Shown piece after piece: positions 1-64,000 of a stretch of 64,000 nucleotides of DNA. A model generated the notes under the pieces. That model saw only the letters and a list, made by a program, of their open reading frames with translations, searched no databases and was not told the origin of the DNA. The number at the start of each line of letters is the position of its first letter. Position 1 is the stretch's first letter. The DNA comes from Bacteriovoracia bacterium (GTDB lineage: Bacteria; Bdellovibrionota; Bacteriovoracia; Bacteriovoracales; Bacteriovoracaceae): contig JAUIIL010000002.1 in the NCBI GenBank assembly GCA_030431635.1, positions 62,001 to 126,000 on the forward strand, given 5' to 3'. Position numbers and translations under genes: made by a program.

Positions 1-789
1 TGTAATAACGGCTAAGCGTACGATACTATTTAATCTATCTGGATTGGCCGGAAAGTATTTTGCGATATTTTTAACAATAGAATAGGCTTGGTCATACATT
101 TTATCTTTATAATACAACTCATAAAGCCCTATTTGGCATTTATAATGAATTTTATTGAAAGAAATTCCTTCTTCATAATTATCAATGGCTTCCTCTTTAA
201 TTTTCTGAATATAATGGCATTGACCAATATAAAAACAAGCTAAACTGGGTTTTTTACTGAGTTTTTTTGCTTCTTCAAACTTAGCGAGTGCTTCTTCATT
301 TTTTGAATTAAAGAGTAACTCTTTTCCTTCATCAATTTTTTTTATGTAATCAGAGGGATGAATTTTTGTAATATAAGCACTAATGAGTCCCTCTGATAAT
401 GTCTCAATCGTATAAGGTTTAATAATGAAAGAATCAACGTCTTCCTCTGCGGCTTTTGCAACCGCTGACTGAGAAACGTTAGAGGTAATAAGGACAAGAA
501 CAGCACTTTTACTCTCTTCTGTTGCCATTTCTCTATATTTTCTAAAAAGATCAAAACCGGAACCATCACCTAAATGATAATCACTTAGAATAAGAGCTGG
601 CTGTACAGTTTCTAGTGCTTTTGCTGCCTCATCATAACGAGAAAACATATGAACGTTTACCATTTTTGCGTCCAGTTCGCTTAAAGTTTTGGCCAAACGT
701 CTTCTAGAAGCAGAGCTTTTATCTACAATCATAATTTTATTTTTAAATAAAAACTCTTTAAATAGTTTTTCTTTCTGTTTCTTATTCAT
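1..789 (-). CDS. Response regulator with C-terminal TPR-like repeats (partial, 3' end off window)
   Basis: The gene reads leftward from an ATG at 789 and is open to the window edge, so about 263 residues are visible. Residues about 18-130 form a receiver domain. D23 belongs to the acidic pocket, D70 (in LILSDYHLGDGSG) is the phosphoacceptor, and T/S at 102-103 and K124 complete the canonical switch residues. Residues about 145-262 are helical with a TPR look (repeated A-x-x-x-F/Y and YEEGI/YELYYK patterns), suggesting a protein-interaction output rather than DNA binding. The start overlaps the end of the upstream gene (stop at 782-784) by 8 bp, so the two are probably translated together. No histidine kinase is visible. 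The receiver assignment is firm; the TPR assignment is by pattern only. Confidence 0.85.
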   Translation of the reverse strand, partial: MNKKQKEKLFKEFLFKNKIMIVDKSSASRRRLAKTLSELDAKMVNVHMFSRYDEAAKALETVQPALILSDYHLGDGSGFDLFRKYREMATEESKSAVLVLITSNVSQSAVAKAAEEDVDSFIIKPYTIETLSEGLISAYITKIHPSDYIKKIDEGKELLFNSKNEEALAKFEEAKKLSKKPSLACFYIGQCHYIQKIKEEAIDNYEEGISFNKIHYKCQIGLYELYYKDKMYDQAYSIVKNIAKYFPANPDRLNSIVRLAVIT

Positions 790-1528
790 TTGCTGCTTTT
801 ATAAACTCGTTAGCTCTCATTTGTTTTTGAGATAAGTGTTCTATAATTTTTTTCCACTTAGCTTGAGATGATTTTTTAATTTCTAAATAAAGAATGAAAA
901 GCTTGTCATCATCTTCATCAACTGAACATTCTGTTATTTTGGCTTCAAGAGAAATATCTTGTTCTATATCAAGAAAATTAGAGACAATGAACTGACAGTT
1001 ACTGTTAACAGCTACTTCAAAAGGTAGAGCACAAACGATACCGTCATCAAAGATTTCAAGAAAGTCTGAGTGATGAGTATTATCCTGCCCTAAATTAAGC
1101 TCTAAGGACATAGGTTTTTCATAAAGCTCACTAACATTTTCTGAAATATTAAATTGTTCACTAATTTCTTTTATATAAACTTCGCGTTCTTTTATTTTTC
1201 TTTTTGTTGTAAATACTTGCTTTTCTTCTTCTTCGATTTTGCGATTTTTTGCGATTAATATTCTGGTATTAATAACAAGATAGTAAGGAAGTTCTTTTTG
1301 AAATTTTTTACAAAAGCGATTGATTTTATACTTGAAGTTCTTGGGCATTGTGAACTCCATAAGTATAATTTCAATTTTGTTATCCTTAATAGCGAGTAGG
1401 GCTGATTTTAAATCTTCTGCGATATAAACGGTTGCATTTTTTTCGTGCACCAAAAAGTTTTTCAGATCTCTTGTCTGTATTGGACTATCATTAATGACCA
1501 AAATATTCTTATTTTCAAAGCGTCTCAT
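782..1528 (-). CDS. Pseudo-receiver protein with C-terminal PilZ-like region
   Basis: 248 residues. Residues 7-95 have a receiver-like fold pattern (NILVINDSP with D14; IEIILMEFTMP), but the expected phosphoacceptor Asp is Glu at position 58, so phosphorylation at that site is not expected and a constitutive state is possible. A charged linker at about 95-125 could be a coiled coil. Residues about 130-245 resemble the degenerate PilZ or PilZ-like beta regions of deltaproteobacterial signalling proteins (F-x-DGIVCALPFEVAVNSNCQFIVSNFL), without the canonical RxxxR and D/NxSxxG motifs. It overlaps the canonical response-regulator gene downstream by 8 bp, so the two may work as a pair. The receiver-like fold is fairly secure, the PilZ label weak. 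Confidence 0.7.
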   Translation of the reverse strand: MRRFENKNILVINDSPIQTRDLKNFLVHEKNATVYIAEDLKSALLAIKDNKIEIILMEFTMPKNFKYKINRFCKKFQKELPYYLVINTRILIAKNRKIEEEEKQVFTTKRKIKEREVYIKEISEQFNISENVSELYEKPMSLELNLGQDNTHHSDFLEIFDDGIVCALPFEVAVNSNCQFIVSNFLDIEQDISLEAKITECSVDEDDDKLFILYLEIKKSSQAKWKKIIEHLSQKQMRANEFIKAANE

Positions 1529-1635
1529 TTTCTTCTACCTTTTAAACACACCCATACAGTCTTGTCGGTTTTCGTGGGAAAAATCTTAGGTTAGATTAAT
1601 GAGAATATTCAATAGGTTAGGTAAAGAAAGTAAGT

Positions 1636-2430
1636 TTAATTTAACTGAGCTGCTTTGTAGGTTTTTCTTTGAATGCGAACGTTATTAAGGCGCTTAAGAA
1701 GATATACTGGATAAGAAAGTAAGTTCACGCTGGCCACTTGTAAAACCTCATCTCCTTCTTCAAAGTTCATCAAACTTCGATAAAAATCAGTCAGAGACGC
1801 GTTTCTATGATGATATCTTTTGTCTTCCGCTTTTTTTTGGAAAACAGTATCTTTTACACTCGCTTTAAAAACAAAATTGTCTCGGTCAAATAAAGAATCT
1901 TCGTTAATGGCTATGGGCTCTCTGTAATGCAAGTCTATCTTTTCAGCTATTCGAAGGTGTTCTTTCGTTGGTGTTTTATGGCCAAAAGGTGATGGGAAAA
2001 CATTTTCAAAGTTCAGAGCAATATTTCCAAGGCTTGAAATAACGCAAGCGCAATTGGTTATCCATAATCGGCTAAAAAGGCTATGTCTAAGAATGTAGTT
2101 CATAACAAGCTTGCTCATTAACTGATGAGTCATTCCACTCCCTCTAGCTTCAGGAATAACACAGGTTAACCCAAGGTGAAGGATATTTTTTTCTATAGCA
2201 AGAGAAGAAGAAAAACCAACTGCCTTTCCATTCATATCTCTTGCTATAATAAGAATGACATCTTTGAGCTCTTCTCTTTTACCCGTTAGAATCTGATAAA
2301 GTGGAATTTCGTCGAAACATCTTGAGGCAACTTCTCTAAGTTCATTAACATAGCGGACAATCTTCTCATCTGTCCAATGATGACCAGGTCTTTCAAAAAA
2401 CTCGAAGTCATATTTTTTCTTCTTAAACAT
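1636..2430 (-). CDS. GNAT-family N-acetyltransferase-like protein
   Basis: 264 residues. The best signature is around residues 75-110: the beta-strand sequence HLGLTCVIPEARGSGMTHQL ends in an R-x-x-G-x-G/A-like acetyl-CoA pyrophosphate loop followed by a helix, as in motif A of GNAT enzymes. The C-terminal 90 residues are not recognisable. The substrate is unknown, and because the protein is longer than a minimal GNAT (about 150 aa) the extension may recognise it. The gene stands alone on the minus strand, with a gap of about 100 bp to the receiver pair downstream. The N-terminus (MFKKKKYDFEFFERPG) has no signal peptide, so the protein is cytoplasmic. Family-level confidence is moderate. Confidence 0.6.
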   Translation of the reverse strand: MFKKKKYDFEFFERPGHHWTDEKIVRYVNELREVASRCFDEIPLYQILTGKREELKDVILIIARDMNGKAVGFSSSLAIEKNILHLGLTCVIPEARGSGMTHQLMSKLVMNYILRHSLFSRLWITNCACVISSLGNIALNFENVFPSPFGHKTPTKEHLRIAEKIDLHYREPIAINEDSLFDRDNFVFKASVKDTVFQKKAEDKRYHHRNASLTDFYRSLMNFEEGDEVLQVASVNLLSYPVYLLKRLNNVRIQRKTYKAAQLN

Positions 2431-2525
2431 AGAATGTCCTAGTAAGTACCCGTTAATAGTATTTTAATTCGATGAAAGTGTTATTGTCATTGATAAAGCA
2501 AAAAATCATGTTCGGATTAGGTTAA

Positions 2526-2561
2526 GATTTGGCCACTCGGTTTTTTACGAGTGACCAAATC
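2526..2561 (-). terminator. Long hairpin closing the lexA transcription unit
   Basis: A 14-bp stem (2526-2539 with 2548-2561) encloses an 8-nt loop. Read as minus-strand RNA, the single non-Watson-Crick position is a G-U wobble; as plus-strand RNA it would be a C-A mismatch. This argues that the structure functions in the leftward transcript from lexA. Only two U residues follow the stem, so it is not a textbook intrinsic terminator and could instead be a 3' stabilising or processing hairpin. Confidence 0.55.
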
Positions 2562-2571
2562 CTCTGGGATT

Positions 2572-2634
2572 TTAGGCAGTTAGCTTGTTAAAGCAAAAAA
2601 GTAGTAAAAGAATAATAAGAAAACTTAAGTTCAT
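2572..2634 (-). CDS. Possible 20-aa hydrophobic peptide downstream of lexA
   Basis: A short ATG-initiated frame encodes 20 residues, almost all hydrophobic in the middle (MNLSFLIILLLLFCF, then NKLTA). It begins 6 nt after the stop codon of the 68-aa gene and lies between that gene and the strong hairpin at 2526-2561. The sequence AGGGTG just upstream could serve as a ribosome binding site. Size and hydrophobicity recall small membrane-acting peptides such as the SOS-induced TisB toxin, but there is no sequence relation I can claim, and a frame this short can arise by chance. Confidence 0.3.
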   Translation of the reverse strand: MNLSFLIILLLLFCFNKLTA

Positions 2635-2640
2635 AACACC

Positions 2641-2847
2641 CTAGAGAGTTAAATAAGATTTAACTTCGTTCAGATCACAATTTGTAAGACTCAAAGCAGC
2701 AGCAAGATCAATGGCCATATCGCTGGCCACTGACAGGTCAATGTTATAGCGAACAGAAAATTCATCTTTCAAAGCTCGAATGAATTCGAATTCACTCGAC
2801 TCGTTTAGATAAGCTTGTTGAATACAATGGGCATGTGTTTTGTTCAT
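2641..2847 (-). CDS. Small protein of unknown function co-located with lexA
   Basis: 68 residues, not recognised. The start is supported by a strong Shine-Dalgarno (AAGGAGG) about 8 nt upstream of the ATG. The protein is acidic and predicted mostly helical (EFEFIRALKDEFSVRYNIDLSVASDMAIDLAAALSL), with two cysteines and two histidines, and no signal peptide or membrane segment. It follows the lexA stop codon by only 28 bp on the same strand, so co-transcription with lexA, and hence induction by DNA damage, is likely. Small genes downstream of lexA are often cell-division inhibitors, but those usually carry a membrane or LysM segment and this one does not. Confidence 0.75.
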   Translation of the reverse strand: MNKTHAHCIQQAYLNESSEFEFIRALKDEFSVRYNIDLSVASDMAIDLAAALSLTNCDLNEVKSYLTL

Positions 2848-2875
2848 TTGTGTGTCCTCCTTGACTCAAAACTTT

Positions 2876-3469
2876 TTAATAATGTCTTATCAGACCAACG
2901 AGTATTCCTTTAATTTCAAAAGATTCCTCTCGAACTATAAAAGGGCTCATCGTAGGGTTTGCAGGATGTAATTCGATGTAGTTTTTCTTGTTATAATACT
3001 TTTTAACTGTTGCTTCATTATCAATAGAAGCAACAATTGTTTCTCCATTTGTTGCGTGATTTTGCTTTTTGACAATAATGACATCTCCATCAAGAATGCC
3101 ATCATCGATCATAGACTGTCCTTGGACGTTTAGAGCAAAATATTGTCCTCGTCGGATAAGTGATTTGGGAACACTAATATATTCATGTTCTTCTATGGCT
3201 TCAATGGGACAGCCTGCAGCAACACTTCCTAAAAGCGGAATTTCAATAGTGGGTTCTTGTTCTCGAGTTAGTTGAAGACCCCTTACCGCATTTGTATCAT
3301 TTTTAATGTAACCGGCATTTGTCAGGTATTTAATATAATCTTGTACAGAACCAAGGGACTTAAATCCGAAGTGTTCTTTGATTTCCATTTGAGTGGGAGC
3401 AAAGTTGTTTTCATCCATGTAATCAACGATAAAATCGTAAACCTGTTTTTGTTTTTTTGTAAGTGACAT
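2876..3469 (-). CDS. lexA: LexA SOS repressor
   Basis: 197 residues when started at the ATG at 3469; an upstream in-frame start would add 34 residues that do not fit the family and would run through the operator. Residues 1-65 are the winged helix-turn-helix (MSLTKKQKQVYDFIVDYM; APTQMEIKEHFGFKS). Residues 75-197 are the S24 self-cleaving domain with the A85-G86 scissile bond (GSVAAGCP), nucleophile S119 (QGQSM) and general base K156 (EATVKKYY), nearly the E. coli numbering. The protein represses DNA-damage genes until RecA-stimulated autocleavage. Four CCGTA pentamers lie directly upstream, consistent with autoregulation. A 68-aa gene and a possible 20-aa peptide follow in the same direction. 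No good Shine-Dalgarno is visible. Confidence 0.97.
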   Translation of the reverse strand: MSLTKKQKQVYDFIVDYMDENNFAPTQMEIKEHFGFKSLGSVQDYIKYLTNAGYIKNDTNAVRGLQLTREQEPTIEIPLLGSVAAGCPIEAIEEHEYISVPKSLIRRGQYFALNVQGQSMIDDGILDGDVIIVKKQNHATNGETIVASIDNEATVKKYYNKKNYIELHPANPTMSPFIVREESFEIKGILVGLIRHY

Positions 3470-3478
3470 AGTTTTTAT

Positions 3479-3522
3479 CCGTATATTTTCCGTATTTAAA
3501 GAATAACCGTATCTTATCCGTA
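3479..3522. promoter_or_regulatory. Candidate LexA operators: two direct-repeat pairs of CCGTA
   Basis: On the plus strand CCGTA occurs at 3479, 3490, 3507 and 3518. Spacings are 11, 17 and 11 bp, so there are two copies of CCGTA-N6-CCGTA (TACGG-N6-TACGG towards lexA). The 11-bp period puts each half-site pair on one helix face. They occupy the region between lexA (start 3469) and the divergent DCC-family gene, so both could be controlled. The motif is a direct repeat, like the alphaproteobacterial GTTC-N7-GTTC box, and differs from the E. coli palindrome. I did not notice another such pair in the window by eye. Confidence 0.6.
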
Positions 3523-3580
3523 AATCAAGAAAAAAATGAAGGCTACTTATTTTTTTGTGAATGTTTGCCATAATAAAGAA

Positions 3581-3952
3581 ATGCAGTATTTAAAACCTTG
3601 TATTTTATATGATGCGCAATGTCTTTTTTGCAAAAGGTTTAAACAAGCTTTAGAAAAAATCGATACAAAACCACATTTTTACTATTACGATGTCAATGAA
3701 GAAGAGGTGTTTCAGCATTTTACTTTTTTAGATAGAGAAGAGTGCCTTGAAAAAGTTCACCTCATAAAAGAGGACGATATAGTTTTGGTTGGTGGAGATG
3801 TCGTTGCGGAGATTGGAAAATCACTACCGGGAATTTCAAAGCTTTCATGGCTGCTGGAGACCGATATTTCCAAAAAAACTTTGAATGTTTTTTATGAAAC
3901 TGTTAACAAGATGAGAACGAATAGCTCAATATGCAGCAAGTGCAAAAGGTAA
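3581..3952 (+). CDS. DCC-family (DUF393) thiol-disulfide oxidoreductase-like protein
   Basis: 123 residues from the ATG at 3581 (a start at 3536 would give 138). The family signature YDxxCxxC appears near the N-terminus as ILYDAQCLFCKRF, the redox CxxC of the thioredoxin-like DCC family. Near the C-terminus is a second pair, CSKCKR. I prefer the 3581 start because family members begin 5-10 residues before the YD motif and because the upstream 45 nt are T-rich with no ribosome binding site. The substrate is unknown. The gene is divergent from lexA across the direct-repeat operator and is followed 4 bp later by the SpoVG-like gene, so the pair may be an operon under LexA influence. Confidence 0.75.
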   Translation: MQYLKPCILYDAQCLFCKRFKQALEKIDTKPHFYYYDVNEEEVFQHFTFLDREECLEKVHLIKEDDIVLVGGDVVAEIGKSLPGISKLSWLLETDISKKTLNVFYETVNKMRTNSSICSKCKR

Positions 3953-3956
3953 AAAA

Positions 3957-4214
3957 ATGAAAGTAACAGGTTTTGACTTAAAAAAGTCGGCTCATGAAAG
4001 TTCTATCGCCTTTGGTAAGATCGTGATTGAAAATGCAATCCAAATCGAGATCTCGATTAAAGAAGGAAAGAACGGTTTGTTTGTGGCTTTTCCAAGTAAA
4101 AAAGGAAAAGATAACAAGTGGTATAATCAGGTGAGAATCATTGATAGAGAAGTTAGTGATTTAATTCAAGAACAGGTCATTTATTTTTACGAGAAAAATA
4201 TAAAAGATCTTTAA
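3957..4214 (+). CDS. spoVG: SpoVG-family nucleic-acid-binding protein
   Basis: 85 residues, the typical SpoVG length. The family pattern is clear: an N-terminal strand (MKVTGFDLKK), a central strand pair with the conserved NGLFVAFPSKKGKD block (residues about 41-55), and a C-terminal helix (SDLIQEQVIYFYEK). SpoVG proteins bind DNA and RNA and modulate gene expression and division in Firmicutes, spirochaetes and other bacteria. The role here is not known. It lies 4 bp after the DCC-family gene, and its stop codon overlaps the convergent small membrane-protein gene by 4 bp. Confidence 0.85.
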   Translation: MKVTGFDLKKSAHESSIAFGKIVIENAIQIEISIKEGKNGLFVAFPSKKGKDNKWYNQVRIIDREVSDLIQEQVIYFYEKNIKDL

Positions 4215-4537
4215 AACAGTCTTTCTTGATAAAAATGCAATAAATCGTTTAACTCACCTGATTGTTTATCCTGTAGGGATTTTTTGATTGCCTCTTGATA
4301 AATCTCTCTTGATAGCTCAAGGTTTTTATCTAAGCATTCTTCCATGTGAAGTTGAAATTCTTTGTAGTTTGAGTTTTGAATGTTGTTATTAAGAAAATGT
4401 ATAATATCACGAATGGCATTTTCTTTCTCTTTCTTGAGATAGTTTGTTATTCTTTTCTTTTGAAAGTAGTAATAAAGAGCAAAGAGGAAAAGTAAAAAAC
4501 CTAATTCGATAGCGATGTTAAAGATTGTTTTGTTCAT
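4211..4537 (-). CDS. Small single-pass membrane protein of unknown function
   Basis: 108 residues. One transmembrane helix at about residues 9-24 (IAIELGFLLFLFALYYYF) is followed by a positively charged stretch (QKKRITNYLKKEKE) and a helical, probably cytoplasmic tail with no recognised domain. The layout (short N-terminus, helix, then Lys/Arg) suggests an N-out/C-in anchor. It stands alone on the minus strand, convergent with spoVG (4-bp overlap) and divergent from the DUF1232 gene only 9 bp away, so their promoters must overlap or lie inside the neighbouring genes. Confidence 0.6.
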   Translation of the reverse strand: MNKTIFNIAIELGFLLFLFALYYYFQKKRITNYLKKEKENAIRDIIHFLNNNIQNSNYKEFQLHMEECLDKNLELSREIYQEAIKKSLQDKQSGELNDLLHFYQERLF

Positions 4538-4546
4538 AAAATTAAA

Positions 4547-4738
4547 ATGAAAATAGTTAAAATATTAAGTATTCTATTATTAATCCTCTATATATTAAAT
4601 CCCACAATGGGTGTTTTTGAAATAATTCCAGACAATTTGCCCTGGGTTGGGAATTTAGATGAAGCTTTAGCCGTAACTCTGCTTATTAAGCTCATCAACT
4701 CTTTGAAAACAAATGATAAGGCTGATAAACGTGATTAA
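4547..4738 (+). CDS. Short DUF1232 (YkvA-like) membrane protein
   Basis: 63 residues. It matches the core of the DUF1232 family: a membrane segment (ILSILLLILYILNPTMGVF) followed by the hallmark P-D-N-LPWVGNLDEALAVTLLI, equivalent to the family's PxDLIPDFIPxxGxxDD. The function of the family is unknown. The protein is at the short end of the family, essentially a hairpin of two membrane helices plus a charged tail (NDKADKRD). Its end overlaps the start of the following multi-pass membrane protein. Confidence 0.65.
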   Translation: MKIVKILSILLLILYILNPTMGVFEIIPDNLPWVGNLDEALAVTLLIKLINSLKTNDKADKRD

Positions 4739-5567
4739 GAAACTTATCGTTGCGATAATTACTCTTGGTTTAGGAAATATCTTTATGGCCCAGATGACAT
4801 TAAAAGGCGTTAGTGTTTTCTCTTCAATCTCAATAAGAACTTTTATCGCTTTGCTAATATCATTTATTTTTTCATCACGGAAGTCATTTCTTGAAGGGAT
4901 TCATCTTGGAATTATTTTCTGCTTATCTTTGTTTTTACTCTACCATCCTTTTTTAAAAAACAGTGCTCAAGCCATGAGTCTTTTTTTTACTTTTCCTTTG
5001 TTTTTGTTACTTTTCAACAAAAAGGTTCCGTGGACACTACTTTCAATTTTATTACAAACTTTTTTAGGTTTTTTGCTTTTAAATAAAAAGAGTTTCACTT
5101 TTATTGTTTTTGAAGATGTGGTTCGTTGTTTGCTGGCAAGTTTTCTCTTTTCTTATTTTTTACACTTAGCAAGTAGAGTGAACAATATAAATAGAGTTTT
5201 AAGAAATTTCTTTTTGTTGCTTTTTTGTTTTTCAACAACAATCTCAATTTTTTATAATGAATCTTTAAGTAATATTCTTTCTATTGGGTGGAAAAATTCA
5301 GGATTCTACCTATTTTTTGGAATAAGTCTTTATTGGTGTTTTTTAACAGTTTTTCAAGCAACAAAGATTGTTGGTAAAACTCAAGTAGGTCTTTTCTGTT
5401 TCTATATGCCTCTTGTTCATTCTATTTATTCCATGACAATGGTTGAACATTTGGGATTGTCAAAAATGGCCTTAATTGGAATGCTTGCTCTTTTTTTTGG
5501 CCCTATTCTCTACCTGGTTAGTGATTTAAGTTGGAAAAAGAGAGATAATGCATCAAGTAATGCTTGA
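4731..5567 (+). CDS. Multi-pass membrane protein, DMT/EamA-transporter-like
   Basis: About 278 residues with roughly 9-10 hydrophobic helices and few charged residues, the size and helix count of drug/metabolite transporters of the EamA type. The C-terminal half (GKTQVGLFCFYMPLVHSIYSM then IGMLALFFGPILYLVSDLSW) resembles the second EamA repeat, ending in a short basic tail. Substrate unknown. I place the start at GTG 4731, which has AAGG about 9 nt upstream and overlaps the DUF1232 gene by 8 bp; an ATG at 4713 is also in frame but lacks a ribosome binding site. The EamA label rests on topology and spacing, not a decisive motif. Confidence 0.55.
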   Translation: MIKKLIVAIITLGLGNIFMAQMTLKGVSVFSSISIRTFIALLISFIFSSRKSFLEGIHLGIIFCLSLFLLYHPFLKNSAQAMSLFFTFPLFLLLFNKKVPWTLLSILLQTFLGFLLLNKKSFTFIVFEDVVRCLLASFLFSYFLHLASRVNNINRVLRNFFLLLFCFSTTISIFYNESLSNILSIGWKNSGFYLFFGISLYWCFLTVFQATKIVGKTQVGLFCFYMPLVHSIYSMTMVEHLGLSKMALIGMLALFFGPILYLVSDLSWKKRDNASSNA

Positions 5568-5602
5568 TTAAAGAGAGATTATCATTTAAAAATTAGGTAT
5601 AT

Positions 5603-5845
5603 ATGGCAAAAGAAGATTTAATTGAAGCTGAAGGTATTGTTACAGAGGTAGCATCCCATGGTAATTTTAAAGTTAAGCTTGATCATGGCCCAGAAATAAC
5701 GGCAAAGCTATCTGGTAAAATGAGAAAGTTTTTCATTAAGGTCGTTCAAGGCGACAGAGTTACTATTGGAATTTCTCCCTACGATAAAACCCACGGTCTC
5801 ATCATGTTTAGGCATAAAGTTAATAAAAAACCTACTGATTCTTAG
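5603..5845 (+). CDS. infA: Translation initiation factor IF-1
   Basis: 80 residues, an OB-fold protein of standard length for IF-1. It starts MAKEDLIEAEGIVTEV and carries the family blocks F-x-VKLDHGPEITAKLSGKMRK and GDRVTIGISPYD, ending in a basic segment. IF-1 binds the ribosomal A site with IF-2 and IF-3 during initiation. One departure from the E. coli pattern is the final block (THGLIMFRHK), where most IF-1 proteins have L-x-x-GRI-x-x-R. It sits alone, upstream of the peptide-binding-protein gene. Confidence 0.92.
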   Translation: MAKEDLIEAEGIVTEVASHGNFKVKLDHGPEITAKLSGKMRKFFIKVVQGDRVTIGISPYDKTHGLIMFRHKVNKKPTDS

Positions 5846-5883
5846 TAAGCAGTAGACTTTAACTTTTTGTAGAGGGGGGCTTT

Positions 5884-7620
5884 ATTTCAATTTTTAGGCC
5901 AGTCGTCTTTATTTGTATCTTGTCCATTTCAGGCTTTTTTTTATACAAAAACTTCATCGGACAGCATCGCGACGGGAGTGATACCCTCAATGTTGTTTTA
6001 GAAAATAATGTCGAGTCAATGGACCCTGCTAGAGCTTTTAATGATGAGTCCTTAAAGCTTATAGGTCAGTCTTACGAAACTCTCTACCAATACCATTATC
6101 TTAAGAGGCCTTATGAAATAGTTCCTTTGCTCGCTGATAGTATGCCCGAGTTAAGCAAAAATGGAAAAATCTACAGGATTCATATCAGGAAAGGAGTTAA
6201 ATATCACCCACACCCTGCATTCGAAGGGAAAGATCGGTTTGTGACTTCTCAAGATTTTGTTAACCAAATTAAAAGACTTGCTTTCAAGCCAGTGAAGAGT
6301 TTAGGGACATGGTTATTTGAAGGAAGGCTTCTTGACTTTGATGATTACACTAATCGTGTAGGTGAGAGTTTTGAAAAAATGCTGAGTGATAATATTAAAG
6401 GAGTAAGGGCCATTAATGAACACACTCTGGAGTTAGAGTTTTTAAAAAAAGAGCCAATTATTCTTAATTTTTTAACAATGAACTTTGTGACTCCATTACC
6501 TCAAGAGGTTATTGTTTATGAGAAGAATAATTTTGATAATGTTATGGTAGGAACGGGACCTTTTTTACTAACAGAAAGGACAGATAGCTCTTTTGTTTTA
6601 ACTGCATTCAAAGACTATAGAAAAGATTTTTATCCTTCAGTTGGGGATAGATATGCGAATAGAGAAAACCTGATTAGTTCTTCTAATCAGCAAATACCTT
6701 TTGTTAATAAAATTAATTTCACTGTTATTAAAGACGAAGAAGATAGAATGCAAGCTTTCATTGAGCATAAAATTGACTTTATTAACCTTCCCAAAAAATA
6801 CGTTTCAAGCTTTGTTGTTTTACATGGAGATCTTACGCAAAAACTAAAAAAACAAAAAATTGTTCTTAAGCATTTTGCAAGTATTTCAAGTGATTGGATA
6901 AGTTTTAATATGAAAGATCCAATTCTTGGAAAAAACAAAGAGCTAAGAGAAGCGATTGCTTATGCAATTAACTATGATGACTATACAAGTGTCGTAACAA
7001 AAGGAGCGAATAGGAGGGCAAACTCTATTTATAACCCAGGCATTCCTGGTTACAATCCAAGAAAAAGTCTTCCATTTAAGTTTGATTTGAAGAAAGCAAG
7101 GGAGTTAATGAAGAAAGCGGGGTATCCAGAAGGTAGAGGACTTCCTCCAATTACCTATTCAACAAGAAGTGATACAGGGATTCATCTCGAAGTTGGTGAC
7201 TTTATCAAAAAAAACCTAGCTGAAATCGGTATCAAAGTTAATGTAGAAATTCTAAAGTTTTCTGAGTTTCTTAAAAAAGGAAGAGCTGGAGAGCTTCAAC
7301 TTTTTTTAGACCGATGGATTTATGATTACCCCGATGCTGAAAACTTAATACAACTATTGATAACTAAAAATCATCCAGGAATAAATAAAAGTGGTTTCTC
7401 TAATTCAGATTTAGATAAACTGTACTACCAGTATGTTCAAGAAGCTGATGAAGAACGTAAGGTGAGATTAATGGGGGAAATTGAAAAAATTGTTTTTCAA
7501 GAAGTTCCTTGGATTATGCTAACTTACTATAGCTCTTATATTCTTCACTACAAAAATATTAAAAATTATAGAAAATCAAGTTTTATTAGAAATCACTTAA
7601 AGTATATCAAAAAGGAATAG
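5884..7620 (+). CDS. Peptide ABC transporter substrate-binding protein (SBP_bac_5), probable ATT start
   Basis: A periplasmic solute-binding protein of the OppA/DppA class, about 578 residues. Typical signatures are VVLENNVESMDPARAFN, the block YRIHIRKGVKYHP, FLTMNFVTPLPQ, LREAIAYAINYDDY and the C-terminal DRWIYDYPDAEN. No permease or ATPase genes are adjacent, so it is an orphan. The start is unusual. The only standard codon is TTG at 5920, which cuts the signal anchor in half and has no ribosome binding site. Reading from ATT at 5884, 5-6 nt after a strong AGAGGGGGG, restores a full hydrophobic N-terminus (ISIFRPVVFICILSISGFFL). The frame upstream closes at TAA 5860-5862. The alternative is the TTG start with another targeting mode. 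Confidence 0.85.
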   Translation: MSIFRPVVFICILSISGFFLYKNFIGQHRDGSDTLNVVLENNVESMDPARAFNDESLKLIGQSYETLYQYHYLKRPYEIVPLLADSMPELSKNGKIYRIHIRKGVKYHPHPAFEGKDRFVTSQDFVNQIKRLAFKPVKSLGTWLFEGRLLDFDDYTNRVGESFEKMLSDNIKGVRAINEHTLELEFLKKEPIILNFLTMNFVTPLPQEVIVYEKNNFDNVMVGTGPFLLTERTDSSFVLTAFKDYRKDFYPSVGDRYANRENLISSSNQQIPFVNKINFTVIKDEEDRMQAFIEHKIDFINLPKKYVSSFVVLHGDLTQKLKKQKIVLKHFASISSDWISFNMKDPILGKNKELREAIAYAINYDDYTSVVTKGANRRANSIYNPGIPGYNPRKSLPFKFDLKKARELMKKAGYPEGRGLPPITYSTRSDTGIHLEVGDFIKKNLAEIGIKVNVEILKFSEFLKKGRAGELQLFLDRWIYDYPDAENLIQLLITKNHPGINKSGFSNSDLDKLYYQYVQEADEERKVRLMGEIEKIVFQEVPWIMLTYYSSYILHYKNIKNYRKSSFIRNHLKYIKKE

Positions 7621-8484
7621 TTACAAGAAAGGAAGGTTTATTTTTTCTTTGGAAAAATACATGTCTGAGTCAACACCAATAAAATCGCCGGGGGCCATTT
7701 TCATCCACACATTTTCTCCATGCAAAGGCTCGCTTGAGAAAATCATATGGTTTACTTGTCCTTGAGACACTGGTTGTTCGCATGATGCTGAAAAGCTAGG
7801 GCATGCTTCTCTTTCTGAACATTTCACTTTGTGAGAACTATAATGTAAAGGTTGACCTCCCTGCAGAGCATACATGAGTTCACCGTTTGTCAGAAGGAAA
7901 GTGAGAAAGTTTTCAGAAGGAAGTGCTTTTTCATGAGTATTCAAAGGACCAATAGTTTGAACAATTGCTTGAATTGCGTCTTTGACTGCATTTTTAATAA
8001 CAAAGTTGAAACAAGATTCAAGCTGGTTTTTTTGAATGTGTTTTTCTATAAAAGTTAAAATAATAAGAAAGATAATTTCACTATCTGTTTCCCCTAAAAA
8101 GAAGCGCTTGAGTTTAGGCTCGATAAGATCTTCAAGCTTGTTTTTTATATGTTCAAAGTTTTTTATATTTCCATTGTGAGCAAAAACCCATCTTCCATAT
8201 TGAAAAGGGTGAGAATTCAAAATAGAGAGTTCCCCTTGAGTTGCCTTTCTAATGTGAGCAATAACAGTTTGTGAGCTTACAATACCTGATATTTTTTTAA
8301 AAAGCTGATCTTTAATGGCCGATTGAGTTGATTTGATTACGTGAGGTGTTTTATCGATATAATAAGCAACTCCCCAACCATCAGGATGGTTTGAACTTTG
8401 AGACATAAGAGCATTATCGGCGCTAATAAGACTTTTATGGACTTGGCTTAAAATAACGGAGCGAAAACCAAAAATTCGGCACAT
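7621..8484 (-). CDS. Class II glutamine amidotransferase (YafJ-like)
   Basis: 287 residues. Class II amidotransferases use an N-terminal cysteine, here C2 in MCRIFGFRSV, exposed after removal of the initiator Met. Other blocks are HPDGWGVAYY (residues about 33-42), AHIRKAT, the oxyanion region HPFQYGRWVFAHNGNI, and ETDSEIIF. The protein is a free-standing amidotransferase domain like E. coli YafJ, which hydrolyses glutamine for an unidentified partner. It converges with the substrate-binding-protein gene, the two stop codons abutting at 7620/7621 with no obvious terminator between them. Confidence 0.9.
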   Translation of the reverse strand: MCRIFGFRSVILSQVHKSLISADNALMSQSSNHPDGWGVAYYIDKTPHVIKSTQSAIKDQLFKKISGIVSSQTVIAHIRKATQGELSILNSHPFQYGRWVFAHNGNIKNFEHIKNKLEDLIEPKLKRFFLGETDSEIIFLIILTFIEKHIQKNQLESCFNFVIKNAVKDAIQAIVQTIGPLNTHEKALPSENFLTFLLTNGELMYALQGGQPLHYSSHKVKCSEREACPSFSASCEQPVSQGQVNHMIFSSEPLHGENVWMKMAPGDFIGVDSDMYFSKEKINLPFL

Positions 8485-8602
8485 TAAAACCTCATTCTTT
8501 GATCAATTATAGTAAAGAAGACCAGATTAGTCTTAGATAGGCATTTTATTCGTATTTAAAGTGGTTAAACAACTATTTTATGAAATCAATATAATAAGAT
8601 AT

Positions 8603-9193
8603 ATGAGAAAAAAACAGCAGTTTAATGGCGCTTCTATTTTACTCTTCATCGTATTCTTTAGTAGCTGTCACCTAAGAATTAAAGATAAAGATGTAGAAAA
8701 GAGCCAAACTTTTCAAAAAGTGACTGATGCCATTAAAAAATTAAAGGCTCAGAAGTTAAGGAAAAACGATCTTGCTAAGGGAGTCATTAGCAAGCAAATG
8801 GATGTTCTTGAGTATGATAATCTTAAGTTTCCCTTTAAATTATATGAAATAACGAATGAATCAGGTTCTATCCTTGTCAAAGTAAATACAATTATTGAGA
8901 AAGAAAAACTCATGATTCCAACTATCATTGTGACAAATATGACCGGTGAAAAACTTCCTGTTAAAAGTGATGATTTTTATCTAAATAAAGAACATCAACT
9001 TGAAGCAAAATGGTCTGTTGAGTTGACGGCTAAAGGACAGTATTTTTTGTTTCTCTTAAGTGATGTAGCAGAAAAAGAGTCAACAATGCACTCAGGAGTT
9101 ATCAGCTATTTTTCCCCTGCTTACTACAACTTTTCTAAAGAAATCAAAAATAAGACAATAGGAACCTATGAGGTTTCTTTTTCTCCAAAGTAG
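8603..9193 (+). CDS. Putative lipoprotein of unknown function
   Basis: 196 residues from the ATG at 8603. The N-terminus is a lipoprotein signal: basic MRKKQQ, hydrophobic ASILLFIVFF, then the lipobox FSSC followed by HLRI. An upstream in-frame start at 8561 would bury this signal, so 8603 is preferred. The mature part is mostly beta-like and Lys-rich with no domain I recognise. It ends 6 bp before the thiolase gene and is on the same strand, but a functional link is not obvious. Confidence 0.65.
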   Translation: MRKKQQFNGASILLFIVFFSSCHLRIKDKDVEKSQTFQKVTDAIKKLKAQKLRKNDLAKGVISKQMDVLEYDNLKFPFKLYEITNESGSILVKVNTIIEKEKLMIPTIIVTNMTGEKLPVKSDDFYLNKEHQLEAKWSVELTAKGQYFLFLLSDVAEKESTMHSGVISYFSPAYYNFSKEIKNKTIGTYEVSFSPK

Positions 9194-9199
9194 GTAAAA

Positions 9200-10465
9200 A
9201 TGAAAAAAGTAGGAATTATTGGTGGGGCCAGAATCCCTTTTTGTCGTTCTATGACAAATTACACATCCCTTACAAATAGAGAGTTACTTACAGCAAGCCT
9301 GAAGGCTTTGGTTAGTAAATATAATTTAAAAGAGAATCAAGTTTCAGAACTTATAGCTGGAGCTGTTTTAAAAAGAAGCCGTGATTTTTCCCTTGCCAGA
9401 GAAAGCGGTATAGATGCTGGATTGGGATTTGAAATCAGTGCGGTTGATGTTCAGCAGGCTTGTGGTACAAGTTTGCAAGCGGCCATGATTCTTGCCAGTA
9501 AAATTCAAACTGGTATTATTGAAAGTGGAATAGCCGCTGGTGTTGATACGAGTAGTGATATACCGATTGAATTTTCAAAGAACTTCTCTGATAAGCTTTT
9601 GAAGTTTGCAAAAGCAAAAAAGATTTCTCAAAAGCTAGGTTACTTATTTTCAATTAGACCTGGAGAGTTTCTTCCTAAAATCCCAGCTGTGGCCGAGCCA
9701 AGAACAGGACTCTCTATGGGAGAGCATTGTGAGTTGATGGTTAAAGAGTGGAATATAGGAAGACAAGAACAAGATGAATTAGCTTTCTTGAGTCATCAAA
9801 AGGCTTCGAAAGCTCAAGGAGAAGGATTTTTTGATAAACTTGTTTTTCCTTTTAATTCTATTTCAAAAGATAATAACGTACGGGCAAAATCGAGTTTAGA
9901 CTCATTATCAAAACTCTCTCCAGTATTTGATAAAAGTTCAACTGGTACATTGACAGCTGGAAATAGTTCTCCTCTAACAGATGGGGCTGCATCTGTTCTT
10001 ATTGGCACAGATGAATTCGCTCGAAAAAATGGTTTCGAAATAGAGAGCTATATCTCCCATTACCAAAGTGCAGGTATTGATTATGTTGAAAAAGAAGGGT
10101 TGTTAATGGCCCCTGTTTATGCCGTTTCTCAAATGCTTGAGCGTGCAGGGCTTGAGCTTCAAGATTTTGACTACTATGAAATTCATGAAGCTTTTGCTGG
10201 TCAAGTTCTTTGTACACTTAAAGCTTGGGAGAGTGATGATTTTTGTAGAGATAGGCTCGGAAGAAAAAAAGCTTTAGGAAAAATTGATAGAAGTAAACTG
10301 AACGTTTCGGGTAGTAGCATTGCTTTGGGACATCCTTTCGCTGCCACTGGAGCGAGAATTTTAGCAACGGCTTCACAATTATTAAAACTCAAAGGAAGCG
10401 GTAGGGCCCTTATTTCTATTTGTACTGCTGGAGGCATGGGGGTTTGTGCTATTTTAGAGCGTTAA
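9200..10465 (+). CDS. Thiolase (acetyl-CoA acetyltransferase, FadI/FadA type)
   Basis: 421 residues, thiolase-fold enzyme. The acylated nucleophile is C88 in VQQACGTSLQAAM. The second half contains DYYEIHEAFAGQV, the GHPFAATGAR histidine block, and a C-terminal CTAGGMGVCAILE with the general-base cysteine. These are all the catalytic elements of degradative or biosynthetic thiolases. The length and the HEAFA block suit the long FadI-like beta-oxidation group, which cleaves 3-ketoacyl-CoA. No FadJ/FadB-like partner is in the window. It begins 6 bp after the lipoprotein gene. Confidence 0.9.
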   Translation: MKKVGIIGGARIPFCRSMTNYTSLTNRELLTASLKALVSKYNLKENQVSELIAGAVLKRSRDFSLARESGIDAGLGFEISAVDVQQACGTSLQAAMILASKIQTGIIESGIAAGVDTSSDIPIEFSKNFSDKLLKFAKAKKISQKLGYLFSIRPGEFLPKIPAVAEPRTGLSMGEHCELMVKEWNIGRQEQDELAFLSHQKASKAQGEGFFDKLVFPFNSISKDNNVRAKSSLDSLSKLSPVFDKSSTGTLTAGNSSPLTDGAASVLIGTDEFARKNGFEIESYISHYQSAGIDYVEKEGLLMAPVYAVSQMLERAGLELQDFDYYEIHEAFAGQVLCTLKAWESDDFCRDRLGRKKALGKIDRSKLNVSGSSIALGHPFAATGARILATASQLLKLKGSGRALISICTAGGMGVCAILER

Positions 10466-10495
10466 ATCCTGTTATTTTAGAGACTTAACTTCAGG

Positions 10496-10531
10496 ACTAA
10501 ACTTATCAGGCTTTTGTCCGACAAGTTTAGT
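10496..10531 (+). promoter_or_regulatory. Inverted repeat abutting the ABC ATPase start codon
   Basis: ACTAAACTTATC at 10496-10507 and GACAAGTTTAGT at 10520-10531 match in 11 of 12 positions around a 12-nt loop; the second arm ends directly before the ATG at 10532. It could be an operator for a repressor, or an RNA hairpin that hides the start region. No T-run follows, so it is not a thiolase terminator. No clear Shine-Dalgarno exists for this ATG. Confidence 0.45.
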
Positions 10532-11404
10532 ATGGCTATGGTTAAGTTTGAAAATGTTTTCAAAAGTTTTGGTAAAAAGTGTGTTCTAGAAGATGTTTCT
10601 TTTGAAATTAAAAAAGGTGATTTTTGTATTCTAGTTGGACACAATGGGGTTGGTAAATCAACTATTTTAAACTTGATGGTTCAAAATCAATTTCAAGATG
10701 AAGGCAATATAACCTTTCTTTCTAAAGAATTAAATCAAGTGAGCGTTTTTCATGAAGGGCGCTTTGCTTTTGTTCATGAAAAGCTAGAGTTTAAACTTCC
10801 ATACAAGACCGAGACTTTTATTGACATGATTAAAACTCAATTCCCCAATTGGAACCAAAAGCTTTTTGAACAAATGGTTTTTGAAAGAGGGGTTGATTTA
10901 AAACAAAATTTTTCACAATACTCTCGTGGCCAAAAAATGCAACTTGCTTTAATCATATCCATAGCTAGAAACCCTGATGTTTTTCTTTTGGATGAAATAA
11001 CGTCGGTATTAGATATCTCCGCTCAAAAATACTTTCTTTCTCTTCTAAGGGAACTTACAGAGAATGGAGCTACGGTTATATTAACAACCAACATTATCAG
11101 CGAAGTACAAAATTTTTGTAATCAAATAGTTTATCTCGACCATGGAAAAGTTGTTTTCTCTGGAAAAAGAGAAGTCCTGCTCGAGCGTTATGTTAAAATG
11201 GAAATACCAAACTACTTTTTAGAAAAAGAAGTAATACCTGAAGATGTAACTCTCTTAGAAAAGAAGAAGAACTCCAGTGTCTTTATCTTTGCAAAAGATA
11301 GAATCAAAAACACTGATTTTAATTTATGCAAAATAGAAGTTCCTACTTTAGAAGAACTTTTGCTACATTTTCACGGATACAAAAAAAATGAAAACGCTGC
11401 TTAA
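10532..11404 (+). CDS. ABC transporter ATP-binding protein
   Basis: About 290 residues from ATG 10532 (ATG 10538 is equally possible). Walker A is GHNGVGKST, the signature motif is degenerate (YSRGQKMQLAL in place of LSGGQ), Walker B is VFLLDEITSVLD, and the switch region is TTNIISE. A C-terminal extension of about 80 residues is unrecognised. The next gene, overlapping by 17 bp, encodes a membrane protein, so the two form an ABC-2-like system in which the ATPase powers one permease. Substrate unknown; single ATPase/permease pairs of this type often handle peptides or lipids. An inverted repeat touches the start codon. Confidence 0.88.
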   Translation: MAMVKFENVFKSFGKKCVLEDVSFEIKKGDFCILVGHNGVGKSTILNLMVQNQFQDEGNITFLSKELNQVSVFHEGRFAFVHEKLEFKLPYKTETFIDMIKTQFPNWNQKLFEQMVFERGVDLKQNFSQYSRGQKMQLALIISIARNPDVFLLDEITSVLDISAQKYFLSLLRELTENGATVILTTNIISEVQNFCNQIVYLDHGKVVFSGKREVLLERYVKMEIPNYFLEKEVIPEDVTLLEKKKNSSVFIFAKDRIKNTDFNLCKIEVPTLEELLLHFHGYKKNENAA

Positions 11405-12671
11405 ATTATTTTTTCTTCCACGTTTGAAAAATATAGGGATACTTTTAAGTATAAGCCTTTCTCTTATTGGACTAGCTTTGTGGACTCATCAAATAGGTCT
11501 TATTTTGATTTCACTTTTCTTATTAGTTGTTTTTACTAGTTATATAACGTTTAATTCTAATATTACGTCAAATATAGAATGGTTAAGAAACTCGGCCTAT
11601 GAGAAGAATGAGTTATTTTTGTATTATCTATTCGAGCAAACACTAAGTGTGTTTGTTATGGGGATAAGTATCTTGTTGGGAATATTTGTGGTTTTTATGA
11701 GTATTCAGTATGTGAATCAAAACGAGACATTTATTCAACTGTTAGATATGGCAAGCTTATCAAAAAATAATGGTCTTTTTAACATAATTCATCCTTACCA
11801 GTCATCAACAGAGAAAGCTCTAGATGTGGTTTTTGCAATATTTTTCTTTATTTCAATGGTCTACGGGGCTGAGTTAGTAAAAACATATTTTGCTCGTCTA
11901 CATTTTGAGAAAAAGTTTACGAAAGAAGCATATTATTTCAACCTTTTAATTATCCTTATGATTTTTTTTGTTTTTGTTAAAGATACGAACTTATTCGAAC
12001 AGGTTATAAATATGAAGATTCTTATTACTCCACTTTTTATGCTTGTTGTGTTTTATGCGCAGTTGATAGCTGCTAATGATACTTTTAAGTTTTTTAGAAT
12101 AAATTGGAAGGAAAAGCATATTTTGGTTCCAGCCGTAATACCAGTTGTTTTGTTTTTTTCATCACTATCTTTTTCTCTTGTAAATTTTAACATCAATAGT
12201 GATGTAGATGAAGCTATCGCTGAACATCGATTTTTATGGTTTTTTTCCCCTGAAATTGACAATGAAAAATTAAAGGTTTTTTACTCCCATGTAAAAAATG
12301 AAAACAACTTTAAATACTTAGTCGACTACAATCCACATGTCCCATATTCTTTATTCCACCAAGTATTAAAAAATCGCAAGACACTGGATTCACTTACAAG
12401 TATGACTAGTGTTTGGCCCCTAGAAAGAATGCATGAAAAAGAACTTAATAACTACTTTGAAAAATATGATAAACTTTTAGGACAAGAAAGTAATAAAAGG
12501 ACTCAAAAAGTCCACTTGAATAATCTGCATAAGAAGAACAAAAACTTTTGGAAACTAAAGTCAATTAGTTTGAAATCAAGTTCTTTTGAAACTATTATGA
12601 ATGATGTTCAGAAAAACCGTAAAATAAGAGAAATATCATCTGAAAGAAAAAAAGAGGAACCCTCAATTTAG
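11388..12671 (+). CDS. ABC-type permease-like membrane protein
   Basis: 427 residues. Several hydrophobic helices are visible: residues about 13-53, 70-95, 150-165, 185-205, 208-227 and 242-262. They are followed by a soluble C-terminal region of about 165 residues with no recognised domain, very rich in Lys/Asn and ending in a basic tail. The gene starts 17 bp inside the ATPase gene, which strongly implies translational coupling and a shared complex. The long hydrophilic tail is unusual for an ABC-2 permease and may contact the periplasm or a partner. A T-rich hairpin overlapping the stop codon probably ends the transcript. Confidence 0.7.
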   Translation: MKTLLKLFFLPRLKNIGILLSISLSLIGLALWTHQIGLILISLFLLVVFTSYITFNSNITSNIEWLRNSAYEKNELFLYYLFEQTLSVFVMGISILLGIFVVFMSIQYVNQNETFIQLLDMASLSKNNGLFNIIHPYQSSTEKALDVVFAIFFFISMVYGAELVKTYFARLHFEKKFTKEAYYFNLLIILMIFFVFVKDTNLFEQVINMKILITPLFMLVVFYAQLIAANDTFKFFRINWKEKHILVPAVIPVVLFFSSLSFSLVNFNINSDVDEAIAEHRFLWFFSPEIDNEKLKVFYSHVKNENNFKYLVDYNPHVPYSLFHQVLKNRKTLDSLTSMTSVWPLERMHEKELNNYFEKYDKLLGQESNKRTQKVHLNNLHKKNKNFWKLKSISLKSSSFETIMNDVQKNRKIREISSERKKEEPSI

Positions 12672-12690
12672 AGGAGTTCCTTCTTTCTTT
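12652..12690 (+). terminator. Terminator-like hairpin after the ABC transporter pair
   Basis: AGAGGAAC-C-CTC and GAG-GA-GTTCCT form a bulged stem around an AATTTA loop, followed by a T-rich tail (TCTTTCTTT). The stem overlaps the permease stop codon (12669-12671) and lies 14 bp from the end of the convergent flagellin gene, so it probably separates the two convergent transcripts. Confidence 0.5.
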
Positions 12691-12703
12691 ATAAGGTTTG
12701 AAG

Positions 12704-13537
12704 TTACCCAATTAACCTTAGTGCATTTTGACCATTTGTATTTGCTTGGGCCAACACTGATGTTCCAGCTTGATTAAGAATTGAATTTCTTGTGTTGGTT
12801 GCAGTTTCAAGAGCATAGTCAACATCTCTGATCCTAGAGTTCGCTGATTGAATATTTTCATCAGCAACTTGTAAGTTGTTTGATGTTGATGTCAATCTGT
12901 TTTGTAGAGCACCTAAGTTTGAGCGGTACCTTGAAACAGTTTCTATTGCACTATCAACTGAAGCCAAAGATTCTTGAGCACTCTCTTTACTATCAACTCC
13001 TAGTCCGTCTATTTCCAACGCATCAAGAGAAGCATTCGTATAAGTTGCGTCGTAAGAAATTCTATCTTGAAAATCGTTGTTGTTAACACCAATTTGGAAG
13101 TCATAGATATCCCCACTTCCATCAAGAAGTTTTGTTCCATTAAACTCAGTGACTTCAGCAATACGTTGAAGTTCACTCTTTAATTGTTGGTATTCCATAT
13201 TAGTAAAACTTCTCTCAGTATCTCCAACAGTATCAGAAGCAGCTTGGATTCCAAGTTCTCTTAATCTTGTTAGAATGTTTTGAGTTTCGTTTAACCCACC
13301 TTCAGCAACTTGAATCATAGAAATACCATCATTCGCGTTTCTGTTGGCTTGTTGTAGCGAGCGAGACTGGGCCTTTAATTTTTCTGAAATGGCCAAACCT
13401 GCAGCATCATCAGCAGCTTTAGTAATTCTAGAGCCTGATGAGAGCTTCGCCAATGAGGCTTCTGATTCTTTGTTGTTTACAGATAGCGCTCTTTGGGCAG
13501 AGATCGAAGCAGTGTTAGTATTAATCCGAAAACCCAT
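12704..13537 (-). CDS. fliC: Flagellin
   Basis: 277 residues. N-terminal D0/D1 (MGFRINTNTASISAQRAL; SRITKAADDAAGLAISEKL; NANDGISMIQVAEGGL) and C-terminal D1/D0 (LGALQNRL; ANSRIRDVDYA; SVLAQAN, ending LRLIG) are all present, while the variable D2/D3 region is nearly absent, giving a short filament subunit. The start is fixed at ATG 13537 by GGAGGT 6 nt upstream; a longer frame adds only 9 residues. It is a single copy here without other flagellar genes. A sigma28-like promoter candidate lies about 135 bp upstream. Confidence 0.96.
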   Translation of the reverse strand: MGFRINTNTASISAQRALSVNNKESEASLAKLSSGSRITKAADDAAGLAISEKLKAQSRSLQQANRNANDGISMIQVAEGGLNETQNILTRLRELGIQAASDTVGDTERSFTNMEYQQLKSELQRIAEVTEFNGTKLLDGSGDIYDFQIGVNNNDFQDRISYDATYTNASLDALEIDGLGVDSKESAQESLASVDSAIETVSRYRSNLGALQNRLTSTSNNLQVADENIQSANSRIRDVDYALETATNTRNSILNQAGTSVLAQANTNGQNALRLIG

Positions 13538-13862
13538 TGATACCTCCCATGGTACAATACTCACTTCCCTGTTTCGACTCCATCCAATTTAAGAATCGTC
13601 AAGCTTCCTTACCTGATGTTATTTAATAATTGATACACTTACTAATTTCATTGATAAGTGATTCAGGGAATTTTTCGGTATGATTTTTAGGCTCTTGAGG
13701 AAAAAAATACCTGTTTAAAAAATATTTTTGCTTGTCAAAAATTCTAGCAAATAAAGTAATAGATTCTATCGAGTTTTGTCTAATAACTAGTCATTTGAAG
13801 AGAAAAATGGTGAAAAAAAGCTCTCAAAGTGTCAAAAGTGTATTATTAGTTGAGCATTTTTA
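13538..13862. other. Flagellin upstream region (325 bp without a convincing gene)
   Basis: This gap holds the flagellin ribosome binding site, a leader of about 130 nt and a sigma28-like promoter candidate at 13672-13698. The right half is AT-rich and contains the 3' side of the dihydrouridine synthase gene's transcript. A rightward frame starting at 13732 overlaps the dus gene by 91 bp and shows no coding character. Confidence 0.6.
13672..13698 (-). promoter_or_regulatory. Sigma28 (FliA)-like promoter candidate for flagellin
   Basis: Read leftward, TCAA at 13698-13695, a 15-nt gap, and ACCGAAAA at 13679-13672 approximate the enterobacterial FliA pattern TAAA-N15-GCCGATAA. It lies about 135 bp upstream of the flagellin ATG. 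The match is partial, and the consensus for this lineage is not known to me. Confidence 0.4.
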
Positions 13863-14807
13863 TTACAAGTTTAACATAAATTCGTTTAGGTTTGAACTCC
13901 TTAAAAGAAGCCCTCTTTTCTTTAAATCACTTTCGTCTTGCCCAAACATATAGCGGGCAAAGCCTTTAAAACGTCTTAATATGAGTGACTCATTTTGATT
14001 GTAATGCTTGAGAAGCTTTTTATAGCTTTGAAAGAAATATTCTCTTTCTTGTTGAATTTCTTCTTTTTGCAAGTCTTTTTTTTCTCGAATATTTTTTGCG
14101 AGCCAAGGACTACCAAGAGCTCCTCTTCCTATCATAATCGAATGGCAGTTGGTATAATCAAATATTCTCTGTGCATCCTCATAGCTATTAATATCACCAT
14201 TACCAATAACAGGAACTTTGACAAGATTAACTGCCTTTTTAATATAATCCCAATTGGCCTTACCTTTATAGAGTTGTTCTCTGGTTCTTCCATGAATGGT
14301 AATAGCTTCAATTCCATTATCTTCAAAAATTTTTAAGCATCTTTCAAAATTCTTATCGTCTTGGAAGCCAACTCTCATTTTTACTGTTAAAAATTTAGTA
14401 AACGAACTGCGCATGGTTTTTATCATTCTTTCAAGTTGAACTAGGTTGGATAAGAGATAAGAGCCTCCTTGCCTTTTACAAACAGTTTTTGAAGGACATC
14501 CTAGATTAAGATCCACCCAAGAGAAATTCATCTCTTCAAGCTCTTCGAGAGTTTCTTGTATATAGCTTTGTGGAGAAGCGAGCAGTTGGTAAATAGTTTT
14601 TTTTCTGATAATTGGGTTTTGGTAATGACTATCCCCAAAATGTTTAAGAATATGTTTTCTGGGGTAAATGCCGGTGCTTGGGATTCTTAAAAAGTCACAT
14701 GAGAGGACATCCCAGTCTGGATAGTTTTTAAGGATAAGCTCTCTGTAAAAACAGTCGGTTACGCTCTCCATGGGGGCGAGAAAAAGTGAATTTTTTTCAA
14801 ACATCAA
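13863..14807 (-). CDS. dus: tRNA-dihydrouridine synthase
   Basis: 314 residues, FMN-dependent TIM barrel. Dus hallmarks: LAPMESVTDCFYRELI at the N-terminus, the substrate and catalytic loop DLNLGCPSKTVCKRQGGSYL, TVKMRVGF, the ITIHGRTREQLYKG block, VIGNGDI and the phosphate-binding MIGRGALGSPWL. The catalytic cysteine is the one in TVCKRQGG. The enzyme reduces specific tRNA uridines. I cannot assign the DusA/B/C subclass with certainty. The ATG at 14807 and the next codon are both Met. The gene is divergent from the lipoprotein gene at 14900. Confidence 0.93.
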   Translation of the reverse strand: MMFEKNSLFLAPMESVTDCFYRELILKNYPDWDVLSCDFLRIPSTGIYPRKHILKHFGDSHYQNPIIRKKTIYQLLASPQSYIQETLEELEEMNFSWVDLNLGCPSKTVCKRQGGSYLLSNLVQLERMIKTMRSSFTKFLTVKMRVGFQDDKNFERCLKIFEDNGIEAITIHGRTREQLYKGKANWDYIKKAVNLVKVPVIGNGDINSYEDAQRIFDYTNCHSIMIGRGALGSPWLAKNIREKKDLQKEEIQQEREYFFQSYKKLLKHYNQNESLILRRFKGFARYMFGQDESDLKKRGLLLRSSNLNEFMLNL

Positions 14808-14899
14808 GTTTACTCACTGCGGCCTAATTTCCTATACTTCCCCCCATATCTATTGTATAAGTGGCGTGCTTGCAAGTGGAATGTTTAGAGGTTGATTGA

Positions 14900-16120
14900 A
14901 TGATGTTGAGATTATTCCTGTTTTTTATTGCTTCTGTCATGTTTTTGTCGTGTGGGAAGGTTGATCGAACTAACGAAAATGTCGAAAAAACAAATGAAAA
15001 CATTGTTGTTACGAATTCTTTACTTGAAGATATTGTTTATCAAGTACTTAACAGTGAAAAGGTTCTTGTTTTTGACCCTGAATTTATTTCTCCTGAAATA
15101 AAAGATAAAAAATCTCCTGTGTTAAAGATATCTTTAAAAAGCTTTCCAAATGTCCCTCCTGTTCAAATTGTTGTTGATGATTTACAGGAATATTATGACG
15201 AGATTAGTGGGAAGTGGCATTATCTTGTACCGGGTGAATTCATTCCCTATGTTGTAGAGAACAACCTTGGAAAAAAGCTTAACCGACCTGAGACAGTATG
15301 GGGCCAAATTGATAAAGTTAAAAATGATGCAATCGAAGATGTTCAAAAAGTATTCTTAACAACATTTCTTGAAAACGATAGTTATATTGTTTCATTAATG
15401 AACAGAAGTTATTCGGAAAGAAAGCTTCTTGATTGTCCTGAGTTAATGCGTCTTTGGGCAACTCTTCAAGGAGACATAGAGAAAACAAAATTTTATCATT
15501 TATTTAAACTTGGTTTTAAGAAAAGAGCCAAAAGAGAGCTTGAAAAATTAGAGAGAACTCCTAACTTTGCTTTTTGTAAAGAACGCAGGCTTAGTGACAA
15601 ATATGAAAGTGAAGCACTCGCACAAGAGCAAGAGGATAAACTTAATTCAGATTGGGAGAAATTTACTACATCTTGGAGAAATTATTACTCCAGGTGGCAA
15701 GATAACAAAACACTTCCTTTTAAAGGGCAGTGGGAAGAGAGTATTTTTCTTCCGGCAATATCTGACCCTAAGGTTCTAGGATTTAAAGAGTCGTTAAGGG
15801 ATAGTTACGCAAGACAGATGAGTTACCTGTGGGTGGTTAAAAATAAACTTCTTAACAGAGAATTTGATGAATTTAAAAACTTTATCATTGAATCTGCTCA
15901 GTCTGGTCTTGAAATAGATCCGGTGAATCCTTTTTCATTTGAAGCATTAACTGTTGAAGAATTTCAATTTATAAGAGAGTTTTTTGAGCGTGCCCTTTTC
16001 CCTGGGAATTCAACAGAACAAGCTCAAAGAGTCAGGCTCTTTATCGCTGATGCAGTCTTTGTGATGTATGAAAGGCAGTTAATTAAACAGAAAATCGATA
16101 GAACGAGAGATTATTTCTAG
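14900..16120 (+). CDS. Putative lipoprotein of unknown function
   Basis: 406 residues. The N-terminus is a clear lipoprotein signal (hydrophobic LRLFLFFIASVMF, lipobox LSCG at about residues 17-20). The rest is hydrophilic and probably helical, with repeated Trp/Asn-rich stretches, and has no domain I recognise. The start has GAGG about 10 nt upstream. It converges with yjbQ, the two stops overlapping by 4 bp. Its localisation is probably periplasmic or outer membrane; no partner is evident. Confidence 0.7.
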   Translation: MMLRLFLFFIASVMFLSCGKVDRTNENVEKTNENIVVTNSLLEDIVYQVLNSEKVLVFDPEFISPEIKDKKSPVLKISLKSFPNVPPVQIVVDDLQEYYDEISGKWHYLVPGEFIPYVVENNLGKKLNRPETVWGQIDKVKNDAIEDVQKVFLTTFLENDSYIVSLMNRSYSERKLLDCPELMRLWATLQGDIEKTKFYHLFKLGFKKRAKRELEKLERTPNFAFCKERRLSDKYESEALAQEQEDKLNSDWEKFTTSWRNYYSRWQDNKTLPFKGQWEESIFLPAISDPKVLGFKESLRDSYARQMSYLWVVKNKLLNREFDEFKNFIIESAQSGLEIDPVNPFSFEALTVEEFQFIREFFERALFPGNSTEQAQRVRLFIADAVFVMYERQLIKQKIDRTRDYF

Positions 16121-16527
16121 GAATACAGAGTTAAAATCAGAGTCCTAGCTGAAGGGCTGTTTCTGTATTCACATAAATAGATTCCCTGCCATCGACCAAG
16201 TGCAAGTTTCCCATCTTGAATGGGGATGGTTAGTTCATGTCCCACCAAGCTGGACTTGATATGAGCAGGCATATCATCAGCTCCCTCTACTGTATGGGTA
16301 TAAAAAGGCTCATTTTCTTTAACTAACTCATCCAAAGAAGCATTAAAGTCATGCCTCACAGAAGGGTCAGCGTTCTCATTTATAGTGAGTCCCGCAGAAG
16401 TGTGCTGAATAAAAATATGAAGTAGCCCTATAGAGGGTAATGGCCCCAACTGCCCAGAAATCATGTCAGTAATAAGATGATGCCCTCTTTTATGGGCCGG
16501 TAGAGTGAATTTTCGCTGCTTGATCAT
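16117..16527 (-). CDS. yjbQ: YjbQ family protein (UPF0047)
   Basis: 136 residues, standard length. The family signature is present: IQHTSAGLTINENADPSVRHDF, the downstream block HTVEGADDMPAHIKSSLVG, and the C-terminal LALGRWQGIYLCEYR. YjbQ-like proteins are small trimeric proteins with a conserved His/Asp site; some have been reported to show thiamine-phosphate synthase activity, but the role is not settled. It stands alone, convergent with the upstream lipoprotein gene (4-bp overlap). Confidence 0.93.
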   Translation of the reverse strand: MIKQRKFTLPAHKRGHHLITDMISGQLGPLPSIGLLHIFIQHTSAGLTINENADPSVRHDFNASLDELVKENEPFYTHTVEGADDMPAHIKSSLVGHELTIPIQDGKLALGRWQGIYLCEYRNSPSARTLILTLYS

Positions 16528-16643
16528 AAGTCTTTAATATTAAAGCAAAAAAAATATTTTTTTGATTGGGAATTAATTACCTTAGTGCGGAATTTGGATA
16601 ATCTTCTAGAATAAAATCTTCAAGGGTAAATTTAGGAGTGAAT

Positions 16644-17135
16644 ATGAAACTAATTATGTTTTTAACTTTATGTGTTCAATTAAGTTTGTATGCTCAAGGT
16701 GATAATCCACCTCCAAGAAGAGAAGATGGACCACCAAGAGATGATAGAAGGGCTGCCCCAGGGGAAGATGCTCCACCACCACCACCACCACCAAGAAGAG
16801 GTGAAGAGGGAAGAGGAGGAGAGCGCGGAAGAGGCGAAGAGCGTAGAGATGGCCAAAGAGGTGAAGAGAGAAGAGAAGGTCGTCAAGAAAGGCGTGAAGA
16901 GAGAAGAGAAAGTCGTCAAGAAGGACGTGAAGAAAGAAGAGAAGGTCGTCAAGAAAGACGTGAAGAAAGAAGAGAAGGTCGTCAGGAAAGACGTCAAGAA
17001 AGAAGAGAAGGTCGTCAAGAAGCAAGAGGTGGTCAACAAAAAAGAGGTGGTGGTTCTCAAAGAAGAAATACTGGACCTCAAAGAGGTGGCGGTGGTCCAC
17101 AAAAAAGCAACAGCGGACCTCAGAAAAGAAGATAA
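16644..17135 (+). CDS. Secreted Arg/Glu-rich tandem-repeat protein
   Basis: 163 residues from ATG 16644 (AGGAG 6 nt upstream; a GTG at 16638 is also in frame). A signal peptide (KLIMFLTLCVQLSLYAQG, cleavage near residue 18) is followed by a Pro-rich segment with a run of seven prolines (residues about 46-53). Then come about 60 residues dominated by Arg, Glu, Gln and Gly, with an 11-residue repeat of the form GRQERREERRE. The end is Gly/Gln/Ser-rich (RGGGGPQKS). There is no catalytic domain. The protein is probably periplasmic or secreted, and the alternating charges could form an extended single alpha-helix. A strong terminator follows the gene. Confidence 0.75.
   Translation: MKLIMFLTLCVQLSLYAQGDNPPPRREDGPPRDDRRAAPGEDAPPPPPPPRRGEEGRGGERGRGEERRDGQRGEERREGRQERREERRESRQEGREERREGRQERREERREGRQERRQERREGRQEARGGQQKRGGGSQRRNTGPQRGGGGPQKSNSGPQKRR
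16879..17030 (+). repeat. 33-bp tandem repeat within the Arg/Glu-rich gene
   Basis: The word GTCGTC recurs at 16879, 16912, 16945, 16978 and 17011, exactly 33 bp apart, giving four full near-identical units and a partial fifth. Each unit encodes 11 residues. The regularity indicates recent expansion by slippage or unequal recombination. Confidence 0.9.
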
Positions 17136-17140
17136 TAACG

Positions 17141-17168
17141 AAAGGCCTGGTTTTCCCAGGCCTTTTTT
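17141..17168 (+). terminator. Intrinsic terminator
   Basis: A perfect stem AAAGGCCTGG / CCAGGCCTTT encloses a short T-rich loop and is followed on the plus strand by a run of T. It sits 6 bp after the stop codon of the Arg/Glu-rich gene and just before the end of the convergent TetR gene. The reverse orientation has only three Ts. Confidence 0.9.
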
Positions 17169-17766
17169 ATTTTAAGCTCAAAAGATATTTTTCAACGATT
17201 TTATAAGTCTGGTCACTGTAATAGGAAGTAGGTTTTTCTGATTCAGTCATTGCAATAATCAAATTTCCAGTCATAAGTCCAAGAATAAGATCTGTTGATT
17301 CTTCAAGTAACTCTGGTGAAAGGGAAGGAATGAGTTTTTTTTCACTTAGAGAAAGTAAAATAGATCGTATCCTCTCTTTTCCTTGATGGCGCACTTTTTG
17401 GTTCAAGTCCTGATATTCTTGATTGTGAGATGCTTTATAATAAAAATGAAGCCATATTGTAAATTTATTCTTATTTTTTTTTACAAGAAGAAATGTTGAA
17501 TCAATATAGGATTTAAGTAGTGCTTTCGAATTTTGTTCACTTTTTTCTAGGGCCTTAATTGTAGATTGATTTAACTCATCAATCAGAGACTCTATAACAG
17601 CTTTTCCAAGATCTTTGATGTTAGGGAAATAATACAAAACAAGAGAGTGGTTTACCTCTGCGTACTTTGCAATATCGACTATCTTAGTTTGTTCAATTCC
17701 TGTCTCATTGAAACACTTAATAGCACTTTTAATGATTTTTTCTTTTTTACTTAAATTTTTGACCAT
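17167..17766 (-). CDS. TetR-family transcriptional regulator of the MNIO RiPP module
   Basis: About 199 residues from ATG 17766 (ATG at 17802 adds 12 residues and overlaps the previous gene). Residues about 5-50 are a classic TetR helix-turn-helix: KKEKIIKSAIKCFNETGIEQ, TKIVDIAKYAEVNHSLVLYYF, then NIKDLGKAVIE. The C-terminal 150 residues are the variable ligand domain. It is the last of four leftward genes (precursor, DUF692, DUF2063, tetR) and is probably co-transcribed. A candidate palindromic operator at 19699-19713 upstream of the precursor would close an autoregulatory loop. The inducing ligand is unknown; a metal ion or an oxidant would fit the module. Confidence 0.88.
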   Translation of the reverse strand: MVKNLSKKEKIIKSAIKCFNETGIEQTKIVDIAKYAEVNHSLVLYYFPNIKDLGKAVIESLIDELNQSTIKALEKSEQNSKALLKSYIDSTFLLVKKNKNKFTIWLHFYYKASHNQEYQDLNQKVRHQGKERIRSILLSLSEKKLIPSLSPELLEESTDLILGLMTGNLIIAMTESEKPTSYYSDQTYKIVEKYLLSLK

Positions 17767-17780
17767 TTGGTTTATTTTAT

Positions 17781-18524
17781 TTAACTTGAGTGGTTTAGGC
17801 AAAGTGAATCTTTAGACAGAATAATGTTTTGTTTTAAAGCAAATTCGATCTCTTTACTCAGTTTTTCTTTACTAGTAGAAGAATGACTAAGCATTAATTC
17901 CTTGAGTTCATTTTTTTCTATAAAACGATTTTGCTCTAAGAAAACATTGATTATTTCGAGAAGAATTTGAGAAGCTTTCGTGAAAAGACAATTTTTCAAA
18001 TGAAAGTCTCTTGTCACTAAAAGGATATGGTGAAGTTCAAGTGGTGTTTGAAATAAATCTTTATTAATCCAGTCTGTAATATCGTAGGTAAATTGCTGGC
18101 CAATTAAAAGAGGATTCAGACATAACTCTTCTTGAGCGATGTCTGAGATAACTTCTTCCTCATTTTCACAGCTCAGACAAATGTCAAACTTGAGCCACTC
18201 GTAGAGAGAAAGCTCTTGAATATAGAGAGGGTAATTCTTATTTGTTAAAAATTGAGGAAATTGTTTGCCCATTGAATTGAGTTCCCAATCATAAGCCTGA
18301 TATTCTTGATAGTAGAGAGGGGATATTTCTTGCAATTTTAATTTTGCAGCTTTGATTGTAAGAGGGAAATTTTTGGCGAGAGCGAACTCAAAATGATGAT
18401 TGATAAACTCTTTATAAAGCTCTAAATGTGGATTTTTAATCTTCAAACTACTCTGAGCTTCTTGAAGATTTATTTTTCCTAATAAAAACTGACTCCATAT
18501 TTTGTTATAATCTTTAAGTTTCAT
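17781..18524 (-). CDS. DUF2063 (HvfC/BufC-like) partner protein of an MNIO enzyme
   Basis: 247 residues. The N-terminal half shows the DUF2063 pattern: a helical opening, FPLTIKAAKLKL, YYQEYQAYDWELNSMGKQFP-FL, then YPLYIQELSLYEWLKFDI. The C-terminal half is a second helical region. In characterised MNIO RiPP systems (Haemophilus hvf, Caulobacter buf), proteins of this family partner the DUF692 enzyme and are thought to bind the precursor. Here the gene begins 11 bp inside the DUF692 gene, which implies coupled translation and a complex. The family call comes from pattern plus position, since sequence conservation in DUF2063 is low. Confidence 0.75.
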   Translation of the reverse strand: MKLKDYNKIWSQFLLGKINLQEAQSSLKIKNPHLELYKEFINHHFEFALAKNFPLTIKAAKLKLQEISPLYYQEYQAYDWELNSMGKQFPQFLTNKNYPLYIQELSLYEWLKFDICLSCENEEEVISDIAQEELCLNPLLIGQQFTYDITDWINKDLFQTPLELHHILLVTRDFHLKNCLFTKASQILLEIINVFLEQNRFIEKNELKELMLSHSSTSKEKLSKEIEFALKQNIILSKDSLCLNHSS

Positions 18525-19350
18525 CGAAACACTCTTTTAAAATTTCTTTTGCTTTTCGAGCTTCTTTTTTTAACTCTTCAAAACTAGGTATTTCATTATC
18601 CCATTCAATTAAAGTTGAAACAGGTCTCTCTAAGTACTCAAGGGTTTTTCTGTAAAGTACCCAAACATCTGGGCATATATAATCACCATGTGTATCAATT
18701 AAAAGATCCCCTCTGTTCCAATGACCAGCAAGATGAATTTGAATAATACTTTCAACAGGAAGAGATTTTATATAATCGATTGCATTAAAGTTAAAGTTAA
18801 CTGAATTAACATAAACATTGTTAACATCTAGTAGTAGTTTACAGTTTGTTCGCTTAACTATTTCTGTGATGAATTCCTCTTCAGTCATTTCATCTAAATG
18901 GCTTTTTAGGTAGTAGCTAATATTTTCAAGAGCAAAAGGGATTTTTAGTTTCTCCTGAAGGGTATTTATTTTATGGGAAATAATTTCTAATGATTCTGAT
19001 GTTTTTAAAACTGGAAGGAGATCATGGAAATGAACTTTTTCATGGCTTGAAAAACAAAGATGATCAGAAAACCACGGAGGGTTTAATAAATGAATGAGTT
19101 GTTGCAGTTTTTTAAAGTAACTTTGATCAATATCGTCAGAACTTCCGAGAGAAAGACTTACTCCATGAGGAATAATAGGAATTTTTTTTGAGATAAGGCT
19201 TTTTAAAACATCAAGAGGTCTTCCTCCGAACTTCATGTAGTTTTCAGAAAGTATTTCATACCAGTCAACATCTTGGTTGTTTTCTAGTACTTTCTTGAAA
19301 TGTTTTTTTCTAAGCCCAAGGCCAACGCCTAGATAAGAATTTTTTTGCAT
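18514..19350 (-). CDS. MNIO enzyme (DUF692 multinuclear non-heme iron oxidative enzyme)
   Basis: 278 residues, the usual length of the HvfB/BufB/MbnB family. The fold is a TIM barrel with metal ligands in conserved blocks: VGLGLR at the start, PHGVSLSLG (H62), WFSDHLCF (D96, H97), ALENISYY (E142), LLLDVNNVYVN (D175), IIQIHLAGH (H206, H210), IDTHGD (D219, H221) and LIEWDNEIPSFEEL (E249). All look intact, so the enzyme should be active. MNIO enzymes use iron and O2 to convert Cys or other residues of a peptide into heterocycles or related modifications. The gene lies 61 bp after the Cys-repeat precursor, with a terminator-like hairpin between. There is no Shine-Dalgarno directly upstream of its ATG. 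Confidence 0.95.
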   Translation of the reverse strand: MQKNSYLGVGLGLRKKHFKKVLENNQDVDWYEILSENYMKFGGRPLDVLKSLISKKIPIIPHGVSLSLGSSDDIDQSYFKKLQQLIHLLNPPWFSDHLCFSSHEKVHFHDLLPVLKTSESLEIISHKINTLQEKLKIPFALENISYYLKSHLDEMTEEEFITEIVKRTNCKLLLDVNNVYVNSVNFNFNAIDYIKSLPVESIIQIHLAGHWNRGDLLIDTHGDYICPDVWVLYRKTLEYLERPVSTLIEWDNEIPSFEELKKEARKAKEILKECFDET

Positions 19351-19383
19351 AATTAAAATAAAAGAGGTCCTTATGGACCTCTT
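19351..19383 (-). terminator. Attenuator/terminator hairpin between precursor and MNIO gene
   Basis: Read leftward, AAGAGGTCC-ATAA-GGACCTCTT forms a perfect 9-bp stem with a 4-nt loop, followed by TTTATTTTAATT that runs right up to the DUF692 ATG. This is the architecture of an intrinsic terminator. Placed after the precursor gene, partial read-through would make much more precursor than enzyme mRNA. Confidence 0.8.
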
Positions 19384-19411
19384 CGTTAACGATTATTTAA
19401 TGTAACAGATA

Positions 19412-19657
19412 TTATTCATCGCTTCCAGAATCATCGGCAGGGGCTTCACTTTCTTCACTTGGTTTTGAATTTCCACATCCATTAGCTCCGCAACCACTGG
19501 CCCCACATCCATCACCTTCATGATCGACAATACCTGCTTCATGAGATCCTTTCCAGTTATTTGGAGTTGCATCAGTAGATGCACTGACGCTATTAACTGT
19601 AAGTGCTCCAGAAACAAGCGAAGTGGCAATAAGTAGTTTTAAGTTTTTACCTTTCAT
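19412..19657 (-). CDS. Secreted Cys-repeat RiPP precursor (HvfA/bufferin-like)
   Basis: 81 residues with a strong ribosome binding site (CGGAGG). A Sec-type signal peptide (MKGKNLKLLIATSLVSGAL, cleavage probably after SVSA near residue 26) precedes a mature part of about 55 residues. Its centre is HEGDGCGASGCGANGCGNS, with C51, C56 and C61 spaced exactly five apart in a CGxxG repeat. The C-terminus is acidic (EESEAPADDSGSDE). Proteins of this shape encoded next to DUF692 and DUF2063 genes are precursors of MNIO-modified RiPPs; HvfA-type precursors carry EGKCG pentapeptide repeats and bufferins are signal-peptide-bearing copper-binding products. The same region in another frame is open but is a shadow. 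The modification itself is inferred, not visible. Confidence 0.85.
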   Translation of the reverse strand: MKGKNLKLLIATSLVSGALTVNSVSASTDATPNNWKGSHEAGIVDHEGDGCGASGCGANGCGNSKPSEESEAPADDSGSDE

Positions 19658-19690
19658 TTTTCCTCCGATTTTAAAAGGTCATCCATTTTT

Positions 19691-19713
19691 ATTTTATCTT
19701 CATTTCAAATGAA
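19691..19713 (-). promoter_or_regulatory. Candidate promoter and TetR operator of the MNIO RiPP module
   Basis: A perfect palindrome of 15 bp, TTCATTT-C-AAATGAA, lies at 19699-19713, about 42 bp upstream of the precursor ATG. Read leftward it directly precedes TAAAAT (19696-19691), a good -10 box, so the palindrome would fill the spacer. The corresponding -35 (TCCCTA) is poor. Binding by the module's own TetR protein is a natural hypothesis. Confidence 0.45.
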
Positions 19714-19765
19714 TAGGGAATAATTAGAAGGGAAAAAAATAATAAACCATTTTTATAAATATTTA

Positions 19766-21748
19766 TTATTTACTTGCTTTTGGTAGTACTGAGCTCGGAA
19801 CAAAAAGATCTCTGGCCCCGTAATAGATAGGTTTGGTGAGTAGGTTATCTAGGATAACAACAGCACCGGCTTTAACATAGGAGAGAGTCGGATTTAAAGA
19901 GTTTTTACAAAGCATATTAAACATATAGAGGCCTACAAGGACTGATTTCATGTTCGAAATGGAGCCAAACTTTCTGTTAAATGTTAAAAGGTCTGTATAA
20001 GCAAAACCTGTGTTCTGAGTTCCTAGTTTTTTAACAAATTCAGGAGAATCTTTTGAGTTCTCAATTCTTAGGTTCTGATAATATTCTTGTCCTAATAATC
20101 TTGAGACAGCTTCTTCGATTTCAGGTTTTTCTAGATCTTCTTCTGTTTTAACGGCTTCTAGTAACGTTTCTCCAGTCGGAATCTTTTGAGACTTTAGAAG
20201 ATCAATTACGTGATAATAAATTTTTCGCGCAACTTCTTGTTCTTTATAAGTCTTAACGAGTTGTTCTAATTTTTCTTTATAGTAGGGGCTCTCTTTGAGT
20301 TTTTGATACTCTCTGTTTATTTCTTCATCGTTTCCTGTAAACCGGTAAGCGATTTCTCCACTGTATAAAAAATCTTTCATGGCTTCAATCATGAAGAAAG
20401 TAAAGTATTTGGGAAGTAAGGGCATTCCTTTTTGAGAAATAACATGAGTATTGAGAAGCTCGTAAACAGCAAGCCATCTCAACTCAAGTTCAAGTCTGAG
20501 GTGTGCTTCATTAGGAAATTCTTCAAGCCATGGTGCATCTGGATTAAGGTAGTAGTAAGAGCCTGCAAGAAAAGAAGAACTCATAAAAAGTTTAAATTTT
20601 CTAAAGCGAGAAAGATTAGTTTTATCATTTGTTGTTAGTTTTTTCTTCTTAGACAAACCTTGAGAATTTCTTTGACAGGTGTTTCTTATTTCTCTTAGTT
20701 GATAACGATATTCATAAGCTTCTTCTAAAATCTTTTGCCTTTCAAATGAAGTCAGTGCAACAGTTTGAGATTTATTTTTTTTGACGAGTTCTTGATAGAC
20801 GAGTCGAGCTTTTGTTTTTATCGATACTTCTTGCTCACCAGAAATTTGCTTTAATTTTTTCTCACGGATTTTCTTTTTGGTAAGTTTTCTTCTGTGCTCA
20901 TCAAAAGCGTTGTTAAGTATATGCTGTTCTTTAAAGAAATTGTATCCCCTTTCTCCAATTCCAAGAATAAGTCTCGTTTTTTGACTTAATATTTCATTTA
21001 ACCAGTTGGTAGAGAATTCTTTTTCGTTTGAAAGAATGGGAATAATATCTTTGGCCACTTTTTGACGGTAAATAGGCTTTAGCGCTTGTAAATATTCGAA
21101 AAGTTCATCAGCTACGGACAAAAATTCTTCTTCTTCAGGTAGTACACCTCTCAATTGCTCTTCGATAATTTGAAAGCTCTTGTCTCCAGGGTAACGAGAA
21201 CGAAAAAGAAATTCCCATTTCTTTTTCATTTCCGCAGAAAGCTCACTTCTCTCAAGCATTTGAATGAGCTTCCTTTCAAGATGGGGCTCCATCTTATGGT
21301 TGAGAAAGACTTCTTGGTGCTCATCAGAAAATAGAAAAGAGGGTCTTTCATCAAATAGATGAATTTTTTTAACTTCATTTTTTAAGCTAAAATAATTAAT
21401 GGCCTTGGCTTCGATAAGCTCATTAACTGTATCAGTAAACTCTTCAGTAAATTTATTTTTGGAGGAATTAAATAAAATGATTTCAGCCACAAATTGCTCT
21501 CTGTAAGAAAAAGGAACTGCTTTAATAAGATCTTTCCAGGCTTTCTCATTTAAATTTTTAACATCACTAATAGAAATATCAGTTGAGATTTTCTTTCGGC
21601 GGTATTTATTGGCTTCTTTTACCGTTTGTGGAAGAACTCCTTTCTTGGTAAAGCGTAAATTACAATAAACTTCTTTGTTTGTTGAAGATTGGGATTGCAC
21701 CGAAAAAAACATAAGTGCCAGCAACAACTTGAAATAAACAAAATTCAC
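19766..21748 (-). CDS. Large exported protein of unknown function
   Basis: About 660 residues. I place the start at GTG 21748 (NFVYFKLLLALMFFSVQSQS forms a signal peptide directly after it); a GTG at 21763 would add five charged residues. Cleavage near QSQSS is plausible. The mature protein is Lys/Glu-rich and mainly helical, with many short basic stretches (KKIREKKLKQI), a mildly hydrophobic segment (MSSSFLAGSYYYL) and cysteines at either end of the chain. I do not recognise any domain. It lies upstream of the RiPP precursor in the same direction, but more than 100 bp separate them and a promoter candidate lies between, so it is probably independent. Confidence 0.65.
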   Translation of the reverse strand: MNFVYFKLLLALMFFSVQSQSSTNKEVYCNLRFTKKGVLPQTVKEANKYRRKKISTDISISDVKNLNEKAWKDLIKAVPFSYREQFVAEIILFNSSKNKFTEEFTDTVNELIEAKAINYFSLKNEVKKIHLFDERPSFLFSDEHQEVFLNHKMEPHLERKLIQMLERSELSAEMKKKWEFLFRSRYPGDKSFQIIEEQLRGVLPEEEEFLSVADELFEYLQALKPIYRQKVAKDIIPILSNEKEFSTNWLNEILSQKTRLILGIGERGYNFFKEQHILNNAFDEHRRKLTKKKIREKKLKQISGEQEVSIKTKARLVYQELVKKNKSQTVALTSFERQKILEEAYEYRYQLREIRNTCQRNSQGLSKKKKLTTNDKTNLSRFRKFKLFMSSSFLAGSYYYLNPDAPWLEEFPNEAHLRLELELRWLAVYELLNTHVISQKGMPLLPKYFTFFMIEAMKDFLYSGEIAYRFTGNDEEINREYQKLKESPYYKEKLEQLVKTYKEQEVARKIYYHVIDLLKSQKIPTGETLLEAVKTEEDLEKPEIEEAVSRLLGQEYYQNLRIENSKDSPEFVKKLGTQNTGFAYTDLLTFNRKFGSISNMKSVLVGLYMFNMLCKNSLNPTLSYVKAGAVVILDNLLTKPIYYGARDLFVPSSVLPKASK

Positions 21749-22047
21749 TTCTTCTCTCACCACTCGCTTTGGTAACTATTGGTTTTTATCAATATGACTC
21801 TTAGGTTGAGCTTGCAAGGTTGAAGGCATGTAAATCATGAAAAATTTACACTCTTTATTGTTAGACTTGTGTTAGGTTTTTTATTTCTTTTATTTCAAGT
21901 AGTTAAGGAAATGCTTAACAAGGTGTGTTGGACAATTTTTTTCTTTTTTACAGGAGCCACTTTACAAAAAGTATAACTACATTGAGGCTCGTAACTCTTC
22001 AGAAATATTCCCATTGGCCCTTTTAAACGCTATCATTAACGCTACAT

Positions 22048-22788
22048 ATGAAAATACTAGAGTATCGCGAAAACTCTACTGAGTGCCTTCGTCTTTTTCA
22101 AAAGCTATTAGACTTCAAAACAGAGGTTTGTTTATGGCAGCCTATGCAAGAGAAAAAAGTCCAAGATTTCTTTGAGTTGACGACCATCAGTAAAGAACCA
22201 CTAGCATTAAATTTCATTATCACTAGAGATAAAAAAATTCAGTTCAATGAGTCTCGTATATTTTGCTATTGTGAGTCAGAGGCTTTTATTTACTCTAGTA
22301 ATGTTATTGCAATAGGAAAAAGCCGAATCAGCATAGAAATGCCTTTTTTTCTAATGATGTTAGATGAATATGAGCAAAAGCTAATGAGTAATAATAATTG
22401 GGATGCTCTCATCACAATTGTAAAAGGCATCAAGTTACCTGAGGCCAAAGACTATATGAAAACAAAAACATTTCTGAGCGAAGAAGAAAAATTTCAATTA
22501 ATACGAGAAGCTCCAAGAGGAATGGCCAAGGAGCAAAAACCTGTATGGGTTTCTTTAGATAGCAGTGAAAATTTCATTGAGATGAAGCTATATGACCTTT
22601 CTAAAGGGGGAATGGCTTTAGTCACTGAAGATGATACGAGGAAGTTTGACAAGGATACTCAGATACTAATCCATCAAATTGGCGAGGATAAATTTAGCGA
22701 GCCGATGGTTGGTATTATTCGCTCAGTTGGACATCCTCCAGGAGCGGCAGATAAGTTCAAGCTAGGAATACAATTTCTTGATAAATAA
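22048..22788 (+). CDS. PilZ-domain protein (c-di-GMP effector candidate)
   Basis: 246 residues. The last 100 residues match PilZ: the RxxxR motif is REAPR (residues about 151-155), and 30-40 residues later comes DLSKGG, matching D/NxSxxG. These motifs normally bind cyclic di-GMP. The first 140 residues look like a second PilZ-like or flagellar-brake-like beta domain (FIITRDKKIQFNESRIFCYCE) without the motif. The gene starts a run of three plus-strand genes of similar style (PilZ, M48-like protease, TerB). Confidence 0.85.
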   Translation: MKILEYRENSTECLRLFQKLLDFKTEVCLWQPMQEKKVQDFFELTTISKEPLALNFIITRDKKIQFNESRIFCYCESEAFIYSSNVIAIGKSRISIEMPFFLMMLDEYEQKLMSNNNWDALITIVKGIKLPEAKDYMKTKTFLSEEEKFQLIREAPRGMAKEQKPVWVSLDSSENFIEMKLYDLSKGGMALVTEDDTRKFDKDTQILIHQIGEDKFSEPMVGIIRSVGHPPGAADKFKLGIQFLDK

Positions 22789-22839
22789 GGTTTTTCATTT
22801 TTTTGAACGATATGTGAATGTACCAAGGAGAGGTCGCAC

Positions 22840-23364
22840 ATGCTTCAATTATTTAGAAAAACAAAAAGCGAAAGCCATGAAGAAGTTTTACATCGCTTCT
22901 TTCAAAAATTTTATCAAGAAGAAACTCATTTTTGGATAATCGAAAATAAATATATCAAGGCCAACTTTGATGAGTTCTTTGAAAGACTTTCAGTTGAAGA
23001 TTTGAAGCTTTTCTTAGGAAAACAAAGACTTCTTTTTCTGCCATCTAGCGGTCGCTTTAGTTGCACATTTCAGTCAATGAATGACTACATTATTATTGTC
23101 TTTCCAGAGCTTATGTCTCTTCTTAAGTCCTCAGCAACAAACCACGCTTTGGCCATTCTGGCTCATGAGATGGGGCATATCATTCATAATCATAGTAAAA
23201 GAGAAATAGATCCAGTTAAGGCGCAAGTTGAAGCAGATTTGTATGCTTGTAAGCTAGGGTTCTCAGATGAGCTAGAAACATTTTTACTTGACCAAGCTGA
23301 TACAATGGAGAAAAGAATAAGGCTTACCTATGTAACTGCTTATATCATGAACCCTGCAAAATAG
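22840..23364 (+). CDS. M48-like zinc metalloprotease, soluble
   Basis: 174 residues with an excellent Shine-Dalgarno (AGGAGAGG). The zinc motif HEMGH (residues about 109-113) within LAILAHEMGHIIHNHS is followed 24 residues on by QVEADLYACKLG, whose Glu would be the third ligand (E-x-x-x-D pattern of gluzincins). No membrane helix or signal peptide is present, so this is a small cytoplasmic, truncated relative of M48 proteases that lacks the usual membrane and oligomerisation parts. Substrate unknown. Confidence 0.75.
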   Translation: MLQLFRKTKSESHEEVLHRFFQKFYQEETHFWIIENKYIKANFDEFFERLSVEDLKLFLGKQRLLFLPSSGRFSCTFQSMNDYIIIVFPELMSLLKSSATNHALAILAHEMGHIIHNHSKREIDPVKAQVEADLYACKLGFSDELETFLLDQADTMEKRIRLTYVTAYIMNPAK

Positions 23365-23408
23365 ATCTTTTGCTTTTATCTGAGAAGAAATTCATTTAAA
23401 ATACTTCC

Positions 23409-23918
23409 ATGGCATTAGTTGATTTGTTTAAATTTAGAAGCACTGAGCAAAAAATTCAGTTCAGCTCACTTCATCACAAGGTAGAAAAATATTTTCCCAG
23501 CTCTAATGAGAGAGAGGTTATTATAGCCACTTGTATTGCTGGGCTCTGTGCTCGAGTGGCTTATGTTGACTTGGATATATCAAGAGAAGAGATAGAAACT
23601 CTGAAAGACATTTTATCAAAGTGGACTCGCTTATCAGAAGAATCTATCGAGTGTATTGGAAATATGGCCGTTGAAGAAATGAAAGAGCTCTCAGGGTTAG
23701 AAAATCATCTATACGCCACTCCTTTAAACGATGTTTTAGATAAAAGAGAAAAATTAGAAGTTCTTGTTGCTTTATTTGCTTTGTCCGCTGCTGATGGAGT
23801 TGTTTCAAATCTTGAGTCTGAAGAAATAAGACTTATCGCAAAGTCTTTATGTATTAGCGATCAACATTTCATTGCTGCAAGGGCAACCGTGGCCAAATCT
23901 TTAGGTGCATTGAAGTAA
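23409..23918 (+). CDS. TerB-like (tellurite resistance B family) protein
   Basis: 169 residues. The TerB pattern is present twice in weakly related form: LCARVAYVDLDISREEIETLKDIL and ALFALSAADGVVSNLESEEIRLIAKSL, each a helix followed by an acidic D-x-x-x-S/x-x-E loop of the metal-binding type. TerB-like domains are helical stress-response modules with an uncertain biochemical role. It is 44 bp after the protease gene and converges with a secreted-protein gene whose stop is only 4 bp away. Confidence 0.8.
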   Translation: MALVDLFKFRSTEQKIQFSSLHHKVEKYFPSSNEREVIIATCIAGLCARVAYVDLDISREEIETLKDILSKWTRLSEESIECIGNMAVEEMKELSGLENHLYATPLNDVLDKREKLEVLVALFALSAADGVVSNLESEEIRLIAKSLCISDQHFIAARATVAKSLGALK

Positions 23919-23922
23919 CTTT

Positions 23923-24663
23923 CTATTCAATTGTCAGAAATGTTTTTTGTGAAATAGCATAATCAATTTTTTCTTGAGAAAGATGTGAGGGAATATCAAG
24001 AGAATTATCTGATTCATTTTTATCTCTGTTAATACTTGATATTTCTATTCTTTGCCCCTTATTTAGTTGAAGCGATGTTGTGAGATGCTCCTTTGTTTCA
24101 GTTAATTGCTTCCAAAATGGGATACCATTGATGAGGTAATTAATATTTTTTACTTCAGTAACTTTTCTGGAAAACTCGATAGAGTAAAGGTCTTTGTTTT
24201 TATAAGTACAAATAAAATTAAGCTCTTCTCCATCAAATAAGAGTTGACCTTGCTTTCCAGAGAGTATTCGTAAAAAACTTTCCTCTTTCATTTCACTTTG
24301 ATTTTTATTCTTTAAAAATTGAGGGCGCTTAGAAAGGTTAAGTTTATTTTTAAGCTCTGTTGTATATCTAGTTGTTTCTAGTTTGAGACGACATTCTTCA
24401 GGTTTAAACTGAGATGCTGTTTGGTTAATTCCACCATGTCTTTTGTGTAAAAAAGAATCCCAAAATTCAATTCTCTTTTTTGATTGCACAACGAGATCAA
24501 AGCATAATGCAGAAACATTTAAAAGACTTTCTTCTGAAAGTTTAAATTGCCTATACTCTTGTGTTGCCATTTTTTTTTGCCCTGGACTTTTAAAGCAATA
24601 TCTCTCCAGTTCTTGGGCATTAAGCTTAAAGGAGAATATAATAAGAAGGAGAGATAAGTTCAT
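23923..24663 (-). CDS. Exported protein of unknown function
   Basis: 246 residues. A signal peptide ([17 protein letters not shown], cleavage near residue 16) precedes a hydrophilic mature part with three or four cysteines ([26 protein letters not shown]) that could pair. I recognise no domain. Its start codon overlaps the stop of the upstream hydrolase-OsmC fusion by 4 bp, so translational coupling is likely; whether the two act together is unknown. Confidence 0.6.
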
Positions 24664-25877
24664 AAGTAATGACTCCTAATTTTAACTTCAGATTGTAATG
24701 TTCTATTAACAGGACATTTTTCAGCTATTTCTAATATTCTCTTTTTTTGTTCTTCTGAAAAATCTCCTGAAATTTCTATTGTTTTAGTGATTTCGTCGAC
24801 CAGACCTTCTTCTGTTTGGCAATCATGACAATCAGAAGCTTTTATTTTTTGATGAGAGAGAGTAACTTGAACGTTTTGCAACGATATATTTTTTCTAGTG
24901 GCATACATTTTCATTGTCATAGCAGTGCAAGTTCCTAAAGCGCTAAGTAAAAACTCATAAGGACTAGGTCCCATATCATTTCCTCCAACATCAATAGGTT
25001 CATCGGCGAGAACATGATAATTAGATGTCCATACATCATGAAGGTATGGATAGTTTTTCTTGTTTTTTACTATAACTTGTTTTTTTTCAACTTGTGGAAA
25101 AGAAGATATAGGTTCATTTTTATTTAAATACCTAGAAACCCAACTCTGGATGATACTGGCAATGTATGTAGAGTCTTGTTTGTTAGAGATAAGGTGATCA
25201 GCACCATCTAGACTAATAAAGCTTTTGGGATGATTCGCAGCTAGATAAATTTTCTTAGCATTTTCAATTGAAACAATATTGTCTTGAGGTGAGTGAAAGA
25301 TAAGTAAAGGACTTTTCAGATGAGATATTTTCTCTTCTAATGATGACTGTTTTAAGTCATCAATAAATTGTTTTGTGATAAAAAAATCTTTTCCTCCCAG
25401 GCGGAGTTTAATTTTTCCTTTTTCATTAACTTCATCAATCTTTTCGTGAAAAAGATGGGTAACTTGGTGCGCTTCAGAGGGAGCCGCTATTGTCACCACG
25501 ACCTTAGCAGATTTAATTTCATTAGCAATATTAAGAACAGCACTTCCACCTAAACTATGTCCAATAAGAATCTTTGGAGCTTGAAATTTTTTTTCCAATG
25601 CCCTGGCAGCAAACAGTAGATCCGCGCTATTTGAACTGAAGTTAGTGTTGGCAAAATCTCCTTCGCTGTTTCCAATTCCTGTGAAATCAAAACGAAGAAC
25701 TGCGATACCACAATTTCTTAGTTCTCTCGATATTCTTGATGCTGCCAGTATGTCTTTCGAACAGGTAAAACAATGTGCAAACAACGCATATGCCTGAGGC
25801 TCAGAGTCAGGCATCTCTATTTTTCCGGCCAGGGTTTCATTATTTTCATTTTGAAATTCAAATTTTAAACTTTTCAT
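24660..25877 (-). CDS. Alpha/beta hydrolase-OsmC fusion protein
   Basis: 405 residues. Residues 1-255 form an alpha/beta hydrolase: [13 protein letters not shown] oxyanion region, the nucleophile elbow GHSLGGS, an acid residue near [12 protein letters not shown] and a histidine in DGADHLI. Residues about 265-405 form an OsmC/Ohr-type domain: the first cysteine lies in [16 protein letters not shown] and the second in EIAEKCPVN, which together form the peroxide-reducing pair. This fusion is a known bifunctional family. The natural substrates are unclear; hydroperoxides or thioesters are plausible. It overlaps the next leftward gene by 4 bp. Confidence 0.93.
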
Positions 25878-26000
25878 ATTATTTTCGTCCTAGTTTTATA
25901 CTTTTAAGTTAACTTCTTTTTCTCTCAACGCAAACAAAAGTTCCACCATTAACTAATAAATATTTTTTTAGGATATAATTTTAAATAACGATAAGTAATT

Positions 26001-27839
26001 ATGCGAAGAAATAAAATAGAAATGACAAAAGTTAAGAAAAATAACAGTTATGATAAGTTTGAACAACTTGATGGAACGCATTCATTAAAAGATGCTGTTT
26101 TTGGGGCTTATGTTGAATACAAAGCAAGAAAGCGCAAAGGAGGAAAACTCAGTTATTTCAACTTTGGACTTGCTAAAGAGATGGGTCTAGTTCCTCAAAA
26201 TCATGATATTCGAGTAACCAAAGAACTTGAAAATAAAATACTCGATACTTTTTCTATTATTATTATAAATGAATATGATGTTATTAATAAAATTAAATAT
26301 CCTGAAAAAGAAATAAAACCCAATATGTACATGGCCACACGTTATCTACAGTTGCAACACCCTGGTAGTGTTGGGATGACTTCTGGAGATGGAAGAAGTA
26401 TTTGGAACGGTGAAGTTAAACATAACGGTGTGGTATGGGATGTTTCGAGTGTCGGTACTGGTGCAACTTGTTTAAGTCCAGCAACTCATAAATATAATAA
26501 ATTTTTTGAGAACGGAGATCCTTCAATTTCTTATGGTTGTGGCTATAGTGAAATTGATGAAGGTATTTCAACCGCTTTTTTTAGTGAGGTTCTACATAGA
26601 AACTCCATTCCTTCAGAGAGAGTTCTTGCTGTTATTGAATTTGAAAAAGGATTTTCAATAACAGTTAGAGCTTATCCTAATCTTCTTAGACCTTCTCATT
26701 TCTTTAATCACCTAAAACAATCACAGTGGGAACGTCTACGAGATATCACTCATTATTATATGAATAAACAAGTATCTAACGGTGCATGGAAAGACTTTCC
26801 AAATAACTTCTCTGAGCAACTTGATTACTTTATGGACAAGATGATCGAGAAGTTTGCTTTTATAACTGCCAAGTTTGAAGACGAGTATATATTTTGTTGG
26901 ATGGATTGGGATGGAGATAATATTCTAATGGACGGAGGGATTATTGATTATGGTTCTATACGTCAGTTTGGCCTTTTTCATCATGAATATAGGTATGATG
27001 ATGTTGAGAGGTATTCAACAACAATCAAAGAACAAAAAACAAAATGCCGACATATTATTCAAACATTTGCTCAGATGATTGACTATTTAAAAACTCGTAA
27101 AAAGAAACCTCTTAATCATTTCAAAAATAATAAAGCGTTAAAAAAATTTGATCAAAAATATGAATATAACAAAGACTTTAATTTGTTATATAAAATGGGG
27201 TTTGAAGAGAAGAATATTAAGAAAGTTATCGACAACAAAAAGATAAGAAAGCATACTCAAGATTTTCGTAATGTTTTTTCCTACTTCGAGAGAATGAAGT
27301 CAAAACGTGGTCAATATGAAACAGCAGATGGAATTAATTGGGACGCAGTTTTTTGTATGAGGGATATTTTAAGAGAATTGCCACAAATGATTCTTATTAG
27401 AGGCGATAAGATCGAAGCAGATGAGTTTATTGAAATTATTAAATCCAACTATGCAAGCGATGAGGACATTAGGTTAACGTCATCCAAAAAAAGTCAAATC
27501 AATAAATATCAAGACCTCTATTTAAGTCTTGTGAATGAAATTTCAAAATTGATTAATGTAAAAAAAGAATCTCTTCTTCTGAATATGACAATGAGGTCTT
27601 CTGTTATTAATAAGTACGATCGAGTAACAGGTGATTCAATTTCTTATATAACAGATAAGGTTTTGAAAGCTAAACCTAAATTAACACCAGAGCAAATTTA
27701 TGAGATTTTAGAAGAGTTCACTCATTATCAAAACCTTGACCCAACAAAACAAAAATCAAAAACAAACTTAACGACCAGAGAAAAAACAATTTTAAAAAGT
27801 TTTTTTAGGATTGTGAAAGAATGTAGAGAAGGGATATGA
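26001..27839 (+). CDS. SelO/YdiU-like protein (protein AMPylase pseudokinase family), divergent
   Basis: 612 residues. Several SelO blocks are recognisable in order: GDGRSIWNGEV (compare GDGRAILLGEV), the glycine loop region WDVSSVGTGATCL, a SEVLHRNSIPSERVLAVIEF block (compare SEAMxxLGIPTTRALAV) and MDWDGDNILMDGGIIDYGS (compare the metal-binding NxDN...IDYG, here N307 and D316). SelO proteins transfer AMP to Ser, Thr or Tyr. Oddly, the ATP-contacting Lys of the LKGSG loop aligns with V151 here, so catalysis may be changed or lost. The C-terminal 270 residues are charged and unmatched. The first gene of a coupled trio (ATGA overlap with the S51 gene). Start chosen at 26001; the next ATG is at 26022. 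Confidence 0.6.
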   Translation: MRRNKIEMTKVKKNNSYDKFEQLDGTHSLKDAVFGAYVEYKARKRKGGKLSYFNFGLAKEMGLVPQNHDIRVTKELENKILDTFSIIIINEYDVINKIKYPEKEIKPNMYMATRYLQLQHPGSVGMTSGDGRSIWNGEVKHNGVVWDVSSVGTGATCLSPATHKYNKFFENGDPSISYGCGYSEIDEGISTAFFSEVLHRNSIPSERVLAVIEFEKGFSITVRAYPNLLRPSHFFNHLKQSQWERLRDITHYYMNKQVSNGAWKDFPNNFSEQLDYFMDKMIEKFAFITAKFEDEYIFCWMDWDGDNILMDGGIIDYGSIRQFGLFHHEYRYDDVERYSTTIKEQKTKCRHIIQTFAQMIDYLKTRKKKPLNHFKNNKALKKFDQKYEYNKDFNLLYKMGFEEKNIKKVIDNKKIRKHTQDFRNVFSYFERMKSKRGQYETADGINWDAVFCMRDILRELPQMILIRGDKIEADEFIEIIKSNYASDEDIRLTSSKKSQINKYQDLYLSLVNEISKLINVKKESLLLNMTMRSSVINKYDRVTGDSISYITDKVLKAKPKLTPEQIYEILEEFTHYQNLDPTKQKSKTNLTTREKTILKSFFRIVKECREGI

Positions 27840-28507
27840 GACTTGTCTTTTATGGGGGAGGAGATGATTTAGATAATAAAACACTCGATAGCGCCCTAAT
27901 AAAACTTGCCAAGAACAAAAAGCCACAAATAACTTACATACCCTCGTGTTCATATGATCATGATGTGGATTTCATAGACTTTATTGAACAGTATAAATAC
28001 TTCGGTGTAAGTAAATTTATCTATTTCCCTATTGATATACCCTATGACAAGGTTTTATTTAAAGAAGCTTTTAAAAGCGATATTATTCATTTATCTGGTG
28101 GGAATACTTACTATTTTTTAAAATATTTGAGACAAAACTCTTTAATGGTCAGATTGAGGGAATTTGTTAGAAAAGGTGGAATACTAACAGGACTAAGCGC
28201 AGGAGCTATTATTATGACTCCTAATATTGCTACAGCAGGTTTTCCCTCTTTTGATAAAGATGAAAATGAAGAAAATCTTAAAAATTTAGCTTCTCTTGGT
28301 CTCGTTTCTTTTGAATTTTTTCCGCATTACAGAAATTCACATCGTTATGATAAAGAAATCATTGGCCATTCTAAAAAAACATCAAACCCCATTTATGCTT
28401 GTCCCGACGGGAGTGGAATTATTGTAACAGAGAGTACTTTAAGCTTTATAGGGAAAGCATTTTGTTTTTATAAAGGGAAAAAAATTGCAATCAAAGGAAA
28501 TAAATAA
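27836..28507 (+). CDS. S51-family peptidase (peptidase E/cyanophycinase-like)
   Basis: 223 residues. The family fold is visible: N-terminal VFYGGGDD, the strand IIHLSGGNTYYFLKYL, then the nucleophile elbow GLSAGAIIM with catalytic Ser, and a His in FFPHYRNS. The S51 group includes aspartyl dipeptidase and cyanophycinase, all of which act on Asp-containing peptides. Substrate here is not known. ATG overlaps the SelO-like stop (ATGA), and its stop shares a base with the FMN enzyme start (TAATG), so the three are translationally coupled. Confidence 0.9.
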   Translation: MRLVFYGGGDDLDNKTLDSALIKLAKNKKPQITYIPSCSYDHDVDFIDFIEQYKYFGVSKFIYFPIDIPYDKVLFKEAFKSDIIHLSGGNTYYFLKYLRQNSLMVRLREFVRKGGILTGLSAGAIIMTPNIATAGFPSFDKDENEENLKNLASLGLVSFEFFPHYRNSHRYDKEIIGHSKKTSNPIYACPDGSGIIVTESTLSFIGKAFCFYKGKKIAIKGNK

Positions 28508-30048
28508 TGTCTCAGTTTAAACTTTTTGTTTGGTTTTCTTTATTCTCTTCTCTATTCATTTTGTTGGGAGGGTTGTTTATTCACTCTAACATCTTTTGGG
28601 GTTATGCGGTACTAGGTCCTTATTACTTAATTGGATTGCATGATATTTTTCAAAGAAAAAAGAGTTTATTAAGAAATTATCCTGTTTGGGGACATGGTCG
28701 ATATATATTAGAAATATTGCGTCCCAAATTCTATCAATATTTTGTAGAGTCAGATATCAATGGGCGTCCCTTCAGTAGGACAATTCGCTCTATCGTTTAC
28801 CAGAGAGCAAAAGGTGAGTTAGATACCTCACCTTTTGGCACTCAAGAAGAAGTTTATGAGATTGGACATGAGTGGCTTAATCATTCAATGTATCCTATAG
28901 ATAAACACGTTTATAAGTATGATTCTACAGTTGTTATTGGTGGTCCTTATTGCAAAAAACCTTATAAGAGTTCAATTCTCAATATATCAGCAATGAGCTT
29001 CGGTTCACTTAGTTCAAACGCTATAATGGCCTTGAACAAAGGAGCAAAAATGGGGGGCTTCGCTCATAATACAGGTGAAGGAGGACTTTCTCCTTATCAT
29101 TCTAAGTATGAAGGAGATCTTATTTGGCAAATTGGAACGGGTTATTTTGGTTGTAGAACAAAAGAAGGGTATTTTTGTGAAAAAACTTTTCAAGAAAAGA
29201 GTCAAAGGGACTACGTCAAAATGATCGAGTTAAAACTTTCTCAAGGTGCTAAACCAGGGAAAGGAGGAATACTACCAGCAGCTAAAAACACAGGGGAAAT
29301 TGCTCATATTAGAGGTGTTCAAGAAGGAACAGATGTAATTTCTCCAGCTAGCCATAATGCTTTTCATTCTCCGGAAGAGCTCATTCATTTTATCCAAAAA
29401 CTAAGAGATTTATCAGGCGGGAAACCAATTGGAATTAAGTTATGTTTGGGCTCACACCATGAGTTTAAGCAGTTATGTGCGGAAATGGTTCGACTTCAAA
29501 ATTATCCTGATTATATCGCTGTTGATGGAAGTGAAGGTGGAACTGGTGCAGCTCCGCTGGAGTTTGCCAATTCAGTCGGAACTCCTATGAAAGATGGTGT
29601 TGCTTTTGTTTATAACACATTACTAGGCTTTGGTATTAAGGATAAAATAAAAATTATGTCCAGTGGTAAAATTGTAACCTCTTTTCATATCGCTAGAGCG
29701 CTTGCTGTTGGGGCCGATCTTTGTTATTCGGCCAGAGGGATGATGATGGCACTTGGTTGTATACAGGCCCTTGAGTGTAATACAAATCATTGTCCTGTTG
29801 GTATTGCAACTCAGAACAAGGACTTGTCCAGAGGATTAGATGTTGAAAACAAATCAAAAAGAGTTTATCAATTTCACCGAGAGACGGTGAAAAATTTTGA
29901 AGAACTTATTGCTGCAGCTGGACTGAAGTCTCATACAGAGTTGCGTCGTCACCATATATTAAGAAGAGTTTCGATGCTTCAATGTAAAAGTTTTGAAGAA
30001 ATCTATCCTTATACAACTGAAGGGGAGCATTTAAAAAAAGCTTCTTAG
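28507..30048 (+). CDS. FMN-binding glutamate-synthase-like protein (GltS domain)
   Basis: 513 residues. Two membrane helices at about residues 7-25 and 30-50 anchor the protein. The rest is the synthase domain of glutamate synthase: ISAMSFGSLSSNAIMALNKGA, GEGGLSPYH, GAKPGKGGILPAAKNT, DGSEGGTGAAPLEF, and the iron-sulfur cluster cysteines in CNTNHCPVGIATQ (with an earlier Cys, ALECN). It lacks the glutamine amidotransferase and FAD domains, as in the stand-alone FMN-GltS-like family, whose reactions are mostly unknown. It is the last of the SelO-like/S51/FMN trio and ends 4 bp before the convergent potassium channel gene. Confidence 0.9.
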   Translation: MSQFKLFVWFSLFSSLFILLGGLFIHSNIFWGYAVLGPYYLIGLHDIFQRKKSLLRNYPVWGHGRYILEILRPKFYQYFVESDINGRPFSRTIRSIVYQRAKGELDTSPFGTQEEVYEIGHEWLNHSMYPIDKHVYKYDSTVVIGGPYCKKPYKSSILNISAMSFGSLSSNAIMALNKGAKMGGFAHNTGEGGLSPYHSKYEGDLIWQIGTGYFGCRTKEGYFCEKTFQEKSQRDYVKMIELKLSQGAKPGKGGILPAAKNTGEIAHIRGVQEGTDVISPASHNAFHSPEELIHFIQKLRDLSGGKPIGIKLCLGSHHEFKQLCAEMVRLQNYPDYIAVDGSEGGTGAAPLEFANSVGTPMKDGVAFVYNTLLGFGIKDKIKIMSSGKIVTSFHIARALAVGADLCYSARGMMMALGCIQALECNTNHCPVGIATQNKDLSRGLDVENKSKRVYQFHRETVKNFEELIAAAGLKSHTELRRHHILRRVSMLQCKSFEEIYPYTTEGEHLKKAS

Positions 30049-30052
30049 TTTC

Positions 30053-30901
30053 TTATTCTTTTATGATAGTATGAAAATGAGAGTAATCAATAACTCGAAC
30101 ATCGTTAGGGGCTTTTGAAAGAATATCAGCAAAACGTCCACCAAAAACAATATTATCTTTCTTGTAAGAAAATTGAGAGTGGATTGTTTGACCAAAAGTT
30201 CCATCTAGTCCACTAAGATTAACAATGAGTTCTAGGTCTTGCTTTTCCATCATATCTAAGGATATCCCGTATAAAGGACTTGTTTCATCTATAACATGCA
30301 TAACGGTCATACTTAAATAAAAGACAGGAGTATGCTCTTTTACCAGTTTTAAAACGGTAAATTCTCTAAATTCTTGCCCCTCTTGAGTCTTAATATCACG
30401 CAGAAGAGTTAGATGAACCTGTGCGTTCACGATTTGATTTGTTCTCGCATTGGCCACTCGGAACATCAAAGTTGGTTTACCTTGAAATGTAGAAACAAGT
30501 ATATCATTACTAAAAAGAACTTTTGCTTTTGCTTGAGCAAATTTAGAGAAAACAATTCCAGTCATAAGGGCCACACAAATAAGTCCAAGCATTGCCTCTA
30601 TCGTAACTAAAATATTGGCATAGAGAGAGTGAGGAGAAAGTGAACCAAAACCTATCGTTGAGAATGTTTGAACACTAAAAAAGAAAGAATCTAAAAATGA
30701 GTTTGAGTGATTAGAAATACCATCAGGTGCGAGATGGTAGAGAAGAGCAAAAATAAAATTTACTATAAGAAAAAAAACAAAGAAATAAAGAAGAAGATAA
30801 CGCCACTTCATATGGAGTACTTGGTGATAAATATCCACCAAGTACTCTCGTGGGAGATTTTTTCTAACGACAATTTTTTGTCCAATTCTATTGCGCTTCA
30901 T
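30053..30901 (-). CDS. Inward-rectifier-type potassium channel (KirBac-like)
   Basis: 282 residues. Two transmembrane helices (about 35-55 and 95-115) flank a pore helix and the selectivity filter TIGFG (SVQTFSTIGFGSLSP). A C-terminal immunoglobulin-like cytoplasmic domain follows (PTLMFRVANARTNQIVNAQV; DGTFGQTIHSQFSYKKDNIVFGGRF). The segment FVFKASVK-like slide helix is replaced by HMKWRYLLLYFFV. This is the standard bacterial Kir layout, tetrameric in the inner membrane. Its start overlaps the pirin gene by 14 bp. Confidence 0.94.
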   Translation of the reverse strand: MKRNRIGQKIVVRKNLPREYLVDIYHQVLHMKWRYLLLYFFVFFLIVNFIFALLYHLAPDGISNHSNSFLDSFFFSVQTFSTIGFGSLSPHSLYANILVTIEAMLGLICVALMTGIVFSKFAQAKAKVLFSNDILVSTFQGKPTLMFRVANARTNQIVNAQVHLTLLRDIKTQEGQEFREFTVLKLVKEHTPVFYLSMTVMHVIDETSPLYGISLDMMEKQDLELIVNLSGLDGTFGQTIHSQFSYKKDNIVFGGRFADILSKAPNDVRVIDYSHFHTIIKE

Positions 30902-31595
30902 CTAACTCAAATAATAAAAATTCACTATTTTCTAAGGCCTTTATTTTAACCTCACTTACATTTAATCCGATTCCATCTTGTTTTTCAATCAGGTTTCCAT
31001 TCACTTCAACGGCCCCAGAGATCATTTGTATCCATATCTTATGAAAATCAACAGATTGGTGATTAAGCTCCTTGCCAGAGCTTAACCGGGCTGAAAAAAG
31101 GTTCGCGTTAGAGTTCATTTTCATGATACCACTATATTCTTTATGGGTTGCAATCAAGTTGAGTTCATCAGTCTTAAAGTTCTTCAAAATATTTTTTTGG
31201 TCATAACTAGGTCTGATCCCTGTTTTATTAGGTAACAACCAGATTTGAAACAGGTGGGCTTCATTTTCTTTAGAACCATTATATTCAGAATGGGTAATGC
31301 CAGTACCAGCACTCATTCTTTGGATTTCTCCTGGTTTTATTTCGTACTCATTTCCCATGCTGTCTTTATGCTTGAGAACACCATCAACCATATAAGTGAT
31401 AATTTCCATGTCTTTGTGAGGATGAGTTCCAAAACCTTTGTCAGCCTCTACAAAATCTTCGTTAATAACCCTCAAATTTCCGAAATGAATATGCTCAGGG
31501 TCATAATACTGTCCGAAAGAAAAGGAGTGGCTGGTTTTTAACCAGCCAAAATCAAACTTTCCTCTTTCATTTGCTCTTCTTAAATATGTTGTCAT
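30888..31595 (-). CDS. Pirin-family (YhhW-like) cupin
   Basis: 235 residues, bicupin of the pirin family. The conserved metal site is in GFGTHPHKDMEIITYMVDG and GTGITHSEYNGS (three His and one Glu), and the N-terminal RANERGKFDFGWLKTSHSFSFG is typical. Pirins include quercetin 2,3-dioxygenases and redox-responsive regulators. The gene lies 14 bp after DoxX and overlaps the channel gene by 14 bp. With the divergent LysR regulator this looks like one stress-related unit. Confidence 0.95.
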   Translation of the reverse strand: MTTYLRRANERGKFDFGWLKTSHSFSFGQYYDPEHIHFGNLRVINEDFVEADKGFGTHPHKDMEIITYMVDGVLKHKDSMGNEYEIKPGEIQRMSAGTGITHSEYNGSKENEAHLFQIWLLPNKTGIRPSYDQKNILKNFKTDELNLIATHKEYSGIMKMNSNANLFSARLSSGKELNHQSVDFHKIWIQMISGAVEVNGNLIEKQDGIGLNVSEVKIKALENSEFLLFELDEAQ

Positions 31596-31609
31596 ATGAA
31601 ACTCCTTAT

Positions 31610-31984
31610 TTAGGCCTTCAAAAGTGGGGCATAAGCTTTTCTCTCACTCCACGCAAGAAATAGATTTAGTGCCATAAGTAAAATGGCCATGAAAGCACCA
31701 CTAGGATCTAGAATTGTATGATAGAGAAAAATATTAACAGTAATAGGAAATACAATAACTAATGCCAGTGGCTTAAACTTATTAGCCAGTAAAGCAATAC
31801 CAGTGAAAAACTCAATGGCCTTTATAATTGGAAATACATATCCCGTTTTAAATAGGGCACCCAAAAAAGCTGCTCCTTCAGGAGGTGCTTCTGGAACGGG
31901 AAGGAAGTGAAGAAATCCATTTAATCCAAAAACGGCGTAGATGAGACCAAGTAAAAGTGTTGAGAGAAAAGTAATTTTTTTCAT
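31610..31984 (-). CDS. DoxX-family membrane protein
   Basis: 124 residues with four hydrophobic helices, a short periplasmic loop and the family pattern: FLSTLLLGLIYAVFGLNGFLHF at the start, then KAIEFFTGIALL and a PSGAFMAILLMALNLF C-terminus. DoxX-like proteins are quinone-linked or carrier-like membrane proteins, and several are induced by oxidative or electrophile stress. First gene of the DoxX-pirin-channel set and divergent from the LysR gene, with a candidate operator between them. Confidence 0.85.
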   Translation of the reverse strand: MKKITFLSTLLLGLIYAVFGLNGFLHFLPVPEAPPEGAAFLGALFKTGYVFPIIKAIEFFTGIALLANKFKPLALVIVFPITVNIFLYHTILDPSGAFMAILLMALNLFLAWSERKAYAPLLKA

Positions 31985-32056
31985 TTAATAACTCCAGTTG
32001 TTAATTTGTTAATTGAGTTTAAGTCATAGGACAATCTAAAAAAAGCATAATATTGT

Positions 32057-32069
32057 TATCAAAATGATA
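32057..32069. promoter_or_regulatory. LysR-type T-N11-A box candidate
   Basis: TATCA-AAA-TGATA is a perfect interrupted dyad with the T-N11-A form typical of LysR regulators, at 32057-32069, just upstream of the LysR gene (32091) and between it and the divergent DoxX gene (31984). A second, weaker dyad overlaps it on the left (ATAATATTGTTAT). Confidence 0.5.
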
Positions 32070-32090
32070 TAAATAGTTTATCGTTAAGGC

Positions 32091-33008
32091 ATGTCTGTTG
32101 AGCATTTACAAGTACTTAGAAGCATCGTTGAAGAAGGAAGTTTTAGGGCCGCGTCTCAAAAGTTGCACAAGGCCCAATCGGCCGTGAGCTATAGTATTAA
32201 GACTCTAGAACAACTTCACGGGTTTCAAATTTTTTCTAGGGAAAAATATAGGCCAGAGCTAACAGCTCATGGAAAAGTCTTTTACAAAAAAGCTCTCAAG
32301 GTATTGCGTTCTCATGAGGAGCTTGAGCAATTCTCGCAAACCTTGGCCTTGAATCATGAAGCGAAGGTGAGTTTAAGTTTTTCACTATTAGCAGAATTAG
32401 GTCCAATCCTTCAAGCTTCTAAAACATTTATGCAAAATTTTAAACAAACAGAGCTTGAGTTAAAAATGGAAGTTCTCTCTGGTGAGAAAATGGTTTTAAA
32501 TGATATCGTTGATATGGCCATTGTTGAAGAATTAGAACAGATGGATGAATTTGATAGTATTAGGTTATCAAGTGTTCAAATGCCTATTGTAATCAGTTCA
32601 GATTGCTCTCTTATTCAGGATATGAATGAAGAGAGTTTGTTTCAAATTCCTCAAATTATTATAAGAAGCACAATAGAAAAAAGCCAAGACAAAGGAGTTA
32701 TTAAAGATGCTTCGTTTTGGTATGTGAATGATATGAGAACAAAGAAAAAAATGATCCTAGAAGGAGTTGGTTGGGGAAGTCTCCCATTACATTATGTCGA
32801 GAGCGAATTAAACAAAGGAACTCTCACTGAAATACATTTTTTAAAATCAGAGCGAACAAATGTAAATCTCTATCTGATTCGTAAAAGAAAAAAGATAAAG
32901 GGAAGAGGGCAAGAGTTCTTATGGGAAAATTTAATAAAAGCTTGTGCCGAACTTAATGAGAAGAGAGAAGCTCAAAACCAAATTCTTCAAGAAGAAGAGA
33001 AAGCTTAA
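32091..33008 (+). CDS. LysR-family transcriptional regulator
   Basis: 305 residues. The N-terminal winged helix-turn-helix is clear: VLRSIVEEGSFRAASQKLHKAQSAVSYSIKTLE, followed by the linker helix LTAHGKVFYKKALKVL. The effector-binding domain follows at about residues 90-290 with low conservation. Divergent transcription from the DoxX-pirin genes and the T-N11-A box suggest that it controls them. The last 56 bp overlap the convergent maf gene. Confidence 0.9.
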   Translation: MSVEHLQVLRSIVEEGSFRAASQKLHKAQSAVSYSIKTLEQLHGFQIFSREKYRPELTAHGKVFYKKALKVLRSHEELEQFSQTLALNHEAKVSLSFSLLAELGPILQASKTFMQNFKQTELELKMEVLSGEKMVLNDIVDMAIVEELEQMDEFDSIRLSSVQMPIVISSDCSLIQDMNEESLFQIPQIIIRSTIEKSQDKGVIKDASFWYVNDMRTKKKMILEGVGWGSLPLHYVESELNKGTLTEIHFLKSERTNVNLYLIRKRKKIKGRGQEFLWENLIKACAELNEKREAQNQILQEEEKA

Positions 33009-33540
33009 TAAGAGGTAAACCAGTCACTGCGCTTTGATCGTTACATTCGACTTTTTCAAATAAAGAAATTCCATGCTCTTCAAACTTGTAAGAACCAGCA
33101 CAGTCAAAAGGCTTATCTTTATTGATATAGTTAGCGATTTGCTGGGGGGTTAAGGCCTTCATATGTAAAACGGTATGATGAGTATGCATTTGTTTTCTTA
33201 ATTTATTCACGATGCAAAAGGAAGTATAGAGGTTGTGCTTTTTAGATTGAAGACTTTCTAGTTGGCGTTGAGCTTTTTCAATCGTTCCGGGTTTACTGAG
33301 GATTTCACCTTCAAGACTCACAACCTGATCCGAGCCAATAACTGTTGCTTCTGGATATTTTTTTAAGACTGCTAGAGCTTTCTCTTCAGCCAGAGTTGTT
33401 GATAGTAATTCTGGTTCGTGGATATGAGATTTGAAATCACTTTCATCTATTTCTGGAGGTACAATTTCAAAATTGTTGATGATTCTCTCAAGAAGTTTTT
33501 TTCTATAGATAGAGGAACTAGCAAGAATGAGAGTGGACAT
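32953..33540 (-). CDS. maf: Maf-like nucleotide pyrophosphatase
   Basis: 195 residues. Family motifs: LILASSSIYRKKLLE near the N-terminus, the catalytic-acid block TVIGSDQVV, ILSKPGTIEKAQRQL, FDCAGSYKFEEHG and GLPLIKL. Maf proteins hydrolyse non-canonical or methylated nucleoside triphosphates, such as dTTP/UTP or m7GTP, to monophosphates. Its 3' end overlaps the convergent LysR gene by 56 bp. The start codon directly abuts the stop of the deoC gene upstream (33540/33541). Confidence 0.95.
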   Translation of the reverse strand: MSTLILASSSIYRKKLLERIINNFEIVPPEIDESDFKSHIHEPELLSTTLAEEKALAVLKKYPEATVIGSDQVVSLEGEILSKPGTIEKAQRQLESLQSKKHNLYTSFCIVNKLRKQMHTHHTVLHMKALTPQQIANYINKDKPFDCAGSYKFEEHGISLFEKVECNDQSAVTGLPLIKLSLLLEEFGFELLSSH

Positions 33541-34209
33541 TTAATAGCTCTCTGTTGAACTTTGGTTTTGCATAATGGCTACCCCTGAGCTCATCCCGAG
33601 CCGGCTTGCTCCGGCTTCTATCATGGCGATAGCTGTTGCTTGATCTCTAATGCCTCCACTGGCCTTAACTTTAACTCTGGCAGAAGTCTTCTCGTTTAAT
33701 AACTTCACATCCTCTATGGAGGCACCAGCAGAAGAGAAACCAGTTGAGGTTTTGATAAAATCAGCTCCTGCATTACTAACGGCTTTACATGCCATAACTT
33801 TTTCATCTTTATCAAGGAGTGATGTTTCGATAATGACTTTCAGAATGGCATCTTTTGAATGGCAAATTTCACATATTGATTTAATTTCATTGGTAATAAA
33901 AGTCAGGTTTTTATTTTTTAGTTCTCCAATATTTAAAACCATATCAATTTCTTGGGCTCCATCTAACAGAGCTTGTTTTGTTTCTGCAATTTTGATTTCA
34001 GTGGTATTTGCACCAAGAGGAAATCCAATAACAGTACAAACCTTCACTTGTGAGTCTCTTAATATTTTCTTAACTTCACGAACATAATAAGGATTAATGC
34101 AGACACTAAAAAAATTATATTCCATTGCTTCATGGCAAATCTTTTTTATCTCATCTTCTGTTGACTCTGGTTTTAATAAAGTATGATCGATATATTGGTT
34201 AAGTTTCAT
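33541..34209 (-). CDS. deoC: Deoxyribose-phosphate aldolase
   Basis: 222 residues from ATG 34209; a longer in-frame reading to 34269 would add an unrelated 20-residue tail overlapping the upstream gene. The TIM barrel has the Schiff-base lysine in GADFIKTSTGFSSAGA, another Lys in RVKVKASGGIRD and the substrate-site ITSLLDKD-like KVIIETSLLD. The enzyme cleaves 2-deoxyribose-5-phosphate to acetaldehyde and glyceraldehyde-3-phosphate. It belongs to a leftward run of closely spaced genes (lipA, lipB, the exported protein, deoC, maf). Confidence 0.96.
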   Translation of the reverse strand: MKLNQYIDHTLLKPESTEDEIKKICHEAMEYNFFSVCINPYYVREVKKILRDSQVKVCTVIGFPLGANTTEIKIAETKQALLDGAQEIDMVLNIGELKNKNLTFITNEIKSICEICHSKDAILKVIIETSLLDKDEKVMACKAVSNAGADFIKTSTGFSSAGASIEDVKLLNEKTSARVKVKASGGIRDQATAIAMIEAGASRLGMSSGVAIMQNQSSTESY

Positions 34210-34226
34210 GAGAACTAGATTATCAT

Positions 34227-35498
34227 CTAAAAGAAAGAAAGAAAAGGGAAGCCAACCGATAGTCCCCACATTGAAGCTTCCTGCTCATCGTTATCTTTAT
34301 TTTCCCAGGAAATATAGTTAATTTCGTAAAAGATTTTTTTCCCAAATCTTAACCATACGTTCTTATAAAAATTGGCATTACCAGGATCAATAAACCCTCC
34401 AATGGCCATACTATAATTCTTAAGACCAAAAGGATGCTTGTATACCATTTCTAATCCTTGGGGAAGCATTAACTCACTAATTGTCGGTGTGCCTGGGTCA
34501 AAGCGATAAGAAACATGCTGAACTCCAATGAGTGCAGTAAAAAGAAGTCTTCTGTCTAAAATTAAGGCCAAATCATAAGCATAATAAAGACCAAAATTAT
34601 TAAAATAAGATTTTTGCCAGACAAGAGCATCAAAAAAACGCAAGGAGTTTGATTGGTCAAAATCAAGCTTGCCATAAAACATAAATGAAGGAGCAACTTT
34701 ATCGGAGGATTTTTCGGATTCAGAGTTTGAAGAAGTAAATTCGTAAGGCCCTAGACCTAATGCTGTTTTTAATCGATGGTAGCGAGAAGGGATTTTCGCA
34801 GAGATTTCAACATATTTAATTTGTCCAGTATGGGGATTAATAACTTTAGTCTTAATAGGGTGGCTTTCAAAAAATACACTAATGTAGGGACCTGTGGAGT
34901 TATCAAGAAGCTGATGATTGGCCGACATCCAAATAATCTCCACCATCTTTTTTTGTTTTCCAAATTCTCCAATGTTTGAACTTCGGCAGCCAAGGGAGAG
35001 AAAATCATTTTCTAATCCTTTGATTTCAACAAAGTATTGGGCACAAGAATAGTCAATCAAATGTGCTTCTCTATCTGAAGCTACTCTTTTCGCTTTAACT
35101 TTAATTTCTCCTAGCTTCTTGTTGCCATCAAAAACTTCTATAGGTTTAGACTGATAAAGTGATACGTAAAACTCAATATGAGCTTTTTGACTAATAGATT
35201 GCATAATCAGAGATTTCTTTTCATAACGAATATGAAGATCTTTAGCTCCATCTTCAATGCGAATAGCGATTCTTCCTCTTGGGATGAGAAGAACGTCTTC
35301 ATCACGAACCCATTCGATAGTGTTCTTAATTAGTTTTGCTGTTACTTTTACTCCTGGAACGTTAACAACTGTTTCAAAGTCAGATGTAAAAAGATCGATT
35401 CTCTCCTCTGCTATTTGAACATTTCCAAATGAAATGGAAGCTCTACTTTGTTGGATAGATAATATTGATAAGATGAGGGAAATGAGCAATTTAAGCAT
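34227..35498 (-). CDS. Exported protein of unknown function, probably outer-membrane or periplasmic
   Basis: 423 residues from ATG 35498. It shares one base with the lipB stop in a TAATG junction, while the reading from 35510 has no support. A signal peptide (MLKLLISLILSILSIQQSRAS) comes first. The mature part is beta-rich with many aromatic residues and alternating hydrophobicity, and it ends in F (VGFPFLSFF), all features of an outer-membrane barrel, but I recognise no family. The N-terminal 150 residues look like a surface or beta-sandwich domain. Tight spacing to lipB and deoC suggests co-transcription. Confidence 0.65.
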   Translation of the reverse strand: MLKLLISLILSILSIQQSRASISFGNVQIAEERIDLFTSDFETVVNVPGVKVTAKLIKNTIEWVRDEDVLLIPRGRIAIRIEDGAKDLHIRYEKKSLIMQSISQKAHIEFYVSLYQSKPIEVFDGNKKLGEIKVKAKRVASDREAHLIDYSCAQYFVEIKGLENDFLSLGCRSSNIGEFGKQKKMVEIIWMSANHQLLDNSTGPYISVFFESHPIKTKVINPHTGQIKYVEISAKIPSRYHRLKTALGLGPYEFTSSNSESEKSSDKVAPSFMFYGKLDFDQSNSLRFFDALVWQKSYFNNFGLYYAYDLALILDRRLLFTALIGVQHVSYRFDPGTPTISELMLPQGLEMVYKHPFGLKNYSMAIGGFIDPGNANFYKNVWLRFGKKIFYEINYISWENKDNDEQEASMWGLSVGFPFLSFF

Positions 35499-36199
35499 TA
35501 TTGACTCCAAAAAGAAGTTTCAAGTTGTCTTAAAAAAGCTTCTTGGAAATCACTACGTTTAAGAGAAGAATTTGATTTGATAAGAGATTGTAGATCAATA
35601 TATTGCAAAGGAGATATCCCACAAGGACTAAGATTAACTAAAGCATCAAGCATTTTTTTATCAAACTGAAGGTTAAGGGCCATTCCATGGTATGTAATGT
35701 AGCGCTCAGTTGCCATTCCAATAGAGGCCAATTTTTTTTCTCCAGACCATAGGCCTAACAGATCTCGATGATAATCGAGGTTATTAATTTGATACAACTC
35801 GCTACAAACGTTTTTCACTAAATCCATCATTCCATAAATAACTTTTTTCATCGTAAAATTTTGAGAATCAAGTTTTAAAATAGGATAAACAATAAATTGA
35901 CCAGGGTAGTGAAAAGTAAGCCCACCACCTCTTGCTATTTGATGAAGCTTGAAAGGAAGGTTTTGGGAATCATCAAAATCTTTAAGAGAGAGTTCTTGTC
36001 CTTTTTTGGCCTTTTGCAGACCACGTCCATGGGTAAAAAGATGAGGATGAGAACAAATAACCATGAATCGTTGTTGAGGGTTTTTTTGAACTTCAGAAAT
36101 AAGGTCTTTTTGAAACTCTAAGCACTCAAGATAATCCCAGTTCTCTTTAACGTATAATGTAAGTCGATTGATTTGAATTTTTTCGATATTAAAGTTCAT
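35498..36199 (-). CDS. lipB: Lipoate (octanoyl) transferase LipB
   Basis: 233 residues. LipB transfers octanoyl groups from acyl carrier protein to apo-lipoyl proteins. Key blocks: FTHGRGLQKAKK, RGGGLTFHYPGQFIVYPI (substrate pocket), KLASIGMATERYITYHGMALN with the conserved catalytic Lys (GEKKLASIG), and the catalytic Cys in LSPCGI. The start overlaps lipA by 11 bp and the stop overlaps the next start by one base, so it is translated with its neighbours. ACP is supplied by the acpP gene further along. Confidence 0.96.
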   Translation of the reverse strand: MNFNIEKIQINRLTLYVKENWDYLECLEFQKDLISEVQKNPQQRFMVICSHPHLFTHGRGLQKAKKGQELSLKDFDDSQNLPFKLHQIARGGGLTFHYPGQFIVYPILKLDSQNFTMKKVIYGMMDLVKNVCSELYQINNLDYHRDLLGLWSGEKKLASIGMATERYITYHGMALNLQFDKKMLDALVNLSPCGISPLQYIDLQSLIKSNSSLKRSDFQEAFLRQLETSFWSQ

Positions 36200-37088
36200 G
36201 TCCTTGGGCCTTAAGGTAGTTTAGATAGTCACCTGCTTTATATGAGCTTCTGACCAAAGGGCCTGAAGCCACAAATTTAAACCCTAGTTTATAGGCCATT
36301 CTTTTTAATTCGCTAAATTCATCTGGAGTATAAAACCTTTCAACACTTAAGTGTCTTCTTGTAGGCTGTTGGTATTGTCCTATCGTTACGATATCACAAT
36401 CTACCTTACGCAAATCCTCTAAGGTTTCTTGAATCTCTTGCCAAGTTTCTCCAAGTCCCACCATTAATGATGTTTTTGTTGCTATCTGGGGATAGTGTTT
36501 TTTATAAAAGCTCAAACAATTAAGAGTTGTTTCATAACTGGCCCGTCGATCACGAACAGGATGGGTAAGTCTTTTCACTGTTTCCATATTCTGAGCAATG
36601 ACAAAAGGATTACTCTTGGCCAGCGTGTGCATATGTTCTTCAATACCATTAAAATCAGGAATGAGAACTTCAACTTTTACTTTGGGATGATCTTGATGAA
36701 TTTTTTCTACAACTGAAGCAAAGTGACTTGAACCGAAATCTGAGAGATCATCCCTATCAACACTTGTGACGACCAAGTAGTTAAGATTCATTGTCCCAAC
36801 CATCTCTGAGGTATTTTGAATTTCGTCTGGATTAATAAACCCTTTAGGGTTGCCCGTTTTGACATGGCAGAACTTGCACGCTCTTGTACAAGTATCACCA
36901 AGAATCATAACAGTCGCTGTTCTTGAGGCCCAGCATTCAGAAAGGTTAGGGCAACGGGCTTCTTCACAAACAGTAAAAAGTCCCTTTTGCCTTAGTTTGC
37001 TTTTTATGTCGTTGTAATCTCCACCTTTAGGGAGTTTTACTTTAAGCCAACTTGGTTTTTGAGTACTTATCGAATTTTCAACGGCCAT
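36189..37088 (-). CDS. lipA: Lipoyl synthase LipA
   Basis: 299 residues. The radical-SAM cluster is CTRACKFC (CxxxCxxC) and the auxiliary N-terminal cluster is CEEARCPNLSECW (Cx4Cx5C). Other marks are SVDRDDL, EVLIPDF, RRASYETTL and the C-terminal SSYKAG with the conserved Arg-Ser-Ser serine motif (PLVRSSYKAG). The enzyme inserts two sulfurs into the octanoyl chain, and LipB overlapping it supplies the acyl group. The pair serves lipoyl-dependent complexes such as the E1-containing dehydrogenase encoded near 46.5 kb. Confidence 0.97.
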   Translation of the reverse strand: MAVENSISTQKPSWLKVKLPKGGDYNDIKSKLRQKGLFTVCEEARCPNLSECWASRTATVMILGDTCTRACKFCHVKTGNPKGFINPDEIQNTSEMVGTMNLNYLVVTSVDRDDLSDFGSSHFASVVEKIHQDHPKVKVEVLIPDFNGIEEHMHTLAKSNPFVIAQNMETVKRLTHPVRDRRASYETTLNCLSFYKKHYPQIATKTSLMVGLGETWQEIQETLEDLRKVDCDIVTIGQYQQPTRRHLSVERFYTPDEFSELKRMAYKLGFKFVASGPLVRSSYKAGDYLNYLKAQGHEL

Positions 37089-37097
37089 TTAAATAAA

Positions 37098-37214
37098 CTA
37101 TTTCTTGGTTTTTTTATCCAGCCACATTAATAGAACAAAAATAAGCATAAAGCTAACTAAACTTATTGGGATTAGGTATGCGGCCCAAGAGTTGGCCAAG
37201 TTTGATGCGTCCAT
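37098..37214 (-). CDS. Single-pass 38-residue membrane protein
   Basis: A 38-residue frame between lipA and the ABC ATPase gene, with ATG at 37214 preceded by GGAG (in AAAGGAGATTTTATG). The sequence starts MDASNLANSWAAYLIPISLV, then a hydrophobic span (SFMLIFVLLMW), ending in a basic tail LDKKTKK. One N-out/C-in transmembrane helix. Very short CcoQ-like subunits of respiratory complexes have similar layouts, but no specific match can be claimed. A good ribosome binding site and a polar distribution of charges support it as real. Confidence 0.6.
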   Translation of the reverse strand: MDASNLANSWAAYLIPISLVSFMLIFVLLMWLDKKTKK

Positions 37215-37326
37215 AAAATCTCCTTTCAAAGCATTATACATTGCTTGGGTCCAAAAAATAAGCAGGTTTTAAGAATAATAAAAAGAGTGATTTGTGCGCC
37301 GCCTCCCTTGCTGTTGCTCAAAAAAG

Positions 37327-38307
37327 CTATAGAGCAGGGAGAAAATGAATCTTGTCTCTCTCAAGTGTGATAAAGACTACTTCTTCAACGTTCTTAGTTG
37401 TTCTCATCAAAATTTCCTGTTCCCCAACTTCAAGTAGATGCAAGTAGCTCTGTCCTTCAAAAAAAGTTTTAATCTTTTTCGCTCTAATTCCATTTCCCTC
37501 ATCAGTTTCAAGTATATTTTCAGGTCTCACGAGAAAGTTTAAAAAATTCTCTTTAGAATTACTGACTTCAATTTCACCAAAAAGTGTTTTGATTTTTTGT
37601 TGATTAATTTTTTCTCCAACAATAACGTTGGTTCTTCCAGTGAATTGGGCCACAAAAAGATTCGCTGGATGAAAGTAAATCTCTTCAGGAGAAGCGACCT
37701 GTTGAACCTCTCCATAATTCATAATGACCATCCGGTCGCTAAAGCTAAAAGCGTTTTTAAAATCATGACTAACCCAAATGACACCAATGTTTTTTGACTT
37801 TAACTCAGGAAAGAGTAATTGGGATATCTCGTAACGAAGAGTTTCATCCAGATGTCCAAAGGGTTCGTCTAGTAAAAGAAAATCAGGTCCTTGTATGAGA
37901 GCACTGATTAAATGCACTCTCTGCTTTTGGCCGGCCGAGAGGCTTGCTAAAGGGTTTTCTATTTCATTCGTGAGATCAAAAAAATCAAGCCAATATCGAA
38001 TTCCTTCAAGGGATAAATGATGAGGTTGAATTGAATAAGCTAGGAGGGTATCCAGTACATTTTTACTGGGCTCAAACTGAAAAATTTGTCCAAGTTTAAT
38101 AATCTTATTTTCTCTGATTAGAATTTGACCTGAATCAATTTTGAGATCATTACTCAGAGCATTGAGAAGAGTAGTCTTTCCAGCTCCACTAGGGCCCACA
38201 AGGGCAGTAACATGAGACCTGTTAAACTCTAAGTTAACGTTTCTGAGGCCATGAATTCCTCTCTTATCATAAAGTAATTTGAGGTTAATAAGTTCAATTT
38301 TCTTCAT
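37327..38307 (-). CDS. ABC transporter ATP-binding protein with C-terminal TOBE-like domain
   Basis: 326 residues. Walker A GPSGAGKTT, signature LSAGQKQRV, Walker B DFLLLDEPFGHLD and the H-switch WVSHDF are intact. Residues about 235-326 are the C-terminal beta-rich TOBE domain (LVRPENILETDEG) seen in polyamine, sulfate, molybdate and iron importers. The overall make-up matches FbpC/PotA/CysA-type importer ATPases. No permease or binding-protein genes are adjacent, so it is an orphan subunit here. Confidence 0.9.
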   Translation of the reverse strand: MKKIELINLKLLYDKRGIHGLRNVNLEFNRSHVTALVGPSGAGKTTLLNALSNDLKIDSGQILIRENKIIKLGQIFQFEPSKNVLDTLLAYSIQPHHLSLEGIRYWLDFFDLTNEIENPLASLSAGQKQRVHLISALIQGPDFLLLDEPFGHLDETLRYEISQLLFPELKSKNIGVIWVSHDFKNAFSFSDRMVIMNYGEVQQVASPEEIYFHPANLFVAQFTGRTNVIVGEKINQQKIKTLFGEIEVSNSKENFLNFLVRPENILETDEGNGIRAKKIKTFFEGQSYLHLLEVGEQEILMRTTKNVEEVVFITLERDKIHFLPAL

Positions 38308-38391
38308 AAGCTGGCATAAAAATCCAAAATAGACGATAAGTAAAGGGCCATGATAGGGTGGGCTAAAGTAATTATAATAGGGGAGAATTTC

Positions 38392-39324
38392 ATGACCTTA
38401 ACTCAGCTCAAATATATCATTGCTGTGTCTGAAACATTGCACTTTGCTGAAGCTGCTAAAAAATGCTTTGTGACTCAGCCAACTTTGAGCATGCAGATAC
38501 AAAAATTAGAAGACTGGTTACAGGTTAAAATTTTCGATAGAAGTAAATCTCCTGTTCAAATGACAGAGGTGGGGAAAAAGGTTGTCTCTCAAGCGAAAGA
38601 GATTCTTAAAGAGTCTGAAAGGCTTGAGGAGCTAGTGAAGGAAGAGCGTGGTGACATCAGTGGAAACTTTAGGCTTGGTATCATCCCTACCATTGCACCC
38701 TATCTTGTTCCTTTATTTCTAAAAGAATTCTCAGAAGCTTTTCCTAAAGTTAAGCTAAAGATAGAAGAGATGAAAACCCGCGATATATTGGAACTTTTGC
38801 AAAAAGAGCATATTGATGCAGGAATTTTAGCAACTCCTGTTTCCAATAAAGAGATAAAAAAAGATGTTCTATACTATGAACCATTCCATGCTTTTATTTC
38901 ACCCACTCATCAGCTTGCTGAAAAGACAAGAATTACAGAAGATGACTTAGACGTTAAGGATGCGTGGTTACTAGAAGAAGGACATTGCTTTAGGGACCAG
39001 ATGCTTAAAATTTGTCATAATACAGATAGGAGTGAATACCGAAATGTTACTTTCTCCAGTGGTTCACTTGAAACAGTAAAAAATATGGTAAAAACAACTC
39101 CTAGTTTTACTCTACTTCCACATTTGGCCACTCAGAACTTAAGTGACTACGATAAATCACTGGTAAAAAGATTCTCAGGAGAGATTCCAACAAGAGAGAT
39201 TAGTATTGTTTCTTCTCCGAACTTGGCAAGACAGACAATTTTAAAATCACTGAAGGATGTCATTATTCACAATATGCCAGAGAACTTAGTTCACGAAAAA
39301 GGGATTGTTATTCCAGTTGAGTAG
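38392..39324 (+). CDS. oxyR: OxyR peroxide-sensing LysR-type regulator
   Basis: 310 residues from ATG 38392, which has GGGGAG 6 nt upstream; an upstream frame to 38350 lacks support. N-terminal helix-turn-helix: LKYIIAVSETLHFAEAAKKCFVTQPTLS. With this start, the redox pair falls exactly at C199 (EEGHCFRDQ) and C208 (MLKICHN), the same numbers as in E. coli OxyR, where they form the peroxide-induced disulfide. This identity is a strong call. It turns on antioxidant genes. The 3' end overlaps the convergent MFS gene by 17 bp. Confidence 0.97.
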   Translation: MTLTQLKYIIAVSETLHFAEAAKKCFVTQPTLSMQIQKLEDWLQVKIFDRSKSPVQMTEVGKKVVSQAKEILKESERLEELVKEERGDISGNFRLGIIPTIAPYLVPLFLKEFSEAFPKVKLKIEEMKTRDILELLQKEHIDAGILATPVSNKEIKKDVLYYEPFHAFISPTHQLAEKTRITEDDLDVKDAWLLEEGHCFRDQMLKICHNTDRSEYRNVTFSSGSLETVKNMVKTTPSFTLLPHLATQNLSDYDKSLVKRFSGEIPTREISIVSSPNLARQTILKSLKDVIIHNMPENLVHEKGIVIPVE

Positions 39325-40516
39325 GTTTTTTTATTAAAGAGAGTCCAATTAAAACACCAATAAGACTAGCTCCGATTGCAATATAGCCGAGCTCATTATA
39401 ATTGAGAATTTTCCCTTCTGTGTTCTCTCTAAGAATTTCACCACCTAAAAAAGAAGAAAGTCCAACAGCAAGTTGCTGAGAAGATGAAGAGAGGGCCATG
39501 AAGCTTCCGCGTGTTTTAGATAGAACTCTGGATAACATCAAAGTCATTGATGGAACATTTCTTCCAGAGACCATGCTCATAAAAAAACAAGTAACGAGAA
39601 TCACCTGCCAAAAAGGACGAGGAGATAAATGAGTGATAAGTAGAATAGGAGCAAAAGATAGACAAGAGATAATAATAAAGAGTTTTTCTGCTCCAAAGCG
39701 ATCTGTTAATTTTCCAATAAACTGGGAGGTGGCAAAAGTCAGTAATCCTCCGAAAAAATAAATATAAGGTAGTTCATCTTCCTGAATCCCTATATTTTTA
39801 ACCATAAAGGGAGCAATGTAGGGAATAACAAAAAAGATAGCAAACATATAAGTTTGAAGAAGAAAAAATGCATTTAAGTGATTTTTATTCAAAAGGATCT
39901 CTTTTAATGTATCGAGGGGACGAAAATCAAAACTTCTTTTATTTTGAGCAGGAGGAAGAGAAACAAAAGCAAAAACAGCAAACATTAAACTTAAAGCAAC
40001 AATGAAAATAAAAGGAGATTGCCAACCAAATTGATTAGCGATCATAAGCCCAAGAGGAACTCCAGCAACGGAAGCAATCGGAAAAGATGTCATCACAATA
40101 CCTAGTGCGCTCCCTCTTCTTTGAGGTGGAACATAATCAGCAACCATTGCAAAAACAGTTGCTCCAAAAAGTCCCCCAAAGCCCCCTGCGATAATCCGAG
40201 CTCCCATAAGAGTTTCATAGCTATTAGCGAGAGCGCAGAAAACAGTTCCTAGAATGAAGCCTAAGAAAAGAAGAAGCATAAAGTTTTTACGTTCATAGCG
40301 CTCAGTCACAAAGGTTCCCAAAAGGCTAAAAAAACCAGCGCTCACAGTATAAGCCGATACAAGTCTTGCAAACTCACTAGAAGAAATATGAAGAGAGCGA
40401 ATAAGCATAGGTCCTAACGGCATCATGATAACAAAATCTAAAACATGACAAACCTGAACGAGAGTTAAAAGAATGACAATGAGTCTTTCTTTTTTTTGAA
40501 AATCAGGATTATTCAC
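39308..40516 (-). CDS. MFS efflux transporter (DHA1-like)
   Basis: 402 residues with 12 expected helices. Major facilitator features include FVIMMPLGPMLIRSLHISSSEFARLVSAYT, the loop-2/3 motif A form GTFVTERYERKNFML, GSALGIVMTSFPIASVAGVPLG, and a second half with QFIGKLTDRFGAEK. This is the arrangement of sugar-efflux and drug-efflux DHA1 proteins (YdhP/AraJ group). The start is GTG at 40516, abutting the astD stop at 40517, so it is in the astD unit. Possible role: export of an amino-acid intermediate. Confidence 0.85.
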   Translation of the reverse strand: MNNPDFQKKERLIVILLTLVQVCHVLDFVIMMPLGPMLIRSLHISSSEFARLVSAYTVSAGFFSLLGTFVTERYERKNFMLLLFLGFILGTVFCALANSYETLMGARIIAGGFGGLFGATVFAMVADYVPPQRRGSALGIVMTSFPIASVAGVPLGLMIANQFGWQSPFIFIVALSLMFAVFAFVSLPPAQNKRSFDFRPLDTLKEILLNKNHLNAFFLLQTYMFAIFFVIPYIAPFMVKNIGIQEDELPYIYFFGGLLTFATSQFIGKLTDRFGAEKLFIIISCLSFAPILLITHLSPRPFWQVILVTCFFMSMVSGRNVPSMTLMLSRVLSKTRGSFMALSSSSQQLAVGLSSFLGGEILRENTEGKILNYNELGYIAIGASLIGVLIGLSLIKKPTQLE

Positions 40517-42013
40517 CTACTTGATTCCTTGTAAATTTGTGGTTGAACTCCCCACATCTTGAGTTTCAAGAGATGAGATAAGATGAACGGTAGAGTCTAT
40601 CATAGAAACAGCAGCTGGATGTCCGTTACCTGAAGACTTAACTCCTCCAAAAGGAAGTCTTGCACTGGCCCCAACTGTAGAGCGGTTTAAATTAATAAGA
40701 CCAGCATCGATATCTCTTAAACAAAGATCATAGATTGATTTATCGTGGGTAAAAATAGAGGCTGCAAGACCATACTCTGTCGAGTTTGCTATTTTAATAG
40801 CTTCTTCGATGTTTTCATAAGAGATAAAAGTACAATTAGGTCCAAAAATCTCAGTTTGGATATACTCACCTGTTAAATTACAGTTATCGAATCGGTAAAT
40901 ACTTGGAGAAACATAATTTCCTTCGTAATCTAATTCAATTTTTTTATTTCCATAAATAAGTTGCGCTCCCTCTTTTTCTCCAACTTGGCAGATCTCAAGA
41001 TACTTTTTAACGGCTGCTTCATCAATGAGTGGGCCCATAAAAGGATCGACTTTATATTTTGTCGCATGATCGATAATGATTCTCTCTGTTAATGATTTGA
41101 ATTTTTCAATAAAAGAGTCCGCGACACTTTGATGAATAGCAATAAGAGAAGTACTCGTACATCTTTGGCCAGAAGTGAGAAAACAGGAACGGATAAGCTC
41201 CGATAGGCAATGATCCTCAGTCGCATCTTGATGAATAATCGTTGTATTTTTTCCACCAAGTTCAAGGGCCACTGTTTTATCAATCTGTTCATAAGTATTT
41301 TTTAAAATATGAAGTCCAACGGCTTTGGAACCTGTGAAGAAGATTCCTTTTACTTGAGGTGAACGGCAAAGTTTGGTTGAAATCTCTGCTCCTCCGTTAA
41401 TAAAATTAATAACACCTTTAGGAAAACCAGCTTGAACTAAGCAATCAAACATGAGAGATGCGCTATAAATAGTCTTCTCCGATGGTTTAAAAATAATACT
41501 ATTCCCGGTCAAAAGAGCACTTAAAATTTGAGTGTTGGCCAAATGGCAGGGAAAATTAAAAGGTCCAATAATAAGGGAAGGGCCAAGAGGTTTATAAGCA
41601 ATATGGCCATCAATTTGAGGCATTACTTGAGGAATCGTTTTATTCTTAACTCTTTCTAAGGACTCCGAGATAGTCACATCAACTTTACCAGCGAGGGCCG
41701 CAGCTTCTGTTTTCGCTTCCCATAAAGGTTTCCCTGTTTCTTGAGCAATAGCAAAAGCAATTTCATTTGCTTTTTTTATGACCTCTTGTTTGTAATTGAG
41801 AAGACATTTTATTCTTGCTTCAAGAGAGGTTTTTCTCCAGGTTTCAAATCCCATAACAGCTGAGTCAATAACACCGTCAACATGGTTAATTTCAAAGCTT
41901 GTTTCCCAGAGAGTTTCGCTCTTATCAGAAGGGGAGGTTTTAACAAGTACCTCACCGGATAAGTCTGGTTTATGGTATTGCCCTTCAAAATAATTACCTT
42001 TTAGATTAAACAT
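40517..42013 (-). CDS. astD: Succinylglutamate-semialdehyde dehydrogenase AstD-type aldehyde dehydrogenase
   Basis: 498 residues. NAD-dependent aldehyde dehydrogenase: the catalytic Cys is in TSGQRCTSTSLI, the general-base Glu in ALELGGKNTTII, cofactor site GPFNFPCHLANTQ and FTGSKAVG. The shape near the N-terminus and the GPFNFP block match AstD, which oxidises N-succinylglutamate semialdehyde in the arginine succinyltransferase pathway. The neighbouring astA and aminotransferase genes make that the best interpretation. Its end abuts the MFS start. Confidence 0.88.
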   Translation of the reverse strand: MFNLKGNYFEGQYHKPDLSGEVLVKTSPSDKSETLWETSFEINHVDGVIDSAVMGFETWRKTSLEARIKCLLNYKQEVIKKANEIAFAIAQETGKPLWEAKTEAAALAGKVDVTISESLERVKNKTIPQVMPQIDGHIAYKPLGPSLIIGPFNFPCHLANTQILSALLTGNSIIFKPSEKTIYSASLMFDCLVQAGFPKGVINFINGGAEISTKLCRSPQVKGIFFTGSKAVGLHILKNTYEQIDKTVALELGGKNTTIIHQDATEDHCLSELIRSCFLTSGQRCTSTSLIAIHQSVADSFIEKFKSLTERIIIDHATKYKVDPFMGPLIDEAAVKKYLEICQVGEKEGAQLIYGNKKIELDYEGNYVSPSIYRFDNCNLTGEYIQTEIFGPNCTFISYENIEEAIKIANSTEYGLAASIFTHDKSIYDLCLRDIDAGLINLNRSTVGASARLPFGGVKSSGNGHPAAVSMIDSTVHLISSLETQDVGSSTTNLQGIK

Positions 42014-42084
42014 AGAAATCCTTTGTCATTATATTAGAAGAAATGCTTCAATCTTGCTACACTTTATCTGAACGAGGAGGACCT

Positions 42085-42882
42085 ATGTCAGTGAACCTAC
42101 TTTTAGAGAAAATGTGGCAAGAGTATATAGCGATGAACCCTCAAGCCCAAAAAATTTATGACTGTTTAGTCTCTGAGGGAGAAAACGTTGTTAACGATCA
42201 TATTGCTTTAAGAACTTTTAACGATAAGAGGGTTAATATTGATGTTCTTTCAAAACCTTTTCTTCTATTTGGTTATGAAGAAAAAGGAGAGTATCAATTT
42301 GAAGAAAAAAAACTCTTCGCTAAACACTACGAGCATAAAGATAAAACATTACCTAAGATTTTTATCAGCGAACTCAAGCTGGAAGAATTCAGCGAGGGAT
42401 TAAGAGAAAAGGTGAATGGTTTTATTTCTCAATTAAAAAAAGAGGATATTTCTTCAGATAATTTCTGTGCAAGTGGAAGAGGCTGGGAAGTTAGTTTTAG
42501 CGATTATGAAACACTTCAAAAAGAAAGTGAGTACGCAGCTTGGTTAAGTGCTTGGGGGTATCGACCAAATCATTTTACAGTTTTTATTAATCACTTATCC
42601 CAATTTAATGATATTAGAAAACTCAACACTTTTATTAAATCCAATGGTTTCAAGCTCAATGATAGTGGAGGAGAAATCAAGGGAAGTGCTGATGTCTTTT
42701 TGGAGCAATCTTCAACCCTTGCTAATAATATAGACGTTGAATTTTCTGATGGAATTTACACAATCCCTGGGTGTTATTATGAATTTGCCCAGCGCTACCC
42801 TTTAGAGAATGGTGAGCTCTATCAAGGGTTTGTGGCAAAATCAGCAGACAAGATATTTGAATCAACAGATAAAGGTCAATAA
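42085..42882 (+). CDS. DUF1338 protein (HglS/2-oxoadipate dioxygenase-like)
   Basis: 265 residues from ATG 42085, which follows GGAGGACC; the longer frame to 42043 adds 14 spurious residues. The DUF1338 family is a VOC-like iron enzyme group in which HglS converts 2-oxoadipate to 2-hydroxyglutarate. Conserved His in VNDHIALRTF, the block WGYRPNHFTVFINHL, and a metal-binding Glu in GCYYEFAQRYP are present. The gene is embedded between the divergent astD/MFS and astA/aminotransferase genes. That makes it a likely part of an amino-acid catabolic set, perhaps lysine or arginine. Confidence 0.85.
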   Translation: MSVNLLLEKMWQEYIAMNPQAQKIYDCLVSEGENVVNDHIALRTFNDKRVNIDVLSKPFLLFGYEEKGEYQFEEKKLFAKHYEHKDKTLPKIFISELKLEEFSEGLREKVNGFISQLKKEDISSDNFCASGRGWEVSFSDYETLQKESEYAAWLSAWGYRPNHFTVFINHLSQFNDIRKLNTFIKSNGFKLNDSGGEIKGSADVFLEQSSTLANNIDVEFSDGIYTIPGCYYEFAQRYPLENGELYQGFVAKSADKIFESTDKGQ

Positions 42883-42991
42883 ATACTTGAATTCTGTAGA
42901 CTTTACAAGGGGTGTATAGAAGTTAGACATGACCTGGAAAGAAGTTCAAAGGCCAGTGATATTCATTTTGTTCTGAGCTATAATACCCTTC

Positions 42992-43945
42992 ATGAAACTC
43001 TACCTAGCTCTTTTTTTACTCTCTCTTTCTTTGTTTTCCCAAGTTCAAATGATTGGGAAAAACTACTCATTATCAATTGCAAAGAGTTCACCTTATGATG
43101 AGTCTCAAAAGGAATTAAGAAGGGCCCTTGGTAAAGTATATATGAACCTTAAGTTAAACATAAGATGGATTAATACGAGACTTCAAACTCTTCAAAAACA
43201 GCCTCGATCCAGACTGGATACTCGCTGTTTAACGCAAGAGAATTTTCTTTGGACTTGTGATGATTATATAAGAAGGATGAGAAATCTTGCGGAAAACCTT
43301 TACTTGAATATGAGTAATATTTTACGCTTTGATTACGAAGTATTTGCCGATGATGTTTATTCCCAAACGAGAATAAATAGTCAGACTATTAACGCTATCA
43401 TTTCTTCACCTCGTTTTTCTAACACATACTTTTATAATGATAACGCAATAGTAAGAGAAACCTTCGAGGTTCTTTCGATAGAAAATAAGCAAGCTCTTTT
43501 TTTTCAAGATGCAGGAAACTCCGACTTAGCTGAATTTACGACTCTTGGAGGTGTTTTTAAGTATAGTCATAGACTCATTAGTAAAAAAATAAGAACACTT
43601 CTTAAAAAGCAAATTGAACCTTTTTTATTTGGGGATGAAGAGCTTGGAGTAGAGGGGCTTGTTCAGTGTGAAGAAAATAGAAAAGCTCTTTCTGAAGGGT
43701 ATTACAAAGAAGCCCTCTGTGCTAAAAGAGCTTGGGAGAGTGTTTTTGAAGATACTGATGGCGCCAGAAGAGAGTTAAGAATTATGGAAAGTCAGCTAGA
43801 AGCAGAATTAAACTTAATCGAGAAAGTAACAGAATCTTTGGATGAATCAGTTGTTTTAGAGAAAAGAGATTCTTTTCAAAAATTTGAATTTAAAACTTAC
43901 TTAAGAGAAACAGAAAGAGATACTAAGAACTTTTTTTCTTACTAG
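42992..43945 (+). CDS. Exported protein of unknown function
   Basis: 317 residues. A signal peptide (MKLYLALFLLSLSLFSQVQ, cut near residue 17) precedes a mature part that is highly charged and helical with several cysteines (TRCLTQ, WTCDDY, LVQCEEN, ALCAKR). I recognise no domain. Its TATAAT-like sequence at 42979-42984 is only 8 bp from the ATG, so a leaderless transcript is possible, though the -35 is poor. The last 23 bp overlap the convergent astA gene. Confidence 0.65.
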   Translation: MKLYLALFLLSLSLFSQVQMIGKNYSLSIAKSSPYDESQKELRRALGKVYMNLKLNIRWINTRLQTLQKQPRSRLDTRCLTQENFLWTCDDYIRRMRNLAENLYLNMSNILRFDYEVFADDVYSQTRINSQTINAIISSPRFSNTYFYNDNAIVRETFEVLSIENKQALFFQDAGNSDLAEFTTLGGVFKYSHRLISKKIRTLLKKQIEPFLFGDEELGVEGLVQCEENRKALSEGYYKEALCAKRAWESVFEDTDGARRELRIMESQLEAELNLIEKVTESLDESVVLEKRDSFQKFEFKTYLRETERDTKNFFSY

Positions 43946-44996
43946 TCATTTTTCTTGATGAAGAAGTTTCGACTTTTTTAAGCCCAACAAAGCGAATTGT
44001 GTCTGAAATTCTTACCTTTAAAGCGCTGGCCGCAACATCACTAATAATGATGCCTTTGTTCGTAAGTTCTATAGGTGAGAGGCATGAGCGGAAACTCTCG
44101 TTTGTTCTTGCAATGATATAAGGTGTTTCACTAAGTTCTTTTGAATTTTTGATTCCAATAATGGTTGCTTGTTTTGACTCTTTTATTGTCCTAATGTCAT
44201 CAATTTGTGCTTTAAGTACAGGGCCAGGGTCGAAAACACAAACCCAACCTGAAAAATCAAATCCCTCTTGTTCAAGAATCCTTTTTGCTGGTTTCGTATG
44301 AGAGTGGACTTCCCCAATAATTCTTTGGGCTTCTTGAGGGAGGAGGTTTGCAACAATAGGGTACTTAGGTAAAAGCTCTTCAATAAATTTTTTACTTTTC
44401 ATTGTAAGATAATCAGCGGTTGGAAAATCAATTTGAAAAAAATGTTTTCCAACGGCTTCCCAAAATGGGGAATGGCCATTATCGTCCACGCAACCTCTTA
44501 ATTCAGCGATAACTTCATTTTCAAAAGAATCTCTATTTTCGGCCATGAAGAGAAAGCGTGAAAGAGAGAGAAAACGACCATTTTGAGAATTTCTAAATTG
44601 AGGTTCAAGAAATAAGGAGCAAATTTCTGCTGGCCCAGAGTGAACAGACTCAAGATGAAGACTCTTTATGTGATTATTCACTTTGAGCATTTTTGATTTA
44701 TGAGTATTCACTTCAACTCGGTAAAAGTAATAAGGCTCAAAGCCTCCAATTTTAGCGATAATTCCGCTGACACCAACTAAGCGCCCGGTGAAGATTTCTT
44801 CCATCACAAACAAATAGGATTGCCCAGAGGGGCCAGATGTCCAGGAATCTTTATCAAAGCTTTGGACTGAGTGCTTTATTCTTCTTTCTAATATTTCTGG
44901 ATCACGTGGAAGCGAAGTCAGTCCATGTCCAGAATCTTTAAGAAGTTCTAAAAGTCCTTCAAGATCGTTAAGTTCAATGGGACGAATAACAAACAT
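43923..44996 (-). CDS. astA: Arginine N-succinyltransferase AstA
   Basis: 357 residues. AstA family marks: MFVIRPIELNDLEGLLELL and GLTSLPRDPEILERRI at the start, the core SGPAEICSLFLEPQFRNSQNGRFLSLSRF, GKHFFQIDFPTADYLT (a signature block), and RILEQEGFDFSGWVCVFDPGP. The enzyme transfers succinyl from succinyl-CoA to arginine, the first step of arginine breakdown. It overlaps the aminotransferase stop codon by one base (TAATG), so the two are coupled. astB and astE are not in the window, though astD lies 2 kb away on the same strand. Confidence 0.92.
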   Translation of the reverse strand: MFVIRPIELNDLEGLLELLKDSGHGLTSLPRDPEILERRIKHSVQSFDKDSWTSGPSGQSYLFVMEEIFTGRLVGVSGIIAKIGGFEPYYFYRVEVNTHKSKMLKVNNHIKSLHLESVHSGPAEICSLFLEPQFRNSQNGRFLSLSRFLFMAENRDSFENEVIAELRGCVDDNGHSPFWEAVGKHFFQIDFPTADYLTMKSKKFIEELLPKYPIVANLLPQEAQRIIGEVHSHTKPAKRILEQEGFDFSGWVCVFDPGPVLKAQIDDIRTIKESKQATIIGIKNSKELSETPYIIARTNESFRSCLSPIELTNKGIIISDVAASALKVRISDTIRFVGLKKVETSSSRKMTSKKKSS

Positions 44997-46375
44997 TAAA
45001 CTTCCTTAAGAGTTTTCTCTATAATTTGAACAACATCATCAATATGATGATGTTCTATAACTCCCATTGGAAGAAGAAAACGAACTCTGGTAGGGCTTTT
45101 CCCTGCAATAAAGCTTGTCACTCCATTTTGAAAAAGTTTAAAAGTAAATTGTTTTGATTTTTCCATGTCACCTTTAAATAGTGTCATCCCTATCATGGCC
45201 CCAATACCATAAGGTCCCTCAACCAGATTCGGGTATTTGTTATTAAGCTCAACTAGTTTTTGCTTAAAATAATCGTGGGTCATCATGATTTTGCCTTTTT
45301 CACCAAGGTAATTATCATTGACTACGGTATGGATAATTTTATAACCAGCAGCAATAGCAGAAGTTGAAGAAGTAAATGTTTGGCTGATAAGCCCTGCGCG
45401 TGGTTTGTGCTCTTCTGTAAAAATCGTTGCACATACTTGAGAGTTTTTACCAATAGTCACTACATCAACCAGTTGATCTAGTTTGAAGTATTGAAAAGCA
45501 AACAGTTCACTAGTTCTCATAAAAGTTTGAACCTCATCAACAAGGATGCTGATATTATGTTTTTTACAAACATCAATAATGGCCTTAAAAAACTCTTCGT
45601 GACCTGGCCATGCTCCAGCCTCACCTTGAATGAGCTCCATACAAAAAACAGCATATTGACATGGATGCCTAGATAAATGTTCTTCTAGCTTCTTTACAGA
45701 TTTTTTTATACTCCCTTCATGATCTTTATGATCATAGAAAGGAATATAATCTACTTGTAAAGTGTCAGGCATTCCTTCTCGGTAAGCGGCTTTATCAGTA
45801 ATTTGACATGCGGCCAAAGTTCTTCCCATAAAACATTTTTCAAAAGCAAGAACTCGGTTAGCAGGAAATTTTTTTTGAAAACACATTTTAAGAGCATTTT
45901 CACAGGCCATAACACCACTTGAGGTGAGTAAACAGTGTCTTAAAAAAGAGCCATATTTTTTAGCTTGAGAAACTATAAGTTCAACTAGTTTTGCACTATC
46001 AGTATTTTGTTGTAAGTGTCCATGCATTGTTGTGTTTGCAATAGCCGCATCGATTAGAGCATCAACTAACTCTGGATTGGAGTGCCCAAAATAGTGAACA
46101 CCAATTCCTGTAATAAAATCGTACTTAACGCTTCCATCAGCAAGTTCAACTAAAGGGCCATTACCAATTCCACTTCCAAGATAGTCATAAAAAAGATTTC
46201 CACCTCTATTACTCCCAAATTGAGAAAGAAGTTCTTCATAAGGTTTTTTGAGGTCATTATCACTGTCTTTGGGTCCCTTGATTTTTTGCGAATGTTCGCT
46301 CAAAGCTTCTTTGATTAGTTTTTTTGCTTCTGAAATACGTTTATCTTCATATAGAGCGCTTGCTTTTGTGGGCAT
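44996..46375 (-). CDS. Class III aminotransferase (AstC-like, ornithine/succinylornithine type)
   Basis: 459 residues, PLP-dependent fold I. The Schiff-base Lys is in VVTIGKNSQVC, the Asp that binds the pyridine nitrogen in SILVDEVQTFM, with ITGIGVHYFGHSNPELVDAL and SGVMACENALKM also present. Class III members include acetylornithine, ornithine, succinylornithine and lysine 6-aminotransferases. The long N-terminus and the CMELIQGEAGAWPG block are atypical for AstC. Coupling to astA supports succinylornithine as substrate, but lysine epsilon-transamination (Lat) is also possible. Confidence 0.82.
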   Translation of the reverse strand: MPTKASALYEDKRISEAKKLIKEALSEHSQKIKGPKDSDNDLKKPYEELLSQFGSNRGGNLFYDYLGSGIGNGPLVELADGSVKYDFITGIGVHYFGHSNPELVDALIDAAIANTTMHGHLQQNTDSAKLVELIVSQAKKYGSFLRHCLLTSSGVMACENALKMCFQKKFPANRVLAFEKCFMGRTLAACQITDKAAYREGMPDTLQVDYIPFYDHKDHEGSIKKSVKKLEEHLSRHPCQYAVFCMELIQGEAGAWPGHEEFFKAIIDVCKKHNISILVDEVQTFMRTSELFAFQYFKLDQLVDVVTIGKNSQVCATIFTEEHKPRAGLISQTFTSSTSAIAAGYKIIHTVVNDNYLGEKGKIMMTHDYFKQKLVELNNKYPNLVEGPYGIGAMIGMTLFKGDMEKSKQFTFKLFQNGVTSFIAGKSPTRVRFLLPMGVIEHHHIDDVVQIIEKTLKEV

Positions 46376-46493
46376 AACTCCTCCCTTTTTTTCTTCTTAT
46401 TATAGTGGAGATGAAAGCTTCTCGCATCATAGAATTAAGAAGTTTTTTATGCTAAAATCTGGAGAAAATTTCTTTTTTAAAAGGCAGTCCCAG

Positions 46494-48521
46494 ATGAAGG
46501 TAAATAAGAAGTATGACATTAAAAAAACGGATAAAAAGACACTTAAAAAGTGGTTTGAAATACTCACCCTTGGTCGATTAATTGATGAAAGGGCCCCGAA
46601 TTACCTTAAACAGGCTTTAGGTTGGTCATACCACGCTCCTTGCGCTGGGCATGATGCGATTCAGCTTGCGATCGGTCAGGTATTCCAAGCTGGTCACGAC
46701 CATCTATTTCCCTACTATAGAGATATGATAACTTGTCTGTCTGCTGGAATGAGTGCTGAAGAACTTATATTGAATGGACTCTCTAAGGCCAATGACCCCT
46801 CGAGTGGTGGTCGTCATATGTCAAATCACTTTGCAAAACCAGAAATTCATATCCATAACGTCTCCTCTTGTACTGGAAACCATACTCAGCACGCAGCAGG
46901 TCTAGCAAGAGCTGTTAAATATTACAAAAAAGAAGCTGTTGTCATTAGTTCTCAAGGAGAGTCTTCGGTTTCAGAAGGCTATTGTTACGAATCTATTAAC
47001 GGGGCCAGTAAAGAAAAGCTTCCCGTTATTTTTGTTTTTCAAGATAACGGTTATGGGATTTCTGTTCCCAAGAGAGATCAAACGGCGAACGAGAAAATAT
47101 CAGATAATTTTAGAGGGTTTGCGAATTTAAGAATTATTCAATGCGATGGTAAAGATGTTTTTGATTCTATGAATGCCATGGCCGAGGCCAAAAAACATGC
47201 CTTAGAGAAATCAGAGCCTGTTATTGTTGATGCTGATTGTGTCCGTATTGGGAGTCACTCGAATTCAGATAAACATGAGCTTTATAGAGATGAAAAAGAA
47301 ATAGCTGAAGCCAAAGCTCAAGACCCTTTGCCAAGATTTAGAAAACAGCTTTTAGAATCTGAAAAATTTACGGAGAAAGAACTAAAAGATATTGAAGAGA
47401 GTGCTAAGAAAATTCTTATGGAGGCCCACAAGTCAGCGGTTGCTTCACCAAACCCTGATCCAGCTTCAATTTATGATTTTGTTTTACCTGAAGCTTACGC
47501 AGCCATTGAGGAAGTTCAAACTGAGGGAGAAGAAATTAAGTTTATCGATGCTCTTAATTCAACACTTAAAGAAGAGTTTCGTTATAACCCAGATACTTTT
47601 ATTTGGGGACAGGATATGGCCAATAAAGATAAAGGTGGGATTTTTAATGTTTCTAAAGGAATGCAACAAGAATTTGGGATTGAGAGGGTTTTTAATGGTC
47701 CTATTGCAGAAGATTATATTTTAGGAACGGCCAATGGTTTTAGTCGACTTGATAAAAAAATTCGTGTTGTCGTAGAAGGAGCTGAGTTTGCAGATTATTT
47801 CTGGCCAGCAATGGAGCAACTCATTGAGTGTTCTCATGATTACTGGAGGAGCAATGGAAAATTTGCTCCTAACGTTGTCATTCGAATTGCTTCCGGCGGA
47901 TATATTGGAGGAGGACTTTATCACTCTCAAAATATAGAAGGCTCTCTTTCTCCTATTCCTGGAATTAGAATTGTTGTTCCAGCTTTTGCTGATGATGCTG
48001 CAGGTTTATTAAGAACGGCCATGAGAAGTGAAGGTCCAACTGTCTATCTTGAGCCTAAAGCTTTGTATAACGCCAAGCAGGCCATGAGTTTTGTACCAGA
48101 GGGATACGAGGTTCCTTTTGGTAAAGCAAGGGTACGACGAGAAGGAAATGATCTCTCTATTATTACTTATGGAAATACTGTTCACCATTCATTAGCAGCA
48201 GCCGAAAGACTTGAAAAAGAAGGTTACAGTGTTGAGGTTTTAGATTTAAGATCGATAAGCCCTTTAGATGAAGAAGCTATTTTACAAACAGTGGCCAAGA
48301 CAAATAGAGCGCTTGTGGTGCATGAAGATAAAGTGTTTGCAGGTTTTGGAGGTGAGATAGTCTCTCTTATTAATGAAAAAGGATTTGAGCTTCTTGATGC
48401 ACCTGTTTTAAGAATCGGCTCTACCTTTACCCCTGTCGGTTTCAACAGAATTCTTGAAAAAGAAATTTTACCAAATGAGGATAAGGTTTATGAAGGCTGT
48501 AAGAAAGTATTAAGCTATTAG
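46494..48521 (+). CDS. 2-oxoacid dehydrogenase E1 component, fused alpha and beta subunits
   Basis: 675 residues from ATG 46494; a longer frame from 46248 runs through the 5' end of the divergent aminotransferase gene. Residues 1-340 are an E1-alpha module with the TPP site GESSVSEGYCYESINGASKE and FQDNGYGISV. Residues about 360-675 are E1-beta (FNGPIAEDYILGTANGFS, ASGGYIGGGLYHSQNIEGSL, YLEPKALY). The fusion is normal in some branched-chain 2-oxoacid dehydrogenases and in Bacteroidota-like oxoacid dehydrogenases. Likely substrates are 2-oxoisovalerate or related acids, fed by transamination. The E2 and E3 genes are not here; lipA and lipB, also in the window, would make its E2 functional. Confidence 0.9.
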   Translation: MKVNKKYDIKKTDKKTLKKWFEILTLGRLIDERAPNYLKQALGWSYHAPCAGHDAIQLAIGQVFQAGHDHLFPYYRDMITCLSAGMSAEELILNGLSKANDPSSGGRHMSNHFAKPEIHIHNVSSCTGNHTQHAAGLARAVKYYKKEAVVISSQGESSVSEGYCYESINGASKEKLPVIFVFQDNGYGISVPKRDQTANEKISDNFRGFANLRIIQCDGKDVFDSMNAMAEAKKHALEKSEPVIVDADCVRIGSHSNSDKHELYRDEKEIAEAKAQDPLPRFRKQLLESEKFTEKELKDIEESAKKILMEAHKSAVASPNPDPASIYDFVLPEAYAAIEEVQTEGEEIKFIDALNSTLKEEFRYNPDTFIWGQDMANKDKGGIFNVSKGMQQEFGIERVFNGPIAEDYILGTANGFSRLDKKIRVVVEGAEFADYFWPAMEQLIECSHDYWRSNGKFAPNVVIRIASGGYIGGGLYHSQNIEGSLSPIPGIRIVVPAFADDAAGLLRTAMRSEGPTVYLEPKALYNAKQAMSFVPEGYEVPFGKARVRREGNDLSIITYGNTVHHSLAAAERLEKEGYSVEVLDLRSISPLDEEAILQTVAKTNRALVVHEDKVFAGFGGEIVSLINEKGFELLDAPVLRIGSTFTPVGFNRILEKEILPNEDKVYEGCKKVLSY

Positions 48522-48910
48522 TTGAGTGGTTTAAACTCAAAATTTTTTACGTTCTTTTTAAGACCTGTTATTAAATCAGCTGAATTTTTCTCTCCAGAAA
48601 CAACAAGGACATCTTTCTTTGTTTTTAAAAACCCCTCAGCAAGAGAAAAGGACTGTTTGAGTTCAGAGAATTGGCAATCAGGTGTTTTCATATAAATAAT
48701 AAAGAAAGGATTTCCAAAATGCTCTGATAGAAAAAACAATTGTTTTTTCTTCTTTTGCTCAGTCTTAAGTTCTTTAACGAGTAGACCATTAAGGAAGTAA
48801 TTTATCTCCGAAAAAAAAGAAGGTTTTTCTTCCAAAAACTTATCGCTGGCCCAAAAAACCCCAGATATTTCAGGCCCTATTTTCTGGCAAAAATGAGAAA
48901 GTTGTAACAT
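48518..48910 (-). CDS. Protein of unknown function downstream of nusB
   Basis: 130 residues, not recognised. Composition is Lys/Phe-rich with no signal peptide or membrane segment (SHFCQKIGPEISGVFWAS; LLVKELKTEQKKKKQLFF). Its start is 4 bp from the end of nusB in the same direction, suggesting co-transcription with nrdR-nusB. It converges with the E1 gene and overlaps it by 4 bp. Not assigned to any family. Confidence 0.6.
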   Translation of the reverse strand: MLQLSHFCQKIGPEISGVFWASDKFLEEKPSFFSEINYFLNGLLVKELKTEQKKKKQLFFLSEHFGNPFFIIYMKTPDCQFSELKQSFSLAEGFLKTKKDVLVVSGEKNSADLITGLKKNVKNFEFKPLN

Positions 48911-48914
48911 GGAT

Positions 48915-49343
48915 TTATTCTAGTTCATTTTTTGAGTAATTATCAAGTATGGCATTAATGAGAGAAGCCGTTTCAGGATTACCGTATTTTCGAGTAAAAT
49001 CTAGAGCTTGAGTAATAACTACTTTTTTAGGACTTTTTTTGTACCAACCAAGTTCATAAATAGAGAGGAGTAATATCGAATAGTCTGTTTTGTTAATCCG
49101 ATTAAAATTTTGTTTTTTGACATACTCTTTTAATTTCTCTTCCACCTTGTCATAATTCTCAATAACTCCATAAACAATATCAGTCACAAATAAAGATTCA
49201 TTTTTATCGAGCTTGAGCTCAATTGTGTCTTTAAAATCTTCAATTTTTTCTTGGATTTTACCGATATTTTTTTCTTCATTCAAACGAGGAAGTTGATAAT
49301 GATAGAAAAATTGGAGAGTGAATTCTCGAGCATTTTTTGTCAT
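48915..49343 (-). CDS. nusB: Transcription antitermination protein NusB
   Basis: 142 residues, typical for NusB. N-terminal AREFTLQFFYHYQL is the Arg-rich family start (Ala-Arg-x-x-Ala/Phe-x-Gln), followed by SILLLSIYELGW, a conserved block, and VVITQALDFTRKYGNPETASLINAILD. NusB binds boxA RNA with NusE/S10 in rRNA antitermination. Its start overlaps nrdR by 4 bp (ATGA), which fixes the start and shows coupling. Confidence 0.96.
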   Translation of the reverse strand: MTKNAREFTLQFFYHYQLPRLNEEKNIGKIQEKIEDFKDTIELKLDKNESLFVTDIVYGVIENYDKVEEKLKEYVKKQNFNRINKTDYSILLLSIYELGWYKKSPKKVVITQALDFTRKYGNPETASLINAILDNYSKNELE

Positions 49344-49840
49344 GAAGGTTTATTTAAGTCTTCATGCGGACTAAGTAAAGTATTTTGATAAAGAGATTTA
49401 TCTTTAATTAGACCTGTTACAAATTCATCAACATTATGAAAGTTAAAATAGACAGAAGCAAATCTCACATAAGCGACTGGATCAAGATTTTTGAGATACT
49501 CCATAATGATGCTTCCTATATGTCTTGAGTTGATCTCTTTTTTCCCGAGTTCCATAATAGCTCTCTCAACATTGGATATAATGTGTTCAATTTGAGATGT
49601 TGATACGGGTCTTTTTTGACAAGCTTTCTCAAGGCCTGACTTGAGTTTGTCCTGTGAATAATTTTCACGTCTACCGTCATTTTTAACGACCATAGGCATA
49701 TCAATTTCAACAGACTCAAAGGTTGTAAACCTTTTTTCACAAGCTTCACACTTGCGTCGACGACGCACCACAAACCCATCTTGTTGGTTTCTTGAATCAA
49801 GGACTTTTGTTTCATTCGCTTGGCAGAATGGACATTTCAT
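49340..49840 (-). CDS. nrdR: Ribonucleotide reductase repressor NrdR
   Basis: 166 residues from ATG 49840 (the frame to 49876 adds residues before the zinc finger). Zinc ribbon MKCPFCQ...CEACEKRF with four cysteines (C3, C6 and the CEAC pair), the RRRRKCEAC basic stretch, then an ATP-cone domain (VVKNDGRRENYSQDKLKSGL). NrdR is an ATP/dATP-sensing repressor of nrd genes. In many genomes nrdR, ribD-ribH and nusB form one operon; here nrdR and nusB are adjacent without rib genes. Confidence 0.97.
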   Translation of the reverse strand: MKCPFCQANETKVLDSRNQQDGFVVRRRRKCEACEKRFTTFESVEIDMPMVVKNDGRRENYSQDKLKSGLEKACQKRPVSTSQIEHIISNVERAIMELGKKEINSRHIGSIIMEYLKNLDPVAYVRFASVYFNFHNVDEFVTGLIKDKSLYQNTLLSPHEDLNKPS

Positions 49841-50017
49841 AGGGTTTAATGTACCTATTCGCGTAACATTTGGCAAACGAGCTTTATTGAGTAAAAACAG
49901 TCATTGACCGTTGGTGAGTGCTATAGATAAAATGAAATTACACACAAACAAGAGACAATTATGCTAGTTCTAACAAAAATTGCAGTTTTTATATTTGCAG
50001 TTATATCCTACCAATTT

Positions 50018-50341
50018 TTATTTAATTAACGGTTTATTAACAGGTTCAATTTTGCAAGGACCGACGGTGAAGTTGACTATCTTGGAGCATTTGGCTTCGC
50101 ATGCGTTGCTGTAGGTAATACCGTTAACTCCGCAAACCGGTTTGTATTCTTTGGTGCAAACACAGTAATCATTTTCTCGAGAACATTTTCCTGAGTGAGA
50201 AATTTTTACAGATTGGCACTGAGCTTGGCATGAGTTCGAGTAAGTTTTACCGTCTTCTCCGCAAACAGGTTTATATTCTTCAGTACAAATACAGGCAAAT
50301 GAGGAAAAAGAAAGGCATAAGAGCAAAAATAAGAATTTCAT
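50018..50341 (-). CDS. Secreted protein with two Kazal-type inhibitor domains
   Basis: 107 residues. A signal peptide (MKFLFLLLCLSFSSFAC) is followed by two Kazal modules: first CICTEEYKPVCGEDGKTYSN-SCQAQCQ...GKC, second CVCTKEYKPVCGVNGITYSN-ACEAKCS...GPC. Each has the six-cysteine pattern and the PVCG-x-x-G-x-TYSN core, ending in a short Pro-Asn tail. Kazal domains inhibit serine proteases (subtilisin- or trypsin-like). Bacterial examples are often protective against a predator's or host's proteases. It stands alone on the minus strand. Confidence 0.92.
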   Translation of the reverse strand: MKFLFLLLCLSFSSFACICTEEYKPVCGEDGKTYSNSCQAQCQSVKISHSGKCSRENDYCVCTKEYKPVCGVNGITYSNACEAKCSKIVNFTVGPCKIEPVNKPLIK

Positions 50342-50448
50342 TTTTTCATCATGAAGGAGAACGGTTGTTTTTACAACTTTTATCTTGGTAAATTATTCAA
50401 AACAACTTTTCATTCCTATTTCTTGGCAGTACAAGACTCCACTCGCGA

Positions 50449-50640
50449 ATGTTTAGCTTTGAAAACACTCAAGTGGGGGATAAACTTGTCTTCCGGCCAC
50501 GAGTCACCTTGCATTTTGTTCAATTAGAGGTGTCAAAAAAAACGGAATCGTTTTTTTTAGTTTGGCCGAATCAAAGGCTTTGTTTCAGAGAGAATTTTCC
50601 TGCTAAGCGTTCGTTGAGTATCCCTACTCCCTACTTATAA
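50449..50640 (+). CDS. Possible small protein of unknown function
   Basis: 63 residues, ATG-initiated, in an otherwise empty gap of about 290 bp between the Kazal gene and glyA. The sequence has basic and aromatic character ([36 protein letters not shown]) with no signal peptide, motif or family I recognise. No strong ribosome binding site is visible. The last 10 bp overlap the end of the convergent glyA gene. Codon usage does not stand out. It may equally be a chance frame. Confidence 0.35.
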
Positions 50641-51887
50641 ACAGGAAAATGTTCGCAAAGACTTAACACTTCTTTTTTCACGTTTTCCAAAAGTGAAGCG
50701 TTCTGCGAATTTTTAAGAGTTTTAGCAATAAGAGTTGCTACTTGTTGTGCTTGTTCTTCTTGAAAACCTCTTGTTGTCATTGCAGGAGTTCCTACCCTAA
50801 TCCCTGATGTCACAAATGGAGAGCGCTTATCTCCTGGGATCATATTTTTGTTTGTTGTAATGCCTACTTCTTCGAGAATTCTTTCGGCGTCCTTACCTGA
50901 CATATTAACTGAATCCGTTTTAAAAAGAATAAGGTGGTTATCTGTTCCACCACTAACCACATCAATTCCTTCATTAATAAGGGTTTCAGCTAAAGTTTGT
51001 GCATTTTTTATGACTTGTTTTTGATATGTTTTAAACTCTGGTTCAAGGGCTTCTTTGAAGGCGACAGCTTTCGCTGCAATAACATGCTCTAGTGGTCCCC
51101 CTTGGGCCCCTGGAAAAATAGAAGAGTTAAATTTCTTTTCCCATTCTTCTGAGTTTTTAGCAAGAATGATTCCTCCCCTTGGTCCTCTAAGAGTTTTATG
51201 AGTTGTTGAAGTCACAACGTCCGCATGTTCGATAGGTGAAGGATGAAGTCCCGCTGCAACTAAGCCAGCAATATGGGCCATATCTACCATGAGGTATGCT
51301 CCCACTTCTTTGGCAATATCAGCAAAAGCTTTAAAGTCAATAATTCTAGGATAGGCCGAGGCACCTGCAATAATCATTTTAGGTCTCTCTTTCTTGGCCA
51401 AGTCTCTCACTTGATCGTAATCAATGAGTTCTGTTTCAGTATTAAGTCCATAATGAATGGGAGTGAAAAGTTTTCCAGAAAAGTTCACTGGAGATCCGTG
51501 GGTTAAATGACCTCCTTGACTTAAGTCCATGCCGAGGAATTTATCTCCTGGTTGTAACAGCGTGAGAAAGACAGCGATATTGGCACTTGAACCTGAGTGA
51601 GGCTGAACGTTAGTGTATGAGCAGTTAAAAAGTTTTTTAAGTCTTTCAATGGCCAAAGTTTCAACTTCATCAACATGAAGACACCCTCCATAATATCGTT
51701 TACCAGGGTATCCTTCGGCATATTTATTAGTCAGGCATGAACCTTGAGCTTGCATAACTGCTTGAGAGCAATAATTCTCAGAGGCAATCATTTCAATTCC
51801 GAACTCCTGTCTTTGTTCTTCCTTTTGAATAAGGTCAAATATTTCTTTATCCATTAGTTCAATAGATTTTGAGTTGGGGTGTAGCAT
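50631..51887 (-). CDS. glyA: Serine hydroxymethyltransferase
   Basis: 418 residues, normal length. Fold-I PLP enzyme with the Schiff-base lysine in [16 protein letters not shown], plus [36 protein letters not shown] and [12 protein letters not shown]-like [12 protein letters not shown]. It interconverts serine and glycine, supplying one-carbon units. The gene is the last of the leftward fab operon, 14 bp after fabF. Gene orders fabF-glyA are common in this bacterial group. Confidence 0.98.
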
Positions 51888-51901
51888 GGTTTCTCCTGAA
51901 A

Positions 51902-53143
51902 TTATATTTTTTTAAGTAGTGTACAACTATTTGTTCCACCAAAACCGAAAGAGTTATTAAGAGCAAATTGAATATTTTTTTCTGTTTTCTGGTTGGCGCT
52001 ATAATTTAGATCACACTCTTCGCTTGGGTTGTGTAAATTAATAGTAGGGGGAATCATTCCTGTTTCAATGGCCTTGGCACAAAAAATAGTTTCAATTCCT
52101 CCGGCAGCTCCAAGTAAATGACCTGTCATTGATTTAGTAGAACTGACGACCAGATCGTAAGCATGCTTTCCAAAGACCTCTTTTATAGCTTTAGTCTCAA
52201 TCACATCACCGATAGGAGTAGAAGTTCCATGAGCATTAATATAATCAATTTGATCAGGTGAAACTTGGGCCAGTTGAAGACATTGAGTCATTGCATCTAT
52301 AGCTCCCTGGCCTTCAGGATGAGGAGCAGTTATATGGTTAGCATCAGAGCTTGCTCCACAACTGATAATCTCTGCAATAATAGGAGCTCCTCTTTTTTTA
52401 GCTTTTTCATAATCCTCAAGAATGAGAATTCCGGCTCCTTCACCCATAACAAAGCCGTCTCTATCTTTATCAAATGGTCTTGAAGCTTCAGTAGGAGAGT
52501 CATTTCTTTTGGATAAAGCCTTCATATTGGAGAAGCCTGCAATTGTCAGATTAGAGATAACACTCTCTGTACCACCAGTAATCATTGCTTCCTGACGGCC
52601 AAGAATAATTTCTTGATAGGCTGCTTGTATGGCATGAGCACTTGAAGCACAGGCACTAGATAATGTGTAGTTAATTCCTCTAATTCCTAATTGAATACTT
52701 AAAAGTCCAGTTGCCATATTAGGAATAACAGAGGGGATAAAAAAAGGAGAAACCCTTCGAGGTCCTTTTTCTAAAAAAGTTTTATGAGTATCTTCAATTC
52801 GTGGAAATCCACCCATGCCTGTCCCTAGAATAAGTCCCACATTTTTTGGGTCATAGTACTCTAAGCTGATACCAGAACTTTTCCAGGCTTCGTTGGCCGC
52901 ATGTAGGGCCAAGTGAATAAAGCGATCGTAGCGATCATGCTCTTTCAGCGGAAGAATATCTTCGGAGAGTTTAAAGTTTTTAATCTCTCCTGCGATTGAA
53001 ACAGCGAGGTCGGAAGTCTCTATTTGTTCAATCGTTGAAATAGCACTTTTTCCTACCGTGAGGTTTTTCCATATTTCATCAAGGGTATAACCATTTCCAC
53101 AAATAGCACCCATACCTGTAATGACGACTCGTTTAGAAGTCAC
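51902..53143 (-). CDS. fabF: 3-oxoacyl-ACP synthase II
   Basis: 413 residues. Condensing enzyme of type II fatty-acid synthesis; nucleophile Cys in [12 protein letters not shown], the two catalytic His in NAHGTSTP and [11 protein letters not shown], and FGFGGTN near the end. The start [18 protein letters not shown] is standard. It is placed right after acpP (37 bp) and before glyA (14 bp), in line with the classic fab operon order. Confidence 0.98.
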
Positions 53144-53180
53144 ATTATCTCCTCAAGTAAAAAGAGCGATTTCAAATAAT

Positions 53181-53411
53181 TTATTGTTTTGTTTCAAGAT
53201 AACTAATGACGTCTTGAATGCTTTTTAAGTTTTCAGTTTCATCCTCAGGAATTTCAACTCCAAACTCATCTTCCATTTTCATCATCAGCTCTACCATATC
53301 AAGTGAGTCGAGATTAAGATCATCAACAAAGGTTGTATTGGCTTTAATGTTTGCCGTATCAATTTTTGTCGCTTCACTTACAAGTTTAATCACTTTGTCT
53401 TGCAATTCCAT
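53181..53411 (-). CDS. acpP: Acyl carrier protein
   Basis: 76 residues. The phosphopantetheine-attachment serine is in DLNLDSLDMVELMMKMEDEFG, acidic helices are typical, and the N-terminus MELQDKVIKLVSEATKID fits. ACP carries acyl chains to FabH, FabG, FabF and also supplies octanoyl chains to LipB. It is 17 bp downstream of fabG. Confidence 0.98.
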   Translation of the reverse strand: MELQDKVIKLVSEATKIDTANIKANTTFVDDLNLDSLDMVELMMKMEDEFGVEIPEDETENLKSIQDVISYLETKQ

Positions 53412-53428
53412 TATTCCTCCATATGGTA

Positions 53429-54187
53429 TTAAATATACATTCCACCATCTATTTTAAATGTTTCACCCGTTATATAAGATGAACTATTACTCAATAAAAA
53501 AGAAACCAAGTCAGAAACTTCTTCGACTGAGCCAAATCTTTTCATTGGTATATGAGCAAGATACTCCTGTTGGGTTTTTTCTGGCAAGTTTTCAGTCATT
53601 TCAGTTGAGATAAAACCTGGGCACACCGCGTTGCAGCGAATGTTTCGAGAAGCCAGCTCTTTTGCTACTGATTTCGTATAACCGATTAATCCAGCTTTTG
53701 AGGCGCTGTAAGCTCCCTGAGCAATATTTCCCATCATACCTACGATAGAACTCATATTTACAATAGAGACGTTCTGGGCCTTAAGAAAATATCTCGCGAG
53801 GACAGTTGTTATCATGATGGCACTTGTTAAATTGGTTTCAAGTATTTGATCTAAATCTTCTTTTTTTTGTCTCAGGATAAGAGTGTCTTTGGAAATCCCA
53901 GCGTTATTAACAAGTCCTTCGATCGGTCCATTTTCTTTAACAAATTCAGTTAGGGCTTCAGTCATTTTTTCTGTATCGTTAACATCAAAAAACAAAGCAC
54001 TGGCTTGAGCGCCATGGGACTTAATCGTTTCAATCAGTTCTTGAACAAGGGGTCCCTCTTTACGATAATTAAAAATGATATGAGCTTTTTGTCTGGCCAG
54101 ACTTATGGCCAGAGCTTTTCCAATTCCCCTTGTTGCTCCTGTCACAAGAATTTTTTTATTTTCTAAATCAGGATATATAGCACTCAT
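53429..54187 (-). CDS. fabG: 3-oxoacyl-ACP reductase
   Basis: 252 residues, SDR family. Cofactor site TGATRGIGKALA, the NNAG motif (LVNNAGIS), catalytic Ser in SIVNMSSIVGMMGN and YSASKAGLIGYTKS with Tyr and Lys, and the C-terminal block SSYITGETFKIDGGM. The enzyme reduces beta-ketoacyl-ACP with NADPH. 3 bp separate it from fabD, and it precedes acpP, as expected. Confidence 0.97.
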   Translation of the reverse strand: MSAIYPDLENKKILVTGATRGIGKALAISLARQKAHIIFNYRKEGPLVQELIETIKSHGAQASALFFDVNDTEKMTEALTEFVKENGPIEGLVNNAGISKDTLILRQKKEDLDQILETNLTSAIMITTVLARYFLKAQNVSIVNMSSIVGMMGNIAQGAYSASKAGLIGYTKSVAKELASRNIRCNAVCPGFISTEMTENLPEKTQQEYLAHIPMKRFGSVEEVSDLVSFLLSNSSSYITGETFKIDGGMYI

Positions 54188-54190
54188 TAT

Positions 54191-55132
54191 TTATTCCTTT
54201 AAAAAATCTGTAACCAGAGCTCTCGAGTTTTCCTGATCCATATGGAAAACTTTGAAATTTTTATTAATTTTTTTTACGAGTCCACTTAAAATTTTTCCTG
54301 GACCAACTTCGATAAATTTAGTCTCTTCTGGAAGAGAGGCTATAGATTGACTCCATAGAACGCTACCACAAACTTGATTAATAAGATTGTTTTTAATTGT
54401 TTCTGGAGTTGATTCAATCCCATATTCAGTAGCATCAATGTTGGCGATATAGGGAATAGTTAAATGAGCAAACTCAATAGTATTTAGGTGGATTGAGAGT
54501 TTTTCTTCGGCCCTTTTCATTAATGTACTGTGAAAAGGAGCTGAAACATTAAGTTCAATAGCTCTAACTCTTCCATCGAAATGATCTTCTAACCAGGCAA
54601 GTGCTTTTTCGCAAGCTTTTGCATGTCCAGAAATAACAGTTTGTTCAGGTTCGTTAAAGTTAGCAGGCATCACTATATATTCATCATCAGAAGCTTTTTC
54701 ACAGGCTTGCTTAATGAGGTCTTGGGGAACCTTGAGAAGAGCATACATTTTACCTAAGCCCTTAGGTACTGCTTCTTGCATGTATTTTCCCCTGAGGTGG
54801 ACAGCTCTAATAGCATCTTCGAATTTAAGAGAACCAGCTGCAACTAGTGCGCTATATTCTCCAACTGAGTGTCCAAGAACTCTTTGGATAGAAATGTTTT
54901 CACTATCAAGTATAGGCTTTAGTTTTCTAAAAAGGGCCACAGAATGAGTGACAATAGCTGGTTGCGCATTTTTTGTTAGAGTTAATTCTTCATTAGGACC
55001 GCTAACACATATTTCTTTGAGATTATAACCCAAGACTTTATTAGCTATTTCATACTCATCTCTTGAACTCTCTCCCATTCCTACATATTGAGAGCCTTGT
55101 CCTGGAAAAAGAAGAGTCACATGATTTTTCAT
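54191..55132 (-). CDS. fabD: Malonyl-CoA-ACP transacylase
   Basis: 313 residues. The nucleophile elbow GHSVGEYSALVAAG carries the catalytic Ser, with GQGSQYVGMG at the N-terminus and NVSAPFHSTLM with the active His. It loads malonyl units onto ACP. The order fabH-fabD-fabG-acpP-fabF is intact, with 12 bp from fabH. Confidence 0.97.
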   Translation of the reverse strand: MKNHVTLLFPGQGSQYVGMGESSRDEYEIANKVLGYNLKEICVSGPNEELTLTKNAQPAIVTHSVALFRKLKPILDSENISIQRVLGHSVGEYSALVAAGSLKFEDAIRAVHLRGKYMQEAVPKGLGKMYALLKVPQDLIKQACEKASDDEYIVMPANFNEPEQTVISGHAKACEKALAWLEDHFDGRVRAIELNVSAPFHSTLMKRAEEKLSIHLNTIEFAHLTIPYIANIDATEYGIESTPETIKNNLINQVCGSVLWSQSIASLPEETKFIEVGPGKILSGLVKKINKNFKVFHMDQENSRALVTDFLKE

Positions 55133-55144
55133 TATTACTAATCC

Positions 55145-56143
55145 TTAATAGCGAATGAGAATTCCTGCAGAGGTTAATCCAGCTCCGAAAGCTGTCATGA
55201 GTATAGTATCGCCTCTTTTGATTTTTCCTTCGGCAATTCCTTCATTAAGAGTCACTGGAATTGAAGCTGAAGAAGTGTTGGCGTATTTTTGAACGTTAAC
55301 AATAACTTTTTCTTGAGGGCACTTAACCATTTGCCCTACGGCTTCAATAATTCTCAAGTTAGCTTGATGAGGGATAAACCAGCTAAGTTCATCCATACTA
55401 ATACCTGCATTGTCTAAAAGCTCGAGAGAGTGCTTGGCCATTGTTTTGACTGCATTCTTAAAAACAACCTGGCCATTCATGACAACTTTTTTATCCTCAA
55501 AATTCTCAAGCATTTCATGAGTGACTTCATTGGCCCCAGCACTGTTGGGCATGGCCAGTGAATCTAGCTTAGATGAGTCTGAGCCTAGTACACTTCCAAG
55601 AACAGCACTGCTCTCACCTTCAGATGAACGGCTTAAAACAGTGGCCCCTGCTGCATCTCCAAAAAGAACAGAAGTACTTCTATCTTTAAAAGCATTAAAA
55701 TTAGAAGTTTTTTCAGCACCTATAAGAAGAATATTTTTATATAGGCCTGATTTAATCAATGAGTCAGCTAAGACAAATCCGTATAGGTAGCCAGAACAAG
55801 CAGCGTTGATATCAAGTGCTGGACACTTATTTGTTATTCCTAGTTTCTCTTGTAAGTTAGAAGCACTGTTGGGAAAGTAGTAATCAGGGAGAGTGACTTG
55901 ATAAAGAATGAAGTCAATATCATCAGGTTGAAGATTGGCTTCTTTTAAGGCCATTTTGGCAGCATGGGTTGCCATATCAACGTTTAACTCATCTTTTTCT
56001 GCAAATCTTCTCTCTTTTATTCCTGTTCTCTCAGTTATCCACTGATCGTTTGTATCCATAATTTTAGCGAAGTCATCATTAGTCATCACTTTTGAAGGGT
56101 GGTACTTTCCTGTTCCTAATATCTTGGTTTGATATTTAGACAT
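55145..56143 (-). CDS. fabH: 3-oxoacyl-ACP synthase III
   Basis: 332 residues. Initiation condensing enzyme: the catalytic Cys lies in DINAACSGYLYGF, His in WFIPHQANLRII and Asn in KYANTSSASIP, with the N-terminal WITERTGIKERRFA. It makes acetoacetyl-ACP from acetyl-CoA. It is first in the fab set, downstream of a terminator hairpin behind rpmF, so it may have its own promoter. plsX, often next to fabH, is absent. Confidence 0.97.
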   Translation of the reverse strand: MSKYQTKILGTGKYHPSKVMTNDDFAKIMDTNDQWITERTGIKERRFAEKDELNVDMATHAAKMALKEANLQPDDIDFILYQVTLPDYYFPNSASNLQEKLGITNKCPALDINAACSGYLYGFVLADSLIKSGLYKNILLIGAEKTSNFNAFKDRSTSVLFGDAAGATVLSRSSEGESSAVLGSVLGSDSSKLDSLAMPNSAGANEVTHEMLENFEDKKVVMNGQVVFKNAVKTMAKHSLELLDNAGISMDELSWFIPHQANLRIIEAVGQMVKCPQEKVIVNVQKYANTSSASIPVTLNEGIAEGKIKRGDTILMTAFGAGLTSAGILIRY

Positions 56144-56165
56144 AGTATGCTTCCTTTTGTTGCTT

Positions 56166-56195
56166 AAAAAAAAAGCTCCCCAGTAGGAGAGCTTT
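56166..56195 (-). terminator. Intrinsic terminator between rpmF and fabH
   Basis: Read leftward, AAAGCTC-T-CC, TACT loop and GG-GGAGCTTT form a stem followed by a run of at least seven T. It lies between rpmF (stop at 56252) and fabH (start at 56143), so most rpmF transcription should end before the fab genes. Confidence 0.75.
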
Positions 56196-56251
56196 ATCAG
56201 TTAATTTTGAACTATTTTATTAATTAAAATCGAAAAAGAAAACCTTAAGAT

Positions 56252-56464
56252 TTATGATTCAGATTCTTCAGTTTCTTCAACTTCTTTAATCTCAATAACT
56301 TCTCTTCCTTTATACGTTCCACAGCTTGGACACGCTTTGTGCGGAAGCGTCATATCACCACAATTAGGACAATTCATAGGGTGTTTTCTGTAAAGTTTAT
56401 GATGTTGTCCAGCTCTTCTTAGCCCTTTACGAGATACTGAAGTCTTTTTCTTAGGTACTGCCAT
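56252..56464 (-). CDS. rpmF: 50S ribosomal protein L32
   Basis: 70 residues from ATG 56464; a longer reading to 56506 gives 14 extra unrelated residues. Typical L32 start MAVPKKKTSVSRKGLRRAGQ, and a zinc-ribbon pair NCPNCGDM and KACPSCG with CxxC motifs. The C-terminus is acidic (IEIKEVEETEESES), longer than usual. rpmF normally follows DUF177 and precedes plsX/fabH; here fabH does follow, but DUF177 is 5.4 kb away. Confidence 0.96.
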   Translation of the reverse strand: MAVPKKKTSVSRKGLRRAGQHHKLYRKHPMNCPNCGDMTLPHKACPSCGTYKGREVIEIKEVEETEESES

Positions 56465-56692
56465 AATTTGCTCCAAATAGAATACGGAGCGATATAGATA
56501 ACTCACTAAAAATGCTTTGCCAACATGTTTTTTACCAAACTAATGAAGTGAGTTATAAGGGGGGGAACGTAAGGTTTTTCTTACAATGTAGTTTCAGTAG
56601 GTTATCTTTTCCTATAGTTAGCTTTTTTAAACCTCTTTTGAGTATTTCCGATAAGTTAGTTGGCATTAAGGATAATGGCATCATTCGAATGA

Positions 56693-59600
56693 ATGGAGAG
56701 AACATTGAGGTTGATACTCACTTTTTTTATTCTTATTTTTCTCAACAGCTGTGGGGTTAAGGAATCTGTAGAAGAGGGCAAAAAAAGAAGTTCTCAGGCT
56801 TCAACTCCACAAGTTTTTTCTGTCACTGGATTAAGTAACAGCTCTATACCAGTACAAACTAAAATCTGGAGTTGGGGGTGCTATAACCCCAAGGGAAATC
56901 CTTGTGAGTATCGTTACGCAATCAATACAAACCCAAGTTTTGTTTTTTTAAGCGAATCTTTTAGTCCTGCTCCAACAACTGATGCTCTTTCTGCTATTGA
57001 TGGAACTTATTATTTACATATACAAGCCAGAGATAGTGTGACTCTTGAGGAAACTGAAAATCCATTAACAGTGCAGGCGATTTTAGATAACACTGCTCCT
57101 ACTATACCAGCTGGAGGAAGTGTTTTATCAAATTATACATCTAACCCAGCTTTCTCTTCTCTTTTTTCATGGAGTGCATCGAGTGACACTAATGGAGTGG
57201 ATCATTATGAGGTTTCATTAGGAACAACAGTTGGAGCAACTGATATTGTATCGTGGACAAATATTAGCTCGGTAACGACATACCGATTTTCAGGGCTCTC
57301 TCTTTCTGATGGAGTTCAATACTACCCTTCGGTGAGAGCTCATGATCAGGCCGGCAATATTTCAAATGTCCACTCAAATTTTGGAAGTTTTTGCTCTGAT
57401 ACAACAGCTCCAACTGCTCCAAGTGGTTTAAATTTAGCGGGAACGGCCTATTTGGTAAATTCTCCAACTCTTTCTTGGTCTGCGGTTATTGATAGTTGTT
57501 CGGGAGTCGCTTTTTATGAGGTGGCCCTAGGGACAACTTCTGGAGGAAGTGATGTTGTTAATTGGACAAATGTGGGAACAAATCTTAACTACCAATTTAC
57601 AACTCTCTCACCAGAGCTTGAAATTGGACAGAATTATTATATGAGCGTTAGAGCAACGGATGCTGCCGGACTTGTTGGACCTGCGGCTTCTAGTTCTGTT
57701 TTTCAAATTCCTAGCACTCTTAATGTGACAGGCATCGCGACAGATTTAACTCCAACGAAGTCTAAAATTTGGGTTTGGGGCTGTGATAGTGCTCCTTGTA
57801 ATTATCGTTATGTTGTTAATCAAAACACAACTCATGATTTTAATGGTGAGTCTTTTGGTTTAGTAGCAACGGACTCTATTTTATCAGGAAATGGAAATTA
57901 TTATTTACACGTTCAAGCAAAGACTTTAACAAACTCAGCTGTCTCTCCTGTTTTAAGTGTTTCTGTCATTATAGATAATACTGCTCCAACAACACCTTCA
58001 TCTCTTTCTTTATCTCAAGCTTTTACTACGAGTGCTTCTCAAGCCCCAACAATAACTTGGGGGGCATCAAATGATTTAAACGGGGTTGTTGATTACGAGG
58101 TAGGACTAGGAACTTTGGTGGGAGGAGTTAATATCCTCCCTTTCACAAGTGATGGTAACGATTTGTCATCAACGATAAGTGGGTTAAGTTTAGTTGAAGG
58201 ATTAAGTTATTACGCAACAGTTAGGGCCTTAGATGAAGCAGGAAATATTTCAGCCACGGCCAGTACGACTTCTTTTTGTTATGACAATACAGCTCCTTCG
58301 TCTGTGACAAGTATCAGTAATGGTAGTGATAGCTTATTAAGTAGAACTCCGACTCATACTTGGGTAGCGGCGACAGATTCATGCTCAGGGATTAACTTTT
58401 ATGAACTTGCAGTAGGAAGTAGCGCAGGTGCCACTGATATTGCTTCTTGGACAAACATTGGAAACGTTACTTCCTACCAATTAACTGGTTTAAGTTTATC
58501 CCCCAACACAAATTATTATACTTCCATTAGGGCCACAGACTTAGCTGGTTTTGTTTCAACAGTTGCTACTTCAGCAGCATGGCAAGTCGATAATCCTTAT
58601 ATCACAAATATAAGTCCACCCAGCGATGGAACGTATTCCCAAAATGGAAATCTTGATTTTGTTGTGACTTTTTCAAAAAATGTTGTGGTTACAAATAGTC
58701 CGAGAATTGCCATCACTCTAGATTCAGGACTAGTATACGCTGATTATCTATCTGGTAGTGGAACCAATAGTATTACTTTTCGCTATACTGTTTCAAGTGG
58801 GCATTCAGATAGCAATGGGATTGTCCTGTCTTCATCTATTGATTTAAATTCAACTGGTAGTATTGTTGATTCTCTAAGTTCTAGCGAAGCTATTTTATCC
58901 TTTACTCCTCCAAGTACTACCGGCATTTTAGTTGATGGAGTAGGGCCAACAATCACTGGTATATCTCCTCCATCAAATAGTACTTATGGAGCTTCTGAAA
59001 ACCTTGATTTTACAGTGAACTTCACTGAAGCAGTAACTGTTGTCAATAATCCTAGAGTTATCATTTCTCTTAATTCTGGAACCGTTTATGCTGATTACCT
59101 TTCTGGTTCTGGTAGTAGCTCTCTTATTTTCCGCTACACTGTCAATACTAATGATGAAGATAACGACGGACTTACTTTAACCTCTCCTCTTGATCTTAAT
59201 AGCTCTGGGACAATTAAAGATTCTTCAGGCAACAATGCTGACTTAACCTTTACTCCACCAACGACATCTGGGGTCCTCGTCGATGCCCTGGCCCCGACTA
59301 TCCTTAGTATAACAGCGCCATCTGATGGAACATATACCTCAGGTCAAAATCTCGATTTTGTTGTCAATTTCTCAGAAAGTATAACTGTTACTAATACTCC
59401 AAGACTGCAAGTTGAACTTGATAGTGGAACGGTTTATGCCAATTATTTATCTGGTAACGGAACTAGTTCGCTCACTTTTCGTTACACTATTCAATTAGGA
59501 GATAGTGATGTGAATGGAATTTCCCTTGCTTCTCCTATTGACTTAAATACAACCGGTGTTCTTGCCGACTCAGCTACTAATAGTGCGGATTTAACTTTTT

Positions 59601-61015
59601 CTCCCCCTTCAATGAGTAGTGTTTTAGTCGGAGGGGTTGGTCCCAATATAACAAGTATAACAATTCCAACGAATGGAACATACACTGAGAATGAAAATTT
59701 AGACTTTATTATCAACTGGAACAAAGTCGTTACCATAACGGGAACTCCTCGAATAGCAATAACACTTGACAGTGGTACAGTGTATGCCGATTACTTTTCA
59801 GGTAGTGGGAGTGCTACCACTGTTTTTCGCTATAGTGTTGCTGCTAATGATGAAGATAGTAGTGGAATAGCTCTAACTTCACCTCTTGATCTAAATGCTA
59901 CTGGAACTATTAAAGATAGTTCTAATAATAATGCTTCACTAAGTTTTTCTCCTCCATCAACAAACGCCATTTTAGTTGATGCCGTTATCCCCACAATCAG
60001 CAGCGTGAGTGCTCCCTCAAATAATACTTATACAAGTGGGCAAAATTTAGATTTCACAGTTACCTTCAGTGAAAATGTCACTGTTTCGAATACTCCAAGA
60101 ATGACCATAACTCTTAGCTCTGGTACCGTTTATGCAAACTATCTCTCAGGGGCGGGTTCCAGTTCTCTTATTTTTCGTTATACAGTCGGTGCCAGTGACG
60201 AAGATAGTAACGGGATTGTTTTAGTTTCACCTATAGATCTTAACACTATCGGAGTGATTTCTGATAGTGCAGGTAATAACTCCGTATTAAGCTTTTCTCC
60301 TCCTTCAACGAGCTCTATTTTAATAGGAAATCCAAACCCCATAATTACGTCAATTTCACTACCACCAGATGGGGATTACGCGACATCTGATAATCTTGAT
60401 ATTGTGGTTCATTTTAGCGAGGTTGTGAATGTAACTGGAACACCAAAACTCACTCTTACCTTTGGTTCGGGAAGTGTTAGTGCAAATTATTTTGCAGGTA
60501 CTGGAACAAGTAGTCTAACTTTTCGCTATACAGTGCAATCTTCAGATGCTGATAGTGATGGAATTGTTTTGGTTTCTCCTCTTAATACACCAGGATCAAT
60601 TCGAATTCGGGATATTGACTCCAATGATGCCCAAGAAACATTTACCCCGCCAGATAGCTCAGGAATAACAATTAACTCTGCTGGCGGAGGTGCAAGTCTA
60701 CAGTGGGATGTCTCTTCTCATGATTATGGTCAAAGTAATGTTAATATTTCTCAAACCTTTACTGTAACTAATAACGGAACGGCCACCAGTAACACTCTTA
60801 GTGTTTCTATAGGAGGGGCTGATACCTCTAAGTTTGAAATCGATGTTATTAATGATAATTGCTCAGGTCTGACTCTAGCCGTTTCTGCAAGTTGTAGTGT
60901 TGATGTTATTTTTAAAGGTGGAGCAGGAGGAGCGAAGAGAGTTTACAATGCTACTGTTGATATCTCTGATGGAGCTTCAAGTAGTACAATTACGATTCAA
61001 GGTGAAAAAATATGA
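56693..61015 (+). CDS. Giant multidomain lipoprotein with Ig-like and tandem beta repeats
   Basis: 1440 residues. A lipoprotein signal (LRLILTFFILIFLNSCGVKE, lipobox LNSC) is followed by two copies of a three-part block: VTGxx-WGC module, then two fibronectin/Ig-like domains (WSASSDTNGVDHYEVSLGT; WSAVIDSCSGVAFYEVALGT). About 640 residues on, six tandem repeats of about 115 residues start with PPSDGTY, each with the signature VYADYLSGSGTSSLTFRYTV. The C-terminal 110 residues are a choice-of-anchor-D/ASH-type beta sandwich. Start: ATG 56693, or TTG 56705 with GGAGAG 5 nt upstream. This is an adhesin-like surface or outer-membrane protein, ending 4 bp inside the next gene. Confidence 0.85.
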   Translation: MERTLRLILTFFILIFLNSCGVKESVEEGKKRSSQASTPQVFSVTGLSNSSIPVQTKIWSWGCYNPKGNPCEYRYAINTNPSFVFLSESFSPAPTTDALSAIDGTYYLHIQARDSVTLEETENPLTVQAILDNTAPTIPAGGSVLSNYTSNPAFSSLFSWSASSDTNGVDHYEVSLGTTVGATDIVSWTNISSVTTYRFSGLSLSDGVQYYPSVRAHDQAGNISNVHSNFGSFCSDTTAPTAPSGLNLAGTAYLVNSPTLSWSAVIDSCSGVAFYEVALGTTSGGSDVVNWTNVGTNLNYQFTTLSPELEIGQNYYMSVRATDAAGLVGPAASSSVFQIPSTLNVTGIATDLTPTKSKIWVWGCDSAPCNYRYVVNQNTTHDFNGESFGLVATDSILSGNGNYYLHVQAKTLTNSAVSPVLSVSVIIDNTAPTTPSSLSLSQAFTTSASQAPTITWGASNDLNGVVDYEVGLGTLVGGVNILPFTSDGNDLSSTISGLSLVEGLSYYATVRALDEAGNISATASTTSFCYDNTAPSSVTSISNGSDSLLSRTPTHTWVAATDSCSGINFYELAVGSSAGATDIASWTNIGNVTSYQLTGLSLSPNTNYYTSIRATDLAGFVSTVATSAAWQVDNPYITNISPPSDGTYSQNGNLDFVVTFSKNVVVTNSPRIAITLDSGLVYADYLSGSGTNSITFRYTVSSGHSDSNGIVLSSSIDLNSTGSIVDSLSSSEAILSFTPPSTTGILVDGVGPTITGISPPSNSTYGASENLDFTVNFTEAVTVVNNPRVIISLNSGTVYADYLSGSGSSSLIFRYTVNTNDEDNDGLTLTSPLDLNSSGTIKDSSGNNADLTFTPPTTSGVLVDALAPTILSITAPSDGTYTSGQNLDFVVNFSESITVTNTPRLQVELDSGTVYANYLSGNGTSSLTFRYTIQLGDSDVNGISLASPIDLNTTGVLADSATNSADLTFSPPSMSSVLVGGVGPNITSITIPTNGTYTENENLDFIINWNKVVTITGTPRIAITLDSGTVYADYFSGSGSATTVFRYSVAANDEDSSGIALTSPLDLNATGTIKDSSNNNASLSFSPPSTNAILVDAVIPTISSVSAPSNNTYTSGQNLDFTVTFSENVTVSNTPRMTITLSSGTVYANYLSGAGSSSLIFRYTVGASDEDSNGIVLVSPIDLNTIGVISDSAGNNSVLSFSPPSTSSILIGNPNPIITSISLPPDGDYATSDNLDIVVHFSEVVNVTGTPKLTLTFGSGSVSANYFAGTGTSSLTFRYTVQSSDADSDGIVLVSPLNTPGSIRIRDIDSNDAQETFTPPDSSGITINSAGGGASLQWDVSSHDYGQSNVNISQTFTVTNNGTATSNTLSVSIGGADTSKFEIDVINDNCSGLTLAVSASCSVDVIFKGGAGGAKRVYNATVDISDGASSSTITIQGEKI
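58590..60680 (+). repeat. Six tandem copies of an about 346-bp coding repeat
   Basis: Each unit begins near a -P-P-S-x-G-T-Y- segment, at about 58590, 58945, 59290, 59640, 59990 and 60335, and codes for about 115 residues with a conserved FRYTV core. The copies differ at many synonymous positions, so they are old, but the spacing is regular to a few bases. The last two-thirds of the gene is made of these. Confidence 0.8.
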
Positions 61016-61815
61016 TGAAAGTATTAATGCTCATTTTATTTATGAGAAGTGTCTCTTTTGCAGATGTTGAAGAATGCATTTATCAAGGAAAGATTTATGG
61101 AGATGGCCGTCCTTCATCTGGAATAGGTGACGAGTGTGAAAGAGATTTGAAACCAATGGCGCCTTCTCATGCCTTTGATACGAATGAAGAGCTAGAAGTT
61201 TTTGGGTATCAAAATATTATTTTTATTAAAAATAATATTAATGGGAAGAAAAGTTACTTGGCCGGAAATCAGACAAAAGTCTCTTCTATTTGGGCCGTAG
61301 ATATAGATTCAATCAATAATACTGTCGCTGTAGTAGTTAATAAACCAAAAGAAATATTTACTTTTCCACTTAAATACGGTGGAAATATCAACGCTTATTA
61401 CCGTCTAGGAGGAGAAGAGGTGGAGTGTGCAACGAATGTTGTTGTTCATCCTTACTTAGAAGAACTTGTTGTTTTGTGTAGAGAGGAGTCTTTAATAAAA
61501 TTTTTTAGACGAGAGGCTAAAAAGGGAGGAAGGGAACCAGAAGGCAAAAATAATACTGAAGTTGTTCGTGTTTTAAACACAAGTCAATTCCCTGATGATG
61601 TTACTTTTTCTGAAAAAAGAAGAGAAATGTATGTATTGGACTCAAAAAAGAAAAAAGTCTATGTCTACAATTGGAGTGCTACTGATAACGAAGATCCTAA
61701 AGAAGAGATAGATTTTGTTGGAGAAGGTTTTATTAGAATTGAATCTATTCATAATAAACTCTTTTTGTATAAAAAGTTTGGACAAAAGAGGAAAGCCATT
61801 TACGAATTCAGGTAA
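61012..61815 (+). CDS. Exported partner of the giant lipoprotein, unknown function
   Basis: 267 residues. A signal peptide (MMKVLMLILFMRSVSFAD, cut near residue 17) is followed by a beta-rich protein. Repeats of the form VSSIWAVDIDSINNTVAVVVNKP, ATNVVVHPYLEELVVLC and PDDVTFSEKRREMYVLDS suggest propeller-like blades. I cannot name a family. It overlaps the giant gene by 4 bp (ATGA), so they are coupled and probably act together at the cell surface. The stop lies 4 bp from the convergent DUF177 gene. Confidence 0.7.
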   Translation: MMKVLMLILFMRSVSFADVEECIYQGKIYGDGRPSSGIGDECERDLKPMAPSHAFDTNEELEVFGYQNIIFIKNNINGKKSYLAGNQTKVSSIWAVDIDSINNTVAVVVNKPKEIFTFPLKYGGNINAYYRLGGEEVECATNVVVHPYLEELVVLCREESLIKFFRREAKKGGREPEGKNNTEVVRVLNTSQFPDDVTFSEKRREMYVLDSKKKKVYVYNWSATDNEDPKEEIDFVGEGFIRIESIHNKLFLYKKFGQKRKAIYEFR

Positions 61816-61819
61816 GAAA

Positions 61820-62359
61820 TTATTGTTTTACCTCTTCACTAAAATCCTCTTTAGTAGGGTAAGGATCTACATTGAGATAAATTTGTTCATGAAGAGTTTC
61901 TTTTAAGTCTGCTTGGCCACGGTTTAGAAAATAGAGCTCGAAGACATCATTTTCAATAAAAAGCTCTGTAAGCTCTTCATACTCAGAGCTTTTTTCAAAA
62001 CTCTCATTGAGAAAACAAGCTTGAAATTTGACGAAAAGGATTTGCTCGATGGGTGTTAGAGTTTTTACACACTCTGTAGTAAATGTCCCATCAACTTGAA
62101 CTTTAACAAGAGCAAATTCTCCGAACTGCCCTTTATGCCTTTTACCGATTTCCATTTTAATGTTGAGGTTTGTATGTGAGAGTTTTTCATCATCACTTTC
62201 CTCTGAATTTTTCTCATTAAGCTCAATAAGGAGCTCTTTGACCCAATCATTATTTTTCTCGCTAAGCTCAAAACGATCAAACCCACTAGCAGGCAGAAAA
62301 GAGAGTTTTACTTGAGCTGGGATAAGGTTTTCTAACTGGTTATAAATACGTTTAGTCAT
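61820..62359 (-). CDS. DUF177 (YceD-like) protein
   Basis: 179 residues. The C-terminal half matches DUF177: VKVQVDGTFTTECVKTLTP (an altered form of the usual V-x-G-x-x-x-x-C-x-RC), then VFELYFLNRGQADLKETLHEQIYLNVD with the typical D-L-x-E-x-x-x-EQ-x-x-L. The N-terminal half is charged and divergent. YceD is linked to ribosome assembly and rRNA. It normally begins the rpmF-plsX-fabH operon. Here it lies 5.4 kb upstream of rpmF on the same strand, with two opposite genes between. Confidence 0.7.
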   Translation of the reverse strand: MTKRIYNQLENLIPAQVKLSFLPASGFDRFELSEKNNDWVKELLIELNEKNSEESDDEKLSHTNLNIKMEIGKRHKGQFGEFALVKVQVDGTFTTECVKTLTPIEQILFVKFQACFLNESFEKSSEYEELTELFIENDVFELYFLNRGQADLKETLHEQIYLNVDPYPTKEDFSEEVKQ

Positions 62360-62443
62360 GATGAAAGAACATTATAAGATGAGTACTTTTTTGGCAATAA
62401 AAGAGTTTGGAGCAATGAAAAAATAAAGATAATATAAGCTATC

Positions 62444-62965
62444 ATGGATAGTATCTTCATTGCAGGCTTACCGGGCTCTGGAAAATCTACTTTTCTAAAG
62501 AAGCTTTTTAAGTTGAAAAGTTTCTCGAGGTTTACTCTTGTAGATCTTGATTTATATCTTCAGGAAAATGTTCTAGGACACGATATTGCTTCTTACATAG
62601 AGAAAGAGGGATGGGAGAGTTTCAGAGGACATGAACAAAAAGTTATCCAAGAGCTAAGTGAGAATTCAGATATCATTATCTCTTTAGGAGGCGGAAGCTT
62701 AACACAGGAAATGCTTCAGCAAGATTTCAATATTTTTTGGATCAGTAGCTCTGTAAACGAATGTTGGGAAAGAATCAAAAACGATAAAAAAAGACCTTTG
62801 GTTTCTCTTGGAGAGAAAAAGGTGAAAGAGATTCTCGAAGAAAGGATTCAGTTGTCTCGTGGTCTTAAAACATTAAATTTTCCATTAAAACTGCAAGAGC
62901 TTTGTTCGATGATGGAAATTCAACTAGTTAAAGATGACCCTGAACAAATAATAAAGCTTAATTAA
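62444..62965 (+). CDS. aroK: Shikimate-kinase-like P-loop kinase
   Basis: 173 residues, the normal length. P-loop IAGLPGSGKSTFLKKL, the substrate-binding VDLDLYLQ (D-x-D), FRGHEQKVI (F-R-x-x-E), the Walker-B-like ISLGGGSLTQ and KKRPLVS lid. These match shikimate kinase, which phosphorylates shikimate in aromatic amino acid biosynthesis. A related gluconate or other small kinase is less likely. It is divergent from the DUF177 gene 84 bp away. Confidence 0.85.
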   Translation: MDSIFIAGLPGSGKSTFLKKLFKLKSFSRFTLVDLDLYLQENVLGHDIASYIEKEGWESFRGHEQKVIQELSENSDIIISLGGGSLTQEMLQQDFNIFWISSSVNECWERIKNDKKRPLVSLGEKKVKEILEERIQLSRGLKTLNFPLKLQELCSMMEIQLVKDDPEQIIKLN

Positions 62966-62984
62966 GGATGTTTCTTCACTTTTC

Positions 62985-63013
62985 TTGTCAAAATTGCTGT
63001 GGCAGGCAATAAT
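62985..63013 (+). promoter_or_regulatory. Sigma70-type promoter for the last gene
   Basis: TTGTCA at 62985-62990 and AATAAT at 63008-63013, each one base off consensus, are separated by exactly 17 bp. The next gene starts at 63079, giving a leader of about 60 nt. It lies just after the aroK-like stop. Confidence 0.6.
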
Positions 63014-63078
63014 GAGTAGATGGGCGTAGGGGCAGGTAACTGACTATTTTGCTAGGCGCGTTTTCATAGGATGAAACC

Positions 63079-64000
63079 ATGGACTCAAGAAAAGAAAAGA
63101 AAAAAGAACTGACAGTGGCCATTGTCCTTAAGGACATTAAGAAAGCTCAAGAAATTTCAATTATTCTTAGAGAGTATTCTATCTTTGGACATTTTTATCA
63201 AAGCTTGGATCAGTTTTGGGTTGATATAAAAAGTGAAGTCCCAGATCTTGCGATTGTCGATCTTCAAATGATGAGTCATGGTGAAGTCAGACTTAAAAAC
63301 CATCCCCTTGTTATTGAGGAAAAAGTACCACTTGCTTTTTATTATAATGAAAGCTCTGCTGTTTTACTTAATTCAACTTACGGTTTATTTAATTTTGGGC
63401 ATATCAAAGAAGAGTTTAATTTAAGAGGGCAGATTGAACAAATTTTAAAACGTAGAGAGGAGTTTGTTCGTCTTAGAGAAGATAAGGAAATCTTAGAAGA
63501 AAGAGTGTCCCGTCTGAGAAGAAGAAACGCTAAAGTTATTTCTGAAATTTTTGACATTAAAAATGTAACATCTCAGCAACAACTTGCTTTAAAAATAGGA
63601 CAGGAAGTTGATAAAAACCTTCAAAAATTTAATTTTCTTGAAAGCTTAGGGATTGTTTTTCAAGCTTGGCAGGATGTAAATAAGTTCTCAATTTATGAAC
63701 TTAATATTCGTAAAGAAAGACTCATTTCTCAACCACTACTTAAATCTAAATATATAACTCTACCATCTCTTTACCTAGGAAAGAAAATCGAGCAAGGCAT
63801 TGAAGGTTTTGTCTCAGATATGGCCACTCAGGTCAGTCGGGATATTATGGGTAAGGGAATTAAAACGATTAAAATTAAAGGAGAAGGGCAAAAAGTAAAA
63901 ATGCTTTTAATGCTTGAAGTGAACGAAGATAGATTTGAGGGATTTTCTTGGTCGCTATTTGAAATGATTTTAAGTGGTATATATTCTCGAACGATGATTG
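63079..64000 (+). CDS. Receiver-like protein with coiled coil (partial, 3' end off window)
   Basis: At least 307 residues. The start ATG 63079 has AGGA about 8 nt before it; an ATG at 63071 in another frame closes after 13 codons. Residues about 10-125 resemble a receiver domain: TVAIVLKDIKKAQEI at the start and the putative phosphoacceptor D61 in PDLAIVDLQMMSHG. The rest of the acidic pocket is not obvious. A charged coiled coil (RREEFVRLREDKEILEERVS) at about 133-155 joins it to an alpha/beta region of at least 140 residues without a recognised family. It recalls the receiver-like proteins at the left edge of the window. Confidence 0.7.
   Translation, partial: MDSRKEKKKELTVAIVLKDIKKAQEISIILREYSIFGHFYQSLDQFWVDIKSEVPDLAIVDLQMMSHGEVRLKNHPLVIEEKVPLAFYYNESSAVLLNSTYGLFNFGHIKEEFNLRGQIEQILKRREEFVRLREDKEILEERVSRLRRRNAKVISEIFDIKNVTSQQQLALKIGQEVDKNLQKFNFLESLGIVFQAWQDVNKFSIYELNIRKERLISQPLLKSKYITLPSLYLGKKIEQGIEGFVSDMATQVSRDIMGKGIKTIKIKGEGQKVKMLLMLEVNEDRFEGFSWSLFEMILSGIYSRTMI

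Follow-up and report, generated by a model that had tools for sequence, protein, structure and literature searches.

Does the compact set of four genes found in a bacterium of the class Bacteriovoracia encode a new kind of peptide-modifying system or a variant of one already described? The genes lie in a 64,000-nucleotide stretch of contig JAUIIL010000002.1 (hereinafter, the window), and the original prediction, which read them as an MNIO (DUF692) RiPP module, placed all four correctly on the minus strand. The features of the locus, in the direction of transcription, are the following:

19699..19713, no strand assigned: 15-bp palindrome TTCATTTGAAATGAA, 5′ of the precursor gene, found at 2 places in the genome
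19412..19657, minus strand: precursor peptide (A), 81 aa (ORF, leader-only profile, alignment with relatives)
19361..19384, minus strand: intrinsic-terminator-like hairpin in the precursor/MNIO gap (-16 kcal/mol, z about -5)
18514..19350, minus strand: MNIO enzyme (B), DUF692/PF05114, 278 aa (Pfam and NCBIfam profiles, alignment, tree)
17781..18524, minus strand: partner protein (C), DUF2063 plus RRE-type (PME1/HvfC-like), 247 aa (NCBIfam, AF2, Foldseek)
17167..17766, minus strand: TetR-family regulator (PF00440; alternative TTG start at 17802)
17140..17166, no strand assigned: bidirectional terminator-like hairpin at the operon end

The precursor ATG lies shortly after a GGAGG site, the MNIO ATG lies 61 bases after the precursor stop codon, with a hairpin in between, and the partner and MNIO genes overlap by 11 bases.

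The MNIO enzyme matches PF05114 with E 5.9e-99 (331 bits, cut-off 25), aligns with 3BWW over nearly the full length and conserves all eleven ligand-type positions (H62, D96, H97, E142, D175, N177, H206, H210, D219, H221, and E249), so that the claim of a DUF692 enzyme with all expected metal ligands is confirmed. On NCBIfam models, it scores 320.5 bits against BufB (NF050167; cut-off 310), a model that does not separate the branches here because the MNIOs of relatives with Cys-Gly precursors score 279–312, as well as 256 bits against HvfB (cut-off 360), 73 against ChrH and 53 against MbnB. A phmmer search of the partner protein against the PDB gave no match, and we therefore resorted to fold prediction. 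The AlphaFold (AF2) model (pLDDT 81.5) retrieved, in Foldseek, TglI (8hci; E 3.5e-6), NGO1945 (3dee; E 2e-4) and, weakly, MbnC. Thus, the proposed DUF2063 partner is recovered at the level of the predicted fold, although its profile scores are below the cut-offs of both Pfam DUF2063 (18.4 bits, cut-off 27.2) and NCBIfam HvfC (48 bits, cut-off 142; E 1.3e-12 in a near full-length match). As modeled, the protein appears to combine the DUF2063 and RRE-type domains expected of a PME1.

The three cysteines of the 81-aa protein, spaced five residues apart in its C-terminal half (C-G-A-S-G-C-G-A-N-G-C-G), are by themselves weak evidence for a real precursor. When a leader-only profile was made from residues 1–42 of the precursors of four relatives, without the window, and searched against 899 stop-to-stop frames, this ORF was the only significant match (E 1.3e-6). 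The peptide consists of a signal peptide/leader MKGKNLKLLIATSLVSGALTVNSVSA, assigned by eye and homology, a TPNNW motif, the core DGCGASGCGANGCGNS and an acidic tail. In the alignment, the window peptide and those of its relatives, with overall identity of 22–36%, have a conserved leader with a K-rich start, a hydrophobic stretch and a D.TP..W motif. In the precursors of G023, G019 and G070, this motif precedes the likely cleavage site (judged by eye), whereas in the lipoprotein-like precursor of G071 it follows the presumed lipidated Cys; given that it falls on either side of the presumed processing sites, a cleavage signal is an unlikely role for the motif. We hypothesize that it is a recognition element for the partner, which would agree with a finding referred to in PMC13419390, namely that the Sec signal also serves as the leader. 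The original reading of the locus as an MNIO/DUF2063 RiPP module, with a precursor of the HvfA/bufferin kind that bears a signal peptide, is supported.

The precursor itself passes no curated precursor model. It matches neither NF050188 nor NF050137 (HvfA/Buf_EGKCG) in NCBIfam, nor, in Pfam and NCBIfam, the BufA1 (DUF2282) or BufA2 models, membership in which was defined by a model match and 4 or 6 conserved Cys. The only curated precursor model matched is that of CefA, the 'Cys-every-fifth RiPP' (NF038108), which the peptide matches in the core region 48–63 (E 8.7e-4) but with 19.2 bits, below the cut-off of 30. Searching the literature for CefA, and for MNIOs of Bdellovibrio-like bacteria, turned up nothing relevant.

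By sequence comparison, then, the module belongs to the known MNIO plus PME1 (captophorin: bufferin/oxazolin/fontiphorin) class: a PF05114 enzyme, a PME1-type partner and an adjacent Cys-rich precursor with a putative Sec signal occur in the order A-B-C. As in the oxazolin (HvfABC, Haemophilus) and fontiphorin (FonABC) systems, a precursor with a signal peptide and a Cys at every fifth position, each followed by Gly, is succeeded by the MNIO and a DUF2063-RRE partner; furthermore, the enzyme has a basic pair near its N-terminus and the relatives' precursors match HvfA models. Unlike these systems, the window has xxGCG rather than EGKCG repeats, three Cys, Asn rather than Phe after the predicted catalytic Asp, and a TetR gene but no DoxX gene. 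With bufferins 1 and 2 (BufABC), the module shares an enzyme above the BufB cut-off, the gene order and the Sec leader; however, its precursor is neither DUF2282 nor BufA2, its cysteines are followed by Gly rather than Lys, and its enzyme falls in a clade separate from the enzymes of local BufA2-type loci.

How distinct is the core? MNIO matches were found in 46 of the 129 genomes of the family, and five of these (G023, G019, G071, G070, and G020) encode homologous precursors, invariably in the order precursor-MNIO-partner. The precursor repeats in these relatives are KCG, EGKCG, GSCG or GCG; the relatives' precursors match HvfA/KCGExKCG models, with two (L004 and L006) passing the NF050137 domain cut-off (EGKCG). 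The precursor of G020 ends in EKGCGASGCGS and shares GCGASGCG with the window, and G359, from another family, has NGCGKEGCG. With KCG and EGKCG repeats behind the same leader motif, and GCG recurring in G020 and G359, the window motif is one of several drifting versions: its pentapeptide has drifted from the oxazolin core and does not represent a new kind. The biochemistry of FonBC points the same way: its substrates tolerate Ala, Arg or Thr before Cys, require a small residue after it and need two repeats (PMC13097082). Thus, the original view of the precursor as a new-looking, separate kind is not sustained. By analogy with FonBC, the window core, with Gly on both sides of Cys and three repeats, is a plausible substrate; Gly before Cys was not found among the substrates tested in published work.

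Across 369 genomes, most matches to the GCGxxGCG pattern are attributable to chance, and only in G000, G020 and G359 does the pattern occur beside an MNIO gene. A tandem GCGxxGCG array in G156 was discarded because it looks like another frame of a pentapeptide-repeat ORF. The pairing of DUF692 with a Cys-repeat gene, whose breakdown in other genomes the original prediction named as counting against it, holds for the window and the five relatives but breaks down for some distant MNIOs of the family: in genus g4 (L022, L026, L027, L029, and L058), as well as in L007–L009, other-branch MNIOs have no Cys-rich secreted-looking ORF directly upstream. Precursors encoded apart from MNIO genes are known (PMC12452194). 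In genus g4, L054–L058 are MNIO plus partner pairs with no Cys-rich secreted-looking ORF about 40–420 bases upstream, and in L058 this region holds a small ORF on the opposite strand (HGKKLTTKEKKAMNHLKL), which resembles another found upstream of the MNIO in L046 (KKLTTRVKKAKNHFKLF). Two further MNIO matches, L091 (G199) and G225:C11:56431-57228, contain one in-frame stop codon each and are possible pseudogenes.

Alignment onto published sites (PMC13097082) predicts D251 as the catalytic base and R14-K15 and N252 as the specificity positions. A basic residue at the FonB-Arg16 position is tied to EGKCG-type substrates, and an acidic one at the FonB-Phe250 position to Cys-Lys substrates (PMC13097082); the window enzyme has a basic residue at the former and no acidic residue at the latter. 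N252 corresponds neither to the Phe of EGKCG enzymes nor to the Asp of Cys-Lys enzymes. The residues at the R14-K15 positions are RR in G023, G019 and G070 and RL in G071, all with N or H after the Asp; in BufA2-type loci of the same family, the second residue is non-basic and D or E follows the Asp position. In the MNIO tree, which was built without G020, one supported clade (99/84) gathers the enzymes that go with Cys-Gly precursors and is separate from the Cys-Lys BufA2-type enzymes; L082 is the one exception. Because the Cys-Gly enzymes are essentially one clade, the correlation between residue and precursor is confounded by descent. Asn at this site accompanies KCG as well as GCG precursors; it is thus a trait of the clade and does not account for the GCG core.

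What, then, does the operon make? We consider it probable that the precursor, MNIO and partner genes form a RiPP operon of the captophorin class, nearest to its oxazolin/EGKCG branch, which makes a 5-thiooxazole peptide that binds Cu(I) in the periplasm. Gene order, family membership, metal ligands, leader homology and the predicted partner fold are the sequence basis of this proposal, from which we infer modification, export, metal, physiological role and regulation, the chemistry and the metal being taken from characterized relatives. The precursor would be made with a Sec signal peptide doubling as leader; the partner would bind the leader and activate the enzyme's mixed-valent iron cofactor, and the MNIO would then carry out, in the cytoplasm, a four-electron oxidation of every xxGCG cysteine to 5-thiooxazole. 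The modified peptide would then be exported via Sec to the periplasm, where two or three thiolate-bearing heterocycles could bind Cu(I), most likely for copper buffering or sequestration. All characterized MNIO-PME1 cases install 5-thiooxazole (PMC13097082), and several PME1-dependent MNIO products bind copper (PMC13097082, PMC13419390, PMC12538549). By this analogy, copper binding by the product is our best guess and the leading hypothesis; a protective role is not settled even in characterized copper-binding systems. Several points weigh against the proposal: the precursor passes no curated model, N252 fits neither characterized group of enzymes, Gly before Cys was not found among tested substrates, no DoxX or copper gene was seen adjoining the operon, and copper protection was assigned only with hesitation in Microbulbifer (PMC12538549).

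Considerably less probable is the same class and chemistry with a product serving against another stress or metal (zinc, mercury or oxidants), or in signaling or the envelope, rather than in copper buffering. Three Cys, and two in G020, are few for copper storage, likely roles in other metal stresses were noted in the landscape paper (PMC12452194), workers on Microbulbifer hesitated to assign copper protection, which was not convincing there, to an EGKCG cluster (PMC12538549), and in two relatives the next gene after the cluster encodes a YceI-like periplasmic protein. Nevertheless, the characterized PME1-dependent products bind copper through 5-thiooxazole, and no gene for another metal adjoins the operon. 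A different MNIO reaction on the GCG motif, e.g., formation of an oxazolone-thioamide, hydroxylation or cleavage, is improbable: MNIO chemistry is diverse (PMC12452194, PMC13419390) and the Asn beside the predicted catalytic base matches neither characterized group, but the BufB and HvfB scores far exceed those for MbnB and ChrH, a PME1-type partner is present, and members of the clade that share this Asn go with KCG/EGKCG precursors. Least probable of all is a degenerating system, in which most repeats have been lost from the precursor and the enzyme pair survives as a relic. In its favor, the core has three Cys (two in G020) compared to four to seven in the other relatives; against it, all frames are intact, all ligands are kept, the precursor has a good ribosome site, and the leader is conserved, with 22–36% identity overall.

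The TetR gene (PF00440, E 1.6e-8) can be read from a TTG (17167–17802, minus strand), but the ATG at 17766, about 12 bases past the end of the partner gene, is the likelier start, as judged by the fit to the start of the G074 homologue. The gene was originally taken for the module's own regulator and for an addition foreign to known systems. The first view is not supported: no TetR gene lies beside the MNIO in any of the five relatives with homologous precursors, and the best homologue in the family (G074, 41% identical) adjoins a gene resembling sugar kinases, one neighbor being concealed by the contig end, in a genome that lacks any MNIO match. Transcriptional regulators near MNIO-PME1 clusters have, moreover, already been reported as frequent (PMC13097082). 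In the relatives, the gene after the partner encodes an unrelated secreted-looking protein (G023) or a YceI-like protein (G071 and G070), or lies on the opposite strand (G019 and G020). The YceI-like periplasmic protein gene is directly 3′ of the partner in L041 and L042, which hints at a possible functional link. The TetR gene is probably co-transcribed with the operon here but probably does not belong to the conserved system; it would have been added locally at the operon end, where it may exert autoregulation. The upstream palindrome is a possible operator; as the TetR operator, it was set aside, since, although present at two places in the genome, it is not significant compared to shuffles (about 0.2).

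The hairpin between the precursor and MNIO genes, an element missing from the original prediction, is strong, with a T-rich tail, is followed by TTTTATTTTAATT and probably lowers expression of the enzyme relative to the precursor, a layout that would yield more precursor than enzyme. An analogous strong hairpin, followed by TTTTAATTATG, occupies the same gap in G070 (L042), and intergenic attenuation may thus be a recurring feature. The L042 hairpin together with TTTTAATTATG resembles the window's hairpin together with the start of its MNIO gene.

These findings extend the oxazolin-like branch to a lineage that we did not find discussed in the MNIO literature and point to a natural substrate whose three Cys (two in G020) bring it near the two-repeat minimum that has served in vitro. 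Furthermore, the two MNIO branches of one family, Cys-Gly and Cys-Lys, with active-site residues differing at the published specificity positions, provide a natural test set for the published specificity model. Otherwise, the discovery value is modest, given that the catalogue of MNIO-PME1 loci with varied pentapeptides already runs to thousands. A more speculative extension, which we regard as unlikely, is that a minimal GCG-type captophorin is common to at least 2 genera of the family, with the TPxSW stretch by the signal peptide as the partner-recognition element, the Asn after the catalytic Asp marking a subgroup of enzymes that follow a substrate rule of their own, and, in the genus of the window, a dedicated TetR sensor for a non-copper signal.

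Two neighbors of the operon belong to no Pfam family. Upstream, on the same strand, lies a gene for a 665-aa protein with a probable signal peptide (19766–21763, minus strand). At the other end, convergent with the TetR gene, a plus-strand gene (16638–17135) encodes a 165-aa secreted-looking protein with RREERREGRQE-type repeats and a Gly-rich tail.
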